Source of the DNA: Clostridia bacterium
Lineage (GTDB): Bacteria; Bacillota; Clostridia; Christensenellales; Aristaeellaceae
Direction of reading: 5' to 3'
Assembly: GCA_017547805.1 (NCBI GenBank)
Contig: JAFYOR010000106.1
Coordinates: 1 to 59,386, forward strand
Length of the DNA: 59,386 nucleotides
Shown here: piece by piece, positions 1 through 59,386 of the stretch
Layout of the letters: each line of letters starts with the position of its first letter
Numbering within the stretch: the first letter of the stretch is position 1
Made by a program: the position numbers and the translations under genes
Notes under the pieces: model-generated
What the model saw: the letters and a program-made list of their open reading frames with translations, nothing else
Told to the model about the DNA's origin: nothing
The model's database searches: none

Positions 1-36
1 AAGAGCTTTTTCTTTTGCGAAAAAACATCGAAGCGA

Positions 37-144
37 GACAGGATTTGAATAAGCCGTAATGAATGACGTGCCAGTGGCACGTCAGAACGGCGCTGACCGA
101 AGGGCCGTCGAGGCCCTGAGAATCCAATCCTGTCACCTCGACCA
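37..144 (+). repeat. tRNA-tail folded element, tRNA-Pro version
   Basis: A 108-bp palindromic element. The left arm (37-50, GACAGGATTTGAAT) is the reverse complement of a tRNA-Pro T-arm. The right arm (119-144) ends in TGTCACCTCGACCA, a tRNA-Pro acceptor 3' strand with CCA. The core has TGAATGA at 60-66, a 5-bp stem CGTGC/GCACG around CAGTG at 72-76, TCAGA at 82-86, TGACCGA at 94-100, and a 6-bp stem AGGGCC/GGCCCT around GTCGA at 107-111. GCCGT (53-57) can pair with ACGGC (87-91). The same conserved blocks occur in three tRNA-Trp copies at 14308, 17250 and 17409. The parent tRNA-Pro must lie left of position 1; assigning it to Pro rests on the acceptor sequence only. Confidence 0.8.
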
Positions 145-151
145 GAAAATG

Positions 152-185
152 CTGGAATCCGAAAGGATTCCGGTTCTTTTTTTAT
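152..185 (+). terminator. Terminator after tRNA-Pro-type tail
   Basis: Stem GGAATCC/GGATTCC with a GAAA loop, extended by two pairs, followed by a run of T. It sits eight bases after the CCA end at 144, the same arrangement as behind every tRNA-Trp tail. Confidence 0.8.
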
Positions 186-197
186 TCATTTTGCACA

Positions 198-221
198 GAG
201 CGCCGTCTTTGGCGCTTTTTT
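198..221 (+). terminator. Second hairpin with T run
   Basis: Stem AGCGCC/GGCGCT with a 6-base loop followed by T6. A possible second terminator in tandem with the one at 152. The bases from 222 to 335 show no gene or further structure. Confidence 0.55.
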
Positions 222-335
222 CATGCAACGAATGTGCAACCTTGGGGAAAGGGCCAAAGACGGCGTCCTATATTTTGCTGCATAATCGGCAGCTTCTCTA
301 GGCATTGTATCCTTCTTTAGGATCTTGCCATTCAA

Positions 336-533
336 CTATAATTTCATGATTCGCTCAAGTACGAATTTACCCACTCTTTTTCCAAGGGGCTTGAGTTTGT
401 CTTTATTCTTGACAGCAATCGCAACGACAGGAGTTATGCACAGTATACCCTTCAGAGTCTTTGCGCCTTGTTCCATCCCTTTGTCAGCATTACTATTGAC
501 AGTTTGCTTCTTGAACCGCTTTTGTTTATTCAT
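336..533 (-). CDS. Small unknown protein coupled to the upstream gene
   Basis: A 65-residue protein whose ATG overlaps the end of the 352-residue gene at 526 by 8 bases, so the two are probably translationally coupled. It is very basic (many Lys/Arg), with a short hydrophobic stretch around residues 30-42 that could be a weak membrane-associated helix. I recognise no family. The reading frame is supported by the overlap and by the lack of any better frame. The gene lies in AT-richer DNA beside the tRNA-Pro-associated element, so it may be part of an integrated island. Confidence 0.55.
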   Translation of the reverse strand: MNKQKRFKKQTVNSNADKGMEQGAKTLKGILCITPVVAIAVKNKDKLKPLGKRVGKFVLERIMKL

Positions 534-1584
534 TCTCTAGCACCTCCAACAGTTCTTCCCCACTAACTTCAAGGGCTACATAGTCATAACGCTTTGCTTC
601 TTCCAAACACACAGCCCGCTCAGTGGCGATATATTCAACAGGGGCGGAATAGAACATATCTGTCAATTCCTTATGCTGATAGCGAATGGTTGCTACTTTG
701 CTAAAATCAATAGTGCGAATGGTTGCTTCGCTCAAACGAAAGGTTTCCTCTGCGGTCTGCAGATTACCACACATGACATAGGATGCCGCAAGTAGCTTCG
801 TCGCTTGCAGATACAAATCATAATGCTCCTGCATTTCTTGTACAGCTCTTCGCTTTTCAGCCAAGTAACCATTATGTGCAAGCTCGCGCAGAAAGCGAAC
901 GGGAGCGGCCTTAGGTAATGGATCGAATTCACGGGCACGACGTTCCAGCGCCTTTTCAATTTGTGCCTGTGCGACGAGAAGGTTCTGTCTGCTGGAATCG
1001 ATTTGACGACTGCGATCGTCCCCTTCAGGCATGGACATTGCTAGAATCAAGCCGTTCTTTCCTGCTTCAAGAAATCCAATGCGGTCATCCATCTGTCCAT
1101 TTTCAATACGCTCTACAGCTCTATAAGTACGCTCCAACAGTTCGGTTATCTGTGCCACTTGCTGCTGCATGAGCATATTGTAGTGTCCATTTGCAAGTTG
1201 CTGAACCGGGTTTCCTTGGATAATTGCTTGCTCTGCGATTGGAAGAGGTGTAACTACCTGCTGTTTTCCGTTTTCAGCGATTTTCATCAGACTGGGCCAC
1301 ATTTTACCAGTCTTCATGTTCTCCATGATAAACATTTCACCAGATTCATAGGCAGCTTGGAATTCAGCAGGAATTTGAACGACATACTGGGTTCCAGCCT
1401 TAATCTCAGCAATGATTTCGCCCATGTTCACACATTGCACAATTTGCCCCAAAAGCGCACGGAAATCGAAGTGCTGATTTTTCTGCGTAATGTATAGACA
1501 CTTTCCTTCTGCAGGAACGGGTATTGAATCCTGTTCGATTTCAACAGGCATATTATTGCCTTCAACGGGAATCATGTTAGGCAT
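526..1584 (-). CDS. Unknown 352-residue protein
   Basis: The start is an ATG seven bases after a GGAGG site, and a TTGACG-N17-TATACT promoter lies about 120 bases upstream. No signal peptide or membrane helix is visible. The middle (about residues 150-270) is rich in Glu, Arg and Ala and probably helical or coiled-coil, consistent with a structural or scaffolding protein. The N-terminal 60 residues look like a loose prefix. No catalytic motif is recognised. Its base composition is AT-richer than the chromosomal genes from 2122 on. The 65-residue gene at 336 follows with an 8-bp overlap. Function unknown; the position suggests cargo of a tRNA-Pro island. Confidence 0.75.
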   Translation of the reverse strand: MPNMIPVEGNNMPVEIEQDSIPVPAEGKCLYITQKNQHFDFRALLGQIVQCVNMGEIIAEIKAGTQYVVQIPAEFQAAYESGEMFIMENMKTGKMWPSLMKIAENGKQQVVTPLPIAEQAIIQGNPVQQLANGHYNMLMQQQVAQITELLERTYRAVERIENGQMDDRIGFLEAGKNGLILAMSMPEGDDRSRQIDSSRQNLLVAQAQIEKALERRAREFDPLPKAAPVRFLRELAHNGYLAEKRRAVQEMQEHYDLYLQATKLLAASYVMCGNLQTAEETFRLSEATIRTIDFSKVATIRYQHKELTDMFYSAPVEYIATERAVCLEEAKRYDYVALEVSGEELLEVLENE

Positions 1585-1699
1585 AGAATACCTCCATCAG
1601 TTTTATTGGTCATAATATACCTTGTTTTTTTCGCGAACAGGGGGCAACCACCAGATAGTATCAAATGGCATCCTAGCTCAATGCCTGCAGCCTATATTA

Positions 1700-1728
1700 A
1701 GTATACCGATCATTACATAATCCGTCAA
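1700..1728 (-). promoter_or_regulatory. Promoter for the 526-1584 operon
   Basis: Read on the minus strand: TTGACG, a 17-base spacer, TATACT. It points at the gene starting at 1584. Confidence 0.65.
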
Positions 1729-1750
1729 CAAATATACCTATATGTAACAA

Positions 1751-1780
1751 AAGGAGCATCCACTTTGATGCTCCTTATTA
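1751..1780 (-). terminator. Intrinsic terminator
   Basis: Perfect 10-bp stem AAGGAGCATC/GATGCTCCTT. On the minus strand it is followed by TTTTGTT, so it ends transcripts coming from the ORF remnant at 1814. Confidence 0.65.
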
Positions 1781-1813
1781 ATCGAGTCGTATAATGATAG
1801 CTTTCGATTGTTA

Positions 1814-1960
1814 TCAAAACTTCCCCGCCCACGGCAGGCTCATATCCAGTACCGGCTTCCGGGATCGCTTGTCCCTTGTGGTCTGTGCTTTGGCCAGCAC
1901 GCTTTTCGCTTCCTTCTTCCGGCGGAATACGTCCTCCATATCCACGCTGGATTTCTTCAT
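1814..1960 (-). pseudogene. Possible ORF remnant
   Basis: The minus-strand frame reads a 48-residue peptide beginning with an amphipathic stretch containing DVFRRKKEAK. From memory this resembles the start of small accessory-element proteins of the pattern 'DVF.RKKEAK..LA.L'. The frame then runs into unrelated sequence, as expected after a frameshift. There is no clear ribosome-binding site and the frame extends upstream without a convincing start. The rest of 1585-2121 holds only the promoter and terminator listed. Low confidence that anything is expressed. Confidence 0.25.
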
Positions 1961-2121
1961 CATGTCGGATTCATTCCCGGCAGCGTTTTCCGCCGCACAA
2001 CGCACCAATACTATCCACCGCATGCCATGTAACCGTTCGCATTCTGTCATGCCACCCTATTGCACCATCAGCAACCGGATGATATACTACCTATAACAGT
2101 ATGACAACAGGAGGGCGCAGT

Positions 2122-3105
2122 ATGGAGCACTTGGATCGGTGTATTTTCCTTGTCTTTTGCAGCATCCCGCTGACTTTGGGAATCGGACTGATGATCGCCG
2201 GTTTCCGCCGCAAGGCTCAGATACGCAAGTTTTTAGGCATCGCACTGACCATCATTTCGGCATTGGGCTGCAACAGCTTCGCCATTGGGCTTTTCTTTTC
2301 CGGGCAGCTGCTCTACCTGATAAGCGGCATTCTGATCGCCATCCCGCCCGCCGTCGCGATCATTTTCCTGGACAACGCGCTGGATCAATCTGCTCTGGGC
2401 GGCTTTGTCCGCGTGCTGCTCCGCTTTTTTCTGACCGTGGTGCATCTGGCAATCTGTGTCGGCGCACTGATGCTGGTGGGACATGAGCAGGCGCTCATGG
2501 GCATTCTCGTCGCGCTTGACTCCGCGGCGGTGCTGAGCCTGTTCCTCTTCATGCAGCGGTTTATGCGCGCGGCAAAACTGGCCAATTCCCCGGTCATGAA
2601 GCAGGTAAGAAGGCTGTACAGAGAATACAACTGCGCTGCCATCCAGCTGTGCACAGATCGCGTACGGCTTTTTGATCATCTGCCGAATCTGTATTTCTGC
2701 AGAGACGAAGATTACCGTTCATCCACTATGGATTTTCAGCCCCCTGAGCATTGGCAGCCGTGGTTTGAGGAGGGCGCATGGCGTCACGAGCTCCGCTATG
2801 CGGATCTTGGCTACCCCGCCATGAGCGAGGAGCAGCTCAAGCTGTGCGCCACAGGTCTGAAAAGGAAGCTCTCCGGTCTGCGCACCTGTCACCATCACAG
2901 CAGATACCTGTATACCCCTCCCACGCACTATGATGAGAAGCGCGGCACCCATGTGCGCACCACCTATGTCACCCATCTCTACGATGACCAGCTGCTCTAC
3001 AAAGCCTCTGCTTATCAATCCATGACCCGCAACACGCAAACACAGAAGGTGCGCAGACAGAAAGCGCAGAAGACCGCCAAAGCCAAAGGCAATTCATGGG
3101 AATAA
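2122..3105 (+). CDS. Multi-pass membrane protein with cytoplasmic tail
   Basis: A protein of 327 residues. I chose the ATG at 2122 because AGGAGG lies eight bases before it; the upstream ATG at 2101 would place this site inside the gene. The N-terminal half has about five hydrophobic segments (residues roughly 8-28, 36-55, 60-80, 95-120, 125-150). The C-terminal half is soluble, rich in Tyr, His and Arg, and ends in a Lys/Arg/Gln-rich tail. I recognise no family and no catalytic motif. It is probably an integral membrane protein with a cytoplasmic domain. It stands alone, closed by the hairpin at 3192. Confidence 0.75.
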   Translation: MEHLDRCIFLVFCSIPLTLGIGLMIAGFRRKAQIRKFLGIALTIISALGCNSFAIGLFFSGQLLYLISGILIAIPPAVAIIFLDNALDQSALGGFVRVLLRFFLTVVHLAICVGALMLVGHEQALMGILVALDSAAVLSLFLFMQRFMRAAKLANSPVMKQVRRLYREYNCAAIQLCTDRVRLFDHLPNLYFCRDEDYRSSTMDFQPPEHWQPWFEEGAWRHELRYADLGYPAMSEEQLKLCATGLKRKLSGLRTCHHHSRYLYTPPTHYDEKRGTHVRTTYVTHLYDDQLLYKASAYQSMTRNTQTQKVRRQKAQKTAKAKGNSWE

Positions 3106-3191
3106 TCCTCGCGCGGTATATCGACGGCGTGCGGGTGGAGTAAAGCGGTCAAAAGCGGTATCCTGAACAGAAACGTCTGACAGACATCAAC

Positions 3192-3232
3192 AACAGAGGC
3201 CATGGCGCAGCGTGCGCCATGGCCTCTGTTTG
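3192..3232. terminator. Strong hairpin between convergent genes
   Basis: An 18-bp perfect stem (3192-3209 with 3213-3230, 3-base loop). It lies between the membrane protein ending at 3105 and the convergent xpt gene ending at 3300, and probably serves both. Confidence 0.65.
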
Positions 3233-3299
3233 TCTGAAACCCTGTAAAAGAATGATAGCAGACGCAGCGCAGGAATGCTTCCGACACTGCGCGAGTCGC

Positions 3300-3881
3300 T
3301 CACTGCTCCCTGAACACAATCGTTCCGCTTTCGGCGTCCATCGCCTCGACAATCGCCAGCGATTCAAGATGGTAGCCCATGTTGCGGATTGCGCGGCCGC
3401 CATACTGGAAGCCCTTCTCAATGACGATGCCGCAGCCTTCCACCACCGCGTCGGCGGATTCCGCGATGAAAATCAGCCCCTGAAGCGCGCAGCCGTTGGC
3501 CAGGAAATCGTCGATAATCAGAACATGCTCGCCCGCATGCAGGAACTTCTTGGAGATAATCACCTGATTCTTGTTCTTGTGCGTGAAGGACTCCACCTCC
3601 GCCACGAACATATCTCCATCGATGTTGATGGACTTCGACTTTTTGGCAAAGACCATGGGCACGCCGAATTCCTTCGCAACGAAAGCAGCGATTCCGATGC
3701 CGGATGCCTCAATCGTAATAACCTTATCCACGCGCTTGCCGGCAAAGCGGCGCTTGAATTCCCTGCCGATTTCCTCCATCAGCGCAATGTCCATCTGATG
3801 ATTGAGGAAGCTGTCCACCTTCAACACGTTCCCGGGCTTGACAACGCCGTCCCGGATAATTCTTTCCTCCAGAAAATTCAT
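3300..3881 (-). CDS. xpt: Xanthine phosphoribosyltransferase
   Basis: Cytoplasmic purine-salvage enzyme that converts xanthine and PRPP to XMP. The 193-residue length is typical of Xpt, and the N-terminus MNFLEERI is the usual one. The start is the ATG at 3881, downstream of GAGGAGGGA; the longer frame lacks a ribosome-binding site. The PRPP-binding signature VLIIDDFLANG is at residues 120-130, and the substrate-proximal EASGIG is at 58-63. No purine riboswitch is visible upstream, unlike in Bacillus. A xanthine/uracil-type permease lies 11 kb away at 15037 in the tRNA-Trp island, not in an operon with it. Confidence 0.93.
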   Translation of the reverse strand: MNFLEERIIRDGVVKPGNVLKVDSFLNHQMDIALMEEIGREFKRRFAGKRVDKVITIEASGIGIAAFVAKEFGVPMVFAKKSKSINIDGDMFVAEVESFTHKNKNQVIISKKFLHAGEHVLIIDDFLANGCALQGLIFIAESADAVVEGCGIVIEKGFQYGGRAIRNMGYHLESLAIVEAMDAESGTIVFREQ

Positions 3882-3995
3882 CCATGTCCCTCCTCTCGTG
3901 ATTGTATTACTATAGCACAATCGCGCGGGATTGTCAGCAGTATCGGCAAAATATCCAAATCTTTGCCCGTCAGCAGCTGCTCACCGCCGGGCGGA

Positions 3996-4024
3996 TTGAC
4001 GCGTCCCTGGCAAGCCGTTATAAT
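3996..4024 (+). promoter_or_regulatory. Promoter for the 4051 operon
   Basis: TTGACG, 17-base spacer, TATAAT, ending 26 bases before the oxidoreductase start. It sits back to back with the xpt upstream region. Confidence 0.75.
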
Positions 4025-4050
4025 GAAATCAATACACAAAGGAGGGCGCG

Positions 4051-5331
4051 GTGCATATGAATCAACCCGTTCGTATCGTCATCGTCGGCATGGGCCAGCG
4101 TTCCATGATCTACGCCAGGGAATCCCTCGCCGATCCCACCCTTTTCAAGGTTGTGGGCGTTGCGGATACCGATCCGCAGCGCGTGCGTCTGGCAAAGGAA
4201 ACCTTCGGCCTGAGCGATGCATGCTGCTTTTCCTCGGTGGAGGCGTTGTGCGCCGCGCCCCGTTTTGCGGACGCTGCCATCAACGGCACGATGGACCGCC
4301 AGCACGTCAGGACAACCATTCCCCTGCTGCGCGCCGGCTACGATGTGCTGCTGGAAAAGCCCTTTGCCATCAACCAGCGCGAGGCGGATATGCTGCTCGC
4401 CTGCGCAAAAGAAACCGGCCGCCGCGTCATGGTCTGCCATGTGCTGCGCTACGCGCCGTTTTACCGCGCCGTCAAGGAGATCATCGCCTCCGGGGAGATT
4501 GGCCGCGTGATGCACGCAGACATGCTCGCGCAGATTTCCTATTTCCACGAATCCGTGTCCTTCGTGCGCGGCAAATACGCATCGCCCGAAATCTGCGGTT
4601 CAGGACTCATCCTCTCCAAATGCAGCCACGACCTCGACCTTCTCTCCTGGCTGATGCAGCACGACACGCCCACGGGCGTGTCAAGCGTCGGCTCGGTCTT
4701 TCACTATAAGCCGGACATGGCGCCGGACGGCGCAGGAACGCGCTGCCTGACGGACTGCCTGTGCGAGCGCACGTGTCCCTACTCCGCCGCGCGGCTGTAT
4801 ATCGAGCATCCGCAGCGCTGGGCAAATATCCTCTGGTTCGGGCAGACGCCGCCCTCCGACGAGGAAAAGCGCCGCCTTCTCGCCGACGGGCAGAACCCCT
4901 ACGGACGCTGCGTATTCAAATGCGGCCTACAGATTGTCGATCATCAGTCCGTGCTCATCAGCTACACGAGCGGCGCAACGGCGACCTTCTCCGTCAACGG
5001 CGGCGCCTCCGCCCCGGCGCGCAGCCTGCACATCACCGGCACAAAGGGCGAACTCTATGGCGTTTTTGAAGACGAACGCTTCACTGTCTCCCTCGTCGCG
5101 CCCGCCGCCCCGGGCGGCAAAGTCACGCGCACGGTGGACGTCTCCGCCGCCCAGCACGGCAATGCGCACGGCGGCGGCGATCAGCTCGTCATCCGCGATT
5201 TCATCGCCCTGATTACGGAGCAGCCCGTTTCCCCCTGTGTCACCACGCTTGACGGCTCCGTCACCGGTCACCGCCTCGCCTTCCTTGCGGAGGATTCGCG
5301 GCTTTCCGGCGGACAAATGCAGCCGTATTGA
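4051..5331 (+). CDS. Gfo/Idh/MocA family oxidoreductase
   Basis: An NAD(P)-dependent dehydrogenase-like protein of 426 residues, probably acting on a sugar or inositol derivative. The Rossmann motif VGMGQRS is at residues 12-18, the family EKP motif at 102-104 and the HD pair of the catalytic region at 193-194. A cluster of four cysteines (232, 236, 238, 242; spacing C-x3-C-x-C-x3-C) recalls a subgroup of this family, and its role is unknown to me. The start is GTG 4051 or ATG 4057; the GGAGG at 4041 is better spaced for 4051. The next gene follows after 14 bases and encodes a DUF4091 glycosidase-like protein, so the pair is likely a small glycan-processing operon. Confidence 0.88.
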   Translation: MHMNQPVRIVIVGMGQRSMIYARESLADPTLFKVVGVADTDPQRVRLAKETFGLSDACCFSSVEALCAAPRFADAAINGTMDRQHVRTTIPLLRAGYDVLLEKPFAINQREADMLLACAKETGRRVMVCHVLRYAPFYRAVKEIIASGEIGRVMHADMLAQISYFHESVSFVRGKYASPEICGSGLILSKCSHDLDLLSWLMQHDTPTGVSSVGSVFHYKPDMAPDGAGTRCLTDCLCERTCPYSAARLYIEHPQRWANILWFGQTPPSDEEKRRLLADGQNPYGRCVFKCGLQIVDHQSVLISYTSGATATFSVNGGASAPARSLHITGTKGELYGVFEDERFTVSLVAPAAPGGKVTRTVDVSAAQHGNAHGGGDQLVIRDFIALITEQPVSPCVTTLDGSVTGHRLAFLAEDSRLSGGQMQPY

Positions 5332-5345
5332 GAAAGGAGTAGCCC

Positions 5346-6989
5346 ATGGTGCTTTCGTTCTATTCCGCGCTTGAAAAGCTCTTCCCCGCCCCGCTGCCGC
5401 CCGCAGCGCCCTTTGCGCTCTCCGGGTTTGAAAACGAAACCATCTCCTTTCAGGCCGCCTTCCGCGCAGAAAAGACTCCATGGGGACGCCAGGAAGTGAC
5501 GATTGATATCCTCTCGCCGATTGCCCATGCCGTCACCGTGCGGCAGGTCAAAAACGTGCCCGTTTCCATGGCATGTTATCCCGGTTCGGACGACGGGTAT
5601 CTTTTCCGCGGCGCGTGCATGGCGCCGGATCTGCTCCTGCCCATCGCCCCGCATACGCTCTTCGCCCGTCAGGACACGCCGACCATCCTGTGGCTCGACG
5701 TGGACGCGGCGAAGGCCGCCCCGGGCACGCATCCCGTCACGCTGCGCGTGCTCGGCGAAGATGGCGCGACGCTGTGCGACGGAACGCAAAACGTGACCAT
5801 CCTCCCCGGAAAGCTGCCGGAGCAGACGCTTGAATGCACCCGCTGGATGCACTATGACTGCATCGCGCAGCATTACGGCGTACGCGTTTTTTCCGCAGAA
5901 TTCTGGCGGATCACAGAGAATTTCATCCGCCGCGCTGTGAAAAGCGGCGTCAACATGATCCTTGTTCCCACGCACACGCCGCCGCTGGATACGCGCGAAG
6001 GCAGCGAACGACTGACGGTTCAGCTGGTCGGCGTAACGCTTCAAAACGGACAATACCGTTTTGACATGGAGAATCTGCGCCGCTTTATCGCGCTGTGTAA
6101 GCGCTGCGGCGTTGAATTCTACGAGATCGCGCACCTGTTCACCCAATGGGGCGCAAAGCACGCGCCCAAGATCATCGCTAATGTGGACGGCTGCGAAAAG
6201 CGCATCTTCGGTTGGGAAACCGACGCCGCCGGCAGCGAATACCGTGCCTTCCTTGAGGCGTACATCCCCGCGCTGCGCAGCGTCTTTGACGAGGAAGGCA
6301 TCGCCGGCCGCATCCGCTGGCACATCTCCGACGAGCCGCACCTCCCCCAGCTTCCCTCGTACAGGGCAGCCAAGGCACAGGTCAGCGATCTGCTCGACGG
6401 ACAGTACGTGACCGACGCCCTTTCAAGCTACGAGTTTTATGCTCAGGGCGTCATCGCTCATCCCATCGTCGCCAACGATGCGATCGCTCCTTTCCTTGAG
6501 CACAGCGTCCCGAATCTCTGGACGTATTATTGCTGCGCACAGCACAAGGACGTTTCCAATGCATTCATCGCCCTGCCCTCTGCGCGCACGCGCGTGCTGG
6601 CGGCGCAGCTCTTTAAGTACGACATCAAGGGCTTCCTGCACTGGGGCTTCAACTTCTACTCCAGCCAGTTTTCCGATTATCCCATCGATCCCTTCGCAAC
6701 GACCGATGCGGACGGCTGGGTACCGGCGGGCGACCCGTTCCTCGTCTATCCGGGCGAAGGCGGAGAGCCGCTTGACTCCCTGCGGCTGATGGTGCTGACC
6801 CACGCGATGCAGGATCTTCGCGCGATGAACCTGCTGGCGTCCCTTACCTCCCGCGGGCATGTGGTCACGCTGATTGAAAAAGAGCTCGCCGCGCCGCTGA
6901 CCTTCAGCCGCTATCCCGCGGACGCAAGCTGGCTGCTTGACCTGCGGGAGCGGATCAACCGGGAGATCGCCGTGCGGCTGAATGCATAA
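5346..6989 (+). CDS. DUF4091-type glycoside hydrolase-like protein
   Basis: 547 residues, with a consensus AAAGGAG site before the ATG. No signal peptide, so probably cytoplasmic. The N-terminal about 150 residues look like a beta-sandwich and the rest like a TIM barrel. The motif HISDEPH places adjacent Asp and Glu at residues 329-330. Family knowledge: DUF4091 proteins resemble GH123 beta-N-acetylgalactosaminidases, whose catalytic residues are a neighbouring Asp-Glu pair. A glycosidase function is therefore plausible but the substrate is unknown. It is co-transcribed with the oxidoreductase before it. Confidence 0.8.
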   Translation: MVLSFYSALEKLFPAPLPPAAPFALSGFENETISFQAAFRAEKTPWGRQEVTIDILSPIAHAVTVRQVKNVPVSMACYPGSDDGYLFRGACMAPDLLLPIAPHTLFARQDTPTILWLDVDAAKAAPGTHPVTLRVLGEDGATLCDGTQNVTILPGKLPEQTLECTRWMHYDCIAQHYGVRVFSAEFWRITENFIRRAVKSGVNMILVPTHTPPLDTREGSERLTVQLVGVTLQNGQYRFDMENLRRFIALCKRCGVEFYEIAHLFTQWGAKHAPKIIANVDGCEKRIFGWETDAAGSEYRAFLEAYIPALRSVFDEEGIAGRIRWHISDEPHLPQLPSYRAAKAQVSDLLDGQYVTDALSSYEFYAQGVIAHPIVANDAIAPFLEHSVPNLWTYYCCAQHKDVSNAFIALPSARTRVLAAQLFKYDIKGFLHWGFNFYSSQFSDYPIDPFATTDADGWVPAGDPFLVYPGEGGEPLDSLRLMVLTHAMQDLRAMNLLASLTSRGHVVTLIEKELAAPLTFSRYPADASWLLDLRERINREIAVRLNA

Positions 6990-7039
6990 CGCCGCAGAGC
7001 AGCACAACACAGCAGAATCGCCTTTACGAGGAATCAAGC

Positions 7040-7384
7040 ATGAAGGAAAACAGCGAACGCCCCGGCACGGAAATCTTCTGGTCAGAACTTGCGTTGGCAT
7101 TGACGATCCCTTTGATTATTTGCTGGAGCATCATCCCCACGAATATCCTCAATGCTTATTGGCCGCTCAGGCTGCTGGAAGCCATCGGCCTGTGCGGAAG
7201 CATTCTGATCTTCTTTCTCGGCATACCTGCCGGCGTCATCGGAATCCGGAAAGCAAAAAGAACCGGAAAGCTTAAGACCGCCACAACGGCGCTGTCCATC
7301 CTCAATTTATCCGCAGGCATCATCGAAATCACGATGCTGATTCTTGTCCTCTGCGCCGTGGTGTTCGGCGGAGTATCCGCCTGA
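7040..7384 (+). CDS. Small membrane protein
   Basis: 114 residues with three predicted membrane helices (about 15-35, 42-65, 82-108) and a basic loop IRKAKRTGKLK between helices two and three. The layout recalls DUF4190-like small membrane proteins, but I cannot assign it. The ATG follows GAGGAATCAAGC. It lies 50 bases after the DUF4091 gene and may share its transcript. No terminator is visible behind it, only the three-hairpin repeat at 7454. Confidence 0.65.
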   Translation: MKENSERPGTEIFWSELALALTIPLIICWSIIPTNILNAYWPLRLLEAIGLCGSILIFFLGIPAGVIGIRKAKRTGKLKTATTALSILNLSAGIIEITMLILVLCAVVFGGVSA

Positions 7385-7453
7385 CAATGGATTGAACAGA
7401 TTCCTAATTGCCAACAGATATAGGGCGTACTTCCATGCTTCGATTGGCGCAGC

Positions 7454-7511
7454 CGACTGAGAGCTCTCTCAGTCACCTTCGGTGACAGTTCCCCCGGAGG
7501 GGGAGCCAAGG
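7454..7511. repeat. Three-hairpin intergenic repeat
   Basis: Three consecutive perfect hairpins: GACTGAGA/TCTCAGTC (7454-7473), GTCACC-TTC-GGTGAC (7471-7485), and TCCCCC-GGA-GGGGGA (about 7490-7504), followed by GCCAAGG. From memory, near-identical palindromic strings are dispersed in intergenic regions of many gut clostridia. Only one copy is in this window. Confidence 0.7.
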
Positions 7512-7570
7512 ATATAAGCCCTTTGTTGCTGTTTATTGCAGCAAACTTGGATTGGACGGAGGTAATGCAA

Positions 7571-7996
7571 ATGGAAAAGCTGACAAAAGAGGCAGAAGCA
7601 ATTCTGCTGGAACGGTTTGGCAAGGATAGCATTGTTGCTCTGGCAACTGCCATTGACAATATTCCTTATGTTCGCAGTGTGGATGCATTTTATGAAAGCG
7701 GAGCTTTCTATGTGCTGACTCACGGATTGTCAGGTAAAATGAAGCAAATAGAACAAAACCCCACGGTTGCGCTATCCGGAGAATGGTTTACGGCTCAAGG
7801 AAAAGGGATCAATTTAGGTTACTTCGGGAAAGCAGATAATTCGCATATCGCAAACAAAATGAAGAAAGTGTTCTCCGCCTGGATTCATAATGGGCACAAT
7901 AACTTTGATGACGTGAACACTTGCATCCTTTGCATTCAATTGAGCAAAGGTATTCTGTTTGCAAATGGTGCACGTTACGAGATAGACTTTACCTGA
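7571..7996 (+). CDS. Pyridoxamine 5'-phosphate oxidase-like flavin-binding protein
   Basis: 141 residues with the split-barrel layout of the PPOX/FMN-binding family: an early strand SIVALATA, then IPYVRSVDAFY and GAFYVLTH, and a helix with KMKQIEQNPTVAL, which is the usual order. Such proteins bind FMN or related cofactors and often reduce small molecules; the substrate cannot be read from sequence. Of two in-frame ATGs I chose 7571, eight bases after GGAGG; the one at 7565 is too close. It is a single gene of lower GC than its neighbours, directly downstream of the three-hairpin repeat, so it may be acquired. Confidence 0.8.
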   Translation: MEKLTKEAEAILLERFGKDSIVALATAIDNIPYVRSVDAFYESGAFYVLTHGLSGKMKQIEQNPTVALSGEWFTAQGKGINLGYFGKADNSHIANKMKKVFSAWIHNGHNNFDDVNTCILCIQLSKGILFANGARYEIDFT

Positions 7997-8029
7997 TAAG
8001 TCAAAGCCCACCTTCTCTATACAGCAAAA

Positions 8030-8064
8030 AACCGGCCTGCGCTTTTGCACAGGCCGGTTCAGTT
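8030..8064. terminator. Bidirectional terminator
   Basis: Stem AACCGGCCTG/CAGGCCGGTT between two convergent genes, with T runs on the plus side (AGTTTTTATT) and on the minus side (TTTTTTGC). Confidence 0.75.
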
Positions 8065-8065
8065 T

Positions 8066-9418
8066 TTATTGGCGTATCTTTCTTTTGCTTTCCTTTTTCA
8101 TCTGCCAGAAAAGGAATCCCGCGCACAGCGCGATCTGCACGGCGGTGGAAGCAGGCGTGGCAAGACCGATCCTGAAAAGCGAGACCGGCTCAATGCGGCT
8201 CATCAGGAAGGACACCGGAATGCGAACGCCGAACGCGCCGATCAGTCCCTGCAGCATGACAAACGTCGTCAGGCCGCAGCCATTGAAATAGCCGATGAAG
8301 CAGAAGAGAAACGCCGTCATCAGCGTGTCAATCGCATAGGATTTGAGGTAATCCGCGCCGGCGGCAATGACCTGCGCATCCGCGGCAAACAGGCTGCACA
8401 TCACATCGCCATGGAAGAAGCCCGCGTAGAACATCACCGTGCCGATGGCAAAGCTCACCGCCATGCCGCAGAGCATCGCCTGCCGCGCGCGCCTTGCCTT
8501 GCCCGCGCCGATGTTCTGCGCAACAAAGGCAGAAAGCGACTGCGAAAACGCGGAAGGCACCAGCATGATGAAGCCGCAGAGCTTCTGCGCCACGCCCATG
8601 CCCGCGCTGGCCACCAGACCAAGGCTGTTGACGATGACCATCAGCACGACAAAGGAAAGGCTGACCAGCAGATCCTGCAGCGCAATCGGCGCGCCAAGAC
8701 GCACCGTGCCAAGGATCGGCCGTTTGTCCGGGCGCAGATCCTTTTTGTGAAACGGGAAGGGCAGGCCGCGCCGCCTGACCACCGCAAGGCAGATCGCCAC
8801 GCTCAGCGCCTGAGCCAGCACCGTCGCCAGCGCCGCGCCATCCGCCGCCATGTGAAACACGCACACAAACAGCAGGTCGCCCACAATATTCACCACGCAG
8901 GCAATGACGACGGACAGCAGCGGCGTTTGGGAATCACCGATGCCGCGGAACACGCTGCCCAGCAGGTTGTAGGCAACGATAAAGAGCGTGCCCGCGCCGC
9001 AGATGCGCACATAGGCAACCGTCTGGTCAAACGCCTCCTTCGGCGCGCGCATCAGCGTGCACAACTGCGGCGCCAAGAACAGCGTGAATGCAGAAAGCGC
9101 CAACGCCATCGCGCCAAACAGCCAGATCGCGCCGCCGATGACGCCGCCCGCGCGTTCATTCCTGCCCTCGCCCAGCGTTCTGCCCAGCAGCACCGTCGTG
9201 CCCATGGAAAGGCCGGTGATCACCGTGGTGATCGTATGCATGAGCTGACTGCCGGTGGAAACGGCGGAAACCGCCGCCGCATCGGCAAACCGTCCCACAA
9301 CCATCAGGTCGACCGCGCCGTACATTACCTGCAGAATCATTGCGCCCAGCACCGGCAGCGCAAAGCGCAGAAGCTTGGGCAGAATCGCGCCCTGCGTAAA
9401 ATCGGATCGTTTATCCAT
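8066..9418 (-). CDS. MATE family efflux transporter
   Basis: 450 residues, about twelve membrane helices, matching the usual MATE length. Typical stretches include an early FALPVLGAMILQ and the paired repeats of the two six-helix halves. MATE pumps export drugs or metabolites using Na+ or H+ gradients; the substrate is unknown. The start MDKRSDF at 9418 is preceded by AGAGGAAAAACC and overlaps the acetyltransferase gene at 9411 by 8 bases. It is the last gene of a three-gene operon (two acetyltransferases, then this pump), a combination that suggests detoxification or resistance. Confidence 0.9.
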   Translation of the reverse strand: MDKRSDFTQGAILPKLLRFALPVLGAMILQVMYGAVDLMVVGRFADAAAVSAVSTGSQLMHTITTVITGLSMGTTVLLGRTLGEGRNERAGGVIGGAIWLFGAMALALSAFTLFLAPQLCTLMRAPKEAFDQTVAYVRICGAGTLFIVAYNLLGSVFRGIGDSQTPLLSVVIACVVNIVGDLLFVCVFHMAADGAALATVLAQALSVAICLAVVRRRGLPFPFHKKDLRPDKRPILGTVRLGAPIALQDLLVSLSFVVLMVIVNSLGLVASAGMGVAQKLCGFIMLVPSAFSQSLSAFVAQNIGAGKARRARQAMLCGMAVSFAIGTVMFYAGFFHGDVMCSLFAADAQVIAAGADYLKSYAIDTLMTAFLFCFIGYFNGCGLTTFVMLQGLIGAFGVRIPVSFLMSRIEPVSLFRIGLATPASTAVQIALCAGFLFWQMKKESKRKIRQ

Positions 9419-9908
9419 GGTTTTTCCTCTTTTCATAGGTGAAAAAGCGCGTCTTTTCCCCGCCGATTTCCTCCGTGTATTCCCGCACGCGCGCAAAGCC
9501 CAGCCGCTCGTAGCAGCGTATCGCCGGCGCGTTGTCGGCAAAGACATTGAGCGTCACAGCCCTGGCGCGCTTGATGTGAAACGCATATTCAAGCGCTAAT
9601 CCCAGCATCGCTGCGCCCAGCCCCTTTCCCCGGGCAGCCGGATTCACGACGATGAACCCGAAATGCACGCGCTCCTCGTCCACCTTGCGCATGAGCAGCT
9701 GACCGCAAACCGCGCCGTCTTCCTCCATCACCTTGGGAAACCAGTCGCCCGCAGCGATGCCCGGCGCGTAAAGCGCATTGAGCTTTTCTGGATCAAGCGG
9801 ATAGCTTCCCAGCTTGCCCGCGCTCCACCAGACGAATTCCCTTTCATCCGTCAGCCACGCGGCGACATGCTTTGCATCCTCGTTTTGATAGGCTCTGAGA
9901 TTCAGCAT
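9411..9908 (-). CDS. GNAT family N-acetyltransferase
   Basis: 165 residues. The acetyl-CoA binding segment VNPAARGKGLGAAML (near residues 88-102) has the Q/RxxGxG/A pattern, and the C-terminal ADNAPAIRCYERLGF is the classic GNAT motif. It transfers an acetyl group to an amine of unknown identity. It is translationally coupled to the MATE gene (8-bp overlap) and follows the other acetyltransferase after 18 bases. Confidence 0.9.
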   Translation of the reverse strand: MLNLRAYQNEDAKHVAAWLTDEREFVWWSAGKLGSYPLDPEKLNALYAPGIAAGDWFPKVMEEDGAVCGQLLMRKVDEERVHFGFIVVNPAARGKGLGAAMLGLALEYAFHIKRARAVTLNVFADNAPAIRCYERLGFARVREYTEEIGGEKTRFFTYEKRKNHG

Positions 9909-9926
9909 TCTGTTTCTCCTCGCAGT

Positions 9927-10385
9927 TTATTTCAGCTTTCTGCGGTACATCCTCGCCAGCCCGCCGTCGTCCTCCTCCACCATCGCGAAAAACTCGAAGC
10001 CGCAGTGCTCGTAGTAATCCGTATGCGTGGTGATGAGATACGCATTTTCCCGCCCGAAGCGTCTGAGTTCCTCGCAGGCAAAATCCAGCAGAGCGCGGGA
10101 AATCCCCCGCCTTCTCGCCTTTTCCTCGACGTAGACCGCCGCGATGTTGGGCGCAAGGTCCTTTCGCTTATGGAAATCGTTTTCAATCACGCCCAAACCG
10201 CCGAGAATCTCGCCCTCGGGACTGAGCGCCAGATACCACTGCGGGACGCCGGCTTTGTTGCCGTCGTTTTCGCTCATGGAATCAAGGTAAGCCTCAACCG
10301 GCACGCGCCACTTGCTGTGAAACCAGTTTGCCGCCCTTTCCTTCAGGTCCTGCCTGTCGCGCAGCGCGATGATGCTGTATTCCAT
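9927..10385 (-). CDS. GNAT family N-acetyltransferase
   Basis: 152 residues, starting at the ATG after AGGAGGAAGCAAT rather than at the longer frame. The binding motif is degenerate but recognisable: VYVEEKARRRGISRALLDFA (about residues 83-102). The C-terminus HTDYYEHCGFEFFAMVEED is typical for this family. First gene of the operon with the second acetyltransferase and the MATE pump. The promoter at 10413 drives it. Confidence 0.88.
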   Translation of the reverse strand: MEYSIIALRDRQDLKERAANWFHSKWRVPVEAYLDSMSENDGNKAGVPQWYLALSPEGEILGGLGVIENDFHKRKDLAPNIAAVYVEEKARRRGISRALLDFACEELRRFGRENAYLITTHTDYYEHCGFEFFAMVEEDDGGLARMYRRKLK

Positions 10386-10412
10386 ATTGCTTCCTCCTGT
10401 GCATTTTTCCAA

Positions 10413-10441
10413 AGTATCGCTCGTCGGAAAAAACACGTCAA
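10413..10441 (-). promoter_or_regulatory. Promoter of the acetyltransferase/MATE operon
   Basis: On the minus strand: TTGACG, 17-base spacer, GATACT, 28 bases before the start codon at 10385. Confidence 0.65.
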
Positions 10442-10466
10442 TCCTTAAAGTCCGCTATATTCAAGC

Positions 10467-11441
10467 TTACACCCGGCTGTAGAGCTTCACAAACGCCGTA
10501 ATCGACGCGCGCATCAGCACGCCCTGCGCGCCAACGAGCGCATCGCCGCTCTTTATCGCATAACCGGAAAGCTCAGCAAGATTCTCCCTTGCAAAAGCAA
10601 GCACCTCCCGCGCGACGTCCTCGGGCAGATGATAGCCCGGCACGTTCTTGACCACGCTCAGCGCGATCTGACCCACGCGCTTTTTGAGCGCCTTCTTTGC
10701 CTCACCCGCAGGAAGCTCTGCCGCCAGCACGCTCAGCCTGCGGCAAACCTCCAGATAGCTTGCGCACCAGCGGCTATTTCGCGCAAAGGACTTCATGATG
10801 CTGCCCTCACGCTGACGGTAGCGCAGCAGGACTTCGTTATAGCACGCAGCCTTTTCCGCCTTAAGCAGCGCCGGCGCCTGAAACAGCTCGTCCTCGTAAA
10901 GCAGGCCTTCCGCCATGCGAAGACCATTTTCTTCCAGAAAAGCTCTGCGGTACACGCACTGCCAGACCATCGGCTCATATACGCCTTCGCGGCACTGCGC
11001 GGCAAAGAGCGTCCCGCCGTCCGTAACCGCGCTTTGCTTTGTCGCTGCCCCCGGCGTCACCACGCCCGTCTCATCGTCAAAGCAGACATATTTGCCCTTC
11101 GCCACATCCAGCGCGAGGAACTTCGCCCGTCTGGTCAGGGCGAGAATCGCCTGCGCGTCGGGAATATCGTCGCTGTCAAGGAAGTAGACATACTCCCCCT
11201 GCGCAGCATCCAAGCCCGTGTTGCGCGCCGCGGAAAGGCCGCCGTTCTTTTCCCGGCGGATCAGGCGGAAGGTCTCCATCGATCCGGCAAATGCCTGCGC
11301 GATGGGCAGCGAATCATCCTGTCCGCAGTCATCCACCAGCAGGATTTCGCACTCGCCTGCATCAAGCGCGCACAGCGGCGCAAGGCATTCCTCAAAATAC
11401 GCGCCGACATTATAAAACGGTACGATAACGCTCAGCAGCAT
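10467..11441 (-). CDS. Family 2 glycosyltransferase
   Basis: 324 residues. The GT-A fold starts at the N-terminus (SVIVPFYNVGAYFEECL), with VDDCGQDDS near residue 37, KNGGLSAARNTGLD near 66-80 and the metal-binding YFLDSDD near 88-94. There is no obvious membrane anchor, so it probably acts on a lipid-linked or nascent glycan at the inner face. A GGGAGG site precedes the ATG. It is divergent from the three-gene glycosyltransferase cluster starting at 11554 and probably belongs to the same cell-surface glycan locus. Confidence 0.9.
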   Translation of the reverse strand: MLLSVIVPFYNVGAYFEECLAPLCALDAGECEILLVDDCGQDDSLPIAQAFAGSMETFRLIRREKNGGLSAARNTGLDAAQGEYVYFLDSDDIPDAQAILALTRRAKFLALDVAKGKYVCFDDETGVVTPGAATKQSAVTDGGTLFAAQCREGVYEPMVWQCVYRRAFLEENGLRMAEGLLYEDELFQAPALLKAEKAACYNEVLLRYRQREGSIMKSFARNSRWCASYLEVCRRLSVLAAELPAGEAKKALKKRVGQIALSVVKNVPGYHLPEDVAREVLAFARENLAELSGYAIKSGDALVGAQGVLMRASITAFVKLYSRV

Positions 11442-11470
11442 GACGCTTCCTCCCGAACCTTTCTTTCCCC

Positions 11471-11499
11471 TTGATAAACGAGGGTTTTTATGCGATAAT
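11471..11499 (+). promoter_or_regulatory. Promoter of the glycosyltransferase cluster
   Basis: TTGATA, 17-base spacer, GATAAT, 54 bases before the ATG at 11554. Confidence 0.6.
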
Positions 11500-11553
11500 A
11501 GATCAGTTAAAGTATCCCCATTATATCACAGGAATCTGGCGGAGGGAAGACGA

Positions 11554-12486
11554 ATGATCAGCGTCATTGTCATCGGAAAGAATGAAGCGGAGCGTATTGG
11601 CAGCTGTATGCAGAGCATCAAGGACGCGATGGGCGTCATGCTGCATGAAATCGTCTATGTCGACTCCCGTTCTGCCGATGATTCCGCCGCCATCGCCCGC
11701 CGCTGGGGCGCCCGCTGCTATCAGCTCTCGGAAGAAAACACGACGGCCGGTCTTGGCCGACAGATCGGTATGAAGGAAGCGCAGGGAGAATACCTGCTTT
11801 TCCTCGACGCAGATATGCAGCTGCGCAAAGGATTCCTTGAAAAGGCCATGATGACCATGGCGTCGGAAGGCTACGACGGCGCAGCCGGCATCCGCGATGA
11901 CATTTACATGAAGGACGGACAGGTCGTTTCCCGCGTCAGTAATTACTTTGCCTGCACATCTCAGCGCATCGTGCCGGAATTCGGCGGCGCGCTGTTCATC
12001 AAAAAGGACGCGCTTGAGAAGGCCGGAGGCTGGTCTGCGGATACGATCGCCTGCGAAGAAGCCGAGCTGCACGCCCGGCTGAAGGCGGCGTCCTGCAGCA
12101 TCGTCGAGCTGCCCGTACCGATGATCACGCATACGGACGCCGTGCGCGACAACCGCGGCTTCCTCGGCTCCATCTTTTCAAAGCGCCGTCTGGGCGAAGG
12201 GCAGGCGCTGCGCTGTGCAATGGTCGCCGGCAAAGGCCGCGCCTACATCCAGCACGAAAAGCAGAAGTTCACGCTCTTTGCAGCCGATCTTCTCTGCCTG
12301 CTGCTTCTGCTGGTTTATCCTGCGATGGGCCTGATCCTCGGCTGCTTTGCGCAGGCCATGCAGCTGGGTTTCTTTGCCGCAAGAAAGCGCCTGCGCACGT
12401 TTGTCGCGCAGAAGCTCTTCTTCTTTGCGCTGCCGCTGGGCATGCTTACTTACCGCATCCGCTCCAGGGAATACACATCCATCTGA
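11554..12486 (+). CDS. Family 2 glycosyltransferase with C-terminal membrane segment
   Basis: 310 residues. The start MISVIVIGKNEAERI follows GGAGGGAAGACGA; the longer frame has no ribosome-binding site. VDSRSADDS (about 34-42) and LLFLDADMQL (about 86-95) are the nucleotide-sugar and metal motifs. The last about 80 residues are hydrophobic and anchor the enzyme in the membrane. The next gene starts 22 bases later and is of the same family. A role in exopolysaccharide or glycolipid assembly is inferred. Confidence 0.9.
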   Translation: MISVIVIGKNEAERIGSCMQSIKDAMGVMLHEIVYVDSRSADDSAAIARRWGARCYQLSEENTTAGLGRQIGMKEAQGEYLLFLDADMQLRKGFLEKAMMTMASEGYDGAAGIRDDIYMKDGQVVSRVSNYFACTSQRIVPEFGGALFIKKDALEKAGGWSADTIACEEAELHARLKAASCSIVELPVPMITHTDAVRDNRGFLGSIFSKRRLGEGQALRCAMVAGKGRAYIQHEKQKFTLFAADLLCLLLLLVYPAMGLILGCFAQAMQLGFFAARKRLRTFVAQKLFFFALPLGMLTYRIRSREYTSI

Positions 12487-12507
12487 ATCATGCCAAGGTG
12501 TTTCAAT

Positions 12508-13503
12508 ATGATGAAGATCAGTTTTATTGTCGTCGCCTTCAACGCCGCGAAGCATTTGGGCGCGCTGCTTGAGGACATCTGCTTGCAGACGGTTCCCAAA
12601 GAGCAGCTCGAGCTTCTCCTCGTCAATAGCGCATCCACGGATGAAACGGAGGCGATCATGCGCACATTCGCCCAGCGCGCGCCGTTCGAGGTGAAGATTC
12701 TTCAGAATCCCAAGCGCTGGCTGGCCTCAGGCATCAACATTGCGCTGGCTGCCGCGACGGGCGAGGGTATCATCCGTCTGGATGCGCACGCGCGGATTCC
12801 GGCGGACTTTCTTGAAAAGAACCTGCGCGCGCTTGAAAACGGCGAAGACATCGTCGGCGGCAGCGTACAGGGCGGCGAACCGAAGGGCGCGTGGGAAAAC
12901 GTGCTGCGCACGGTGGATACCTCCCGCTTCTGCGGCGGCGCTGCTCCCTTCCGCAATGGCGGCGAAGCCCGCTATGTCGACACCCTTGCCTACGCGCTGT
13001 ACCGCCGGAAGGTCTACGACAGCGTCGGCCTTTACGACGAACGCCTGCGCCGCACCGAGGACAACGACATGCACTACCGCATGCATCAGGCCGGTTACCG
13101 CTTCTTTTTCTCCCCGGACATCGTCTCCTACCACGCCGCACGCTCGACGCTGCGCGGTCAGCTCAAGCAGAAATGGGGCAATGGCTACTGGATCGGCCGC
13201 ACGATGCACATCCAACCGCACTGCTTTGCCCCGCGCCATCTGATTCCGGCGGCATTTGTTCTGGCGCTGCTCGGCTGTCTGCTGCTTGCGCCCGCAACGC
13301 CGCTGCCGCTTGCGCTGCTTGCGCTTGTTTACGGCGCGGCAGACCTTAGCTTCGCGCTTCGCGGCGCGCTTGGCCAGCAGGAAGGCAAACTGCTGGGCGC
13401 GCTGACGCTCCCCTTCCTCTTCCCCGCCGTGCACATCGTTTACGGCGCGGGAACCATGGCCGGTCTTTTGACCCTCGGCGCAAAGGAGCAGCCCCATGCT
13501 TAA
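12508..13503 (+). CDS. ExoA-like family 2 glycosyltransferase
   Basis: 331 residues. The start MMKISFIVVAFNAAKH follows AGGTG with a 7-base spacer; an alternative start is the next ATG at 12511. The GT-A signature IIRLDAHARIP is characteristic of the succinoglycan ExoA-like group. YDERLRRTEDNDMHYRM supplies the ED acceptor motif. The C-terminal 90 residues hold two or three membrane helices. It overlaps the DUF218 gene by 8 bases, so the three genes form one operon. Confidence 0.88.
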   Translation: MMKISFIVVAFNAAKHLGALLEDICLQTVPKEQLELLLVNSASTDETEAIMRTFAQRAPFEVKILQNPKRWLASGINIALAAATGEGIIRLDAHARIPADFLEKNLRALENGEDIVGGSVQGGEPKGAWENVLRTVDTSRFCGGAAPFRNGGEARYVDTLAYALYRRKVYDSVGLYDERLRRTEDNDMHYRMHQAGYRFFFSPDIVSYHAARSTLRGQLKQKWGNGYWIGRTMHIQPHCFAPRHLIPAAFVLALLGCLLLAPATPLPLALLALVYGAADLSFALRGALGQQEGKLLGALTLPFLFPAVHIVYGAGTMAGLLTLGAKEQPHA

Positions 13504-14092
13504 ATGGATTGAGGACATTACCCGCTTCATCTTCCTTGAGGATACGCCGCAGAAAGCCGACGTCATCTTTGTTCCCGGCAACGGTCATGCCGAGCCAAGC
13601 GAGCTGGCGGCAAAGCTTTACAGCGAAGGCTACGCGCCGTTCATCCTCCCGTCGGGAAGATACGCAATTGGCAGCACAGGCTTTGTCGGGCAGAAGTCCG
13701 GCGCACGCCGCTACGAAGGCGAGTTTGAAACCGAGTGGGCGTACATGCGCCACATTCTGCTTGCCAACGGCGTTCCGGAGAACGCCATTCTGCGCGAAGA
13801 CGAGGCGACCTACACCTATCAGAACGCAATCAACTCCCGCCGCCGCACGGACAGCGAAGGGCTGACCATCCGCCGCGCGATTCTGTGCTGCATGCCGGTG
13901 CACGCGCGGCGCGCGCGGATGTACTACGAAACGCTTTTCCCGGATGCGGAACTCTTTGTCTGCCCTGTGGAAGAAGCAGACATCACGCGGGATAACTGGA
14001 TGCACGACCCCGCCGGCATCGACCGGGTGCTGGGCGAAATGGAACGCTGCGGCGGACAGTTCCATGACATTTTGAAGGAATTGATGCTGTAA
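13496..14092 (+). CDS. YdcF/DUF218 family protein
   Basis: 198 residues. VIFVPGNGHAEPSELAAKLY near residues 24-43 and EDEATYTYQNA near 101-111 fit the DUF218 pattern (V.G.....R...A..LY; E....T..N). Family members (ElyC, SanA, YdcF) take part in envelope polysaccharide metabolism, although the biochemical activity is poorly defined. There is no membrane helix. AAAGGAG precedes the ATG, which overlaps the ExoA-like gene. It closes the surface-glycan operon just before tRNA-Trp. Confidence 0.82.
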   Translation: MLKWIEDITRFIFLEDTPQKADVIFVPGNGHAEPSELAAKLYSEGYAPFILPSGRYAIGSTGFVGQKSGARRYEGEFETEWAYMRHILLANGVPENAILREDEATYTYQNAINSRRRTDSEGLTIRRAILCCMPVHARRARMYYETLFPDAELFVCPVEEADITRDNWMHDPAGIDRVLGEMERCGGQFHDILKELML

Positions 14093-14136
14093 ACCCTCTG
14101 TTGAACGCAGAAGCGCATTTTTTTCGCAAAATACAG

Positions 14137-14165
14137 TTGACAAATGTCGATGGCTGTGATATAGT
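14137..14165 (+). promoter_or_regulatory. tRNA-Trp promoter
   Basis: TTGACA, 17-base spacer, TATAGT; the tRNA begins 13 bases after the -10 box. Confidence 0.85.
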
Positions 14166-14177
14166 AGACAGGTGCTT

Positions 14178-14251
14178 AGGGGCATGGTGTAATGGTAACA
14201 CGTGGGTCTCCAAAACCTTTGTTGTGGGTTCGAATCCTACTGCCCCTGCCA
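14178..14251 (+). tRNA. tRNA-Trp (CCA anticodon)
   Basis: Acceptor AGGGGCA pairs with TGCCCCT, followed by G and an encoded CCA. The D-stem is GTGT/ACAC, the anticodon loop is CTCCAAA with anticodon CCA, and the T-arm is GTGGG-TTCGAAT-CCTAC. The first anticodon-stem pair is a T-T mismatch, a small departure. This is the only complete copy; its 3' 54 bases are repeated exactly at 19974 and almost exactly at 17142. It is the integration site of the islands that follow. Confidence 0.96.
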
Positions 14252-14252
14252 A

Positions 14253-14295
14253 ACAAAAGGTGATCGGCCGTAGGGTCGGTCACCTTTTGTTTTTG
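14253..14295 (+). terminator. tRNA-Trp terminator
   Basis: Stem ACAAAAGGTGA/TCACCTTTTGT with an inner pairing segment, ending in TTTTT. It begins one base after the tRNA. Confidence 0.85.
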
Positions 14296-14307
14296 GAATC
14301 ACGGGGA

Positions 14308-14413
14308 AGTGGGATTCGAATGGGGCGGGAGTGAATGACAGCCCAGTGGGCTGTCAGAGCCGCCCTGACCGACGAGCGTCGAGCGAGGAGAAAGAATCCT
14401 ACTGCCCCTGCCA
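14308..14413 (+). repeat. tRNA-tail folded element, tRNA-Trp version, copy 1
   Basis: 106 bp. The left arm (14308-14321, AGTGGGATTCGAAT; extendable to GGGGA at 14303) is the inverted T-arm/acceptor of tRNA-Trp. The right arm (14394-14413) is a direct copy ending CCTACTGCCCCTGCCA. Core: TGAATGA (14332), CAGCC-CAGTG-GGCTG (14339-14353), TCAGA, GCCGCCC, TGACCGA, CGAGC-GTCGA-GCGAG (14373-14387). GGGCGG of the left part can pair with CCGCCC. The CAGCC/GGCTG stem differs from the GGCCA/TGGCC stem of copies 2 and 3 while pairing is kept. Confidence 0.85.
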
Positions 14414-14418
14414 GAATG

Positions 14419-14448
14419 AGCGGCTTCTGAGAAGAAGCCGCTTTTTCT
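14419..14448 (+). terminator. Terminator after tail copy 1
   Basis: Stem AGCGGCTTCT/AGAAGCCGCT with a GAGA loop and T5, five bases after the CCA end. Confidence 0.85.
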
Positions 14449-14482
14449 ATACCTTGTATTCTGAGTGTAGAGGTGCATAATT

Positions 14483-14683
14483 ATGCCAAAGCGAAGTCAT
14501 GTTACATTTGGCTCTCAAGGGCAACATGAGTTTTATTTTCCAACAACTGGTAATGGAACAGAATACAGAAGAACTCGTCAAAAGTGCAAATACTATAATA
14601 CAGAAACCAAATGGTGTACAAAGATATGGAACAACTGTGTCGGCCCAACAATTTGCAGAAAGTTCAAAAGATCTGTTGATTGA
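14483..14683 (+). CDS. Small cysteine-containing protein
   Basis: 66 residues. ATG seven bases after AGAGGTG. Four cysteines at 35, 45, 52 and 58 in a basic, aromatic C-terminal half (CKYYN...WCTKIWN.CVGP.ICRKF) look like a small metal-binding or disulfide fold. I recall similar short cysteine proteins in Firmicutes but no function. An overlapping frame (14499-14744) also reads plausibly; I prefer this one because of the ordered cysteines and the ribosome-binding site. It lies inside the first tRNA-Trp island, next to an integrase remnant. Confidence 0.5.
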   Translation: MPKRSHVTFGSQGQHEFYFPTTGNGTEYRRTRQKCKYYNTETKWCTKIWNNCVGPTICRKFKRSVD

Positions 14684-14689
14684 GTGTCT

Positions 14690-14935
14690 TCATTTCCCCA
14701 CCAACGCCTCATACATCTCCTCAAACCCATCTCCATACAGATGAACATAGACGTTGTACGTAATGTTCACATCTGCATGCCCAAGCAATTTAGAGAGAAT
14801 CTTCACGTCGATCCCTTTGTGATAGCAGTTCGTCGCAAACGTGTGCCTGAACATATGCTCTCCCCTGTAAGCGAGGTCAGCAGCTTTGCAAAGATACTGC
14901 GGCTGGCACCGTAATGCCTCGTGCTGTAAACTTAC
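14690..14935 (-). pseudogene. Tyrosine integrase remnant, C-terminal third
   Basis: It encodes the equivalent of residues about 229-306 of the intact integrase at 17953, with the HMFRHTFATNCY box, LLGHADV and the nucleophile tyrosine of ITYNVYVH intact. The N-terminal domain and the first catalytic arginine are gone, and no start codon is present at the break. The C-terminus EMYEALVGK differs from the intact copy (EMYAALIP) but matches the decayed remnant at 21919. Confidence 0.85.
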
Positions 14936-14964
14936 ATTTTCCGTCAATACGCAGAAATGCAGAC

Positions 14965-14993
14965 TTCTCAAACAAACTTGTGCATGATATACT
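14965..14993 (+). promoter_or_regulatory. Promoter of the permease gene
   Basis: TTCTCA, 17-base spacer, TATACT, 43 bases before the start codon at 15037. No purine riboswitch fold is visible between them. Confidence 0.5.
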
Positions 14994-15036
14994 TTGAATA
15001 GATTACCAATAGAAACTGAAGAAAGAAGGTTCTGTC

Positions 15037-16437
15037 ATGAAGAAAACCAACCGATTGTCCGAGAAAGCTTTCCAGCTGGATGGAAAAATGCCTCTGTCTC
15101 AGGCGATTCCTCTGGGCTTGCAGCATGTTCTGGCTATGTTCGTGGGAAACCTGACGCCGCTGCTGATCATTACCGGTACCTGCGGAATTGCCAGCGGTGA
15201 GTTTGCTGCGCTGCAGCTGCATCTGCTGCAGAATGCCATGCTGATTGCAGGCATTGTTACGCTGGTTCAGCTGTTCTCCATCGGTCCCATCGGCGGCAAT
15301 GTGCCGATCGTCATGGGTACTTCTTCTGGATTCCTTGGCGTGTTCAATTCCGTTGCGGCGACCATGGGCGGCGGCGTGATCGCATATGGCGCTATCATGG
15401 GCGCCGCTATCATTGGCGGTGTTTTTGAAGGCATTCTTGGTTTCTTCCTCAAGCCTCTTCGTAAGTTTTTCCCTGCGGTTGTGACCGGTACCGTGGTCAT
15501 GTCCATTGGTCTGAGTCTGATCTCTGTCGGCATCAATTCCTTTGGCGGCGGCAATACGGCGATGGACTTTGGTTCCATGGAGAATCTGCTGCTGGCTATC
15601 TTTGTTCTGGGCATGATTCTTTTCTTCAAGCATGGAACAAAGGGCTTTACCAGTTCTTCTTCGATCCTTTTGGGCATTACCTGCGGTTACGTGGCAGCGT
15701 TCATCATGGGTATTGTTCTTCCGACCACCGGTGTTACGGCTGATGGCGTTGAGTATACCAAGGCTTGGGTTCTGAATTGGGATAAAGTGGCAAATGCGGC
15801 TTGGTTTGAAATTCCGAAGTTCATGCCCATCAAGCCCGTGTTTGATATGCGTGCGATTCTGCCCGTCATGATCATGTTTGTTGTTACTGCGGTTGAAACC
15901 GTTGGCGATATTTCCGGCGTGATGGAAGGCGGCCTCGGCCGCGAAGCTACGGATAAGGAGCTGTCCGGCGGCGTCATCTGTGATGGTCTGGGTTCCTCCT
16001 TCGCGGCGCTGTTTGGCGTTCTGCCCAATACCTCTTTCAGCCAGAATGTCGGTCTGGTTGCGATGACCAAGGTTGTGAATCGTTTTGCCATCTCGACCGG
16101 TGCGGTCTTCCTGATCCTGTGCGGTCTGTGCCCCAAACTGGGTGCTGTGGTTTCGATTATGCCGCAGGCGGTTTTGGGCGGCGCCGCAGTGATGATGTTC
16201 TCTTCTATCGTGATCAGCGGTATTCAGCTGATCACCAAGGAACCGCTGAACGGCCGCAATCTTTCTATTGTTGCGGTTGCGCTGGGCGTCGGCTATGGCA
16301 TGGGCGCCAATGCGGCTATCTTGAATCATGCGCCGCAGGCCATCAAGCTGATCTTCGGCGGTTCCGGCATTGTTCCGGCAGCGGCAGTTGCGATCCTGCT
16401 GAACATTTTTCTGCCCAGGGAAAAGACAAACGATTAA
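15037..16437 (+). CDS. Uracil/xanthine-type permease (NCS2)
   Basis: 466 residues, 13-14 membrane helices, the normal size. Hallmarks are the N-terminal LGLQHVLAMFVGN, the central VTAVETVGDISG (E and D of the substrate site) and GVLPNTSFSQNVGLVAMTKVVNR, the NCS2 signature region. The last matches the xanthine/urate branch (NTFSQNVG type) better than the uracil branch. The protein imports a purine by proton symport. AGAAAGAAGG precedes the ATG. It sits between the integrase remnant and a tRNA-Trp tail, so it is probable island cargo. It would feed xpt at 3300. Confidence 0.92.
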   Translation: MKKTNRLSEKAFQLDGKMPLSQAIPLGLQHVLAMFVGNLTPLLIITGTCGIASGEFAALQLHLLQNAMLIAGIVTLVQLFSIGPIGGNVPIVMGTSSGFLGVFNSVAATMGGGVIAYGAIMGAAIIGGVFEGILGFFLKPLRKFFPAVVTGTVVMSIGLSLISVGINSFGGGNTAMDFGSMENLLLAIFVLGMILFFKHGTKGFTSSSSILLGITCGYVAAFIMGIVLPTTGVTADGVEYTKAWVLNWDKVANAAWFEIPKFMPIKPVFDMRAILPVMIMFVVTAVETVGDISGVMEGGLGREATDKELSGGVICDGLGSSFAALFGVLPNTSFSQNVGLVAMTKVVNRFAISTGAVFLILCGLCPKLGAVVSIMPQAVLGGAAVMMFSSIVISGIQLITKEPLNGRNLSIVAVALGVGYGMGANAAILNHAPQAIKLIFGGSGIVPAAAVAILLNIFLPREKTND

Positions 16438-16455
16438 CTGTCGTGCATATAAAAG

Positions 16456-16484
16456 GTCTGCCGGAAAAACCGGCAGACTTTTTG
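16456..16484 (+). terminator. Permease terminator
   Basis: Stem GTCTGCCGG/CCGGCAGAC with an A-rich loop and T5. Confidence 0.85.
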
Positions 16485-17013
16485 TATGATATTGAAATCG
16501 ATGAAAATGATATATTCTGGATAAAAGTACTTTAGATGTCACTTTGGAGCAACACGCTTCACAAGGAGGGATGTTGCATTTTGTGATTACAAATGAAGCG
16601 GGTAAGAATGTTTCTTCTGCCGGCTTTGCAGTGGGGCATCGGGGACAAACGCTACGCTGGATGCGACGATGCCGATTTTTGAACGCTGTATTACGTCGTC
16701 GGGACAGTAATTTGGCGATAACGGTTTTTCTTGAAAAGGAAACGATTTTTTACTTTATAGGGGATTGCGTGAAAATCCGGGCGGAGAGCACAGTGAAAAA
16801 TAAGCTTGTGAAGTCGTTCGAAAGTATGAGCGGCTATTGGGTGTTAGTTGTAAAAAGTTGATTGAAGTTGTAGATAGTTGTTCAAAGTTGTACCCATCAA
16901 CAAAAAAGCGCAGCGCTGCAATAAAGCAAGGCTGCGTTTTCCTTTGAAAGAATATCTCCATGCAAGAATCAGCCTTTATTTGTTTTGTGTGGTTATTTCG
17001 TGTTGAGTTGCTC
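16485..17013. other. Stretch without a supported gene
   Basis: The only open frame (from about 16544) has no family resemblance, an unusual composition and a ribosome-binding site that touches its likely ATG, so I do not call it. An imperfect hairpin with CGCAGC/GCTGCG arms and A/T flanks near 16900-16940 could be a terminator. The region is AT-rich and is probably decayed island sequence. Confidence 0.4.
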
Positions 17014-17042
17014 TTGTTTGCTGATGAATGATCATGTATAAT
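17014..17042 (+). promoter_or_regulatory. Outward promoter at the right end of island A
   Basis: TTGTTT, 17-base spacer, TATAAT, then CATTCATA. It points at the tRNA-Trp fragment 100 bases downstream. The same -10 context (TATAAT, two bases, TTCATA) is found at 19882 and 28208, also upstream of tRNA-Trp-like tails. Confidence 0.55.
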
Positions 17043-17141
17043 CATTCATAGTTTGATGAGGTTGGTTATCTGGCGGTTCGTGCAGCAGGATTCAAGAGTG
17101 GAGAAACAGCGCAGAAGTCCGCGTGGGCGACAGCCCACGCT

Positions 17142-17194
17142 CACGTAGGTCTCCAAAACCTTTGTTGTGGGTTCGAATCCTACTGCCCCTGCCA
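17142..17194 (+). repeat. tRNA-Trp 3' fragment (attachment site remnant)
   Basis: 53 bases equal to the anticodon arm, T-arm and acceptor 3' strand of tRNA-Trp with CCA, one mismatch (GTAGGT for GTGGGT). No 5' acceptor or D-arm is present, so it cannot be a tRNA. Instead a perfect hairpin GCGTGGGC/GCCCACGC (17121-17140) precedes it. It is probably the displaced 3' half of the tRNA marking the right end of an integrated island. Confidence 0.9.
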
Positions 17195-17195
17195 A

Positions 17196-17236
17196 ACAAA
17201 AGGCGGTTGTTCCTCGGACCAGCCGCTTTTTGTTTT
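17196..17236 (+). terminator. Terminator after tRNA fragment
   Basis: Stem of ACAAAAGGCGG with CCGCTTTTTGT and a trailing T run. It keeps the ACAAAA/TTTTGT frame of the authentic tRNA-Trp terminator, but the inner sequence differs. Confidence 0.8.
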
Positions 17237-17249
17237 CCAATTAAGGGGA

Positions 17250-17355
17250 AGTAGGATTCGAATGGGGCGGGAGTGAATGAGGCCACAGTGTGGCCTCAGA
17301 GCCGCCCTGACCGACGAGCGTCGAGCGAGGAGAAAGAATCCTACTGCCCCTGCCA
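17250..17355 (+). repeat. tRNA-tail folded element, tRNA-Trp version, copy 2
   Basis: 106 bp. The left arm AGTAGGATTCGAAT is a perfect inverse of GAATCCTACT on the right. Core: TGAATGA, GGCCA-CAGTG-TGGCC, TCAGA, GCCGCCC, TGACCGA, CGAGC-GTCGA-GCGAG. It ends CCTACTGCCCCTGCCA at 17355. The left flank AGGGGA (17244) extends the inverted repeat into the acceptor strand. Confidence 0.88.
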
Positions 17356-17395
17356 ACAAAGAACGATCGGCTTTAGCCGGTCGTTTTTTGTTTTT
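17356..17395 (+). terminator. Terminator after tail copy 2
   Basis: ACAAAGAACGA paired with TCGTTTTTTGT around an inner CGGC/GCCG stem, then T5. Confidence 0.8.
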
Positions 17396-17408
17396 CATTT
17401 AAGGGGGA

Positions 17409-17514
17409 AGTGGGATTCGAATGGGGCGGGAGTGAATGAGGCCACAGTGTGGCCTCAGAGCCGCCCTGACCGACGAGCGTCGAGCGAGGAGAAAGAATCC
17501 TACTGCCCCTGCCA
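17409..17514 (+). repeat. tRNA-tail folded element, tRNA-Trp version, copy 3
   Basis: 106 bp, identical to copy 2 except for one base in the left arm (AGTGGG for AGTAGG). It is spaced 53 bp from copy 2, the space being filled by a terminator. Copies 2 and 3 form a direct tandem of about 160-bp units. Confidence 0.88.
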
Positions 17515-17516
17515 TG

Positions 17517-17550
17517 AGAACCAGTTTCGAAAGAGACTGGTTCTTTTTCT
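17517..17550 (+). terminator. Terminator after tail copy 3
   Basis: Stem GAACCAGTTTC/GAGACTGGTTC with a GAAA-type loop, one internal T-G pair and T5. A close relative of this hairpin recurs at 17915, on the other side of the peptide gene. Confidence 0.82.
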
Positions 17551-17561
17551 ATGCCATTAAC

Positions 17562-17590
17562 TTTACACCAGAAATGTTTTGTGGTATAAT
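17562..17590 (+). promoter_or_regulatory. Promoter of the GG-leader peptide gene
   Basis: TTTACA, 17-base spacer, TATAAT, 71 bases before the ATG at 17662. Confidence 0.7.
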
Positions 17591-17661
17591 TTCTAAAAAT
17601 ATCTATACATTTTCAATATCTCCAATGTATCTATAGACACAGAGCACAAGGAGGCAGAACA

Positions 17662-17883
17662 ATGAACGATCATAAGAAATTCGAACTAAACAACGACGAG
17701 CTGGATTTGGTGGTCGGTGGCGCTCAACAAGAAACTGTTCAACTCACTCCAGGAAGTCGTTATTACCGTTGCAGAAACTGTGGCGCTCAAGTCGCAACCA
17801 AACAATCTTGCCCCGTGTGTAAACGATATACTTGGACTATAGTTGACTGCCAGGATAGTGCACGCGTTACACTGTATGTCTGA
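17662..17883 (+). CDS. Double-glycine leader peptide with zinc-ribbon core
   Basis: 73 residues. ATG after AAGGAGGCAGAACA. The leader ELNNDELDLVVGG (residues 8-20) fits the bacteriocin/ComC consensus LSxxELxxIxGG. Cleavage after G20 would release a 53-residue core. The core has CRNC (37-40) and CPVC (50-53), a C-x2-C-x9-C-x2-C zinc-ribbon pattern, plus C63. Known families with such leaders are exported by ABC transporters carrying a C39 peptidase, but none is adjacent; the nearest candidates are the C39-like protein at 50528 and the exporters at 46865-50366. It could be a bacteriocin, a signal or a modified peptide. The expected role is secretion, and the function is unknown. The gene is bracketed by two similar terminator hairpins (17517, 17915) and lies in the tRNA-Trp island. 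Confidence 0.8.
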   Translation: MNDHKKFELNNDELDLVVGGAQQETVQLTPGSRYYRCRNCGAQVATKQSCPVCKRYTWTIVDCQDSARVTLYV

Positions 17884-17914
17884 GAAAGAGAATGTTCCCA
17901 TAGTAGTTTGTATG

Positions 17915-17949
17915 AAGAACCAGTTTCGAGAGAGACTGATTCTTTTTTG
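17915..17949. terminator. Terminator between peptide gene and integrase
   Basis: Stem like GAACCAGTTTC/GAGACTGATTC followed by T6. It closes the peptide gene and faces the convergent integrase ending at 17953. Nearly the same sequence as the hairpin at 17517. Confidence 0.75.
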
Positions 17950-17952
17950 TAT

Positions 17953-18873
17953 TCAGGGGATAAGAGCAGCGTACATTTCGTCGAACCCATCGCCGTATAA
18001 ATGGATGTATATATTGTATGTGTTGTTCACATCTGCATGTCCTAACAATCGGGAGAGAATTTCCACATCCATCCCTTTGTGATAGCAATTCGTAGCAAAA
18101 GTGTGTCTGAACACATGCTCTCCCCTGTAAGGAACAGCAGCAGCCTTGCAGAGGCATTGCGTTTGGTATCGTAACGCCTCGTAAGAAAGTCGCTGACCAT
18201 CGTCATTGACGAAAACCCATTCGTTTTCTGCGTTCGCTGCCAACAACTCCAACAGAGAAATTGCTTTCAGGGTCAATGGAATTGTTCTGTGACTGGATTC
18301 GCTCTTAGCACTGTCTTGTACGTAGGAACGCTTCTTATTCGTCAAGCGAACAACAGTAGAGCGAACGCACAGTCGCTTGCGGCTTAAGTTAATGTCCCTC
18401 CAACGCAACGCCAGAGCTTCACCAACGCGCAATCCGGTTTCGAGCATCAGCGCCACAGTTGCATATCCCGCCCTCTGGTGAGTGTTTATCTCTTCCCAGA
18501 GGGCTTCTTGTTCTTCTTGCGTATATGCTTCTGCTGTGCGCTCCGCTTTCAGGACGTTACATCGGGCAGGAAGACGAATGCCGACAGCGGGATCTGCCGG
18601 AATCTGATGGAGTGCTGCCGCTTGCTTGAGCGGCGCTGTGACGATCCGCATTTGCCTCTTGATCGTAGATAGGCCGTAACCGTACTCAGCAAGCTCATTA
18701 ACGTACTTCTGAATGTGGACAGCGGTTATCTCATCAATGGGCATAGAAGCGATCTGGAAGCCTTCCAGAGCCTTTACAGAGGTCAAGAGACGGTCATAGG
18801 TGGATTGCTTCACGCTGTATGCCTTGAAAGTCTGCATCCATTCTTCAATGTAGCAGGAAAGTGTCTGTTCCAA
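17953..18873 (-). CDS. Tyrosine recombinase / integrase
   Basis: 306 residues. The N-terminal SAM-like core-binding domain covers about 1-95 and the catalytic domain 110-295. Catalytic residues visible: R149 (TGLRVGEAL), K190, H253 and R256 (HVFRH), H279 (LLGHADV) and nucleophile Y289 (NIYIH). The start is TTG at 18873, with AAGAGG seven bases upstream. It is the only complete integrase in the window and probably catalyses insertion at the tRNA-Trp 3' end. Its gene is convergent with the peptide gene and divergent from the toxin-antitoxin pair. No excisionase is seen. Confidence 0.92.
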   Translation of the reverse strand: MEQTLSCYIEEWMQTFKAYSVKQSTYDRLLTSVKALEGFQIASMPIDEITAVHIQKYVNELAEYGYGLSTIKRQMRIVTAPLKQAAALHQIPADPAVGIRLPARCNVLKAERTAEAYTQEEQEALWEEINTHQRAGYATVALMLETGLRVGEALALRWRDINLSRKRLCVRSTVVRLTNKKRSYVQDSAKSESSHRTIPLTLKAISLLELLAANAENEWVFVNDDGQRLSYEALRYQTQCLCKAAAVPYRGEHVFRHTFATNCYHKGMDVEILSRLLGHADVNNTYNIYIHLYGDGFDEMYAALIP

Positions 18874-18944
18874 CCAAGACCTCTTTCTGCCAAATTGGTC
18901 TTTTCAAAAGCGTTTGGAGTTGTCAAAGTAATCCCATATACATG

Positions 18945-18973
18945 TTGACATATACGATATTGTCGTATATAAT
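18945..18973 (+). promoter_or_regulatory. Toxin-antitoxin promoter
   Basis: Full consensus TTGACA, 17-base spacer, TATAAT, 46 bases before the toxin start. Confidence 0.88.
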
Positions 18974-18998
18974 AAATCTGTAGTACGATATTACCGTA
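18951..18998. promoter_or_regulatory. Paired operator palindromes
   Basis: Site 1 is TATACGA-TATTG-TCGTATA (18951-18969), filling the promoter spacer and touching the -10 box. Site 2 is TACGATATTACCGTA (18984-18998), one mismatch in the arms. Both share the half-site TACGATATT. They are the likely binding sites of the antitoxin for autorepression. Confidence 0.75.
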
Positions 18999-19018
18999 GA
19001 AAAAGCAGAGGTGTTTCT

Positions 19019-19351
19019 GTGAAAAGAACTTTTGTTCACACTGAGCCGTTCATCAGGTGCTGGAAAATGATGGGCCTGAATGTCGAAGATGATTTGCGCA
19101 GATTAGAAAAAGAACTGCTTGCCAATCCTCAAGTCGGAGATGTGATTGAGGGAACAGGCGGAGCGAGAAAGATGCGCATTCAGCTTGAAGCTCGCGGCAA
19201 AAGTGGAGGCGCTCGGGTGATTTATCTTGATGTTTTTGAAAAAGAACATCTGTATCTTCTTTTTGCATATCCTAAAAATGTGCAGGAAGATCTGACGCCT
19301 GATCAAAAGAAGATTATCAGAAAGGCCATTGAAGCGATCAAAAAGGAGTGA
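19019..19351 (+). CDS. RelE/HigB-type toxin
   Basis: 110 residues. GTG start after AGAGGTGTTTCT. The layout fits RelE-superfamily toxins of the HigB type: an N-terminal helix, LLANPQVGDVIEGTGGARKMRIQ, then GARVIYLDVFEKEHLYLLFAYPKN with the strands of the toxin core, and a C-terminal helix. These toxins cleave mRNA on the ribosome. The antitoxin gene follows after only 4 bases, toxin first as in higBA. Likely role: stabilising the island. Confidence 0.85.
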   Translation: MKRTFVHTEPFIRCWKMMGLNVEDDLRRLEKELLANPQVGDVIEGTGGARKMRIQLEARGKSGGARVIYLDVFEKEHLYLLFAYPKNVQEDLTPDQKKIIRKAIEAIKKE

Positions 19352-19355
19352 TTAA

Positions 19356-19718
19356 ATGTCTGAATTGACGTTTAAGTCCTCTCTGTCCATGGAGGAAATC
19401 GAAGCTAATTTCAAAGATGTTGACTTCTTCTCTGGTATTATGGAAGGACTGGAAGAGGCTGCTGCATATTCAAAAGGAAGAGCATCAGCAGAAACCTATG
19501 TCAGAAAAAGATCGTTGCCCAATGTTAATGTGGCAGAAGTTCGTGAATCTCTGTCTATGACGCAAAAAGCATTTGCTTCTATTCTCGGTGTTTCTTGTAG
19601 GACTGTTGAAGCATGGGAAAGTGGTAAATCAAATCCTACTCCTACTGCAAAGAAGTTGATGTTCCTGATTCAAGAGGATCATGCATTGGTTGACAGATTA
19701 CGTTTTTCTGAGTGCTAA
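19356..19718 (+). CDS. HigA/Xre-type antitoxin
   Basis: 120 residues. The N-terminal half is the toxin-binding part. The C-terminal half holds a helix-turn-helix, VRESLSMTQKAFASILGVS followed by CRTVEAWESGKSNPT (about residues 65-98), the classic Xre/HigA pattern. It is expected to neutralise the toxin and repress the promoter through the two palindromes at 18951-18998. The gene ends before a terminator at 19746. Confidence 0.87.
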   Translation: MSELTFKSSLSMEEIEANFKDVDFFSGIMEGLEEAAAYSKGRASAETYVRKRSLPNVNVAEVRESLSMTQKAFASILGVSCRTVEAWESGKSNPTPTAKKLMFLIQEDHALVDRLRFSEC

Positions 19719-19745
19719 ATTTATAAATAGACAGTATAAGTATAG

Positions 19746-19789
19746 CAAAGCCCATCGACTCGCTGTAATGCGTCGATGGGCTTTGTTTC
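19746..19789 (+). terminator. Terminator of the toxin-antitoxin operon
   Basis: 14-bp stem CAAAGCCCATCGAC/GTCGATGGGCTTTG with a 12-base loop, then TTTC. Confidence 0.8.
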
Positions 19790-19859
19790 TGCTTATGCGA
19801 AGGCACGCCAAATAGCCAAGATATTCCACGTGGGTCTAGAAGACCTTTGTTGTACCCTC

Positions 19860-19887
19860 TTGTTGAATGCAGGAATTCTGCTATAAT
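19860..19887 (+). promoter_or_regulatory. Outward promoter at the right end of island B
   Basis: TTGTTG, 16-base spacer, TATAAT, then ATTCATATGA. The 60 bases from 19841 match 28168 onward closely, including a decayed anticodon-arm-like string (GACCTTTG). It points at the tRNA-Trp fragment at 19974. Confidence 0.6.
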
Positions 19888-19973
19888 ATTCATATGAGAC
19901 TGGAAATCGCTTCTGAAAGGCCAATTTAGCGGGGTAATATGAAACTCGATCCCCGGTGGGCGGCACGCCCGCC

Positions 19974-20027
19974 ACACGTGGGTCTCCAAAACCTTTGTTG
20001 TGGGTTCGAATCCTACTGCCCCTGCCA
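19974..20027 (+). repeat. tRNA-Trp 3' fragment, exact 54-bp copy
   Basis: Identical to 14198-14251 of the tRNA gene (anticodon arm, T-arm, acceptor strand, CCA). The 5' part is missing and replaced by a hairpin GGTGGGCG/CGCCCGCC (about 19955-19973). This is the right attachment site of the island that carries the intact integrase. Confidence 0.93.
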
Positions 20028-20028
20028 C

Positions 20029-20061
20029 ACAGCCGGTTTCGTGAGAGACCGGCTGTTTTTA
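20029..20061 (+). terminator. Terminator after tRNA fragment
   Basis: Stem ACAGCCGGTTTC/GAGACCGGCTGT with a GTGA loop and T5. Confidence 0.85.
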
Positions 20062-20085
20062 TACTATCTGATCGGGTGATGAGTA

Positions 20086-20436
20086 GTGAGTAACTATGCA
20101 GAATTCAATGAACTGACTTTCTTTGCACAAGTAAAAAAGCGTCCCGGGATGTTCTTTGGAAGAAAATCTTTGACAAGCCTGAGAGACCAGTGCTTTGGCA
20201 TGATCTATGCATTTTCAGCTTGTGGTCATTCGGATGCCTTGGTATTGTTCAAAGGCTTCATTGAATACTACAATAGCAAACTTTTTCTAACTAATCAGAA
20301 CGGTTATGTTTGCTGGTGGAATCATCTTCTTTATACCAGCGGCGGCATGGATGACTTGGCCTTTGATTCATTCTACAGACAATTTGAAGCCTATCTTCTG
20401 GGAGAACATAATCTGAAGCTGCCTGAAGTTGAATAA
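20086..20436 (+). CDS. Unknown protein with RPGMFFG motif, single-gene cassette
   Basis: 116 residues, GTG start at 20086 with no strong ribosome-binding site. The segment KKRPGMFFGRKSLTSLRDQCFGMIYA (shown in two parts: KKRPGMFFGRKSL and TSLRDQCFGMIYA) resembles a pattern 'RPGM(Y/F).G..S...L..F..G' that I associate with small proteins of polymorphic-toxin or immunity neighbourhoods; this is from memory. The gene is alone between the tRNA fragment ending at 20027 and another tRNA-Trp tail ending at 20463, like a one-gene cassette. Confidence 0.65.
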   Translation: MSNYAEFNELTFFAQVKKRPGMFFGRKSLTSLRDQCFGMIYAFSACGHSDALVLFKGFIEYYNSKLFLTNQNGYVCWWNHLLYTSGGMDDLAFDSFYRQFEAYLLGEHNLKLPEVE

Positions 20437-20447
20437 ATGAGGCGAGT

Positions 20448-20463
20448 CCTACTGCCCCTGCCA
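20448..20463 (+). repeat. tRNA-Trp tail, 16 bases
   Basis: CCTACTGCCCCTGCCA, identical to the last 16 bases of the tRNA, 12 bases after the stop codon of the cassette gene. The folded core is absent here. Confidence 0.85.
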
Positions 20464-20467
20464 GAAG

Positions 20468-20499
20468 AGAGCTTTTCTGAAAAAGAAAAGCTCTTTTTC
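20468..20499 (+). terminator. Terminator after the cassette tail
   Basis: Stem AGAGCTTTTCT/AGAAAAGCTCT with an A-rich loop and a T run, again a few bases behind CCA. Confidence 0.82.
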
Positions 20500-20504
20500 T
20501 ATTT

Positions 20505-20547
20505 CTCTGACATAAGCGCAGCATACATCTCATCGAATCCATCGCTG
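20505..20547 (-). pseudogene. Integrase C-terminal scrap
   Basis: On the minus strand it reads SDGFDEMYAALMSE, matching the last residues of the intact integrase (GDGFDEMYAALIP). Only about 14 codons remain, directly behind the tail and terminator, which is where an island's integrase gene would end. Confidence 0.75.
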
Positions 20548-20653
20548 AAAAATGAACAATTCAAGTTAATCTGATTGACAATGACAGAAAATGTAAATTG
20601 TGTTATAGTGATAGTACTATGAGATTTTATGAAGAAAGGACTGGTATATAGCT

Positions 20654-21670
20654 ATGACGTCAAGAGAACGTGTTCTTGCCGCATTCCGCTTTGAGCCAAC
20701 TGATCGTTTCCCATTAGATATCATGGAAAATAATGTCTGGCCTACATTAATGCGTTATTTCCAGCAGCATTACGGTTTCACCAGCAAGGAGGAGGTCCTG
20801 AACCATCTGGGGTGCGACACCCGTTGGCTGGTATTTGGACCTCGTGGAAAAAAGATCAATACAGTGGACGATAATCTTCGAGCAGATAAAACATTCAGCA
20901 GTATCGTAGCGCGCCCGTTGGGCGGCGTGGAGACCGTTGAAGAAGTGCAAGAACGCTTCTGTCCGCAGGTGTCCGATATTGATTTCCCCGATTTTAAGAA
21001 AGAACGTGAGCTTCACCCGGATCACGCGATCGTGTTCTGCCCGGTGTGGATGCCCCTGTTCTCCGGTGCATGCAATGCCTTCGGTATGGAAGAAGCCATG
21101 ATCAACCTCTATGAAGCACCGGAACTGATCGACGCTTATTTGGAAATCCAAACCAATTACGCCATCTCCGTTTTTGAAACGGGACTGAAAAATGGCGGTG
21201 CAGAATACTGCGATTTTGCTTGGATGGGAGATGATTTTTGCGATAATCGGGGTCCCATGCTTTCTCCTGTCCTTTGGAGGGAGAAATTTAAGCCCCATCT
21301 TGCCAGAATCGCCGCCGTCGTCAAGAAATACAACATCCCTCTTTTATTCCATTCCTGCGGCTCTGTTGAGCAATTCATTCCCGATCTGATTGAGATCGGT
21401 GTGAATGGATTGTGCGTGATACAGACCTCAGCTAACAACATGAAACTTGCCGATCTTGCAGAAAAATACCGGAATCAAATCGTATTCTGGGGTGCTGTGG
21501 ATGCACAGCAGGTGCTTCCCAGGCTTACTGCGGAAGAGGTGGAGGCTGAAGTTCTCCGCAACATGGCGCTGTTCCCCAGCGGCGGCTATGTGGTAGCCAA
21601 CAGCCACCACAGTATGCCCGATATCAAAGGGGAAAACATCGAAGCCATGTGCCGGGCGGTTACGGGATAA
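20654..21670 (+). CDS. Uroporphyrinogen decarboxylase-like protein
   Basis: 338 residues of the UroD superfamily: N-terminal SRERVLAAFRFEPTDRFP, central PLFSGACNAFGMEEAM and FHSCGSVEQFIPDLIEIGVN, where the His-x-Cys supplies metal ligands in the methyltransferase branch (MtaA/CmuA-like). True heme-synthesis UroD is less likely because no heme genes are near and the sequence follows the 'methylcobamide:CoM-type' branch. The role may be methyl transfer from or to a corrinoid. No corrinoid protein is adjacent. The ribosome-binding site is weak (AAAGGA, 13 bases before ATG). Confidence 0.82.
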   Translation: MTSRERVLAAFRFEPTDRFPLDIMENNVWPTLMRYFQQHYGFTSKEEVLNHLGCDTRWLVFGPRGKKINTVDDNLRADKTFSSIVARPLGGVETVEEVQERFCPQVSDIDFPDFKKERELHPDHAIVFCPVWMPLFSGACNAFGMEEAMINLYEAPELIDAYLEIQTNYAISVFETGLKNGGAEYCDFAWMGDDFCDNRGPMLSPVLWREKFKPHLARIAAVVKKYNIPLLFHSCGSVEQFIPDLIEIGVNGLCVIQTSANNMKLADLAEKYRNQIVFWGAVDAQQVLPRLTAEEVEAEVLRNMALFPSGGYVVANSHHSMPDIKGENIEAMCRAVTG

Positions 21671-21730
21671 ATCCGCTGAGTTGTTGATCATGTATAGATG
21701 AAATACCAAAGAAAACACGAATTGGCTGTT

Positions 21731-21877
21731 ATGAATAATGATCATTCCGCTATGCAGGCAATTGTTGATGAATTAGGATATGCGCCTATCGGAATCAGTT
21801 CATCCAAAGCACGCTCAGCACCATATACATGCACTAATCCTAAACCTTATCAAGGTGGTCGATTCTCTCCTAAGTAA
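21731..21877 (+). CDS. Possible 48-residue ORF
   Basis: The frame reads MNNDHSAMQAIVDELGYAP followed by a Ser/Lys/Pro-rich tail ending RFSPK. It may be a small gene or the rest of a longer one, since no ribosome-binding site precedes it. No family recognised. The remaining bases of 21671-22079 hold a terminator-like hairpin and an integrase remnant. Confidence 0.25.
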   Translation: MNNDHSAMQAIVDELGYAPIGISSSKARSAPYTCTNPKPYQGGRFSPK

Positions 21878-21890
21878 AGCTTCACTTCTC

Positions 21891-21923
21891 AAACGCAGAT
21901 TCCTCGGGATCTGCGTTTTCATT
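21891..21923. terminator. Hairpin with T run
   Basis: AAACGCAGATTCC/GGATCTGCGTTTT with one bulged T and a TCG loop, followed by CATTTTCCC. Confidence 0.6.
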
Positions 21924-22079
21924 TTCCCACCAACGCCTCGTACATCTCATCAACCCCATCTCCATACAGATGCACATAGACGTTGTACATAATGTTCACG
22001 TCCGAATGTTCCAGCAGCTTGGAAAGGCTCTTCACCTCGACTCCCTTATGCTAGCAGTTCATCGCAGCGTTCAGGCAGT
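21919..22079 (-). pseudogene. Decayed integrase C-terminus
   Basis: The minus strand reads the end of the integrase (VNIMYNVYVHLYGDGVDEMY then EALVGK). It contains an in-frame stop where the family has Tyr (NC-stop-HKG) and LEH in place of the catalytic LGH. It matches the remnant at 14690 more than the intact copy. The SDR gene stop at 22080 abuts the break. Confidence 0.85.
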
Positions 22080-23003
22080 TCAAGCTTTTGCTTTCTCGAT
22101 TTCAATATCCGTGAAACGAATCAGTTCCTCCGCGCCTTCTTTTACACGCTGTCCGATGCGGTTCATTTCCGGATATCCCCATCCTCCAAATCCCTTGTTC
22201 GGACCAATAATGGAACCAGATGGAATCTCGTGGGACAGGATGTACGCGAGGGAAAGCGCTGATTTCTCTGGCGAATTGATCAGCGGTCCGACAACACCGG
22301 CCAACCGTCCGATGCCATTTCCGAATGCATTCAAGCCCATCGGCGTAATGGTCATGCCAGGATGATTCATCATCATGCGAACATTGCTTCCCGCATACCG
22401 CTTTGCCTGTGCATATGTGTATCTGGCAAGGCACAGTTTGGATCGGGCATAAACAGGAAAAGCACGATAACGCTTTTCCCGCTCATAATAAAAATCCGCA
22501 TAATCCACCGTTGCGATCTTATGGATGATGGAGATCGTGTTCACATAGACCACCTCATGCGGAAGCGATGAAAGGTATGGCAGCAGCCGCTCGGACAGGT
22601 AGTATGTGCCGATATAGTTCGTGCCGATCACAAGGTCAAATCCATCCGCAGTCTTTTTTCCCGGCTGACGGAATACGCCCGCGTTGTTCACAAACGCATC
22701 AATGTCCACTTGACTGCTCACAAGTTCCTCGCAGAAGACTTCAATGGACGAAAGACTTGCCAGATCGAGCTGCATGACAGATATGGAAGCTTCCGGATGA
22801 TCACCTATAAGCCTCAGACGGGCTTCCTTTGCCCGCTCCTTATTACGGCAGGCAAGGATCACATCTGCGCCAAGATATGCCGAGATTTCCGCCATCTTGA
22901 AGCCGACGCCGCTGTTTGCTCCCGTGACAAGAACGGTCTTGCCTTTCAGTGAGATCTTGCAGTTTTCGTTTAGCCAACGTTTTGTTTTGTCAGAGAGACT
23001 CAT
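22080..23003 (-). CDS. Short-chain dehydrogenase/reductase
   Basis: 307 residues. Cofactor motif TGANSGVG at 27-34, NNAG near 107-110, catalytic Ser in VNTISIIHK, and YARSK (Tyr and Lys of the active site). The length and the N-terminal extension before the Rossmann fold resemble the retinol-dehydrogenase/WW-oxidoreductase-like group of SDRs. The substrate is unknown. AGGGCAGGAAAACAG precedes the ATG. It ends exactly at the integrase remnant, so the C-terminus may have been fixed by a recombination joint. Confidence 0.87.
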   Translation of the reverse strand: MSLSDKTKRWLNENCKISLKGKTVLVTGANSGVGFKMAEISAYLGADVILACRNKERAKEARLRLIGDHPEASISVMQLDLASLSSIEVFCEELVSSQVDIDAFVNNAGVFRQPGKKTADGFDLVIGTNYIGTYYLSERLLPYLSSLPHEVVYVNTISIIHKIATVDYADFYYEREKRYRAFPVYARSKLCLARYTYAQAKRYAGSNVRMMMNHPGMTITPMGLNAFGNGIGRLAGVVGPLINSPEKSALSLAYILSHEIPSGSIIGPNKGFGGWGYPEMNRIGQRVKEGAEELIRFTDIEIEKAKA

Positions 23004-23114
23004 CTGTTTTCCTGCCCTTCAGTTACTCTTTTCCCGATGAATATCGATTTATCACTCGCACACCAAAGGTAGTCCGGTACCAATCTGTATTGCTTGAGTT
23101 ACAGCAAATCCCGT

Positions 23115-23202
23115 AATATGATATTGTTTCATAACAGTTCGCCGCAAGCGTGCGACCAAATACATACTCTCCTCTGTACGTGATGCCGGCAGCTTCATCA
23201 TC
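23115..23202 (-). pseudogene. Integrase remnant around the HxxR box
   Basis: The minus strand reads EAAGITYRGEYVFGRTLAA followed by NCYETI, aligning with KAAAVPYRGEHVFRHTFATNCY of the intact integrase. The catalytic His and Arg are replaced (EYVFGR for EHVFRH). The rest is unrecognisable. It is the fifth copy of integrase sequence in the hot spot. Confidence 0.7.
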
Positions 23203-23252
23203 AGTTTTCACTGACAAAACACCAGGAAATAAGGATTTCAAAAAAAGCCAGT

Positions 23253-24326
23253 TCACGTTATAGACGTGCTTTCTCTTTCAATGATGCGCGGCTTGACGGT
23301 ATGGTTATTTGAAAGAGAGCGGCCTGTGTTGAGTTCTTCCATCAGGATATCGACAGCGATTTGGGCGATATGTCCGTATGGATAATGAACCGTGGTGAGT
23401 TTGGGGAGCGTTGAATCTGCAATGGGCAGATCGTCGCATCCAATGATCCCGATTTCGTCGGGCACTTTTTTCCCACGGGACAAACACGCCTTAAGAAAAG
23501 CGACAGCCAGCAAATCATGGTAACAGAAAACGCCTCTGGGCGCATGGCTGCCGGAGAGAAATGCGTCATAGCTCTGAGCGTTTGGATGATCTGTGTGATC
23601 AGAAGTCAGAATGTTTTGCTCGCAAAGGAAGAAACCGTTGCGTTTGAGCTCGGCGGCAAAGCCTTTGAGCCGGGCATCTTTCATGAAGTGTTTTTGGTTG
23701 AGACCAATGTAACCAAATTCCTTATATCCTCGCTTGATCAGATGATGAGCCGCAAAACGCCCAACATCATAATTATTGACGGATACGATGCTGCGCGAAA
23801 AGCCGCGGACATCTCTTCCCAGGCAAACAACAGGAAGAGGGAAATTCTCAAATGCGCGCTGGTTATTGAAATCCTTGTGAGAAAAAAACAAGACGCCGGA
23901 CATGCCCATTTCAAGCATCATCCCAAGCTGTTTTCGCTCGGTTTCCTCATTGTAGGAATGAATCGCCGCAAACAGATCATGCCCCATGCCGCCGAGCGCC
24001 TGATGCACATGATCGAATATGGCGGCATAATAAGCGTTGTTGACCTCCGGCAGGATAATGCCAAAGCACGGTTTTCTTCTTTGGGCGAGCAGGCTTTCAA
24101 GCTCGCTGTCCACAGCGCATCGCCCGCTGGTGATGTATTGCCGGGCGCCTTCCTGCACAAGCAAATGACGGCTGCGCAGCCAATTCGATGTTTTAACCGC
24201 TGTCACATAGGAGCATGGAGCATGTGCAGACAAATCACGAATGCTCATAAAACGGCTTCCGGAAGGACCGTGAATCCCGGACAGGATTTCCTTTTCTGTT
24301 TTCATGCCGGCATGCAGCACATCCAT
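23253..24326 (-). CDS. Transcription regulator with LacI-type sensor domain
   Basis: 357 residues. The first about 70 residues form a GntR-like winged helix (ILSGIHGPSGSRFMSIRDLS, then VTAVKTSNWLRSRHLLV), and the rest is a periplasmic-binding-protein-like sensor domain as in LacI/AraR (FGIILPEVNNAYYAAIFDHV; GVFCYHDLLAVAFLKA; IGIIGCDDLPIAD). This GntR-LacI fusion is typical of AraR-type regulators that sense a sugar. The start at 24326 follows AGGAGGAGAAACAAC. It is divergent from the catabolic operon starting at 24499 and is its probable local regulator. Confidence 0.85.
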   Translation of the reverse strand: MDVLHAGMKTEKEILSGIHGPSGSRFMSIRDLSAHAPCSYVTAVKTSNWLRSRHLLVQEGARQYITSGRCAVDSELESLLAQRRKPCFGIILPEVNNAYYAAIFDHVHQALGGMGHDLFAAIHSYNEETERKQLGMMLEMGMSGVLFFSHKDFNNQRAFENFPLPVVCLGRDVRGFSRSIVSVNNYDVGRFAAHHLIKRGYKEFGYIGLNQKHFMKDARLKGFAAELKRNGFFLCEQNILTSDHTDHPNAQSYDAFLSGSHAPRGVFCYHDLLAVAFLKACLSRGKKVPDEIGIIGCDDLPIADSTLPKLTTVHYPYGHIAQIAVDILMEELNTGRSLSNNHTVKPRIIERESTSIT

Positions 24327-24396
24327 GTTGTTTCTCCTCCTGCAGAACAGGTATATCAAATAGCCTGATGATATATGCAAAGGTGCCGTATTTCTC

Positions 24397-24426
24397 TTGA
24401 GATGCTTTGAAAAAAACATATATAAT
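24397..24426 (+). promoter_or_regulatory. Promoter of the 24499 operon
   Basis: TTGAGA, 18-base spacer, TATAAT in the divergent intergenic region shared with the regulator. The A-tract and AT-rich repeats around it may hold operators, but I see no clear palindrome. Confidence 0.55.
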
Positions 24427-24498
24427 GATTATAGCAGAAGTTGAGGCCATGTGCGAATACAATTGACAAAAAGATCAACAGCAACGGGAGGATGAAAT

Positions 24499-25527
24499 AT
24501 GGCGATTGAGCAAACTGCCGTCAGTTATTACGGAATCGGCTATGTGGAGCATAACCGACAGGATTTCAAGGAAATCAAAGCGCACGGATGCACCACGGTG
24601 ATTCTTGCCATCACAGAGTTTGACTTTGATTTCTGGTTCCCCTCCATTGACAAAATCATCGAAGCCGCGCATCAGGAAGGACTCAAGGTGCTTCTTGACC
24701 CATGGGGCATCGGCAAATACTTCGGCGGCGAACAGGTCAGCCTTTTCCTGCAGAACAACATTCATTCAAGACAGGTTTCGGCGTTTACAGGAGAACCGCT
24801 GAACGCAGCCTGCTTCAACACGAATTCCTTCCGGGATTACTTCCAGCGAATGGTTCTTAAGCTTGCGCGCGAAACCCATGCCGACGGCTTTTTCTGGGAT
24901 GAACCGCATTACGCGCTGCCCAAATCCTACGCGTCCATCACAGGCGGCGTCGGCGATGACTGGGCCTGCAGATGTCCCGTCTGTCAGAAGAAATTCATGG
25001 ATTATTATGGCTACGAGATGCCGAAGATCATGAACGATGACGTCCGGCAATTCCGTTGGCGCGAAGCCATGTTCATCCTGGAAGACACCAGCCGCAAGAT
25101 CAAGGAGATCAATCCGGATTATGAAATCACCATGTGCGTACATGCGACGCTGAACAGCTACTACGTCACAGAGCAGCGTGGATATGACGACTGGGACCGC
25201 GTGGCGTCTTGTCCGTATTTTGACGTATTCTCCACGACGATTATCAACTGGTCTCTTCCCCGTTCGTTCTTTGAGAGCATTACAAAGCGAACTGTGGAAA
25301 TGGCAAAGAAATATGGCAAGAAATCCGAACGCTGGATTATGAATTACAATGCCCGCCCGGAGCGTATGGAGCAAATGGATGAGGTGATCAGTCTGTACGA
25401 ACAGCTGGGGGTAGACCGGCTGGCAGCGTGGACATACCGCGGCGGATATGGCACAGTTGTCGCTGCGCCCAACGCGCTTGAAATGTGGGATCGACTTGGA
25501 GAAAACTACAGGAAGGTGCGCAAATGA
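24499..25527 (+). CDS. Glycoside hydrolase-like TIM-barrel protein
   Basis: 342 residues, no signal peptide, so cytoplasmic. GYVEHNRQDFKEIKAHGCTT and DGFFWDEPHYALP (acidic pair WDEPH near residues 133-137) look like a (beta/alpha)8 glycosidase core of the type found in uncharacterised families close to GH5/GHL groups. CRCPVCQKKFMDYYG near 155-169 shows a CxxC insert. I cannot name the family. CGGGAGGATGAAAT precedes the ATG. It overlaps the SIS gene by 4 bases, so it is strictly operonic. Confidence 0.7.
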   Translation: MAIEQTAVSYYGIGYVEHNRQDFKEIKAHGCTTVILAITEFDFDFWFPSIDKIIEAAHQEGLKVLLDPWGIGKYFGGEQVSLFLQNNIHSRQVSAFTGEPLNAACFNTNSFRDYFQRMVLKLARETHADGFFWDEPHYALPKSYASITGGVGDDWACRCPVCQKKFMDYYGYEMPKIMNDDVRQFRWREAMFILEDTSRKIKEINPDYEITMCVHATLNSYYVTEQRGYDDWDRVASCPYFDVFSTTIINWSLPRSFFESITKRTVEMAKKYGKKSERWIMNYNARPERMEQMDEVISLYEQLGVDRLAAWTYRGGYGTVVAAPNALEMWDRLGENYRKVRK

Positions 25528-26276
25528 GTACGAGCTTGGGATATCTGGAAACTGTAATCGAACTGCTGAAGCGAATTGAAAACGAGCAGTATGACAACAT
25601 GGTTGCAGCGGCGAAACTGATGAGTGAAGCGATTATTGAGGATAAGCTCATCCATGTGTACGGCGGCGGCGGGCACACGACGCTGCCCGTAGGCGAAATG
25701 TTCTTCAGGGCAGGCGGTTTGAGCAACATCAATCCGATCATGGAGACGGGACTCTCTGTGTTCAATCAAGCGCTGAAGTACCTTCAGCTGGAACGGTGCG
25801 AAAACTTTGGTCGCGCAGTAGTCCGCTATTATGATCTCAAGCCGGGCGATATCCTGCTGATTTTCCATAATATCGGAATCAACGCCGCAACCATCGATGC
25901 AGCGCTTGAGGCGAAAGCATGCGGCGCAAAAATCATTGCTGTTTCCAGCCATGATTGGCAGGAAGGAATTCCGCAGGATTATGAACTGCGCCACAGCAGC
26001 GGAAAGAATCTGTTTGATCTGGCAGACGTATGCATCGATGACTATAATCCTGTTGGAGATACGGTTGTGCGCCTGCCCGGTTTTGATACGCCGATTGGCC
26101 CGGTATCCAATCTGACAGACATGTATATTGCTCACCGGCTGGAGATTGAAACCGCCCGGCTTTGCCTTGCGCAAGGTGTGCAGCCGCCGATGTGGAAAAG
26201 CGCGAATGTCCCGGGCGGCGACGAAGCCAATCGGGCTTTGATCGAAAAATACAAGCCTCGCATCAAGATGCTCTGA
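25524..26276 (+). CDS. SIS-domain sugar isomerase-like protein
   Basis: 250 residues. ATGA overlap with the preceding gene fixes the start at 25524. IHVYGGGGHTTLPVGEMFFRAGG at about 39-61 and GDILLIFHNIGINAATIDAALEAKACGAKIIAV fit the SIS fold that binds phosphosugars (the loop rich in Gly and the S/T region). It resembles the family of YtlP/UPF0309-like or 'sugar isomerase domain' proteins. Probably isomerises or deaminates a phosphosugar produced in this operon. Confidence 0.8.
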   Translation: MSTSLGYLETVIELLKRIENEQYDNMVAAAKLMSEAIIEDKLIHVYGGGGHTTLPVGEMFFRAGGLSNINPIMETGLSVFNQALKYLQLERCENFGRAVVRYYDLKPGDILLIFHNIGINAATIDAALEAKACGAKIIAVSSHDWQEGIPQDYELRHSSGKNLFDLADVCIDDYNPVGDTVVRLPGFDTPIGPVSNLTDMYIAHRLEIETARLCLAQGVQPPMWKSANVPGGDEANRALIEKYKPRIKML

Positions 26277-26298
26277 ACCCCAATCAGGAGGTGATCAA

Positions 26299-27009
26299 AT
26301 GCTGCTGACAAAGGAACAGCTCAAAACCTGCACGGATGTGACCGGACAGGAAATTGTGTATCGGGACGGACACTACTGGATGAAGCGGGATGCGCGGGAA
26401 TACCTGCTCATGCCATGGAGAGCCAACAAAAGACTGAGCAACATGCGCACGTGCATATTGGATGGCTCTGTGCGTGACATTTCCGTGATGAAGTCAGAGT
26501 GTGTTGTCCAGCGCTGTTTTCCCCTGTCCTCCTTGGCCGCCAAGGAACTTGATATCTGCGAGTGGGTGCTTGACGACCGCATTGCGGAAGTCTTCGCGCT
26601 GACGGATGAAACGCATGTCTTTCACCTGATCGGCAGAATGAAGAGCGGACGGCGAATCACCATCGATATCAGCAATAATCTGCACGAAAACGTGCGGGAG
26701 ACAGAGCGTCACGAAGTGATTTCTTCCAATGGTTCGCTCGTCGATCTGCCGGTCGGTATGCAGTTGGCGACAGAAGATATTTACGCCTTCACGGCAGACT
26801 GCGAGCATCCTCAGGTATTCTCCGAAGTCATACTTGGACAAGAATTCTATACGCGTGAGCAGGCCGCAATCATCCGCGATGTGCGTTCGCTTCTGCTAAA
26901 CGAAAAGGAACTTGAAACACGCGAAAGCAGAATGGACGAATTGCAGCGCATTGTCCACGCAGCGTTTCTCTCTTCAAAGGAACTGAAAAGAAAGGAGATC
27001 CAGGCATGA
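26299..27009 (+). CDS. Unknown operon protein
   Basis: 236 residues, ATG after CAGGAGGTGATCAA. No membrane helix or signal. Mixed alpha/beta composition with a helical C-terminus rich in Glu, Arg and Lys (ELETRESRMDELQRIVH). It overlaps the oxidoreductase gene by 4 bases. I recognise no family. Its position between the isomerase and the oxidoreductase suggests a role in the same sugar pathway. Confidence 0.7.
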   Translation: MLLTKEQLKTCTDVTGQEIVYRDGHYWMKRDAREYLLMPWRANKRLSNMRTCILDGSVRDISVMKSECVVQRCFPLSSLAAKELDICEWVLDDRIAEVFALTDETHVFHLIGRMKSGRRITIDISNNLHENVRETERHEVISSNGSLVDLPVGMQLATEDIYAFTADCEHPQVFSEVILGQEFYTREQAAIIRDVRSLLLNEKELETRESRMDELQRIVHAAFLSSKELKRKEIQA

Positions 27010-28094
27010 GGAAAATCAAGATTGCCGGCCTTTCGCTTTTCAATGGACATGCGCGGATGTATTTTTCCTTTCTGATGAACAGTCCGATGTTTGATCTGGT
27101 CGGCGTGTCTGTTTCGCCCGAGAACCGTTCCCGCGCATTTCTGCACAAGCTGCCCGGAATCCCTGTCTATCCCACAGACGAAGCGCTTCTTGATGCGCAT
27201 CCTGAGGTGGAAGCGGTTGTCATCGCCGGTCCCAACTATCAGAATCTTGACAGGGTACGCCTGTGCGCAGCGCGGGGCCTTCACATTTACATGATGAAGG
27301 TGCCGACCATGCAGATGGATGAATACGCTGAGATGGAGCGTATCGTCAAAGAGACCGGAATCATCTTTCAGGTCGAGCTTCAGATGCGCTTCATTGCGAT
27401 GACCAGACGCCTGAAGAAACTGATTGACGAAGGCGCTGTTGGCAGAGTGATCTCTATCCACGCAACAAACATGACGCACTGCATCGCCAGCTGGTTTACA
27501 TGGGTCGGCGATGGCATTGGCAGCTATGGCAAGGATGTCCCTGTTCGTCCGGGCGAAAAGCTGCTGCGCGGCGGTGCAATTACGGATCATCCGCATATTT
27601 TTGACATGATGCGCTATCTGACGGATTCAGAATATGAATACGTTTATGCGGACTGCGCGCCCAATCTTCGAAAAGATATGCAGGTCGAGGACTCTGTCTG
27701 CATTCTGGGCAGAATGAAAAACGGCGTGATGGTTTCGCTGGATCCTTCCTATTCGCGCATGGAAAACCCCATGACGCCGCTTGGTCCGCTTGGGCCGGGA
27801 TGGGAACAGTATCCCCGGCGCGTAGAGGTCAACTACACGGTGACAGGCGAAAAAGGCGTCATCCTTGTCGATTGCTATAACAGCGGCATGTATCATACTG
27901 CAAATCCAAATCATTCTTATACCATGATGCCCAGTCATGAGGATTATCATTTTGAACGAATGATGGAAGATTTCTATCGCTGTGTCTGCGAGAAAAAAAC
28001 ACCCGTCGTCACTCTGGAAGGACATCGGCCCACGATTGAAGTCATGAATGCCTGTTACGAGAGCATTTCACGCCAGGAACCTGTTTATCTTTGA
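27006..28094 (+). CDS. Gfo/Idh/MocA family oxidoreductase
   Basis: 362 residues. KIKIAGLSLFNGHARMYF replaces the usual GxGxxG with a looser glycine pattern, as seen in some members. VEAVVIAGPNYQN, the YMMKVPTMQMDE segment at the place of the EKP motif, and ITDHPHIFDMMRYL (family HD region) follow in the normal order. The unusual KVP in place of EKP suggests a divergent substrate or inactive member. Last gene of the operon, with a terminator at 28116. Confidence 0.82.
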   Translation: MRKIKIAGLSLFNGHARMYFSFLMNSPMFDLVGVSVSPENRSRAFLHKLPGIPVYPTDEALLDAHPEVEAVVIAGPNYQNLDRVRLCAARGLHIYMMKVPTMQMDEYAEMERIVKETGIIFQVELQMRFIAMTRRLKKLIDEGAVGRVISIHATNMTHCIASWFTWVGDGIGSYGKDVPVRPGEKLLRGGAITDHPHIFDMMRYLTDSEYEYVYADCAPNLRKDMQVEDSVCILGRMKNGVMVSLDPSYSRMENPMTPLGPLGPGWEQYPRRVEVNYTVTGEKGVILVDCYNSGMYHTANPNHSYTMMPSHEDYHFERMMEDFYRCVCEKKTPVVTLEGHRPTIEVMNACYESISRQEPVYL

Positions 28095-28115
28095 TTTGGA
28101 ATAGCATCCACCATC

Positions 28116-28159
28116 AAGAGCCAGACGCAGTCCGAATTCGCAAGCGTCTGGCTCTTTTC
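28116..28159 (+). terminator. Terminator of the sugar operon
   Basis: 13-bp stem AAGAGCCAGACGC/GCGTCTGGCTCTT with a 15-base loop and a T run. Confidence 0.85.
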
Positions 28160-28185
28160 GCTTTCGGGACCTTTGCTTCGTCCTC

Positions 28186-28213
28186 TTGTTAAATGCCTGT
28201 TTTCTGCTATAAT
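28186..28213 (+). promoter_or_regulatory. Promoter within a diverged right-end repeat
   Basis: TTGTTA, 16-base spacer, TATAAT, then GGTTCATATGAAAC. The stretch 28168-28230 aligns with 19841-19903 over about 60 bases with a single gap. It may drive the acyltransferase at 28377 or mark the right end of an older island. Confidence 0.55.
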
Positions 28214-28304
28214 GGTTCATATGAAACAGGCATGGCAGACCGTGTTTTCAGGAGAATCCCCTGTTTCGCACGCCGTTTTCCCAAGGTGCTGATCGAAAGA
28301 AGCC

Positions 28305-28323
28305 GATTCTGCGCCCCCTGCCA
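28305..28323 (+). repeat. Degenerate tRNA-Trp tail
   Basis: GATTCTGCGCCCCCTGCCA resembles the tRNA-Trp end GAATCCTACTGCCCCTGCCA with gaps. It lies 92 bases after the promoter, about the same distance as at 19887-19974. It would be the outer boundary of the tRNA-Trp hot spot; the match alone is weak. Confidence 0.45.
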
Positions 28324-28376
28324 ATCCAAGCCCCCGCGCAGGCGCTTTCTGCGCGATTGTATATGGAGGAAGAACA

Positions 28377-29396
28377 ATGAAACCGCAAAGAGAATACTGG
28401 ATTGATGCCATCAAGATTCTTGCATGTGCATTGGTTGTCCTTGGGCATTTCTTTCAGAGTGTCGTAACAGCCGGCATTATCCCTGACAACCAGCTTTATC
28501 AATCCTTTAATCAGAGCATCTACTCCTTCCATGTGCCGCTGTTTTTCATCTGCAGCGGATATCTCTATCAGAAGTACAGTCATGTCGCTTCTTTTTCCGC
28601 ATGGAAAAGCAATGTGCTTAAAAAACTCTGCGCTTTAGGCATACCATATGTTGTCTTTTCCACGGTTACATGGGGGCTGAAAACCGTCTTTTCCGGTCAC
28701 ACAAACTCTGCAATTGATGCGGGTCTTCTTGACACGCTGCTGCTCAAACCGCTGTCTCCCTATTGGTATTTATACTGTCTGTTCTTCATTTTCCTTATCA
28801 CGCCCACGTTCGCCAATCGGAAAACGGCTGGCGGTTTCATGCTTGCGGCATTGGCGCTGAAGCTGCTCTCTGTGCATCATGCTTCCGGGATATACGCCGT
28901 TTCGACGGTTTGTTCAAACGCCATCTGGTTTATTCTTGGCATGTATCTGTGTCTGGCCGATATCCGCAGATTGTTCTGCAGAAAGCTTTCCAGCTTGGCA
29001 AGCACAGGCTGCATGGTCATTCTTCTGGGGTATACCATTTTCATCACCAGAGAATGGAACGCATACGAAAACTTTATCATCGGGTTCTTCGCCTGCGCCG
29101 GTATCGTTCTCCTGTCGGGCTCTCTCTTTCATCAGACAGAAAAGTCCGGCTTTTTGAAGCTTGCATCCCGATACACAATGCCGATCTTTCTGCTGCATAC
29201 GCTGTTCGCGGCTCCATGGAGAATCGTACTCATGAAAGCCGGCATCAGCAGCCCCGCTGTGCATATCGTCACCGGCATTCTGATCAGCTTTATCGGCCCC
29301 GTCGTTGCCGCTGAAATCATGGGCAGATTCAGGTTTCTGGATATTCTGCTCTATCCGCTGAAGTATATCAGACTGGATGGCAGCAAGACCGTATGA
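28377..29396 (+). CDS. Acyltransferase family 3 membrane protein
   Basis: 339 residues, about ten membrane helices, ATG after GGAGGAAGAACA. The N-terminal YWIDAIKILACALVVLGHFF with the catalytic-type His, and the later SFHVPLFFICSGYLYQ, are hallmarks of the OafA/OatA-like acyltransferase-3 family, which adds acetyl or succinyl groups to surface polysaccharides. No C-terminal SGNH domain is attached. A second member is at 35578. Confidence 0.88.
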   Translation: MKPQREYWIDAIKILACALVVLGHFFQSVVTAGIIPDNQLYQSFNQSIYSFHVPLFFICSGYLYQKYSHVASFSAWKSNVLKKLCALGIPYVVFSTVTWGLKTVFSGHTNSAIDAGLLDTLLLKPLSPYWYLYCLFFIFLITPTFANRKTAGGFMLAALALKLLSVHHASGIYAVSTVCSNAIWFILGMYLCLADIRRLFCRKLSSLASTGCMVILLGYTIFITREWNAYENFIIGFFACAGIVLLSGSLFHQTEKSGFLKLASRYTMPIFLLHTLFAAPWRIVLMKAGISSPAVHIVTGILISFIGPVVAAEIMGRFRFLDILLYPLKYIRLDGSKTV

Positions 29397-29492
29397 TATT
29401 GTTGGCTGATGACAAAGCATTGCCCCTGTAAATCGTCATTTTATAATTGCTTTACAAGTGAAGTTTTGCGACTCTATGAAAGGCGGATTCTG

Positions 29493-30095
29493 ATGCATCC
29501 AAAGGAAATGGAAAAACTAACTCAGCATTTTAATATGTATTTCCATCAAGACGACTGTATGGTATGGCATCCTTTCGCTGCAGATCCTCATATTGATGTG
29601 CTTCTCTATAAACCCAACGACGCTTACCCCTATTGGAAGATGGTCACGATGGGCGCAAGCGATTTCAAAATGCCTGCGCCAAAACCTTCGCTTGGAAACC
29701 GTAACGAATACATCATGTTCATCGATCCAAATGAAGATATGACCAATAAGGAGATTGCAAACTGGTATTTGAGGAAATTATTTGAAGTAGCATATTATCC
29801 TATTGCTACCAAATCGTTTATTTCTTATGGTCATAGTGTTGAATGGGATCCCAACGACGAAGAGGAAATGGTTGGCGCTTATCTTGAAATGCCGCAAATC
29901 ATTGAAGACACCGGTATCCTGCGCTGCAAGCTCGGACTGCTGAAAACTGTCATCTGTTTACAGGTCATCCTGCTGAACAGGCAGGAAATAAACAAGCTTC
30001 TTGAAGTTGGACCGGAACAGTTCAGCTATTTCCTGTATCCGGATGAAGGTCCCCAGCATTTTATTTGTGAACATAGTCGAAGCGATAAATTTTGA
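29493..30095 (+). CDS. Suppressor-of-fused domain protein
   Basis: 200 residues. The start follows AAAGGCGG at 29493; the longer frame is not supported. VLLYKPNDAYPYWKMVTMGAS, then NRNEYIMFIDP and a YPIATKSFISYGHSVEW segment match the bacterial SUFU domain. In bacteria these proteins often act as immunity or accessory proteins in polymorphic-toxin loci, but no toxin gene is adjacent. The actual role is unknown. Confidence 0.75.
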   Translation: MHPKEMEKLTQHFNMYFHQDDCMVWHPFAADPHIDVLLYKPNDAYPYWKMVTMGASDFKMPAPKPSLGNRNEYIMFIDPNEDMTNKEIANWYLRKLFEVAYYPIATKSFISYGHSVEWDPNDEEEMVGAYLEMPQIIEDTGILRCKLGLLKTVICLQVILLNRQEINKLLEVGPEQFSYFLYPDEGPQHFICEHSRSDKF

Positions 30096-30207
30096 CTGAC
30101 TTGAATATTTCGGAAAGCGCTTCATCCAGCTTGAAGTCTGACAGCATGTCCTGCAGATGACTCACACACAGATCCCGGATTCCGCGTGTTCACACTCCCC
30201 CTTCCAC

Positions 30208-30241
30208 ACAAAAAGTGCGGCGAAACATTCGCCGCACTTTC
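30208..30241 (-). terminator. gdhA terminator
   Basis: 13-bp stem AAAGTGCGGCGAA/TTCGCCGCACTTT with a 4-base loop; T run on the minus strand. No gene is seen in 30096-30207. Confidence 0.85.
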
Positions 30242-30259
30242 TTATACGCTGTTTTACAA

Positions 30260-31546
30260 TCAGACCCAGCCTCTGAGCTTCACCGCATTGACAACACGGT
30301 TGATCGCCACCACATACGCCGCATCGCGCATGTACAGCTTCTTCTCCTGCGCCAGATCATAGATGTTCTGGAACGCCTTGGTCATCGCATTTTCCAGCTT
30401 CTCCAGAACCTCTTCCTTCGGCCAGTAGTAGTTCATGTTGCCCTGCACCTGCTCAAAGTAGCTGCAGGTCACGCCGCCGGCGTTGCACATGAAGTCCGGG
30501 ATCAGCATGATGCCCGCGTCCTCGATCAGCTGGTCGCAGTCGGGCGTGGTCGGGCCGTTGGCCGCTTCACACAGCACCTTGACCTTCTTGGAGATCTTCG
30601 GGAACACGGCCGGCGTGATCTGGTTTTCAAGCGCCGCCGGAATCAGCACGTCAACCTCCTGGCACAGCCACTCATCGCCCGGGAGAACTTCATAACCGAG
30701 CGCAAGCGCCTTCTCCTTGTCGATGCTGCCAAAGGCGTCCTTGATGGCAGCCAGTTCGGCGGGATCGCAGCCTTCCAGCTTGCGGAAGGTATACGCCGTC
30801 TTATCCTCAGCATTCCAGCAGGACACGGCGACGACCTTGCCGCCAAGCTCGGTGTACAGACGGGCGGCATACTCGGCAACGTTGCCAAAGCCCTGAATGC
30901 TGGCGCTGGTCTTGGTGATGTCGATGTTCATGTTCTTGAGGCACTCGCGCAGGCAGTAGATGACGCCGTAGCCGGTCGCCTCGGTGCGGCCCAGAGAGCC
31001 GCCCATGCCGACGGGCTTACCGGTGATCATGCCGGGGAAGCGCTGGCCCATAATGGACTCGTATTCATCCAGCATCCACATCATGTGCTGGCCGTTGGTC
31101 ATGACGTCCGGCGCCGGAACGTCGATGTTGTAGCCAACAAGGCTCTTCAGGCGGCGGATATAGCCGCGGCAAAGACGCTCCTGCTCGCCCTTGGACATGG
31201 TTCTGGGATCGCAGACAACGCCGCCCTTCGCGCCGCCCAGCGGAATATCCACAGCAGCGCACTTCCACGTCATCCACATGGAAAGCGCGCGAACGGTGTC
31301 GGCAGTCTCATGCGGATGGAAACGCAGGCCGCCCTTTCCCGGGCCTCTGGCATCGTTGTGGATCATACGGAACGCCTTGAACACCTTGGTGGTGCCGTCA
31401 TCCATCTTCACGGGAATGGTGAAATGGATTTCCTGGCAATGCTGACGAAGCAGATCCCGGGTACCCTGATCCAGCTCGAGGATCTCCGCAACACGATCAA
31501 ACTGAGTCTGAGCGTTTACAAAAGGATTGTAATTCTGATTGGCCAT
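30260..31546 (-). CDS. gdhA: NAD(P)-dependent glutamate dehydrogenase
   Basis: 428 residues of the Glu/Leu/Phe/Val dehydrogenase family. The substrate-binding GPGKGGLRFHP, the catalytic-Lys region IPLGGAKGGV, the PAPDVMTNG motif with the catalytic Asp, and the Rossmann QGFGNVA are all intact. The length and sequence match the catabolic NAD-linked hexameric enzyme of clostridia that deaminates glutamate to 2-oxoglutarate and ammonia. The start MANQNYN at 31546 follows AGGAGACTGTTTT; the longer frame is rejected. Single gene with its own promoter and terminator. Confidence 0.95.
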   Translation of the reverse strand: MANQNYNPFVNAQTQFDRVAEILELDQGTRDLLRQHCQEIHFTIPVKMDDGTTKVFKAFRMIHNDARGPGKGGLRFHPHETADTVRALSMWMTWKCAAVDIPLGGAKGGVVCDPRTMSKGEQERLCRGYIRRLKSLVGYNIDVPAPDVMTNGQHMMWMLDEYESIMGQRFPGMITGKPVGMGGSLGRTEATGYGVIYCLRECLKNMNIDITKTSASIQGFGNVAEYAARLYTELGGKVVAVSCWNAEDKTAYTFRKLEGCDPAELAAIKDAFGSIDKEKALALGYEVLPGDEWLCQEVDVLIPAALENQITPAVFPKISKKVKVLCEAANGPTTPDCDQLIEDAGIMLIPDFMCNAGGVTCSYFEQVQGNMNYYWPKEEVLEKLENAMTKAFQNIYDLAQEKKLYMRDAAYVVAINRVVNAVKLRGWV

Positions 31547-31696
31547 AAAACAGTCTCCTATCATAGTGGATTTTATCGCAGAAAATCCATTTTTTGCACT
31601 TCCATGCGCCGCAAGTTGCATTATCTACGTGAAAAGAACCTTCGTTTATCACAGGATTGACGCTCTGCGGACTGCAAAAATTTTCCGTATGCAGGA

Positions 31697-31725
31697 ATTA
31701 TACTCCGATTTTCGACAGAAATCAA
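31697..31725 (-). promoter_or_regulatory. gdhA promoter
   Basis: On the minus strand TTGATT, 17-base spacer, TATAAT, leaving a 5' leader of about 140 bases. No known riboswitch was recognised in the leader. The bases 31726-31978 between this and the next promoter show no supported gene. Confidence 0.7.
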
Positions 31726-31978
31726 CGGTTTTTTGCGGCTATAACGGCGTATATCGTTGAATAAAAGTGATTCATATCAAGCAATAGTTGAAACAATGTC
31801 AACAATAACCCATTTGGAGCAGAATTCATTTTCTGCGATTTTCTTTCTGACGCCCTGCATTCCGCCTTTGCCGGAGCAATTCCCGCAGCCTTCCGCCTTG
31901 CGCAGAGGGCGCAAATGCGTCAGCAAACGCGGACAGCAGCCTTCAAGCAGGCGACTTGAATACCCGCGCCCAGCCAAG

Positions 31979-32007
31979 TTGCGCAAATTAAAAAGAACTG
32001 ATATAAT
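31979..32007 (+). promoter_or_regulatory. Promoter of the 32041 gene
   Basis: TTGCGC, 17-base spacer, TATAAT, 33 bases before the ATG. Confidence 0.7.
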
Positions 32008-32040
32008 GCTACTGTTTATGCATTGCAAAGGAGACAGATC

Positions 32041-32700
32041 ATGCACAACAGAAAAACCCTTCACTTCGCCATGCGCGCGGGCGTTTACTGCCTCGGTCTC
32101 ATGTTCCTTGCGCTGGGCGTCGCGGTGTCGGTCAACAGCAACCTCGGCGTTTCCCCGGTCAACTCGCTCCCCTATGTCATCAGCCTGATCGTAAACGTCC
32201 CCATGGGCGCCTGCGTCACGGCGGTTTTCTGTACCTACATTCTGATGCAGTTCCTGCTGCTTGGCAGGAAGTTTCATCCTGTCAATCTTCTGCAGATCGT
32301 CTTTTCCACCATTTTCGGCTACTTTGTGGATTTTGCCAAGGCGCTGATCGGCTCATGGGCGCTGCCCGGCTATCCGGGACAGCTCGCGATGCTCTGCGCC
32401 AGCATCCTCCTCATTGCTCTGGGCATTCTGCTGTATATGGAAGCCCATCTGGTGCCCATGCCGATGGAAGGGCTGACCATGACGCTTGCAAAAAGGATGA
32501 ACAAGCCGTTCCCCATGGTGAAGACGACGGTAGACTGTATTGTGGTCGGCACGGGCGTTGTGCTGAGCATTGCGTTCCTCGGCCGTCTTGAGGGCATCCG
32601 GGAGGGCACCATCATCACCGCCATCGTCACCGGCAGGATCATCGGGCTGATGAAGCCGTGGATCCATCCGCTCACAAAAAAGCTGGGGCTAAGCGATTAA
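32041..32700 (+). CDS. YczE/YitT-like membrane protein
   Basis: 219 residues, five to six membrane helices. AAAGGAG sits nine bases before the ATG. The GVAVSVNSNLGVSPVNSLPY segment after the first helix and the later HLVPMPMEGLTMTLA follow the pattern of the YczE/DUF6198 family of integral membrane proteins. Some homologues are linked to peptide antibiotic production in Bacillus, but the molecular role is unknown. Single gene. Confidence 0.82.
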   Translation: MHNRKTLHFAMRAGVYCLGLMFLALGVAVSVNSNLGVSPVNSLPYVISLIVNVPMGACVTAVFCTYILMQFLLLGRKFHPVNLLQIVFSTIFGYFVDFAKALIGSWALPGYPGQLAMLCASILLIALGILLYMEAHLVPMPMEGLTMTLAKRMNKPFPMVKTTVDCIVVGTGVVLSIAFLGRLEGIREGTIITAIVTGRIIGLMKPWIHPLTKKLGLSD

Positions 32701-32721
32701 CCGCTCCGGCTGCATGCACAC

Positions 32722-32750
32722 TTGACTTAGTCTTTTGAGCTCCGTATAAT
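32722..32750 (+). promoter_or_regulatory. Promoter of the UroD-like gene
   Basis: TTGACT, 17-base spacer, TATAAT, 63 bases before the ATG at 32814. Confidence 0.75.
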
Positions 32751-32813
32751 TTATGGCAGATATCCCCTTATTCGGTGCGCACGCGAAATCCGAACAACAC
32801 ACGGAGGGATCCC

Positions 32814-33878
32814 ATGCCGGTTCATTTTGATCTTGAACGCCTTGACCGCGTCATCGATGCCCACACCCGCTGGTGGAACGGCACGCTTGACCGCCCGCTG
32901 GTGTCCGTCACCATCCCGGACGCATACGACGTCCCCCGCCGCGCTCCCGCGCCGCCGCTCAGCCAGGAAACCTGTGCGGATTTTTCGTGGACGCCAGAGC
33001 AGGTGATCGACGCCATCGACGAGCAGCTCAGCCGCTGCGAATTCGCCGGCGACGCCTTCCCCTTCGTCAACTTCGACGCCTTCGGCCCCGGTGTGCTGGC
33101 GGCCTTCTGCGGCGCGAAGCTGGATAACAGCTCCGGGCGCGTCTGGTTCTGGCCGGATGAGGTGCGGGAAATTCAGGACATCCACGTGAAGTACGACCCG
33201 GACAGCAAATGGGTTCAGCGGATCAAGACCATCTATCGTGCAGGCCTGAAAAAATGGAACGGCGTCGTCGTGATGGGCTTCCCGGATCTGGGCGGCGTGA
33301 TGGACGTCGCCGCCACCTTCCGCGGCAGTGAAAACCTGCTGATGGATCTTTATGACGATCCCGACGAGGTCAAGCGCCTGTGCCGGGAGATTCAGGACGC
33401 ATGGTATGCCGCATACGAGGACCTTGCGCAGGTGCTCGCGCCGCAGCGCGCATTTTCCCACTGGTCAGGGCTGGTCAGCCGGGAGCGCTCCTACATTACC
33501 CAGTGCGATTTCTGCTATATGATCGGCAACCCGATGTTCCGGGAATTCGTCATGGAGACGCTGCGCGAGGACACGCAGCGCCTGCCGCTGAGCATTTATC
33601 ATCTGGACGGCATCGGGCAGCTCAATCACCTTGACGACATCCTCTCCCTTGAGAATCTGAGCGCCGTGCAATGGGTATACGGCGACGGGCAGCCCTCCGC
33701 CATCCACTGGCTTGACGTGTACCGCAGAATTCAGGCCGCCGGAAAAGGCATGATGATCTGCGGCGGCCCGAAGGATTTCCTTGACGTCCTTGATCAGATT
33801 CACGGCACGCCGTATGCCAGGCTTGAAATCAAAAACAGCGAGCGCGAGCTTGTAAAGCGCGTCCTTGACGCCAGATAA
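32814..33878 (+). CDS. UroD-like family protein
   Basis: 354 residues. The start MPVHFDLERLDRVIDAHTRWW follows CGGAGGGATCCC. Pattern of the UroD-like proteins of unknown function that begin with a 'W..W..G..DRPLV' segment (RWWNGTLDRPLVSVTIP), followed by a barrel with FPFVNFDAFGPG and LSIYHLDGIGQLNHLDDIL. It is clearly distinct from the 20654 protein, as it lacks the HxC metal motif. Function unknown; some homologues lie in carbohydrate loci. Confidence 0.75.
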   Translation: MPVHFDLERLDRVIDAHTRWWNGTLDRPLVSVTIPDAYDVPRRAPAPPLSQETCADFSWTPEQVIDAIDEQLSRCEFAGDAFPFVNFDAFGPGVLAAFCGAKLDNSSGRVWFWPDEVREIQDIHVKYDPDSKWVQRIKTIYRAGLKKWNGVVVMGFPDLGGVMDVAATFRGSENLLMDLYDDPDEVKRLCREIQDAWYAAYEDLAQVLAPQRAFSHWSGLVSRERSYITQCDFCYMIGNPMFREFVMETLREDTQRLPLSIYHLDGIGQLNHLDDILSLENLSAVQWVYGDGQPSAIHWLDVYRRIQAAGKGMMICGGPKDFLDVLDQIHGTPYARLEIKNSERELVKRVLDAR

Positions 33879-33962
33879 CCTTCACCATCGGACTGGTGGA
33901 CAGGGGAACCTTTCCCCCGCCGCGACCGATCCCATCAACTGTTCAATTGAAACTATTCGATC

Positions 33963-33995
33963 AAAGCACGGCCGCTTCAGGCTGTGCTTTTTTTC
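33963..33995 (+). terminator. Terminator of the UroD-like gene
   Basis: Stem AAAGCACGGCC/GGCTGTGCTTT (one G-T pair) followed by T6. The remaining bases of 33879-34182 hold only this and the next promoter. Confidence 0.82.
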
Positions 33996-34032
33996 ATGCT
34001 TTTTCTTTTATGCAGCCCCGTTCCGGCTTTGA

Positions 34033-34061
34033 TTGACAGCCATTTGCGCCTATGCTATGAT
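34033..34061 (+). promoter_or_regulatory. Promoter of the secreted protein gene
   Basis: TTGACA, 17-base spacer, TATGAT; about 120-base leader to the ATG at 34183. Confidence 0.7.
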
Positions 34062-34182
34062 GAAAATGCGTAATGTTCGCTCCCACTTCCGCCCGAGTCT
34101 GCATGATATGCAGCATGGCGCACGCGGGCGATTCCACGCAATTGCCCATGTGAAAATATCAATCATGAAAGGCGGCCTGTTT

Positions 34183-35535
34183 ATGCGCTTTCATCGTCTT
34201 TTCGTCTGTCTTTCCCTTGTGCTTCTTGGCGGGCTGTGCGCGCTGCTCCCGGCAAAGTCCGCTTTGGCGCAGTCGGAGTTTGAGTGTTCGGCAGAAATCG
34301 CCGTTTACAGCATTTCGCAGGAAAGATATCTGCGCTCCTGCGGAGAGATTGCGGAGCTATCCCAGATCGGCGCAGATGAATATTTCACGTTTGTCCTGAC
34401 GCGCACCTACAACGGCAGCCAGACAAAGCGCGTTGAGAATTTCTATGTCCGCGTGGACGACGGCCCCAAGTGGAGCTGGATTGCAAACGATATACAGCCC
34501 GGCCAGCGGTCTTCTGCGCACATCTATTACTCCAACATGCAAAACCTCATGAAGCCCGGCACGCACAAGGTGGTGTGGTATGTCAACGACACCCCCATTC
34601 TGACCAAGTCCTTCACGCTGACGCAGGGCGATAACTGGTACAGCCGCTTTTCCATGCCTTCCGCCGACGAAATCAAAAATGCCAACCAGACGGCCACGGT
34701 GCGCTCTCCGTATCTTTACGGCTGGCTGACGATGGACAATAACTTCCGCTACACAGAGATCTCCGTCGACTTCAAGGCCGACTATGTCCCGAAAGCCACC
34801 TACTGCGCGCTGGCGAATCTGCGGCTGGATCTTTCCGGGCTGAAAAAGAAATACAAGAACGTTCACAGCGAATACGAATCGGTCAACCTGTACGCAGGCT
34901 TCCAGCGCCGCTGGAATGAAACCATCACCATCATGTCCGCGTGGGACATCTACTACACCGACAAAAACGGCGTGGAACACACGCTTCGCCCCAAGCAGAT
35001 CTATCCGGACAAGACCTACATCGGCGACGGTACGTTCGGCGGCGAAGGCACCGGCATGCAGATGCTCATGCCCTACGACTGGGAGGTCGGTCACTGGTAC
35101 CGGATGCTGCTGCAGTGCGGACAATCCGACAGCGGCACCACGACGGTGGAGCAATGGGTCTGCGATCTTGAGACGGGCGAATGGACGCTGATGTGCAAAT
35201 GCGACACCGGTCTGCCGGACTCCTGCTTTATCGGCTCCAACGCTTTCTTTCTTGAAAACTTCGACCCCAAATACGCCGGCGAAATCCGCGCCATGGAAGT
35301 GACCAACGCCCGCGTGCGCGACACAAAGGGCAACTGGCGCGCGCTCACCTCCGCATACATTGGCTGCAACGGCGGTCTGCCCAACTACAACGGCAGCTAC
35401 GCCTACGGCGCGGACGACACCAGCTTCTTCATGATCACCAGCGGCGCCGGCGGAGACTGGTACGGCACCAGCCGCGTGCCCAAAAACAATAAAACCTACA
35501 ACCTCAAATACGGCGCGTCCACCTGCCCCTATTAA
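34183..35535 (+). CDS. Secreted DUF3472-like protein
   Basis: 450 residues. I chose ATG 34183 because AAAGGCGG lies seven bases before it and the protein then begins with a signal peptide (RLFVCLSLVLLGGLCALLPA, cleavage near ALA-QS at about 29-31). After an N-terminal beta domain, the part from about residue 180 on (AGFQRRWNETITIMSAWD; GGEGTGMQML; WEVGHWYRMLLQC; FFLENFDP) follows the DUF3472 pattern as I recall it. These proteins are thought to bind or act on carbohydrates. No membrane anchor, so it is released or loosely wall-bound. Confidence 0.68.
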   Translation: MRFHRLFVCLSLVLLGGLCALLPAKSALAQSEFECSAEIAVYSISQERYLRSCGEIAELSQIGADEYFTFVLTRTYNGSQTKRVENFYVRVDDGPKWSWIANDIQPGQRSSAHIYYSNMQNLMKPGTHKVVWYVNDTPILTKSFTLTQGDNWYSRFSMPSADEIKNANQTATVRSPYLYGWLTMDNNFRYTEISVDFKADYVPKATYCALANLRLDLSGLKKKYKNVHSEYESVNLYAGFQRRWNETITIMSAWDIYYTDKNGVEHTLRPKQIYPDKTYIGDGTFGGEGTGMQMLMPYDWEVGHWYRMLLQCGQSDSGTTTVEQWVCDLETGEWTLMCKCDTGLPDSCFIGSNAFFLENFDPKYAGEIRAMEVTNARVRDTKGNWRALTSAYIGCNGGLPNYNGSYAYGADDTSFFMITSGAGGDWYGTSRVPKNNKTYNLKYGASTCPY

Positions 35536-35577
35536 GCCGGGATCCGCGCCAGATTATCTGAGAATACGGAGGTTTAC

Positions 35578-36657
35578 ATGACGCCTTCCCCTTCATCCGC
35601 CATCCGCAGCGGCAGACTCTGGCCGCTGGATCTGCTTCGGATCCTCGCCGCCTTCGGCGTCGTTGTGCTGCACACGACACCCCTGCCGGATGTGCTCGGC
35701 GGCGTTCACAGCGCGCAGTGGCAGGCGGCTGTCTCGCTCAGCATCCTGTTTCGTTGGTGCGTTCCCGTGTTTTTCATGATCAGCGGCGCGCTGTTCCTTT
35801 CCCCGGAACGCCCCTTCTCCATGCACAGGCTTTACAAAAAAACCATCCTGCGCATTTCGCTCAGCTTCCTGTTCTGGTCCGCGCTCTACGCGCTTGTGCA
35901 TTGCCTGCGCACCGGCAAGGGCAAATGGACGTTCCTCAACCAGCTTGTGCGCGGGCATTATCACATGTGGTACATTTTCGCCATTCTCGCGTTGTATATG
36001 CTCACGCCCCTTGTCCGGGAAATGACGAAAAACCGGAAAATGACGCAGTACTTTCTCCTTCTGGGCTTTGTGTTCACATTTTTGCTCCCGCAGCTGTTTT
36101 CGTTTCTTTTCCTCTTCCCGCTGCCGCATGAGGATGTTTTCGCCTCCGTCCGTTCCGCTGTCACGCAGCTCAATCCGCTTTCCGGCATACACGCCCTGTA
36201 TTACTTTGTGCTGGGCGATTACCTGAGCCGCAGCGGCATCGGCAAAACGCTTCGGCGGCTGCTGTATCTGTGCGGCGCAGCGGGCTGTGTGCTGTCCATC
36301 GCGCTGACCCTCTGGCACTGCGGCGCCATCGGTGAAATCAGCGCCCTGTTTTACGACGTTTCCGCCCTGCCTGTCCTGATGATGGCTGCATCTGTCTTCG
36401 TCTTTTTCCGCGAGCGCTTTTCCGCCTTCGATCCTTCGCCGCGCGCCGCGCGCATCGTGACGGAGCTTGCCGCCTGTTCCTTCGGCGTCTATCTGCTCCA
36501 TCCGCTGATCATGGAAAGCATGCAGCTGTCCATGCCATGCTCGCCCCTGCTCATTCCCCCCGCAATTCTGGCATGGGCGCTGGCCGTTTATCTGATCTCG
36601 CTGCCCCTTTGCATGCTCCTTCGCCGGATTCCGCATCTGGGGAAGATCATCCTGTGA
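35578..36657 (+). CDS. Acyltransferase family 3 membrane protein
   Basis: 359 residues, about ten membrane helices. LWPLDLLRILAAFGVVVLHT carries the family His after the first helix, and WCVPVFFMISGALFLSPER follows. ATG after ACGGAGGTTTAC, 42 bases after the secreted protein gene, so the two are possibly co-transcribed. It likely acylates a surface glycan. Weakly similar in layout to the acyltransferase at 28377 but not a recent duplicate. Confidence 0.88.
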   Translation: MTPSPSSAIRSGRLWPLDLLRILAAFGVVVLHTTPLPDVLGGVHSAQWQAAVSLSILFRWCVPVFFMISGALFLSPERPFSMHRLYKKTILRISLSFLFWSALYALVHCLRTGKGKWTFLNQLVRGHYHMWYIFAILALYMLTPLVREMTKNRKMTQYFLLLGFVFTFLLPQLFSFLFLFPLPHEDVFASVRSAVTQLNPLSGIHALYYFVLGDYLSRSGIGKTLRRLLYLCGAAGCVLSIALTLWHCGAIGEISALFYDVSALPVLMMAASVFVFFRERFSAFDPSPRAARIVTELAACSFGVYLLHPLIMESMQLSMPCSPLLIPPAILAWALAVYLISLPLCMLLRRIPHLGKIIL

Positions 36658-36741
36658 CCGCAGCGCATCCTTTCGTCTCTTCTTTCAGGGCGCGTCCCTG
36701 TCCCCCACTGAAACCAGACATCCTAACAGGAGGAACTCAGC

Positions 36742-37113
36742 ATGACTTTCACCTTCAACCACACCAACCTCAACGTCTGCGACATCGAGCGCAGCGTCCG
36801 CTTCTATGAAGAAGCGCTGGGACTTCAGGTCGTCCGCCGCAAGGAAGCCTCCGACGGCAGCTTCACGCTCACCTTCCTCTCCGATGGAAAGAGCGATTAT
36901 CTGCTGGAGCTGACGTGGCTGCGCGACCATGCTGGCAAGCCCTATGATCTGGGCGAAAACGAAACGCACATGTGCTTCACCGCCGAGGATTACGACGCGG
37001 CGCACGAAAAGCACGCGCAGATGGGCTGCATCTGCTATGAAAACACCGCGATGGGCCTGTATTTCATCAACGATCCCGACAATCACTGGATTGAAATCGT
37101 TCGTAAAAAGTAA
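36742..37113 (+). CDS. Glyoxalase I / VOC family protein
   Basis: 123 residues. HTNLNVCDIERSVRFYEEALGL gives the first metal His and the VOC fold. LLELTWLRD gives the first metal Glu; NETHMCFTAEDYDAAHEKH and FINDPDNHWIEIVRK give the second His and final Glu. All four metal ligands are in their usual places, so it is probably lactoylglutathione lyase-like (methylglyoxal detoxification). AGGAGGAACTCAGC before the ATG. Confidence 0.9.
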   Translation: MTFTFNHTNLNVCDIERSVRFYEEALGLQVVRRKEASDGSFTLTFLSDGKSDYLLELTWLRDHAGKPYDLGENETHMCFTAEDYDAAHEKHAQMGCICYENTAMGLYFINDPDNHWIEIVRKK

Positions 37114-37125
37114 TCATTCGCAAAA

Positions 37126-37158
37126 ACAAAACCCGACCTTTCCGGTCGGGTTTTGTTT
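37126..37158. terminator. Bidirectional terminator
   Basis: Stem ACAAAACCCGACC/CGGTCGGGTTTTGT with a short loop between convergent genes. Confidence 0.85.
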
Positions 37159-37169
37159 GTCATGATGCT

Positions 37170-37652
37170 TTATGATTTCTTGTCGCCGAGCATGCTGACG
37201 ACGGTTTCCAGAATGTCCTCCAGCACGGATTCCGAATCGTCATCCTCTCCCTTAAGGACCTTGAGCACCTGCTTCTTCGTTTCCGCATCCGCCTCACGAT
37301 ACAGCGTGATGATCTTCTTCTCCGTCGCAGTCAGCTGCATGGACGTCTTGCCGGAAGACGTGCTCGTCTTCTTGGTTTCTGTCTTTTTGGTTTCCTTCTT
37401 CTTGGTTTCCGTCTTCTTCTGCGTCTTTGACGAGGAAGTCTCCTTCGCCGCATTGATGAGGGAGGCCTGCGTCACTCCCGTGATTTTCGCAATCTGCTTG
37501 AGCTGCGCCTGCGTCAGATCCTTCTGTCCGCGCTCCGCCAGGCTGATGTCCGACGCCGACAGGCCGGAAATCTTCCGCGCCAGCTGCTCCTGCGTCATGT
37601 CCGCATTTGTCCGCGCTTCCTTGATGAGCACGCCCACCTTTTTCGCCGCCAT
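37170..37652 (-). CDS. Xre-type DNA-binding protein with Lys/Thr linker
   Basis: 160 residues. Start MAAKKVGVLIKEAR after GAGGAGGCGACAAT. Residues 5-60 form a helix-turn-helix (ARTNADMTQEQLARKISGLS, then DISLAERGQKDL). Residues about 66-100 are a low-complexity linker of KKTETK-like units. The last 60 residues form acidic helices (TEKKIITLYREADAETKKQV). A transcription regulator with a flexible basic middle is the likely description. Targets are unknown. Divergent from the operon at 37780, which it may regulate. Confidence 0.82.
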   Translation of the reverse strand: MAAKKVGVLIKEARTNADMTQEQLARKISGLSASDISLAERGQKDLTQAQLKQIAKITGVTQASLINAAKETSSSKTQKKTETKKKETKKTETKKTSTSSGKTSMQLTATEKKIITLYREADAETKKQVLKVLKGEDDDSESVLEDILETVVSMLGDKKS

Positions 37653-37691
37653 ATTGTCGCCTCCTCTTGTGTTTGCTGCCATTTTACCATG

Positions 37692-37720
37692 TTCTCATGC
37701 GCTGTGCAATATGGTATAAT
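37692..37720 (+). promoter_or_regulatory. Promoter of the 37780 operon
   Basis: TTCTCA, 17-base spacer, TATAAT. The -35 box is weak, which fits an activated or regulated promoter. Confidence 0.5.
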
Positions 37721-37779
37721 AAGCGCAGCAACCCATCAGCCAAAGGCTGTTTCCGATTGATCCATAAGGAGGCCGTATC

Positions 37780-38793
37780 ATGCGCGTCATCGACAGTCAT
37801 GTCCATCTTGAAAACCATGATCCCGCAAAAGCGCTTGCCATGGCGGATGACTTCGGTTACGAAAGGTTTGCCCTGATGGCAATCCCCTGCTACACCGATC
37901 CGCTCAACACGCTGGAATGCCTGCTTGCCAAGCGCGCCGCCCCGGAGAGGATCTATGCCTTCGGCGGCATGGTGTATACGCCCGGCACGCCGGCAAACGG
38001 CCGCGACCACGAAAAACAGCTGGAGCTGATGATGCAGGCCGGCTGCGACGGCTTCAAAATCCTTGAAAGCAAGCCCAGCGTTTACCGCCGGCTGCAGCTT
38101 CCGCTTGACGGCGACGTCTTTGACCGCGCCTTTGCCCTTGCGCAGGCGGAACAGATCCCCATCACATGGCACGCCGGCGACCCGGCGACCTTCTGGGACG
38201 CAAAAACCGCGCCTGAGTTTGCCGTCCGACACAACTGGCTGTGCGTGGGCGAAGGATTCCCCAGCCTTGCCAGGCTCTACGGCGAAGTGGAAAACGTCTT
38301 TGCGCGCTATCCCAGGCTCTGCGCATCCATGGCGCATCTGTATTTCACATCCGATGACCGCGCGCATGCCGAGCGCATGCTTGACCAATACGAAAACTTC
38401 TGGCTCGATCTGACGCCGGGAAGCGAAATGTACCATGCATTCCTCGCCGACCGCGATGGCTGGAAGGCATTCTTTGACAAATATCAGGACAAGCTCGTCT
38501 TCGGTACGGACATGGTCGATGCGGAGGGCGATGTCGTCTTCGGCAGCCAGCAGACCATCGTTGATTTCGTCCTGAACACCCTTTGCGACGACAAGCCCTT
38601 CAGCATCGGCGGCGTCAGCGGAACAGGCCTCGGCCTCGCACCCGCCGTTCAGCAGAAAATCCTCGCCGGCAACTTTGAGCGCCGCGCCGGCACGCCCAAT
38701 CCCATCAGCGCGTCGGGTCTGAATGCTTACGCGGAGTATCTGATGCCGCGCCTGACGAAGGAAGACCAGCGCCGCGCCGAAGCGCTGCTGTGA
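37780..38793 (+). CDS. Amidohydrolase-family metal hydrolase
   Basis: 337 residues. VIDSHVHLENHDP supplies the HxH metal motif at the N-terminus (residues 7 and 9). Later ITWHAGDP supplies a His, MAHLYF another, and VFGTDMVDAEGD the catalytic Asp, as in the amidohydrolase_2 (LigI/ACMSD-like) subfamily. It probably hydrolyses a lactone or decarboxylates a small acid. ATAAGGAGGCCGTATC before the ATG. First gene of a four-gene operon with a GHL10-type glycosidase, an esterase and a HAD phosphatase. Confidence 0.82.
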   Translation: MRVIDSHVHLENHDPAKALAMADDFGYERFALMAIPCYTDPLNTLECLLAKRAAPERIYAFGGMVYTPGTPANGRDHEKQLELMMQAGCDGFKILESKPSVYRRLQLPLDGDVFDRAFALAQAEQIPITWHAGDPATFWDAKTAPEFAVRHNWLCVGEGFPSLARLYGEVENVFARYPRLCASMAHLYFTSDDRAHAERMLDQYENFWLDLTPGSEMYHAFLADRDGWKAFFDKYQDKLVFGTDMVDAEGDVVFGSQQTIVDFVLNTLCDDKPFSIGGVSGTGLGLAPAVQQKILAGNFERRAGTPNPISASGLNAYAEYLMPRLTKEDQRRAEALL

Positions 38794-38821
38794 TGGATTC
38801 GCCGCCCGAAAGGAGATTCCC

Positions 38822-40027
38822 ATGAACATTCTGGGTGTATGGATGTGGCCGCAGAGCATCCGCGAGCGCGGCGCGCAGCACACCGTCAGCCTCTGCCGAC
38901 GCGCCGGTGTGACGGATATCTTTTTCCTCGTCAAGGGGCTTGCCGGCACAACGGCGCATCTTAGCCGCCTTGCGCCCGCCTGCTGTGAGCGCGATCTGCT
39001 TGATGAACTGCTCGCCGCCGCGCATGCGCAGGGCGTGCGCGTTCATGCGTGGCTCACCTCCGCCAGCGATGAACATTACAAGCGCCAGCATCCCGAAAGC
39101 GGGCGCTGCCATTATGTCCGCGGAAAGGACAACGGCCTGATTTCTCTGGCCGACGGCGGCTACCTTCATTACATGGAGCGCATCGTGCGCGAGCTGTGCG
39201 CCGGCTACGCCATCGACGGCCTGCACCTTGATTACATCCGCTACAACCATCTTCTCTACGGCTGGGCGCTGGAGGATCTTGAGCGCTACGCTGCGCAGGG
39301 GGCGGACATCGCCCGCCTGCGCGCCATGATGGACAAGACCTTTATCGCAGAGGATAAAGATCCGGAGCACATCTTTGACGCTTTCCGCGCCGGGGACAAG
39401 GACGCGCTCGCGCTCGCCCGCGCCCGCCGGCAGGACGTCGTGCGCTTTGCCTCCCGTCTCATCCGCGCCGCGCGGGAAGAAAAAAGCGATCTCCTGCTCA
39501 GCGCGGCGCTCATGCCCGAAGGCGCATACGACGACACCGCCTTTGCCGACCTGCATTATGGTCAGAATTACGAAGACGCCGCCGCGCTCTACGACCTTGC
39601 GCTCCCGATGGCGTATTCAAAGGCATACGAAAAGGACAGCCAATGGGTGCGCAGCGTCGCACAGGGAACGCTGCGCCGCGGCCTGAAGACCGTCATGGGG
39701 CTGCATGCCTACGACGGCGGCACAGGCCCTTCCCTTGCGGGCGACATCGCCGCGCTTGACGTCAGCAGCGTGAGCGGCATCTGCCTGTTCCGCGAGGGTG
39801 CATGCGTATTTTCCTTTGCTTGCGGGCAGACGCTCACCGTCTTCAACCCGCTCAGCCAGCCGCTCACGCGCGTGATCGCCGGCGCAGCCGAGCAGTCTGC
39901 CGAGCTTGAGTGCAGCATATCCCCCGGGGAAGCCATGCGCTTTGCGCTTCCCTTCACGCCTGACGCCGTGAGGGCGTTTGCAGGCAATGCAGAGCAATGC
40001 GTTTATCTGACGCAGGAAAGGCAGTGA
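38822..40027 (+). CDS. GHL10-like glycoside hydrolase
   Basis: 401 residues, no signal peptide. VWMWPQSIRERGAQHTV at the start, LLAAAHAQGVRVHAWL and the signature IDGLHLDYIRYN (about residues 136-147) are typical of GHL10/DUF4015-type TIM-barrel glycosidases, with the Asp of LHLDYIR as probable catalytic residue. The C-terminal 70 residues look like a beta domain. GAAAGGAG before the ATG. Substrate unknown; most relatives act on bacterial exopolysaccharide or peptidoglycan-like glycans. Confidence 0.82.
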   Translation: MNILGVWMWPQSIRERGAQHTVSLCRRAGVTDIFFLVKGLAGTTAHLSRLAPACCERDLLDELLAAAHAQGVRVHAWLTSASDEHYKRQHPESGRCHYVRGKDNGLISLADGGYLHYMERIVRELCAGYAIDGLHLDYIRYNHLLYGWALEDLERYAAQGADIARLRAMMDKTFIAEDKDPEHIFDAFRAGDKDALALARARRQDVVRFASRLIRAAREEKSDLLLSAALMPEGAYDDTAFADLHYGQNYEDAAALYDLALPMAYSKAYEKDSQWVRSVAQGTLRRGLKTVMGLHAYDGGTGPSLAGDIAALDVSSVSGICLFREGACVFSFACGQTLTVFNPLSQPLTRVIAGAAEQSAELECSISPGEAMRFALPFTPDAVRAFAGNAEQCVYLTQERQ

Positions 40028-40033
40028 ACCCCT

Positions 40034-41206
40034 ATGACATTTGACAAGGAACTGCTTCTTAACCGCGCGCTCACCGAACAGGTCGGCGCCATGCATCCGC
40101 CCTATCCCGAGCGCATCGGCGATTTCTTTTCCGGCGAGCAGACGCCGACCGGCGCCATCGTGCGCGAGGACGGCAGCGTGCTCTTCCGCCTCTATGCCCC
40201 CGGCATGGACACGGCGCGCGTGTGCCTGACGTCCTTCCCCGACATTTCCCTGACCATGGTCAAAAACGAGCAGGGCTTTTTTGAGGCTGTCCTTCCCTAC
40301 GAGGAACGCCTTCGCGGACCGCAGGACGTGCGCTTCTTCCTCAATGACACGCTCTTTTTGCATCCGCAGATGCCCGCCCACTACCGCAGCTTCCGTCAGG
40401 TGAATTTCGTGGAGATTCCCGACCCGGAGAGCGAAATGATCCTTCTGCGGGACGTACCCCACGGGCAGGTCGTGCGTGAGGTATTCTTTTCCAGCGTGCG
40501 CGGCACATGGCAGCGCATCAACCTCTACCTGCCGCCGCAATACCGCAGGGGTGGACAGTATCCTGTGCTCTACATCCAGCACGGCTTTACCGAAAACGAA
40601 AACGAATGGATCAACATGGGCAAGCTGCCCTACCTGCTTGACAACCTGCTTGCCACCAGCAAATGCGTTCCCTTCATCGCCGTCATGTGCGACGGCATGG
40701 AACGCCTCCCCGGCGAGGGCGCATGGGACTTTTCCTCCTTTTCCCGGATGCTGCTTGAGGAAGTCATTCCCTTTATCGAGGACAACTACCGCGTCATCGC
40801 GGAGAAAAAAGGCCGCGCGATGGCCGGCCTTTCCATGGGGTCTGAGCAAACCAGCGTCATCGGCCTGACGCATCCGGACGTCTTCTGCGCGCTGGGGCTG
40901 TTTTCCGGCTTTGTGCGCATGGATACCCGAACGCCGTTCTTCTCCTGTCCGCATCTGCGCGTGCTTGCGCAGCAGCCTGACTATATCGCAACACATTTTG
41001 ACGTCTTTTTCCGCTCCATGGGCTCAAAGGACGTTTACTTCCCCATCTTCCTTGAGGACAGAAAGCATCTTGACGCGCTCGGCGCGAACCGTTTTGACGG
41101 ATACTGCGAAAAGGTCTACGAAGGCTTCACACATGACTGGGGCGCTTTCCGGCGTGGCCTGCGCGACTTCGCGCAGCTGATTTTCAAACCCAACCGCGCT
41201 GATTGA
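40034..41206 (+). CDS. Alpha/beta-hydrolase esterase (CE1/esterase D-like)
   Basis: 390 residues. An N-terminal immunoglobulin-like domain (GAIVREDGSVLFRLYAPGMD) is followed by an alpha/beta hydrolase domain with YPVLYIQHGFTENENEW and the nucleophile elbow GLSMGS (near residue 270). The C-terminal GFTHDWGAFRRGL carries the catalytic His. It resembles carbohydrate esterases of the feruloyl/acetyl-xylan esterase group and FrsA/enterochelin-type esterases. The gene is 7 bases after the GHL10 gene, whose end carries its ribosome-binding site (AAAGGCAG). Confidence 0.85.
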   Translation: MTFDKELLLNRALTEQVGAMHPPYPERIGDFFSGEQTPTGAIVREDGSVLFRLYAPGMDTARVCLTSFPDISLTMVKNEQGFFEAVLPYEERLRGPQDVRFFLNDTLFLHPQMPAHYRSFRQVNFVEIPDPESEMILLRDVPHGQVVREVFFSSVRGTWQRINLYLPPQYRRGGQYPVLYIQHGFTENENEWINMGKLPYLLDNLLATSKCVPFIAVMCDGMERLPGEGAWDFSSFSRMLLEEVIPFIEDNYRVIAEKKGRAMAGLSMGSEQTSVIGLTHPDVFCALGLFSGFVRMDTRTPFFSCPHLRVLAQQPDYIATHFDVFFRSMGSKDVYFPIFLEDRKHLDALGANRFDGYCEKVYEGFTHDWGAFRRGLRDFAQLIFKPNRAD

Positions 41207-41225
41207 GCGGCCAAAGGAGCAGCTG

Positions 41226-41867
41226 ATGCACAACACGTATCTCTTTGACTTTGACGGAACGCTGGTTGACTCCATGCCCGTCTACGCCGCGATGATGCTG
41301 GGGATTCTGCGCGAGCATGGCGTGGCGCACGATGAAAGCGTCATCAAGACCATCACGCCCCTTGGCTATCGCGGCGCGGCAAAGCACTTCATCTCCATGG
41401 GGCTTGAAAAGGATGAAGACGCGCTTGTCGCCCTGATGCATGAACGCGCCGTCAAGGCGTATTCCACGCAGGTAGAGGCCAAGCCCCATGTGCTTGACGC
41501 GCTGCACATGCTGCACGCGCGGGGCGACAGCCTGAATGTCCTGACCGCCAGCCCGCACGCGATGCTCGACCCCTGTCTTGCGCGGCTGGGCGTGCTGTCC
41601 CTGTTTGACAATGTCTGGTCCTGCGAGGATTTCGACACGACCAAGTCCGATCCGCAGATCTACACGGATGCGGCGCGCCGCATCGGCTGCCCGGTCCGGG
41701 ACGTCTGGTTTCTTGACGATAACCCCGGCGCGGACAAAACGGCAAAGCAGGCCGGTATGCGCGTGTGCGGCGTTTACGACGCTTCCTCCGCAGAATACAC
41801 CGATGAGATGAAGCGGATCTGCGATGCGTATATCGCCGATTTTTCACAGATTTATCGTCTTGACTGA
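41226..41867 (+). CDS. HAD-superfamily phosphatase
   Basis: 213 residues. FDFDGTLVDSMP is the catalytic motif with its two Asp residues (residues 7-18). VLTASPHAM is motif II, and KSDPQIYTDAARR with VWFLDDNPGADKTAKQAGM are motifs III and IV. It is the phosphoglycolate-phosphatase-like subgroup with a helical cap. Likely dephosphorylates a sugar phosphate. CAAAGGAGCAGCTG before the ATG. Last gene of the operon starting at 37780. Confidence 0.9.
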   Translation: MHNTYLFDFDGTLVDSMPVYAAMMLGILREHGVAHDESVIKTITPLGYRGAAKHFISMGLEKDEDALVALMHERAVKAYSTQVEAKPHVLDALHMLHARGDSLNVLTASPHAMLDPCLARLGVLSLFDNVWSCEDFDTTKSDPQIYTDAARRIGCPVRDVWFLDDNPGADKTAKQAGMRVCGVYDASSAEYTDEMKRICDAYIADFSQIYRLD

Positions 41868-41894
41868 ACGTCCTGTATCGCAAAGAAAACAAAG

Positions 41895-41931
41895 CAAAGG
41901 CGCGCTTCCCGCCGCGGGAAGCGCGCCTTGC
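41895..41931. terminator. Bidirectional terminator
   Basis: Long stem GGCGCGCTTCCCG/CGGGAAGCGCGCC with a CCG loop between convergent genes; T-rich on both sides (CTTCTTC; TTTGCTTTG). Confidence 0.8.
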
Positions 41932-41959
41932 TTCTTCTATTTCGGGATCTTATGCCGGA

Positions 41960-43294
41960 TCATTCCACGATTCTGTACGGATTCTGATACACATGACCAG
42001 CTTCCAGCGCAACGCCCGCATCGATGAACAATTCCTCCACCGTCACGCACATGATGCCGCGCTCCTCAAAGGAACGCAGGATATCCCTGCTGTAGCGCGG
42101 GCAGCCCTCGTTGATGTCGTGCAGGAGCACCACATCTCCGTCCTTCACGCTGGAAATGACGCGCTGGGCAATCTTATCGTAGTGCGTGTTGCCCGAATCC
42201 CAGCTGGCCAGCGACCACTGCATCAGCGGATAGCCGATCTGCTGGCGCTGGTAATGGTTGTAGCGTCCGCCGGGCGCGCGCATCATCGTGGGCACAACGC
42301 CGATCAGTTCGTTCATCTCCCTGATCATCTTTTCCTTTTCCTCATGCGCATCCCCGTCCTTCAGCTCGTCCGGGTAGCTGTGGGTGAAGGTATGGCTCTG
42401 CAGGGAATGGTTGGCGTTCTGCTGGCGCACCATGATATCGTGATTGCTGGCGATGCGCTTGCCCACGACAAAGAACGTCGCGCGCGCGCCGTAATTGCGC
42501 AGCTCGTCCAGCAGCGTGCGGGTGATGCCGCGCGCGCCGCCGTCATCATAGGTCAGCGCAACCATTCTGTAGCGGGAGTTATCGGTCTGCACAAGACCAT
42601 AAGGCGTCATCATCTCCCGGATCGTCGGGTAATCCAGCCTCACGTGCAGGAAGGACGCTTTCCGCGTCTGCGGATAGACATCGTCCGCGCGATAGGTCAG
42701 CGTCATCTGCGCCGCGCCAAGGGTAAAGGACGCCTTGCGGATATTCTCAGGATCGCACAGGGCCGAAAGCGCTTCCTCATCCGGCTGTGTGCCGATGAAC
42801 GCCTCACTCAGCTGGCGGCGGATTTCCGAGGCAATGTAGTCATACGCTCCGGCGTCTTCCCGGAAGATATCCTCCATGGTGATCATTTTGCCCGTCAGCG
42901 CGTCATATACCCGGGTTTCAAACTCAGCGCTGAGCACATCGCGATCATACCGGTATTCCGCGATCGTCAGAAAACTCAGCGCGCTCTCGCCCGAGCGGGA
43001 AATTACCGCGCCCACCTCAAGGCTGGCCGTCTCCGCCAGATAGTTCGTGGGCAGGAGCGGGCGGTTGCGCTCGGTCATCGCATCGATCAGTTCGCGCATC
43101 GCGGCGTCGATTTCATCGCTGGCGGTATCGGGATAGACACGCTTGATCTGAACATGCTTGGAAATACTCTCCGTCTGCGTGTCCTGCTCAAAGCGCAGCG
43201 CAGCGGGAAATTCATCTACAAACTCATCCTCCGCCGCCGCGCCCGTGCAAAGAAGCAGCATCAGCAGCAGGACAATCCATCTTACATTGATCAT
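41960..43294 (-). CDS. Polysaccharide deacetylase with N-terminal RsiV-like domain
   Basis: 444 residues. Start MINVRWIVLLLMLLLCTGAAAE at 43294 gives a signal peptide; the longer frame lacks support. Residues about 30-215 look like the DUF4163/DUF3298 (RsiV-type) domain, and 230-430 are a NodB deacetylase with VALTYDDGGARG (metal Asp pair), SHTFTHSYPD (SxxTxxH) and MMRAPGGRYN (RxPGG). It would remove acetyl groups from peptidoglycan or exopolysaccharide outside the cell. TYDDGG rather than TFDDGP is a small variation. Confidence 0.87.
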   Translation of the reverse strand: MINVRWIVLLLMLLLCTGAAAEDEFVDEFPAALRFEQDTQTESISKHVQIKRVYPDTASDEIDAAMRELIDAMTERNRPLLPTNYLAETASLEVGAVISRSGESALSFLTIAEYRYDRDVLSAEFETRVYDALTGKMITMEDIFREDAGAYDYIASEIRRQLSEAFIGTQPDEEALSALCDPENIRKASFTLGAAQMTLTYRADDVYPQTRKASFLHVRLDYPTIREMMTPYGLVQTDNSRYRMVALTYDDGGARGITRTLLDELRNYGARATFFVVGKRIASNHDIMVRQQNANHSLQSHTFTHSYPDELKDGDAHEEKEKMIREMNELIGVVPTMMRAPGGRYNHYQRQQIGYPLMQWSLASWDSGNTHYDKIAQRVISSVKDGDVVLLHDINEGCPRYSRDILRSFEERGIMCVTVEELFIDAGVALEAGHVYQNPYRIVE

Positions 43295-43394
43295 GAAGTA
43301 TTTTCTCCGTTTTGGGGTCCGTTGTCTTTGTCGCTTATAGATTATCCTCCAAACTGTCGCCATTGTCAACCGCAAAGCGAGCTGAATCCAGCGA

Positions 43395-43423
43395 TTGTGT
43401 GCGGCACAGATCCGTGATATACT
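43395..43423 (+). promoter_or_regulatory. Promoter of the MFS gene
   Basis: TTGTGT, 17-base spacer, TATACT, 78 bases before the ATG. Confidence 0.6.
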
Positions 43424-43501
43424 GTCTCTGCGGGAAGCGAACGCTTTTATATCAGCTTTCCTTTCCGCGCAAAAGCTGCCGCTTACCATCCGGAGGTATC
43501 C

Positions 43502-44638
43502 ATGAACCGCCATCTGCTTTCACTCTATCTGTATTACGGCGTATACTTCACAGGCCTCGGCTTCATGACCTATGCGCCCAAGTATTACGGTGCAATCGGC
43601 CTGACCAATGCACAGATCGGCCTGATCAGCGCCGTACCCGCATTCATCGCCATCTTTGTCCAGCCGCTCTGGGGGATGCTTTCCGACCGAAGCGCCTATA
43701 AAAAGAACACCATCATCTTCGGTATCCTCGTCGCCGCGCTGTGCGCCTTTGCGGCGGAGCGTCTGAGCGGACACTACGCCGCGCTGCTCACGGTGCTGAC
43801 GCTGCTGAGCGTTTTTACCCTGCATGCCGTGCCGGTGGGCAGCGCCATCAGCCTTGAATACACCGCCCGCGAAGGGAAAAAGTTCGGTCCCATCCGCCTG
43901 ACGGGCACGGTGGGCTATCAGGTCGGCATTCTCATCATCGGCCAACTGCTCAGCGAAAGCCTCCGTGGTCTTTACACCGTGTATGGCGCGGTGCTTCTGC
44001 TTTCCGCCCTCGCGGCGTTCATGATGCCGCCCGTGCGCGGACACCAGCACGGCGAAGCGCGCGTGTCCGTCTGGGCGCTGTTTGGCGACAAGCGCATCGT
44101 GGGCATGCTGGTTCTGGCCTTTCTCGTGCAGACGATGGCGCAGTTCTATCTCTCGTTCTTTTCCAAATATCTGGGCGAGCTGGGCATGAGCAACGCCGTC
44201 ACGGGATTGATCACCATTCTCTCCGTTTTCCTTGAGATTCCGTTCCTTCTGGTGGGCGACCGTCTTTACAAAAAGCTGCCGATTTTCAAATGGATGTGGA
44301 TCGGCCTTCTGCTCAACGCCCTGCGCTTTGTGGGCATGTCCTATGCGCGCACACCGCTCGCCATGATTGTGACGCTTCTGCCCTGCGTGTTCCTGCTGGC
44401 AAGCTTTGAATTCTTCCCTGCCATCTATCTGTCCACCGCCATGCCAAAGGAGCTTTCCGGCACCGCGCAGAATGTCTATCAGACCGTCACCTACGGCGTG
44501 GCGCGCATCGCCGGCGCGATGCTGGGCGGCATTCTTGCGGATGCAATCGGCATTGACGGCGTGTTTTTCTACGGCGGCATGCTGCTGCTGATCGTCAGCG
44601 CGGCGACATTCTTCCCTATCTGGCGCGCAAAACGCTGA
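43502..44638 (+). CDS. Major facilitator superfamily transporter
   Basis: 378 residues, 12 membrane helices. PLWGMLSDRSAYKKNTIIFG between helices 2 and 3 is the MFS loop (G-x-L-S-D-R). FGPIRLTGTVGYQVG is a mark of the LacY/NupG-like sugar or nucleoside:H+ symporter group. Start after CATCCGGAGGTATCC. Immediately upstream of the secreted 5'-nucleotidase (terminator between), so nucleoside uptake is a reasonable guess. Confidence 0.88.
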   Translation: MNRHLLSLYLYYGVYFTGLGFMTYAPKYYGAIGLTNAQIGLISAVPAFIAIFVQPLWGMLSDRSAYKKNTIIFGILVAALCAFAAERLSGHYAALLTVLTLLSVFTLHAVPVGSAISLEYTAREGKKFGPIRLTGTVGYQVGILIIGQLLSESLRGLYTVYGAVLLLSALAAFMMPPVRGHQHGEARVSVWALFGDKRIVGMLVLAFLVQTMAQFYLSFFSKYLGELGMSNAVTGLITILSVFLEIPFLLVGDRLYKKLPIFKWMWIGLLLNALRFVGMSYARTPLAMIVTLLPCVFLLASFEFFPAIYLSTAMPKELSGTAQNVYQTVTYGVARIAGAMLGGILADAIGIDGVFFYGGMLLLIVSAATFFPIWRAKR

Positions 44639-44664
44639 GGCGTACGCTTATACACGCCATTCTT

Positions 44665-44688
44665 CCGGCGCATTGCGCCGGTTTTTTT
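44665..44688 (+). terminator. MFS gene terminator
   Basis: Stem CCGGCGC/GCGCCGG with an ATT loop and T7. Confidence 0.85.
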
Positions 44689-44709
44689 GTTAAATCTTGC
44701 GCTTCATAC

Positions 44710-44738
44710 TTCCCATTCCCGTCTATTTTGTGTATGAT
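44710..44738 (+). promoter_or_regulatory. Promoter of the 5'-nucleotidase gene
   Basis: TTCCCA, 17-base spacer, TATGAT, 33 bases before the ATG. Confidence 0.5.
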
Positions 44739-44771
44739 AAGGACAGCAAAAGAAAAGGAGGATTTTTTCCT

Positions 44772-46589
44772 ATGCGCAAACTTCTGTCCTTTATTCTTTC
44801 TCTGATGCTGCTGCTGGCGATGTCGGTTCCCTCCGTCATGGCTGAAGCGGCGCTCAGCGAAGACGTCGTCATTCTCTATACCAATGACGTGCACACCTAC
44901 ATCGACGGCGCGCTCAGCTATGACGTGATCGCGGGCGTCAAGGCCGAGCTGCTCAAGCAGTACAAGAACGTCCTGCTCGTGGACGCCGGCGACCATGTCC
45001 AGGGCACCGCTTACGGCTCCATGGACAAGGGCGAGACCATCATCAAGCTCATGAACGCCTCCGGCTACGATCTGGCCACGCTGGGCAACCACGAGTTTGA
45101 CTACGGCATGGAAGGCTGCATCGCCGTGCGCGAGTGGGCCGAGTTCCCGTATGTCTCCGCCAACTTCTATCATGAAGAGTACTACGAGCGCAAGGACAAC
45201 GTTCTTGACGCCTACAAGCTCTTCGATTTCGGCGGCGTGAAGCTGGCGATCATCGGCGCGACCACCCCGGAGACCTTCACCAAGTCCACCCCGGCCTACT
45301 TCCAGAACGAGAAGGGCGAGTACATCTACGGCATCGCTGCCGGTGATCAGGGTGAAAAGCTGCAGGCTGACGTGCAGGCTGCCATCGACGCTGCGAAGGC
45401 TGAAGGCGCGACCGTGATCGTTGCTCTGGGCCATCTGGGCGATGACCCGGCTTCCATGCCGTGGACCAGCGAAGAGACCATCGCGGCTGTCGCGGGTCTT
45501 GACGCGTTCATCGACGGCCACTCCCACTCCAAGGTTGAGGGCAAGGAAGTTGCCGGCAAGGACGGCGAGCCTGTTCTCCTCACCCAGACCGGCGAATACT
45601 TCGGCCGCATCGGCATGATGGTCATCGACGCTGAGACCGGCGCGATCACCACCGACTTCATTGAGCTCGTCGAGCTGACCGAGAAGACCACCGACGCCGA
45701 GGGCAAGGAAGTTGAAAACGTCATCGGCTACGAGCTCGCTTCCGAGCTGTACACCGGCGATAAGTGGCCGGTCGTTGCGGACGTTGCCGCGATCAAGGAT
45801 GCCTGGATCGCTGAGATCGACACCAAGCTGGGTGAGATCATCGGTTCCACCGCGCTGACCTTCGACAACTACAACGCCGACGGCAAGCGCCTCGTCCGTT
45901 CCCAGGAAACCAACACCGGCGACTTCGCCGCTGACGCGCTGTACTACCTGTTTGACAACATGGGTCTTGACGTTGACGTCGCGATCATGAACGGCGGCGG
46001 CGTGCGCAACAAGGCTGTCACCGGCGAAATCTCCTACAAGACCGCCAAGAACATCCACACCTTCGGCAACGTTGCCTGCCTGCAGACCATCACCGGTCAG
46101 CAGCTGCTCGACGCGCTGGAGTGGGGCGCCCGCGGCGCGGGTACCGGCGAAGAAATCGGCGGCTTCCTGCACGTTGCCGGCGTGACCTACAAGATCGACG
46201 TCAACTATCCGTCCTCCATCGTCGCTGACGATAAGGGCGTGTGGGTCAGCGGCCCGACCGCTGGCTACCGTGTTGTGGACGTCATGGTTTACAACAAGGA
46301 GACCGGCGCTTATGAGCCGCTGGATCTGAATGCCAAGTACAACCTCGCTGGCTACAACTACACCCTGCGCGATCTGGGCGACGGCTTTGCGATGTTCGAC
46401 GGCGCGGTCAACGTTCTTGACTACGTCATGGAAGACTACATGGTTCTGGCCAACTACATCAAGGGCTTCGAGGGCGGCGTGATTGAAGCGACCAACTCCC
46501 CGCTGCTGGCCAAGTACCCGGGCATGAAGCTGGATTACGCGACCGTGGACGGCTCCGGCCGTATCGTGATCGAGGAGATCACCAAGTAA
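44772..46589 (+). CDS. Secreted 5'-nucleotidase / metallophosphatase
   Basis: 605 residues. Start after AAAGGAGGATTTTTTCCT gives a signal peptide (KLLSFILSLMLLLAMSVPSV, cleavage near VMA-EA). Residues about 32-330 are the metallophosphatase domain: YTNDVHTYID, DAGDHVQGTAYG, TLGNHEFDYG and IDGHSHSK, all metal-site motifs. The C-terminal 5_nucleotid_C domain (390-560) has GDFAADALYYL and MNGGGVRN. UshA/YfkN family: hydrolyses nucleotides or cyclic nucleotides outside the cell. No LPXTG or SLH anchor is seen. The codons are highly uniform (GCC, GAC, AAG), as expected for strong expression. Confidence 0.93.
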   Translation: MRKLLSFILSLMLLLAMSVPSVMAEAALSEDVVILYTNDVHTYIDGALSYDVIAGVKAELLKQYKNVLLVDAGDHVQGTAYGSMDKGETIIKLMNASGYDLATLGNHEFDYGMEGCIAVREWAEFPYVSANFYHEEYYERKDNVLDAYKLFDFGGVKLAIIGATTPETFTKSTPAYFQNEKGEYIYGIAAGDQGEKLQADVQAAIDAAKAEGATVIVALGHLGDDPASMPWTSEETIAAVAGLDAFIDGHSHSKVEGKEVAGKDGEPVLLTQTGEYFGRIGMMVIDAETGAITTDFIELVELTEKTTDAEGKEVENVIGYELASELYTGDKWPVVADVAAIKDAWIAEIDTKLGEIIGSTALTFDNYNADGKRLVRSQETNTGDFAADALYYLFDNMGLDVDVAIMNGGGVRNKAVTGEISYKTAKNIHTFGNVACLQTITGQQLLDALEWGARGAGTGEEIGGFLHVAGVTYKIDVNYPSSIVADDKGVWVSGPTAGYRVVDVMVYNKETGAYEPLDLNAKYNLAGYNYTLRDLGDGFAMFDGAVNVLDYVMEDYMVLANYIKGFEGGVIEATNSPLLAKYPGMKLDYATVDGSGRIVIEEITK

Positions 46590-46618
46590 GCTTCGTTTCA
46601 TTCAGTTCAGTCCACATA

Positions 46619-46650
46619 AAAAGGGCAGCTGCACAGCAGCTGCCCTTTTC
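46619..46650 (+). terminator. 5'-nucleotidase terminator
   Basis: 14-bp stem AAAGGGCAGCTGC/GCAGCTGCCCTTT with an ACA loop and T-rich tail. Confidence 0.88.
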
Positions 46651-46699
46651 TTTTGCTATTTTGTGTATCTGTTGGGAAAGAAAAGCATAATGTGCGCGA

Positions 46700-46830
46700 G
46701 GCAGAACCGAAAGCGCTGCCTGCGGCAGCTGTTCGGTTCTTGTGTACGCAGGCTGCGCATGTTCGGGGAACGATTGGGGTTTCACCCCAAACCCTGACAA
46801 GGGATTTCATCCCTTGACCCTTCTTCGCTT
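46700..46830. repeat. Multi-hairpin intergenic repeat
   Basis: Four nested or adjacent hairpins: AGAACCGA/TCGGTTCT (46703-46740) enclosing GCTGCC-TGC-GGCAGC, TTGGGGT-TTC-ACCCCAA (46774-46790) and AAGGGAT-TTC-ATCCCTT (46799-46815), followed by GACCC. From memory, the last two resemble dispersed non-coding repeats of Oscillospiraceae-type genomes. No gene is in 46590-46864. Confidence 0.6.
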
Positions 46831-46864
46831 CGCGCGGCTTCAAGACGCTTGTTTAATGACAGAA

Positions 46865-48625
46865 TCAGCCCGCGAACTGGCTCTGGTGCAGCTCCGCGTA
46901 GAAGCCGTTCTTTTCAAGCAGCTCCTCGTGCGTGCCCTGCTCAACAACCCGGCCTTCGCGCATCACGAGGATCATGTCCGCGTGGCGGATGGTAGAAAGC
47001 CTGTGGGCGACGATGAAGCTCGTTCTGCCCTGCATCATGGAGGCAAACGCCTTCTGGATGCGGTGCTCGGTGCGCGTATCGATGGAGGACGTCGCTTCGT
47101 CAAGGATCAGCATCGGCGGCAGGGAAAGCATGACGCGCGCGATGCACAGCAGCTGTTTTTGCCCCTGAGAAAGCTGACCGCCGTTTTCGCCGATGACCGT
47201 ATCATACCCATCCGGCAGACGGCGGATAAAGCTGTGCGCATGCGCGGCCTTCGCCGCCGCAATCACCTCGTCAAGCGATGCGTCCGGGCGGCTCATGGCG
47301 ATGTTCTCGCGGATCGTGCCCGCCGTCAGCCATGTATCCTGCAGCACCATGCCGATGCTGCTGCGCAGGTTCTGCCGCGTGATGTCGCGCGTTTCATGCC
47401 CGTCGATGCGGATCTCGCCGGCGTCCACGTCGTAAAAGCGCATCAGCAGGTTGATCATCGTGGTCTTTCCGCAGCCCGTCGGTCCGACGATGGCGACATG
47501 CTGTCCGGGCTTGACGTCAAGGGAGAAGCCCTCGATCAGCGGACGATCCTTGGTGTAGGAGAAATCAACGCCGCGGATCGCAATCTCGCCCTGCGGATCG
47601 CAAAGCGTCTGCGCGAATTCCGCGTCCGGTTCCTGCTCCGGCTCGTCGATGAGCTCAAACATGCGTCCCGCGCACGCCAGCGCGTTTTGCAGCTCCGTCA
47701 CCACGCCGGAGATTTCGTTAAACGGCTTGGTGTACTGGTTGGCATAGGACAGGAAGCTGGACAGACCGCCGACGCTGAGCATGCCGCCGGCCGCTGCCAG
47801 CGCGCCGGTCAGCGCAACGCCCGCATAGACGATGGAATTGACGAATCGCGTGCACGGATTGGTCAGCGAGGAGAAGAACGTCGCCTGCAGCGAGCATTCG
47901 CGCAGCCGATCGTTGATCTCATCAAACTGCGCAAGCGTCTTTTCCCCATGACCAAACGCCGCGACCAGCTTCGCCTCGCCGATCGCCTCGTCGATGAGCG
48001 CCGTCTGCTCGCCGCGGGTTGCGGACTGCAGGCGGAACATGGAATACGTGCGCGTAGCGATGAAGTTGGCAACCAGCAGGGAAAGCGGCGTAATGACGAC
48101 CACGACCAGCGTGATGGTCAGGCTGAGCGTCAGCATGAAGATCAGCGTGCCCAGAATCGTCGCAAGGCCCGTAAACAGCTGGGTAAAGCCCATGAGCAGG
48201 CCGTCTGCGAAGGTATCGACATCGGAAATCATCCGGCTGACGGTGTCGCCCGCCGGGTGCGCGTCGAGGTATTTGAGCGGCAGCTTCTGAATGTGGGCAA
48301 AGGCGTCGTTGCGGATATCCGCGACCGTGCGGTAGGTGATGCGGTTATTGATCGTGTTCATCACCCACTGGCACCCCGCCGTGAGCGCCGCGCACACGGC
48401 AATGGCAATCAGCGCGCTGCCAAGGCCGTCAAAATCGACCCGGCCTGCGGACACGATGCAGTCAATTGCACGCCCCACGAGAATGGGTACATACAGCGTG
48501 AGCGCGACGCTGATCAGCGCCAGCGCAAGAGAGAGAAGCAGCCACGGGAGATGCGGGCGGATGTAGCGCATCACGCGGCGCAGCGTTTTGAGCTGGGCGC
48601 CCATGTTCTTTGCCTGCTTAGCCAT
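46865..48625 (-). CDS. ABC exporter subunit, half-transporter with consensus ATPase
   Basis: 586 residues: six membrane helices (about 25-330), then an ATPase domain. Walker A GPTGCGKTT, Q-loop, signature LSQGQKQLL and Walker B LILDEATSS are visible. The catalytic Glu is present, but the signature is LSQGQ instead of LSGGQ. It overlaps the partner gene by 8 bases and starts after GGAGGTGAGCGCGC. Together they form a heterodimeric exporter of the BmrCD/LmrCD type; there is no C39 peptidase domain at the N-terminus. Substrate unknown (drug, lipid or peptide). Confidence 0.92.
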   Translation of the reverse strand: MAKQAKNMGAQLKTLRRVMRYIRPHLPWLLLSLALALISVALTLYVPILVGRAIDCIVSAGRVDFDGLGSALIAIAVCAALTAGCQWVMNTINNRITYRTVADIRNDAFAHIQKLPLKYLDAHPAGDTVSRMISDVDTFADGLLMGFTQLFTGLATILGTLIFMLTLSLTITLVVVVITPLSLLVANFIATRTYSMFRLQSATRGEQTALIDEAIGEAKLVAAFGHGEKTLAQFDEINDRLRECSLQATFFSSLTNPCTRFVNSIVYAGVALTGALAAAGGMLSVGGLSSFLSYANQYTKPFNEISGVVTELQNALACAGRMFELIDEPEQEPDAEFAQTLCDPQGEIAIRGVDFSYTKDRPLIEGFSLDVKPGQHVAIVGPTGCGKTTMINLLMRFYDVDAGEIRIDGHETRDITRQNLRSSIGMVLQDTWLTAGTIRENIAMSRPDASLDEVIAAAKAAHAHSFIRRLPDGYDTVIGENGGQLSQGQKQLLCIARVMLSLPPMLILDEATSSIDTRTEHRIQKAFASMMQGRTSFIVAHRLSTIRHADMILVMREGRVVEQGTHEELLEKNGFYAELHQSQFAG

Positions 48626-50366
48626 GCGCGCTCACCTCCTCCTGAGAAAACTGGGAAGAATAGATCTCCTGATACACAGAGCAGCTGTTCATCAGTTCCT
48701 CGTGCGTGCCAGTGCCGGCCACCTGTCCATCCTCAAGGACGATGATCAGATCGGCATGCAGCACGGATGCAGCGCGTTGGGAAACGATGAAGGTCGTCGG
48801 AGGATTGTCCATTTCCCGGATCGCGCGGCGCAGCCTGGCGTCCGTGGCGTAGTCAAGCGCGGATGCGCTGTCGTCAAGAATCAGGATTTCCGGCTTGCGC
48901 ACGAGCGCGCGGGCGATGGTCAGGCGCTGACGCTGACCGCCGGAGAAATTGCGTCCGCCCTGCTCCACCGGCTCATCAAGACCGAGCGTCTTGCCGGCAA
49001 TGACGTCGTCCGCCTGCGCAATATGGACGGCGGAAAGGATCTCCTCCTGGGACGCCTGCTCGTTGCCCCAGAGCAGATTGCTGCGGATCGTCCCCTTGAA
49101 GAGCACCGCCTTCTGGGGAACGATGGCGATGCAGCTGCGCAGGTCAGCCATGGAAAGCTTGCGAACATCCATGCCGTCAACGAGCACGCGCCCGCCCGTC
49201 GCATCATAGAAGCGTCCGATGAGATTGATGAGCGTCGTTTTGCCGCTGCCCGTGCCGCCGATGACGCCGATGGTCTGTCCGGGCGCAGCCGCAAAGGAGA
49301 CGTCCGTGATCGATTCATCGCCGGCGCCGGGGTACTGGAGGGAAACATGCTCAAAGACGACGCTGCCGCGCGGCGCATCCTTCGCCGGGCGCATCGTACC
49401 GTCCTGCTGCTCGGGCGACACATCGAGTATCGCGGCGATGCGTCCGCCGCAGGCGACGGACTTGGTCAGCAGGATGATCAGGCTGGCCATCTTCACCAGC
49501 TCAACGAGAATCTGGCTCATATAGTTATACAGCGCCACGACCTCGCCCTGGGAAAGCTGGCCCGCCTCCACCTTCAGCGCGCCGGAGCGGATGAGCGCAA
49601 TCACCGCAAGGTTGATCACCACATACGTCACCGGGTTCATCAGCGCGGAGATGCGGCCCACCGACTGCTGCATGCCCGTCAGGAGCTTGTTGCGCTTTGT
49701 GAACTTTGCAACCTCGCCCTCTTCCTTGCAGAAAGCCCGGATCACGCGCACGCCGGTCAGGTTTTCACGCGTTGCGGCGGTCACGCTGTCCAGCTGGTGC
49801 TGCACACGGCGATACATCGGGATCGTCATGAGCATGATGGAAAACACGATCACGCAGAGCACAAAAATCACCGCAGCGAAGATCAGCGCGCAGGAAAAGT
49901 CAATCGTGAACGCCATCACCATCGCGCCGAACACGACGAACGGCGAGCGCAGCAGCAGGCGCAGCACCATATTAACGCCCGACTGCACCTGATTGACGTC
50001 GCTGGTCATGCGGGTGATGAGCGTCGACGTGCCCAGACGGTCAATTTCCGCAAAGCCAAGCTTCTGGATGTGCGCCATGAGCACATGGCGAAGCTTCGTG
50101 GAAAAGCCGATTGCCGCCCGCGCAGAGAAATACTGCGCCGTGACGGAAAATCCCAGACCCACCAGCGCCAGCAAAACGAGCGCAAGACTCATTTTCACAA
50201 TCCAGCCCCGATCGCCGGCGAGAATGCCGCGGTCGATCAGCGAGGCGACGATCAGCGGCACAATCAGCTCAAAGGACGCCTCCAGAAGCTTAAAAAGCGG
50301 GCCAAGCACGCATTCGCGCGTATAGTCCTTGAGATAGACAAACAGTTTCTTCAAATCAAACACCAT
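48618..50366 (-). CDS. ABC exporter subunit with degenerate ATP site
   Basis: 582 residues: six membrane helices then ATPase. Walker A IGGTGSGKTT, signature FSGGQRQRL and Walker B LILDDSASALD; the catalytic Glu is replaced by Asp. Family knowledge: in heterodimeric exporters one ATP site is degenerate, built from the Asp subunit's Walker B and the other subunit's altered signature (LSQGQ here). The two genes match this exactly. First gene of the operon, with a TTGAAA-N17-TATAAT promoter. Confidence 0.93.
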   Translation of the reverse strand: MVFDLKKLFVYLKDYTRECVLGPLFKLLEASFELIVPLIVASLIDRGILAGDRGWIVKMSLALVLLALVGLGFSVTAQYFSARAAIGFSTKLRHVLMAHIQKLGFAEIDRLGTSTLITRMTSDVNQVQSGVNMVLRLLLRSPFVVFGAMVMAFTIDFSCALIFAAVIFVLCVIVFSIMLMTIPMYRRVQHQLDSVTAATRENLTGVRVIRAFCKEEGEVAKFTKRNKLLTGMQQSVGRISALMNPVTYVVINLAVIALIRSGALKVEAGQLSQGEVVALYNYMSQILVELVKMASLIILLTKSVACGGRIAAILDVSPEQQDGTMRPAKDAPRGSVVFEHVSLQYPGAGDESITDVSFAAAPGQTIGVIGGTGSGKTTLINLIGRFYDATGGRVLVDGMDVRKLSMADLRSCIAIVPQKAVLFKGTIRSNLLWGNEQASQEEILSAVHIAQADDVIAGKTLGLDEPVEQGGRNFSGGQRQRLTIARALVRKPEILILDDSASALDYATDARLRRAIREMDNPPTTFIVSQRAASVLHADLIIVLEDGQVAGTGTHEELMNSCSVYQEIYSSQFSQEEVSAHG

Positions 50367-50386
50367 CTTTACGTTTAATCCTATCT

Positions 50387-50415
50387 ATTATAAAAGGTTG
50401 CGCACCTTTTTTCAA
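50387..50415 (-). promoter_or_regulatory. Promoter of the ABC exporter operon
   Basis: On the minus strand TTGAAA, 17-base spacer, TATAAT. AAGGTGCGCAACCTT in the spacer is a perfect palindrome apart from its centre and may be an operator. Confidence 0.75.
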
Positions 50416-50487
50416 TCATTCCATGCCAAATTGCGCTCCGTGAGCCGTTTGTTTCCCGGATTTGCCGCCGTATCCACCGCACACACA

Positions 50488-50514
50488 AAAAGAAGCGGAT
50501 TTCTCCGCTTCTTT
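50488..50514 (-). terminator. C39-like gene terminator
   Basis: Stem AAAGAAGCGGA/TCCGCTTCTTT with a TTC-type loop; T run on the minus strand. Confidence 0.85.
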
Positions 50515-50527
50515 GTGCTCATCTTAC

Positions 50528-51172
50528 TTATTTTGAAGCTTTTTCTCCGACGCTGATTGCCGACGCGCCCAGCGGCGTTTTCATCAGCGACTGCATTGTA
50601 TCGCGCGCAATGCGGATATAGCTGGGCGATTTGCGTGAAGACGGAATATACAGCGGATCATACGCGAGAAACTCGCCGTCCCTGTAATCAAACACGAGAA
50701 TCCAGTGCAGCACATGGTCATGCATGCCGTCGGCGTCGCCCTCGATCAGGCACTGCACAATCAGCAGTCTGTCCTGCGCAAGCGCATTAATCATCCTGTC
50801 CGCGTTAATAGGCATGCCGGCGCACACGCGAAAGCCGCCGCGTCCGATGTACGCCATATGCTCGCGCAGCATCTCCTCATGCAGCGCGGAGGAATAATAG
50901 CCGCCCCTGTTTTTAAGCAGCCGGGAGCTTTCGTGCCAGAGCTCAACATCTAGCCGCCGGCAGGAAAGCGCGTAGGCGATCGCGCTGCCCAGCGTGCCCT
51001 TCGTCGCCTTGCAGCCGTACATCTCATAAAACACGGCTTCAGCGCTCTTTTCATCGCCCATCGCCGGCTTTGGCTTGCGGATTTTCCCAAGCGCCGTCAG
51101 TGCCATCAGCATGCAGCTGATGCCGCAGGTCTCGTTTGTTTCCTGCGGCAGGAAGATTCCCTTCTTTTTCAT
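50528..51172 (-). CDS. C39-like cysteine peptidase
   Basis: 214 residues, no signal peptide. FLPQETNETCGISCMLMAL carries the oxyanion Gln and catalytic Cys in the C39 arrangement (Q-x5-C-G-x-x-C). HVLHWILVFDYRDG supplies the His, and YDPLY the Asp. It is a stand-alone domain, as in the peptidase_C39_2/papain-like group. Such proteins cleave GG-leader peptides when fused to an ABC exporter, while single-domain relatives are uncharacterised. It lies directly upstream of the ABC exporter operon but has its own terminator. Confidence 0.78.
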   Translation of the reverse strand: MKKKGIFLPQETNETCGISCMLMALTALGKIRKPKPAMGDEKSAEAVFYEMYGCKATKGTLGSAIAYALSCRRLDVELWHESSRLLKNRGGYYSSALHEEMLREHMAYIGRGGFRVCAGMPINADRMINALAQDRLLIVQCLIEGDADGMHDHVLHWILVFDYRDGEFLAYDPLYIPSSRKSPSYIRIARDTMQSLMKTPLGASAISVGEKASK

Positions 51173-51283
51173 CGGCTGCGCCTCCCTTTGGTCATTCGCC
51201 GTTGTTTGTCAGGATTATAGCATGTTTCTTCATCTGTCCGGTCGCATTCTCTGCAACTGTGTCGAAATTTTGTCTTTTTCCTC

Positions 51284-51312
51284 TTCACAATATAACCATT
51301 ATCTGCTATAAT
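51284..51312 (+). promoter_or_regulatory. Flavocytochrome promoter
   Basis: TTCACA, 17-base spacer, TATAAT, 69 bases before the ATG. Confidence 0.7.
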
Positions 51313-51380
51313 ATCGCCTTGGCTGCGCGCAACCGTGCGCGCGGCGGATTTACAATCATTCACAACTGGAGGTTCTACAC

Positions 51381-53273
51381 ATGAAACGTATTCTTTCCAT
51401 GCTGCTCACCTTCATGCTGCTCTGCGCGGTCGTTCCGGCCATGGCGCAGGACGCCGATATCATCGTTATCGGCGCGGGCGGCGCGGGTCTCTCCGCTGCC
51501 ATCGAAGCCGCGCAGAATGGCGCTGAGAAGGTCATTATCCTTGAGATGACCGCCAAGACCGGCGGCGCGCTCAACTTCACCAGCGGCTCCATGTCCGCTG
51601 CGGGCACCATCATCCAGAAGGAAGATGGCATCGAAGATACCGTTGAAAGCTACATCGCCGACATCATCAACAACGGCGACGACTTCGGCGGCCAGCCCAA
51701 CGAGAAGCTGATCTCCATCTATGCCAACAAGGCCGCCGAGGTCTTTGACTGGCTGTATGAAAGCGGCCTGAAGGACTGCACCTTCTCCGTCGACCCTGCC
51801 ACCGGCTCCCGCGCCGTGTTCGCCCCGGAGCATGCGCTCTACTCCATCAAGCGCACCTACAAGGCCAGCCCGCTGGATAAGGCGAACTACAAGTCCGCTG
51901 CCCACGAAGTGCTTGACAAGCTCGTTGCCGCCGACAGCCGCATCGAGATCAAGCTCAACACCAAGGCCACCGAGCTCGTCGCCAACGAGAAGGGCCAGGT
52001 TCTGTCTGTCAAGACTGCCGACGGCACCGTTTACACCGCCAAGAAGGGCATCATCGTCGCCACCGGCGGCTACTCCTCCAACAGCAAGCTGATGGGCGAG
52101 TACACCGAGTACGGCGATTACTACCTCGCCGGCGGCGCTCCGGGCGCTGACGGCAATGCCCTGCCGATGATGCAGAAGGTGGGCGCCGGCCTCGTCGCCA
52201 TGGACGCCATCCCGACCTTCCCGATGGGCCTTGTCTCCAAGGACAACCCCACCACCGGCAACATCGCTTCCACCTACACCTGGAAGACCGGCGGTATCGT
52301 CGTCAACCAGAACGGCGAGCGCTTCTGCAACGAGACTGAAGCCAACCCGGCCATCCGCGAGGTTGCCCTTGAGGAGCAGCCGAACGCTGTCCAGTACGAC
52401 ATCTACACCGACAAGGTGCTGGCCGATCTTGCTGCCAATGGCGGCGACGTCTTCATGCGCTACTACTTCTTCGAGGGCGGCATGGGCAGCCACGTTATGT
52501 ACTCCGCCGACTCCATCGAAGGCCTTGCCGCCGAGATCAATGTCCCGGCCGAGAACCTGAAGAAGACCATCGAAGAGTACAACGCTGCCGTTGAAAAGGG
52601 CGAGCCGGATCAGTTCGGCCGCGAGTTCAACGTCAAGAACACCTACAATCTGGCCACCAACAAGATCGAGGGCGAAAAGTACTACGCCATCCGTCTGCAC
52701 GCCCTGTGCGTCATGACCCTGGGCGGCGTCACCGCCAACGAGAACATGCAGGTCCTCGACGAGGCCGGCAATGTCATCCCGGGCCTGTACGCGGCTGGCG
52801 AAGTCGTCGGCGGCATCTGGGGCAAGTTCGTCTCCGGCGGCACCGGCGTCATGGGCCCGATCGTCTTTGGTAAGATCGCTGCCAACCACATGATGAACAA
52901 CGAGCCGGCCGAGGGCTACACCGTCAAGGCCTCCGAGAACATCCTCTCTGAAGAGTTCTTCGCCAAGGCGGTCTCCACCGACAAGCTCTTTGACATGACC
53001 CGCGCCCTGAACGACGGCGAGTACACCGCCACCGTCGATGGTCAGGAAGGCCCGATGACCGTGAAGGTCACCGTCGCCGAGGGCAAGATCGCTGGTGTTG
53101 AGGTCGTGGAGAACCACGAGACCCCGGCGATCGCCAACAGCGCGATGGGCATTGTCACCGCGGCGATCGTTGCCAACAACGACGTCACCGTCGATGCTGT
53201 CGCCGGCGCGACCCTGACCTCCAACCGCATCATGAATGCGGCTGCGAAGTGCCTGGAAGCGGCTGCGAAGTAA
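51381..53273 (+). CDS. Secreted FAD-dependent reductase with FMN-binding domain
   Basis: 630 residues. Signal peptide RILSMLLTFMLLCAVVPAMA, cleavage near A-QD at 22-23. FAD-binding motif DIIVIGAGGAGLSAAIEAA at about 25-43, with the fumarate-reductase/flavocytochrome c fold up to about 520 (GGVTANENMQVLDEAG, YAAGEVVGGIWG). The C-terminal 90 residues are an FMN_bind domain with AGATLTSN (about 608-615), the ApbE flavinylation motif, so FMN is probably attached covalently to T611. It would reduce an unsaturated carboxylate or another acceptor outside the membrane. No heme-binding CxxCH. Codon use suggests strong expression. Confidence 0.9.
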   Translation: MKRILSMLLTFMLLCAVVPAMAQDADIIVIGAGGAGLSAAIEAAQNGAEKVIILEMTAKTGGALNFTSGSMSAAGTIIQKEDGIEDTVESYIADIINNGDDFGGQPNEKLISIYANKAAEVFDWLYESGLKDCTFSVDPATGSRAVFAPEHALYSIKRTYKASPLDKANYKSAAHEVLDKLVAADSRIEIKLNTKATELVANEKGQVLSVKTADGTVYTAKKGIIVATGGYSSNSKLMGEYTEYGDYYLAGGAPGADGNALPMMQKVGAGLVAMDAIPTFPMGLVSKDNPTTGNIASTYTWKTGGIVVNQNGERFCNETEANPAIREVALEEQPNAVQYDIYTDKVLADLAANGGDVFMRYYFFEGGMGSHVMYSADSIEGLAAEINVPAENLKKTIEEYNAAVEKGEPDQFGREFNVKNTYNLATNKIEGEKYYAIRLHALCVMTLGGVTANENMQVLDEAGNVIPGLYAAGEVVGGIWGKFVSGGTGVMGPIVFGKIAANHMMNNEPAEGYTVKASENILSEEFFAKAVSTDKLFDMTRALNDGEYTATVDGQEGPMTVKVTVAEGKIAGVEVVENHETPAIANSAMGIVTAAIVANNDVTVDAVAGATLTSNRIMNAAAKCLEAAAK

Positions 53274-53290
53274 TTCCATCCGGAATCGCA

Positions 53291-53335
53291 AAAAGAACCC
53301 GAGCAGGAAGCAATTCCCGCTCGGGTTCTTCTTAT
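53291..53335 (+). terminator. Flavocytochrome terminator
   Basis: 12-bp stem AAGAACCCGAGC/GCTCGGGTTCTT enclosing GGAA/TTCC, then TCTTATT. Confidence 0.82.
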
Positions 53336-53387
53336 TGACTTTGATTTTATGTGCCCCCAAGGAGCGTATGTCCCGCAGTCCGCTTAT

Positions 53388-54533
53388 TTACAGCTGCGAA
53401 AGCGCCTGCTCAAGGTCCTTAATCAGCGTATCGACGTCTTCAAGGCCCACGTGGATGCGCACCAGACCCGGACGCTTTTCATCGCCGACGTAGCAGATCA
53501 GGCTCTCAAAGCCGCCCCAGCTGACGCCGTGCTGGAACAGATGCACGCTGTCAATCAGCTTCATCGCCGCGTCAAAGCCGCCGCGAACCTCAAAGGCGAT
53601 CAAGCCGTTCGTGCCGGAAAGATACTTATTGAAAAGCTCCTTCTGGTCGTAGGTTTCGCTGCCGGGATAATGCACCTTTTCAATCTTTTCGTGCTTTTCA
53701 AGCCACGCCGCGACCTTTTTGCCGCTCTTGCCGTGCTGCTTGAGACGCACGGGCATCGTGCGGATGCCGCGGATCATCAGCCACGCCTGATGCGGATCCA
53801 TGCAGGCGCCCATCAGCTCGCGCTCATTTTTCTGGATGCTTTCGATGATCTCCCTGCGGGCGGCGAGCACGCCGGCGACGATGTCGCTGTGACCGCCCAT
53901 GTATTTGGACGCCGTGTGGCAGACGATATCGATGCCGTATTTGAGCGGCTGCTGGTGAATGGGCGTGGCGTACGTGCCGTCAATGACGGTGCCGATGCCC
54001 CTCGCCTTTGCAATCTTTGCAATTTCTTCGATGTCCTGCATCGCAAAGACGCAGCTGGACGGGCTTTCCAGATAAATCAGCGTGGTTTCCGGGCGGATCG
54101 CCGCCTCGATTTCCTGCGTGCCGCCCTCCACCATCGTGACGCTCACGCCGAACTTTTCCGCCAGATAGCGCCCGATGAACCCGCGCATCGGACCGTAGGC
54201 CGTGCCGACCATCACGACATGGCAGTTGGCCTTGATGAAATACATCGCCGCCGCGCTCATCGCGCCCATACCTGAAGAGAAGCACAGCGCGCCGTCCGCG
54301 CCCTCCAGCGCGGCAACCTTACGCTCGGCAATGTCGACGGTGGGATTAGAAACACGGGAATAGAAATGTCCGCCCGGCTCGATGCCGTTGGCAGCCGTGG
54401 GCTTGAGGAACAGGGAATTCTGGAAAATCGGCGGAACGATCGCGCCATGGAACGCCGCATACTCGTCGCCCACATGCGCGCAGATGTCTTCGGGAGTTTT
54501 ATACTGTCTGTCTTTCTCGGTCAAAAGGGCCAT
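53388..54533 (-). CDS. Cys/Met-metabolism PLP enzyme (cystathionine gamma-synthase family)
   Basis: 381 residues. I chose the ATG at 54533, eight bases after AGGAGG; the longer frame is unsupported. FYSRVSNPTVDIAERKVAALEG at the N-terminus, SSGMGAMSA for phosphate binding and HTASKYMGGHSD with the PLP Lys are all in place. Whether it is cystathionine gamma-synthase, beta/gamma-lyase or methionine gamma-lyase cannot be told from sequence alone; no met genes are near. It forms PLP-dependent C-S chemistry products in the cytoplasm. Confidence 0.9.
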   Translation of the reverse strand: MALLTEKDRQYKTPEDICAHVGDEYAAFHGAIVPPIFQNSLFLKPTAANGIEPGGHFYSRVSNPTVDIAERKVAALEGADGALCFSSGMGAMSAAAMYFIKANCHVVMVGTAYGPMRGFIGRYLAEKFGVSVTMVEGGTQEIEAAIRPETTLIYLESPSSCVFAMQDIEEIAKIAKARGIGTVIDGTYATPIHQQPLKYGIDIVCHTASKYMGGHSDIVAGVLAARREIIESIQKNERELMGACMDPHQAWLMIRGIRTMPVRLKQHGKSGKKVAAWLEKHEKIEKVHYPGSETYDQKELFNKYLSGTNGLIAFEVRGGFDAAMKLIDSVHLFQHGVSWGGFESLICYVGDEKRPGLVRIHVGLEDVDTLIKDLEQALSQL

Positions 54534-54650
54534 TGCCTTATCCTCCTGCGTATTTTCAGGGAGTGTCATCCCATATTTTCTGCGTTCATTGTACCGCTGT
54601 ATGCGTAAATTGTAAACCTCAAAGCAGATGATATTTTCTGCTTTTTCGTC

Positions 54651-54679
54651 TTGCGTTCCCTCCGCTTTGGGTGTATACT
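54651..54679 (+). promoter_or_regulatory. Promoter of the anion permease gene
   Basis: TTGCGT, 17-base spacer, TATACT, 33 bases before the ATG at 54713. Confidence 0.7.
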
Positions 54680-54712
54680 GTCCGCGACATTTTGCTTTCA
54701 CGGGAGCTTTCT

Positions 54713-55825
54713 ATGCAGAAGATCATCGCTTTTCTCAAAAACGAAACCGTCCTTGCCGTCGCGCTTCTTGCCGCGGTGATTTCCATGGGCATCGTCCCCC
54801 CCGACGCGGCGTATGCCTCCTACATCGACTTTGACGTGCTGATGCTGCTCTTTTCGCTGATGGCGGTCGTCGCAGGGCTCAAGCGCTGCGGCGTGATGGA
54901 CCGCGTCTGCAATATGCTCGTCAGCTGCGCGGGCCATGCGCGCATGCTTTGCGCTGCGCTGTCTCTGGCGTGCTTCTTTTCTGCGATGCTCGTCACCAAC
55001 GACGTCGCACTCATCACCTTCGTTCCGCTGACCTGCACGCTGCTTGCGGCGCTGCCGCGCGAGCTGATCCTCGCCGTCACCATTGAAACCGTCGCGGCAA
55101 ACCTCGGTTCCATGGCGACGCCTATCGGCAATCCGCAGAATCTGTATCTGTATTCGCGCTTTGACATGCCCATCGGCACCTTTCTCGGGGCGGTCGGTCC
55201 GCTGACGCTCGTCAGCCTTGCCCTCGTGCTGCTGAGCTGCCTGCTGGTTAAGAAGACGCCGCTGAGCACCGCCGCGCAGGACGCGCAGGAAAAGAAAGCG
55301 CCGCTCCCCGCCGCGGCGCTGATCATCCACGGCGCGCAGTTTGCGCTGTGCATCCTGAGCGTGCTGGGCGTAATGCCCAAATGGGTCAGCTTCCTTGCGG
55401 TGCTCGTCAGCACGCTTATCTATCGCCCCGCGCTCGTGCGCGAGGTTGACTATGCGCTGCTGGCCACGTTCGTTTGCTTCTTTGTGTTCGTAGGCAATCT
55501 TGGCAGGATCGATGCGGTCAGCAGCCTGCTTTCCTCCGTCATCGCCGGACGCGAACTGGAAACCGGCATCCTCGCCTCTCAGGTGATTTCCAACGTCCCC
55601 GCCGCGCTGATGCTCTCCGGCTTCACCGGCGAAGCCTTTGAACTGCTGCGCGGCGTGAACCTCGGCGGCCTTGGCACGCTGGTCGCCTCGCTCGCCAGCC
55701 TGATTTCCTTCAAGCTCTACGCCAAAGCGCCGGGCGCAAAGACCGGGAAGTACCTCGCCGTCTTCACCGCCGTCAATGTCGCATTTCTTGCCGTGCTCTA
55801 TGTTTGGGCAAAGACCGGCCTGTAA
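54713..55825 (+). CDS. ArsB/SLC13-type anion permease
   Basis: 370 residues, ten to eleven membrane helices. FDVLMLLFSLMAVVAGLKRCGV, the SAMLVTNDVALITFVPLT segment and NLGSMATPIGNPQNLYLYS are hallmarks of the ArsB/NhaD/SLC13 group (ion transporter superfamily), where the TND and SMATPIGNPQN loops form the binding site. It transports an anion such as citrate, arsenite or another carboxylate, probably with Na+. Start at 54713 after CGGGAGC. Confidence 0.85.
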   Translation: MQKIIAFLKNETVLAVALLAAVISMGIVPPDAAYASYIDFDVLMLLFSLMAVVAGLKRCGVMDRVCNMLVSCAGHARMLCAALSLACFFSAMLVTNDVALITFVPLTCTLLAALPRELILAVTIETVAANLGSMATPIGNPQNLYLYSRFDMPIGTFLGAVGPLTLVSLALVLLSCLLVKKTPLSTAAQDAQEKKAPLPAAALIIHGAQFALCILSVLGVMPKWVSFLAVLVSTLIYRPALVREVDYALLATFVCFFVFVGNLGRIDAVSSLLSSVIAGRELETGILASQVISNVPAALMLSGFTGEAFELLRGVNLGGLGTLVASLASLISFKLYAKAPGAKTGKYLAVFTAVNVAFLAVLYVWAKTGL

Positions 55826-55832
55826 CCAAATC

Positions 55833-55863
55833 AAAAAGCCGTCCTTTCGGACGGCTTTTTTAG
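55833..55863 (+). terminator. Permease terminator
   Basis: 12-bp stem AAAAAGCCGTCC/GGACGGCTTTTT with a TTTC loop and T run. Confidence 0.9.
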
Positions 55864-55957
55864 TCTTATCTCAGAATATCGGCCTCGCGCGCAAAAGCCA
55901 GAGATTCGCTGCGCTTTTTCGGTGATGCCGCTGGCAGCATGCCGGTTTTGTTGTGAA

Positions 55958-56602
55958 TCAGATGATGCCCAGCGGGATGAGCACCGCCAGCAGCACGGCG
56001 ACCGCGCCCCAAACGATGGCGAGGAATTTCTTCTGCGCCGCACGCGGCTTATCATAAATCAGATACGCTGCCAGGAAGAACGGAATGTACGTCGTGATGA
56101 ACACCGGCAGCGCGCCCCACCACTTATATACCCAGATAAACGCCGGAGTGGATGCCAGGAAAATTTCAAACACGGAGAAGAACGCCGCCTGACCGATCGC
56201 AAAGACGATGCGGTTGTTGATGCCGAAGATCTTCATGTCCTTGTCTTCGGGAAGGATATCCGCCGAGAAACCGGCGATAGAGAACATCATCGACAGCTCC
56301 CAGCTCACGCCGATGAGCAGCATGAAGCTCGTGCTCTCCGCCGAAACCGTCCACAGCGCATAACCGGTGAGGGTGCAGATGACCGCATTGGCAATTTCGT
56401 AAAGCCAATGTACACCGTAAAGCGCAAGCGCCGCACAGATGCCGTTCCAGTTCTTTTTCTTGATCTGGGGGATATACACACCGTTGACCACCAGCGCCAT
56501 GATCGCAATGAACGTCCAGTCGAAATTGTCCACACTGCGAATTGCGAGCTTCGCCGCATCCGCCGCCTGCATTGCCAAAGCAGAACCGTCACCAAACAAC
56601 AT
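55958..56602 (-). CDS. Multi-pass membrane protein
   Basis: 214 residues, six predicted membrane helices, ATG after AAAGGAGGAAAACAGC. A short hydrophilic N-terminus is followed by DNFDWTFIAIMALVVNGVY. Conserved-looking WNGICAALALYGVHWLYEI recalls unnamed membrane proteins of gut clostridia. No transport motif recognised. Single gene; a palindromic stretch at 55890-55950 holds no other gene. Confidence 0.75.
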   Translation of the reverse strand: MLFGDGSALAMQAADAAKLAIRSVDNFDWTFIAIMALVVNGVYIPQIKKKNWNGICAALALYGVHWLYEIANAVICTLTGYALWTVSAESTSFMLLIGVSWELSMMFSIAGFSADILPEDKDMKIFGINNRIVFAIGQAAFFSVFEIFLASTPAFIWVYKWWGALPVFITTYIPFFLAAYLIYDKPRAAQKKFLAIVWGAVAVLLAVLIPLGII

Positions 56603-56631
56603 GCTGTTTTCCTCCTTTGATGTTTCCTTTT

Positions 56632-56661
56632 AAAAAACGCCGGAAGCTCTCCCTTCCGGCG
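56632..56661 (-). terminator. Sugar acetyltransferase terminator
   Basis: Stem CGCCGGAAG/CTTCCGGCG with a 6-base loop, followed on the minus strand by T6, behind the gene at 56703. Confidence 0.82.
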
Positions 56662-56702
56662 CTGATTGATGGGTCATCACCGGAACCTGGTCACGCAATC
56701 GC

Positions 56703-57344
56703 TTACTTATTCCAATCCTCGTTGATCTTCACGCCCTTGCGCACGTAGATCAGGTCCTCGTCCGTGATTTCACGCATGACCTTGCAGGGCACGCCCGCGG
56801 CGACGACATTCGCCGGGATATCGCGGGTCACAACGCTGCCCGCGCCGATGACGCTGTTTTCCCCGATCGTCACACCCGGCATGATCGTCACGTTGGAGCC
56901 GATCCAAACATGGTCCTTGATGACGACCGGCAGGGAGAACTGCGCGCCCTTGTCGCGGAAGGACGGGTGAATCGGATGGCCGGTGGTAGAGATGACGACG
57001 TTGGGCGCGAACATGCAGTAGTTGCCGATATGGCATTCGCCGTCGTCCACAACCGTCAGGTTGAAGTTCGCGTAAACATGATGGCCGATGAACGTATTGC
57101 TGCCGTAGGCAAAGTGAATCGGCGGCTCCATCCACAGCCCCTCGCCCGCGGCGCCCAGCAGCTTGGCCAGAATCGCCTCGCGGCTGCTGATGTCCGTGGG
57201 ACGGGTGTTGTTGTAGTCAAAGCAAAGATCCTTGGCCAGCAGGCGCTGATCCTCCGTCTCCTTCTCGTAGGCGATGTCCTCGGGATCGGAATGACCGAAC
57301 TCGACGTACACCTGTCCCGTCTTCATCTGTTCTTTCAGGCTCAT
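56703..57344 (-). CDS. Maltose/galactoside O-acetyltransferase
   Basis: 213 residues of the left-handed beta-helix family. RLLAKDLCFDYNNTRPTDISS is the N-terminal Mac domain. HIGNYCMFAPNVVISTTGHP provides the catalytic His region, and hexapeptide repeats (WIGSNVTIMPGVTIGENSVI; GAGSVVTRDIPANVVAAGVP) make the coil. It transfers acetyl from acetyl-CoA to a sugar. AGGAGGAGAACAT before the ATG. The 27-residue ORF lies 23 bases upstream on the same strand. Confidence 0.92.
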   Translation of the reverse strand: MSLKEQMKTGQVYVEFGHSDPEDIAYEKETEDQRLLAKDLCFDYNNTRPTDISSREAILAKLLGAAGEGLWMEPPIHFAYGSNTFIGHHVYANFNLTVVDDGECHIGNYCMFAPNVVISTTGHPIHPSFRDKGAQFSLPVVIKDHVWIGSNVTIMPGVTIGENSVIGAGSVVTRDIPANVVAAGVPCKVMREITDEDLIYVRKGVKINEDWNK

Positions 57345-57366
57345 ATGTTCTCCTCCTGCATTTTGT

Positions 57367-57450
57367 TTACTTAATCTTCTTGATAAAATAATACAGCGTC
57401 GTGAGCGGCAGACCGATTGTCCACATCAGAATCGTTTTCAGGCAGCCCAT
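57367..57450 (-). CDS. 27-residue hydrophobic peptide
   Basis: Reads MGCLKTILMWTIGLPLTTLY followed by YFIKKIK, then TAA. GGAGG sits seven bases before the ATG, which is near ideal. One membrane-spanning stretch (about 5-22) flanked by a Lys-rich C-terminus: the plan of small membrane peptides such as type I toxins or regulators. The sugar acetyltransferase starts 23 bases after its stop codon, so the two probably share a transcript. No family recognised. Confidence 0.6.
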   Translation of the reverse strand: MGCLKTILMWTIGLPLTTLYYFIKKIK

Positions 57451-57507
57451 CGTGTTTCCTCCGTGCTTTGCTATATCCACTATACCACACTGCGCCGGAT
57501 AAAACAA

Positions 57508-58410
57508 TCACCCAAGCACAGATGCAAAGTCCGCATCAGAAAGCGTCGCGCCGCTTGTTTGAACCACCGCGCAGGAAACCCTGTTCGCCAGCGCAAGCGC
57601 CGCATCCAGCTCCAGCCCGCGGCAAAGGCCCAGCATCGTCGCGCCGATGTGCGAATCGCCCGCGCCGATGGTATCCACGATCTTTTCCGCCTTCTCGCCC
57701 GGAATGGTGTGAAGACCCGTTTCATCATAATAATGCACGCCCGCCGCGCCGTCGGTGACGATGACGGTATTGCCCGTGCGCGCAAAAAGCGCGGCAATCG
57801 CAGTCTGCGTATCACTTTCCCCGGCAAGCTTTCGGGCTTCCCCGGCGTTGAGGTGCAGCACGGGATGCAGCGCAAAAAGCCTGTCCGTCAGCTCCCTGCG
57901 GATGCCTGCGCCGCGCGGACCCGGCGCGTAAAACAGCGTGCCGATGGGCGCATTTTCCAGCCAGGAAACCAGCTTTTCCCCCGTGCGTTCCTCAATTTCA
58001 AGGCCGCAGACATAGCCGTAGTCAAACGTCTTCCCCTCGTGGCGCTTCATCCACGCGGGATCAAACGTGTATTCCGCGCCGTGGATGGACATGAACGTGC
58101 GCTCGCCGGAGTTTTCCACAAAGCAATAGCAGCAGCCGTTTTCCTCATCGGGCAGCTCCACATAATCCGCAAAGCCGAGCGCATCCAGCTCCTTTTTGAC
58201 AAACCCGCCGAACACGCCGCGCAGACCGACCGGGGTGACAAACGTCATATCCGTGCCGCCGCGCCCGAGAATATTGGCGACATTATACGCGCAGCCGCCG
58301 ATGGCAAAACGCTGGCTGTCGGGATGCAGATTCTCCTCCGTCTTGGGCAGATGGTCGATCCGGATGATCACATCCACGCAGGAAGAGCCGATAATAAGCG
58401 CGTTTTTCAT
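57508..58410 (-). CDS. PfkB family carbohydrate kinase
   Basis: 300 residues. ALIIGSSCVDVIIRIDHLPK and GGCAYNVANILGRGG (PfkB signature 1 region) at the N-terminus, with VDTIGAGDSHIGATMLG (about residues 241-257) as signature 2, the Asp being the catalytic base. I chose the ATG at 58410 (MKNALIIG), as the earlier in-frame ATG at 58422 touches its ribosome-binding site. It phosphorylates a sugar or nucleoside; CYCFVENSGERTF suggests a nucleoside/sugar subgroup but is not decisive. Divergent from the M20 gene at 58567. Confidence 0.9.
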   Translation of the reverse strand: MKNALIIGSSCVDVIIRIDHLPKTEENLHPDSQRFAIGGCAYNVANILGRGGTDMTFVTPVGLRGVFGGFVKKELDALGFADYVELPDEENGCCYCFVENSGERTFMSIHGAEYTFDPAWMKRHEGKTFDYGYVCGLEIEERTGEKLVSWLENAPIGTLFYAPGPRGAGIRRELTDRLFALHPVLHLNAGEARKLAGESDTQTAIAALFARTGNTVIVTDGAAGVHYYDETGLHTIPGEKAEKIVDTIGAGDSHIGATMLGLCRGLELDAALALANRVSCAVVQTSGATLSDADFASVLG

Positions 58411-58471
58411 AGGTACAACCATTCCTTTTGCACGATTTTAACCGAATGAATACATAACAAGTATACTTCAC

Positions 58472-58500
58472 TTGATGGCATGCGTCAATTATGATATAGT
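58472..58500 (+). promoter_or_regulatory. Promoter of the M20 amidohydrolase gene
   Basis: TTGATG, 17-base spacer, TATAGT, in the region divergent from the PfkB kinase. Confidence 0.65.
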
Positions 58501-58566
58501 TAATTTGTATGGTTATGCATACCCGTGTCACAGGACTATGAACGGATGAGGAGATAGCTTCTTCTT

Positions 58567-59386
58567 ATGAATACGATTCAAACGCTTCGCGCCCTTGCAG
58601 GCGCCATGAATACGGAACTGACAAATCTGCGCCGCGATTTCCACCGTTATCCCGAGACGGGCTGGCTGGAGATGCGCACCAGCGCCATCATTGCAAAGAC
58701 GCTTGCCGAGCTTGGCTACGAAGTGCTGACCGGGCGCGATGTATGCCTGGAAAGCGCGCGCATGGGCGTTCCGCCAGAAAAGACGACGCAGGCGCATCTT
58801 GAGCGCGTGCTTGCTCAGGGAACGCCGCTTGAATACCTCACGGACGACATGCGCGAGGGCTTTACCGGCGTCATCGGCATCCTGCGCTGCGGCGAAGGCC
58901 CGACGCTGGCCATGCGCTTTGATATCGACGCGCTGGGCATGCTTGAATGCCCGGAGGACACGCACCGTCCGACGCGCGAAGGCTTTGCCAGCCGCAACCC
59001 CGGCATGATGCACGCCTGCGGTCATGACGCGCATGCGACCATCGGTCTTGGCACGGCGAAGGCGCTGATGACGCTGCGCGAACACCTGCACGGCACCGTC
59101 AAGCTCATCTTCCAGCCTGGCGAAGAGGGCGCACGCGGCGCGAAGGCAATCGTCGCCAAGGGACATCTTGACGACGTCGATTTCTTCATCGGCTCCCACG
59201 TCGCCCCGACCGAGGATCTTGACGACGGCGACGTGACCCCCGGCACCTACGGCTCCCTCGCCACGACCAAATACGACGTAACCTTCACCGGCCTTGCCGC
59301 GCACGCGGGCGGCTATCCCGAGCGCGGACGCAGCGCGCTCGTCGCGGCGGCTTCCGCCGTGCTGGCGCTGCACGCCATCCCCCGCC
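58567..59386 (+). CDS. M20 family amidohydrolase, truncated by the window edge
   Basis: The frame is open to the end of the window (273 codons read). TNLRRDFHRYPETGWLEMRT at the N-terminus, MRFDIDAL, then HACGHDAHATIGLG (metal His and Asp) and FQPGEEGARGAKAIV (metal Glu pair) are the M20/AbgA-HipO motifs. The family cleaves N-acyl amino acids, and AbgA-type members cleave p-aminobenzoyl-glutamate. The extended insert between residues 60-100 (MGVPPEKTTQAHLERVL) is typical of AbgA-like proteins. GAGGAG is 13 bases from the ATG, so the start may be later. Confidence 0.88.
   Translation, partial: MNTIQTLRALAGAMNTELTNLRRDFHRYPETGWLEMRTSAIIAKTLAELGYEVLTGRDVCLESARMGVPPEKTTQAHLERVLAQGTPLEYLTDDMREGFTGVIGILRCGEGPTLAMRFDIDALGMLECPEDTHRPTREGFASRNPGMMHACGHDAHATIGLGTAKALMTLREHLHGTVKLIFQPGEEGARGAKAIVAKGHLDDVDFFIGSHVAPTEDLDDGDVTPGTYGSLATTKYDVTFTGLAAHAGGYPERGRSALVAAASAVLALHAIPR

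What the first reader, a model, noticed from the sequence alone, without database searches (positions are those of the whole stretch)
14308..17514. A structured element with covarying stems recurs behind two different tRNAs
Three 106-bp copies follow tRNA-Trp sequence (14308, 17250, 17409) and one 108-bp copy follows a tRNA-Pro tail (37-144). In all four the blocks TGAATGA, CAGTG, TCAGA, TGACCGA and GTCGA are identical and in the same order. The stem around CAGTG is CAGCC/GGCTG, GGCCA/TGGCC or CGTGC/GCACG, with pairing kept each time. A second stem is GGGCGG/CCGCCC (Trp) or GCCGT/ACGGC (Pro). The stem around GTCGA is AGGGCC/GGCCCT (Pro), but CGAGC/GCGAG (Trp) contains two adjacent G-A mismatches, so pairing there is only partial. 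Preserved pairing with changed sequence is direct evidence that the fold is selected, as RNA or as single-stranded DNA. I know no named family with this layout.
Basis: seen in the sequence. Interest (0 to 1): 0.92.

Follow-up and report, generated by a model that had tools for sequence, protein, structure and literature searches.

The report
Hairpin repeats copying adjacent tRNA tails
Behind many tRNA genes of certain gut Clostridia sits a small folded DNA repeat whose outer stem is an inverted copy of that very tRNA's own tail, which looks like a gene-less mobile element that keeps the tRNA intact while moving from one tRNA to another.

Summary
All four copies are in the window; the genome has 39 model matches. 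The core is an 8-bp stem with loop CAGTG inside a second stem, followed by a third hairpin. Pairing covaries very strongly (all seven variable pairs of the inner stem change on both sides), almost without G-U pairs (1 of 777 cells, against 30 of 468 in tRNA stems of the same loci). That points to folded DNA rather than RNA.

The missed key is the outer stem. Its 3' arm is the 3' end of the tRNA just upstream (T-loop to CCA) and its 5' arm is the reverse complement. Layout: tRNA-T-terminator-T'-core-T-terminator, so the tRNA stays whole. Copies with clear arms follow 20 anticodons and tmRNA; none was found mirrored; both joints lie at nt 53-57 in nearly all. Other copies cap hairpins of two further repeat families. 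Presence is patchy and seen only in Clostridia. At some syntenic tRNA places two congeners carry different cores, each closer to a core at another tRNA of its own genome. No linked gene and no Rfam match were found.

Best reading: a non-autonomous, structured mobile DNA repeat landing at T-arms. The enzyme is unknown.

The parts
14178..14251 (+). tRNA-Trp(cca), the gene whose 3' end is copied
   Evidence: ARAGORN, Rfam tRNA 62.4 bits
14252..14294 (+). terminator-like palindrome with T-run (P) directly after CCA
   Evidence: read
14303..14320 (+). copy 1, 5' arm T': reverse complement of the tRNA-Trp tail, ending GAA (complement of T-loop TTC)
   Evidence: read; own tail scores 14, best other tail 13
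14321..14393 (+). copy 1, conserved core (P2 14323-14328/14360-14365; P3 14336-14343/14349-14356, loop CAGTG 14344-14348; P4 14373-14377/14383-14387, loop GTCGA)
   Evidence: (105 bits)
14394..14413 (+). copy 1, 3' arm T: tRNA-Trp tail GAATCC...TGCCA
   Evidence: 20 letters identical to the tRNA end
17142..17203 (+). truncated tRNA-Trp 3' part (anticodon loop to CCA and a few letters more) upstream of copy 2
   Evidence: 98% match to the tRNA query
17245..17355 (+). copy 2 (T' 17245-17262, core, T 17336-17355)
   Evidence: 99.2 bits
17404..17514 (+). copy 3 (T' 17404-17421, core, T 17495-17514)
   Evidence: 100.8 bits
35..144 (+). tRNA-Pro copy (T' 35-49, core about 50-120, T 126-144); its tRNA-Pro lies on contig C6
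   Evidence: 76.3 bits
46796..46820 (-). REP-B hairpin without the core, one of 11 pattern matches in the genome; a simple-loop version of the stems that carry the core elsewhere in the genome

Best explanation
It is a non-autonomous mobile DNA repeat that works through its folded single strand. Shown: a conserved core of about 75 bp (two stacked stems with conserved unpaired letters plus a third hairpin) closes an outer stem taken from the landing place. At tRNA and tmRNA genes that outer stem is the gene's own 3' end, from the T-loop to CCA (T), and its reverse complement (T'). The result is gene-T-terminator-T'-core-T-terminator, so the gene keeps a complete 3' end and a terminator. Indicated by comparison of congeners: cores move between different tRNAs while the arms follow the target. 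Inferred: a host or mobile-element recombinase or nuclease that recognises the folded core cuts at the T-loop, and the inverted arm T' arises by fold-back copying of the target tail (or by recombination of a T-T' dumbbell into the tail, as in integron-like single-strand recombination). Tandem T repeats then let the array expand, contract and be re-copied from the tRNA.
For: Copies: 39 model matches in this genome. Patchy presence: 26 of 150 family genomes by strict pattern; 14 of 248 order genomes and 1 of 299 phylum genomes by model at E<=1e-8, the own genome counted in each. Fold: covariation score 0.675 against 0.161+-0.013 in shuffles, 0/500, and all 7 P3 pairs with double changes in 59 distinct cores. 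DNA signature: P3 has 767 Watson-Crick, 1 G-U and 9 mispaired cells in 111 cores, against 30 G-U of 468 in tRNA acceptor/T stems of the same loci. Targeting: 57 of 104 testable cores lie within 260 nt behind a same-strand tRNA/tmRNA, 0 mirrored; 49 of the 57 have a clear 3' arm, behind 20 anticodons and tmRNA; that arm starts at nt 54-57 in 45 of 49, and T' ends at nt 53-54 in 47 of 50 scored 5' arms. Own tail is best or tied for the 3' arm in 26 of 27 and for the 5' arm in 24 of 27. A tail polymorphism (GAGTCC/GAATCC) in tRNA-Trp is mirrored in T' and, but for one later change, in T. Presence/absence at one tRNA: element in 3 of 11 tRNA-Trp flanks read in one genus, 5 of 8 in the window's genus. 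Movement: at syntenic places of congeners G550/G569 the first cores differ (Val 0.68, with 90.6% identity over the 3.1-kb locus; Arg 0.76; Glu 0.76) and each is closer to a core at another tRNA of its own genome (0.79-0.90); G569 has an extra Trp unit closest to its own Arg core (0.89). Versions of the REP-B stem without core exist in the same genome.
Against: No transposase or other gene recurs near the copies. No Y1 transposase was found in the genome, which is 83% complete. No clean empty/filled pair at a tRNA: the nearest pair showed a swap or fusion of caps instead. Some cores (Ser, tmRNA, Cys, Gln) are conserved between the congeners at 0.90-1.0, and the G550 Trp core recurs at the same place in a damaged first unit of G569, as vertical inheritance of an old or useful element would give. 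No replication-strand bias was seen by GC skew: 14 of 27 own copies on the G-rich strand, 13 not (counted by hand because the script stopped before its test). Two T.G pairs occur in P3 of pattern matches outside the counted loci (both in G135). Nothing shows excision, transposition or transcription.
Confidence: 0.58

Rival explanations
1. It is a functional non-coding RNA: a tRNA-like minihelix (acceptor plus T stem, CCA end) with an inserted structured cap, made from read-through past the first terminator and used in tRNA processing or regulation.
For: RNA fold z -5.23; the arm reaches CCA in 37 of 57 tRNA-linked copies; sense with the tRNA in all 57, none mirrored; a non-canonical covarying site beside P3 (G.G 91, A.A 10, T.C 4 of 111) of the kind seen in RNA internal loops (recalled); some cores conserved between species.
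Against: G-U pairs practically absent; copies away from tRNAs share the core but not tRNA-like arms; 20 of 57 arms do not reach CCA; a terminator stands between the tRNA and the element; patchy presence; no Rfam match.
Confidence: 0.17
2. It is an integron-like array: tRNA tails serve as the double-stranded attachment site and the folded single strand T'-core-T as an attC-like site for a tyrosine recombinase, the 'cassettes' being little more than terminators.
For: Same layout as a cassette array (site, cassette, folded site, cassette, folded site); tandem copies in the window and at L002, L004, L007, L020, L079, L159 and L160; direct repeats of the tail from T-loop to CCA as in tRNA-integrating elements; an integrase remnant beside the tRNA-Trp.
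Against: The arms differ for each tRNA, which one recombinase site would not be expected to do; copies in REP stems have no tRNA tail; no recombinase recurs near the copies; integrase sequence similar by eye also stands at tRNA-Trp in two genomes where I saw no core in the flank read (L198, L235).
Confidence: 0.15
3. No enzyme is dedicated to it: hairpin-prone DNA is duplicated and perfected by template switching during replication and repair, and the repeats spread by ordinary recombination.
For: Wobble-free, nearly perfect stems; T-terminator-T' is a near palindrome by eye; caps of different kinds sit on the same stem.
Against: Conserved unpaired letters: of 29 model matches in two genomes, found without a fixed pattern, 26 have TGAAT and 24 TGAAT plus AGA at fixed spacing; a fixed junction in the T-loop suggests sequence-specific recognition; the same core occurs in unrelated stems.
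Confidence: 0.1

Closest known systems
REP sequences / REPtrons of RAYT (TnpA-REP) transposases
   Same: Short, many-copy, intergenic, imperfect hairpins recognised as single strand; GTAG or GGAG stands before TGAAT in 67 of 111 cores.
   Different: The tetranucleotide is not fixed (17 variants); no Y1 transposase found in this genome; two nested stems plus a third hairpin; arms copied from the target tRNA. A paper on GTAG repeats names Proteobacteria, Cyanobacteria, Chloroflexi and PVC as their hosts (PMC3733652, passages read); its main text has no hit for Firmicutes.
Integron attC sites and cassette arrays
   Same: Stem arms vary, folded single strand, tandem direct arrangement behind a fixed first site.
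   Different: The apical part is the conserved part here; no integrase found nearby; many unrelated first sites (tRNAs). Features of attC are recalled; integron papers were seen only as a listing with abstract starts.
tRNA-3'-end integrative elements (tyrosine integrases)
   Same: Insertion from the T-loop with the 3' tail restored as a direct repeat.
   Different: About 160 bp, no genes, any tRNA or tmRNA, an extra inverted copy of the tail.
Insertion sequences that use REPs as targets
   Same: Palindromic repeats as landing places (PMC1525189, search listing and start of abstract only).
   Different: Gene-less; the landing hairpin becomes the outer stem of the element.

Membership tests
RAYT-type REP | Fixed GTAG tetranucleotide at the hairpin foot | tested here: not met
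   GTAG 34 and GGAG 33 of 111; the other 44 differ; and the inner hairpin starts several nt further on. PMC8266576 (passages) says GTAG changes are tolerated in some RAYT groups
RAYT-type REP | Y1 (IS200/IS605-type) transposase in the carrier | tested here: inconclusive
   PF01797: 0 matches in own genome, control rang in 5 of 14 genomes, but the genome is 83% complete and other carriers were not tested
Integron attC array | Integron integrase gene with its array | tested here: inconclusive
   No protein family recurs near copies; the whole genome was not searched for IntI
Integron attC array | Folded arms with tandem layout behind a first site | tested here: met
   Arrays read; fold
tRNA-integrating element | Direct repeat of the tRNA 3' end restoring the gene | tested here: met
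   37 of 57 arms reach CCA; 45 of 49 clear arms start at nt 54-57
tRNA-integrating element | Integrase within the inserted unit | tested here: not met
   Units of about 160 bp; no ORF family recurs
Named RNA family (Rfam 15) | Match at gathering score | tested here: not met
   Only tRNA found in the window and in 10 further loci

The most novel reading that the evidence does not exclude
A class of mobile DNA that wears its target: a structured single-stranded core that lands on the universal T-arm of any tRNA or tmRNA gene, copies that gene's own tail into an inverted outer stem, hands the gene back a complete 3' end and terminator, and can jump to another tRNA and rewrite its arms there. It would be driven by an undescribed folded-ssDNA enzyme, with exchangeable caps (core-1, core-2) using the same stem.
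Probability: 0.4. Interest if true: 0.88.

Novelty: new variant of a known kind. Interest (0 to 1): 0.72.

Why it matters
If right, it is a gene-less element that uses the one motif shared by tRNA and tmRNA genes as a safe landing place, and whose outer stem records where it landed. It gives natural comparison series (many tRNAs, several congeners) for studying folded single-strand DNA recombination in gut Clostridia. The near absence of G-U pairs is a simple test, usable elsewhere, for telling DNA-level from RNA-level structure in covarying repeats.

Tried and rejected
Rfam search at loose threshold: besides tRNA, 17 matches, all below their gathering scores and without a shared pattern among the copies (best E 0.0034). 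Viral scan: 3 contigs hold a core; two of them carry the same sequence, a core behind a terminator with a tRNA-like tail on its far side, and the third has it in a REP context. The ORFs listed for one of them (L223) show no obvious phage gene by eye; their families were not searched. Phages and plasmids by blastn with one core as query: no match. Partner gene by neighbourhood clustering within 3 kb: the families recurring in 3 or more genomes look like read-throughs of tRNA and repeat sequence. Replication-strand bias by GC skew: none seen (14 of 27 copies positive, 13 negative, counted by hand; the script's tRNA/REP labels failed and it stopped before the test). I considered stable GNA triloops in P4 as a DNA argument and dropped it: the commonest P4 loops by script are CGCA, GAGC and GTCGA (76 of 111 hairpins found). 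Scan for tails T' behind all RNA genes in hand: 22 of 140 reach the threshold, 15 with core-1, 7 others, but 1.9% of 2800 controls do too and older arms are missed. One search used a wrong-frame ORF as query and found nothing.

Biases. A first alignment (A1) was filtered for P3 pairing. Searches are unfiltered: 77 of 78 pattern matches keep the stem with at most one mispair, T.G pair or bulge, by my reading of the listing (two T.G pairs, both G135); the exception, G137, looks like a chance match in coding sequence. In one search, 112 cores were kept and 0 rejected for lack of pairing; I later dropped one as a chance A+T-rich match (one search uses 111). The pattern demands TGAAT and A(G/A)A, so their invariance there is built in; one search gives the less biased count. 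In 'orthologue' meant the same tRNA type only. One search checked synteny and changed my reading of Trp (the true counterpart is a damaged first unit in G569) and showed that Ala cannot be compared (the first unit in G569 is masked); the report uses only Val, Arg, Glu and the extra Trp unit.

Papers: searches in the open-licence library listed no paper that I recognised as describing such an element; I judged by titles and abstract starts, and subscription papers and preprints are not held.
Full report
What is there. The genome that holds the window (2.67 Mb, 113 contigs, 83% complete) has 20 strict-pattern copies, with 0 for the pattern read backwards, and 39 matches to a covariance model built from 34 copies; a few matches at contig ends may be one copy twice. 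In 25 of these the inner stem is kept; I set two aside by eye, and the titles of the other 23 name Clostridia, Clostridiales, Oscillospiraceae or Christensenella. By model at E<=1e-8 the element is in 14 of 248 genomes of the window's order (8 of 115 genera) and in 1 of 299 of the phylum, the window's own. By strict pattern it is in 26 of 150 of the family. The spread is patchy.

Fold. On 59 distinct cores (chosen for diversity from 107) all seven variable pairs of the inner stem and six of seven of the stem below show changes on both sides. The covariation score is 0.675 against 0.161 (sd 0.013) in shuffles and at most 0.103 when the partners are slid in either alignment (0.084 here; 0.103). 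The loop is C.GTG in 90% or more. TGAAT and AGA are fixed there by my search pattern; among 29 model matches in two genomes, found without that pattern, 26 have TGAAT and 24 have TGAAT and AGA at the fixed spacing. The third hairpin is looser: its stem, length and loop vary, but C(N)GA...GAG stands around it in 78 of 111. Beside the inner stem two unpaired positions also change together (G.G 91, A.A 10, T.C 4, others 6 of 111). Folded alone, copy 1 is more stable than each of 200 shuffles, as DNA (z -3.95) and as RNA (z -5.23).

DNA rather than RNA. In 111 distinct cores the inner stem has 767 Watson-Crick, 1 G-U and 9 mispaired cells. Acceptor and T stems of tRNAs in the same loci have 30 G-U of 468. 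Fisher's p is 2e-12, but sequences are related, so the number overstates the case; the contrast does not depend on it. Two more T.G pairs stand in pattern matches outside these loci. Single-step G-U intermediates, normal in RNA evolution, are practically missing. This fits hairpins kept as DNA, by recognition of the folded strand or by fold-back copying, and it weakens the claim that pairing alone proves selection.

The outer stem is the neighbouring tRNA. At tRNA genes the order is gene - T - terminator - T' - core - T - terminator, where T is the gene's own 3' end from the T-loop to CCA and T' its reverse complement ending in GAA, the complement of T-loop TTC. Among 27 copies with a tRNA within 400 nt upstream, the own tail is the best or tied match for the 3' arm in 26 and for the 5' arm in 24 (23 tails compared). 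Of 111 cores, 7 were too near a contig end; of the other 104, 57 lie within 260 nt behind a same-strand tRNA or tmRNA, none in the mirrored arrangement, and 47 have none called. The 47 include tandem second copies, tRNA-like tails not called, and copies in other repeats. The 57 stand behind 21 anticodons and tmRNA; the 49 with a clear 3' arm behind 20 anticodons and tmRNA (the three Cys copies are not clear). The 3' arm starts at nt 54-57 in 45 of 49 and reaches CCA in 37 of 57; T' ends at nt 53 or 54 in 47 of 50 scored arms. In two congeners (G550, G569; 29 copies) a tRNA or tmRNA is called upstream of 26 copies, one of them 727 nt away; two more follow an uncalled tRNA-like tail and one follows none. 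The freshest-looking copies (Arg in L291, Trp in L296) have nearly complete arms on both sides.

Arms follow the tRNA. In one genus the tRNA-Trp tail reads TTCGAGTCC in G108 and G146 and TTCGAATCC in G189; T' reads GGACTCGAA and GGATTCGAA accordingly, and the 3' arm GAGTCC (G108), GTGTCC (G146, one change) and GAATCC (G189). Of 11 tRNA-Trp flanks read in that genus (of 28 genomes searched) 3 carry the element; of 8 read in the window's genus (of 29) 5 do.

Signs of movement. G550 and G569 have flanks 93-94% identical in two searches. Cores behind Ser, tmRNA, Cys and Gln are 0.90-1.0 identical between them. But at Val, where the whole 3.1-kb locus aligns at 90.6%, the single cores are only 0.68 identical, and each is closer to a core at another tRNA of its own genome (0.79; 0.84). 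The same holds at Arg (0.76 against 0.90 and 0.89) and Glu (0.76 against 0.83 and 0.86), with syntenic upstream flanks. At Trp the G550 core recurs in a damaged first unit of G569, and G569 has a second unit whose core is closest to its own Arg core (0.89). Ala could not be compared. At the tRNA-Leu place G569 has this core, while G550 and G692 have another cap, 'core-2', a terminator-like hairpin with an AGT or GGT loop, between the same arms. At tRNA-Pro G569 has core-2, G692 core-1, and G550 both, joined by a short T-loop hairpin. Caps are thus exchangeable on one stem. I found no clean empty site at a tRNA.

Copies away from tRNAs. By hand, 17 of the 39 matches in this genome cap the first hairpin of a second repeat family (REP-B, GGGTCAAGGG...CCCTTGTC followed by AGGGTTTGGGG or similar), of which 11 pattern matches without the core exist. 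In relatives the core also sits in a third family (REP-A, CTTCCCC...GGGG, then a hairpin and TGACTGATGAGG or similar). What these places share is a hairpin whose loop region is replaced by the core.

No gene recurs near the copies. The genome showed no Y1 transposase, though it is incomplete. One core used as query found no phage or plasmid record. No Rfam family matches at gathering score.

How it most likely works. Shown: conserved core, target-derived arms, fixed junctions in the T-loop, one orientation, restored tRNA 3' end; indicated: exchange of cores between tRNAs. Inferred: an enzyme reads the folded core as single strand and cuts at the T-loop; T' is made by fold-back copying of the tail, or a T-terminator-T'-core dumbbell recombines into the tail; repeated tails then homogenise by slippage and recombination. 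The enzyme, the intermediate and any host benefit are unknown.

Comparison. It works like REP and attC sites in that a folded strand seems to be the active form. It is not shown to be a member of either: the RAYT tetranucleotide is not fixed (GTAG 34, GGAG 33 of 111), and no integrase was found to travel with it. Passages on RAYT REPs were read in PMC3733652 and PMC8266576; the two passages shown of PMC12306157, a REP survey, say nothing of tRNA-linked copies; integron papers were seen only as a search listing with abstract starts. None of the paper searches listed a paper that I recognised as describing this element.

Noticed in passing
window 14690-14971 (-): C-terminal remnant of a tyrosine integrase (PF00589, E 9e-13) just behind tRNA-Trp; two related genomes without the core in the flank read (L198, L235) show similar sequence, by eye, at the same tRNA.
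   Followed up: partly
window 17142-17203 and 19974-20031: Two further tRNA-Trp 3' parts (anticodon loop to CCA), as left by integrative elements that cross over in the anticodon arm (mechanism recalled); the tRNA-Trp locus looks like an insertion hot spot.
   Followed up: partly
L307, L308, L315, L290, L322: A second cap, 'core-2' (in L290 GCCGCG TTCAGAAAAAGCCGC AGT GCGGCTTTTTT A GCGGC AAGGG), sits between tRNA-tail arms where core-1 does in relatives.
   Followed up: partly
L154, about 65-120 nt upstream of its core-1: A third cap behind tRNA-Ser(gga) with a CCGCCAGTGGCGG hairpin between GGGATTCGAA and AAGTCCC; AGT-loop hairpins recur in several repeats of these genomes.
   Followed up: no
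own genome, e.g. window 46796-46820 (-): REP-B repeat family (GGGTCAAGGG..CCCTTGTC), 11 pattern matches without the core in this genome.
   Followed up: partly
L263 about 1490-1590 (reverse strand of the locus): The core lies inside what looks like a copy of the antisense 5' half of tRNA-Leu(caa): AGCACG | element | CTGCCAATTCC against AGCACGTCTGCCAATTCC, a possible simple insertion without arms (by eye).
   Followed up: no
window 17662-17883 (+): Small ORF (73 aa) with a leader-like ELDLVVGG and two CxxC pairs, possibly a bacteriocin-like or modified peptide precursor (label recalled, not tested).
   Followed up: no
window 15037-16437 (+): Xanthine/uracil permease (PF00860, E 3e-77) between the tRNA-Trp copies.
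   Followed up: no
window 1-144 and contig C6 end: The assembly breaks inside the tRNA-Pro copy; both contigs share its sequence, as repeats of this kind would cause.
   Followed up: no
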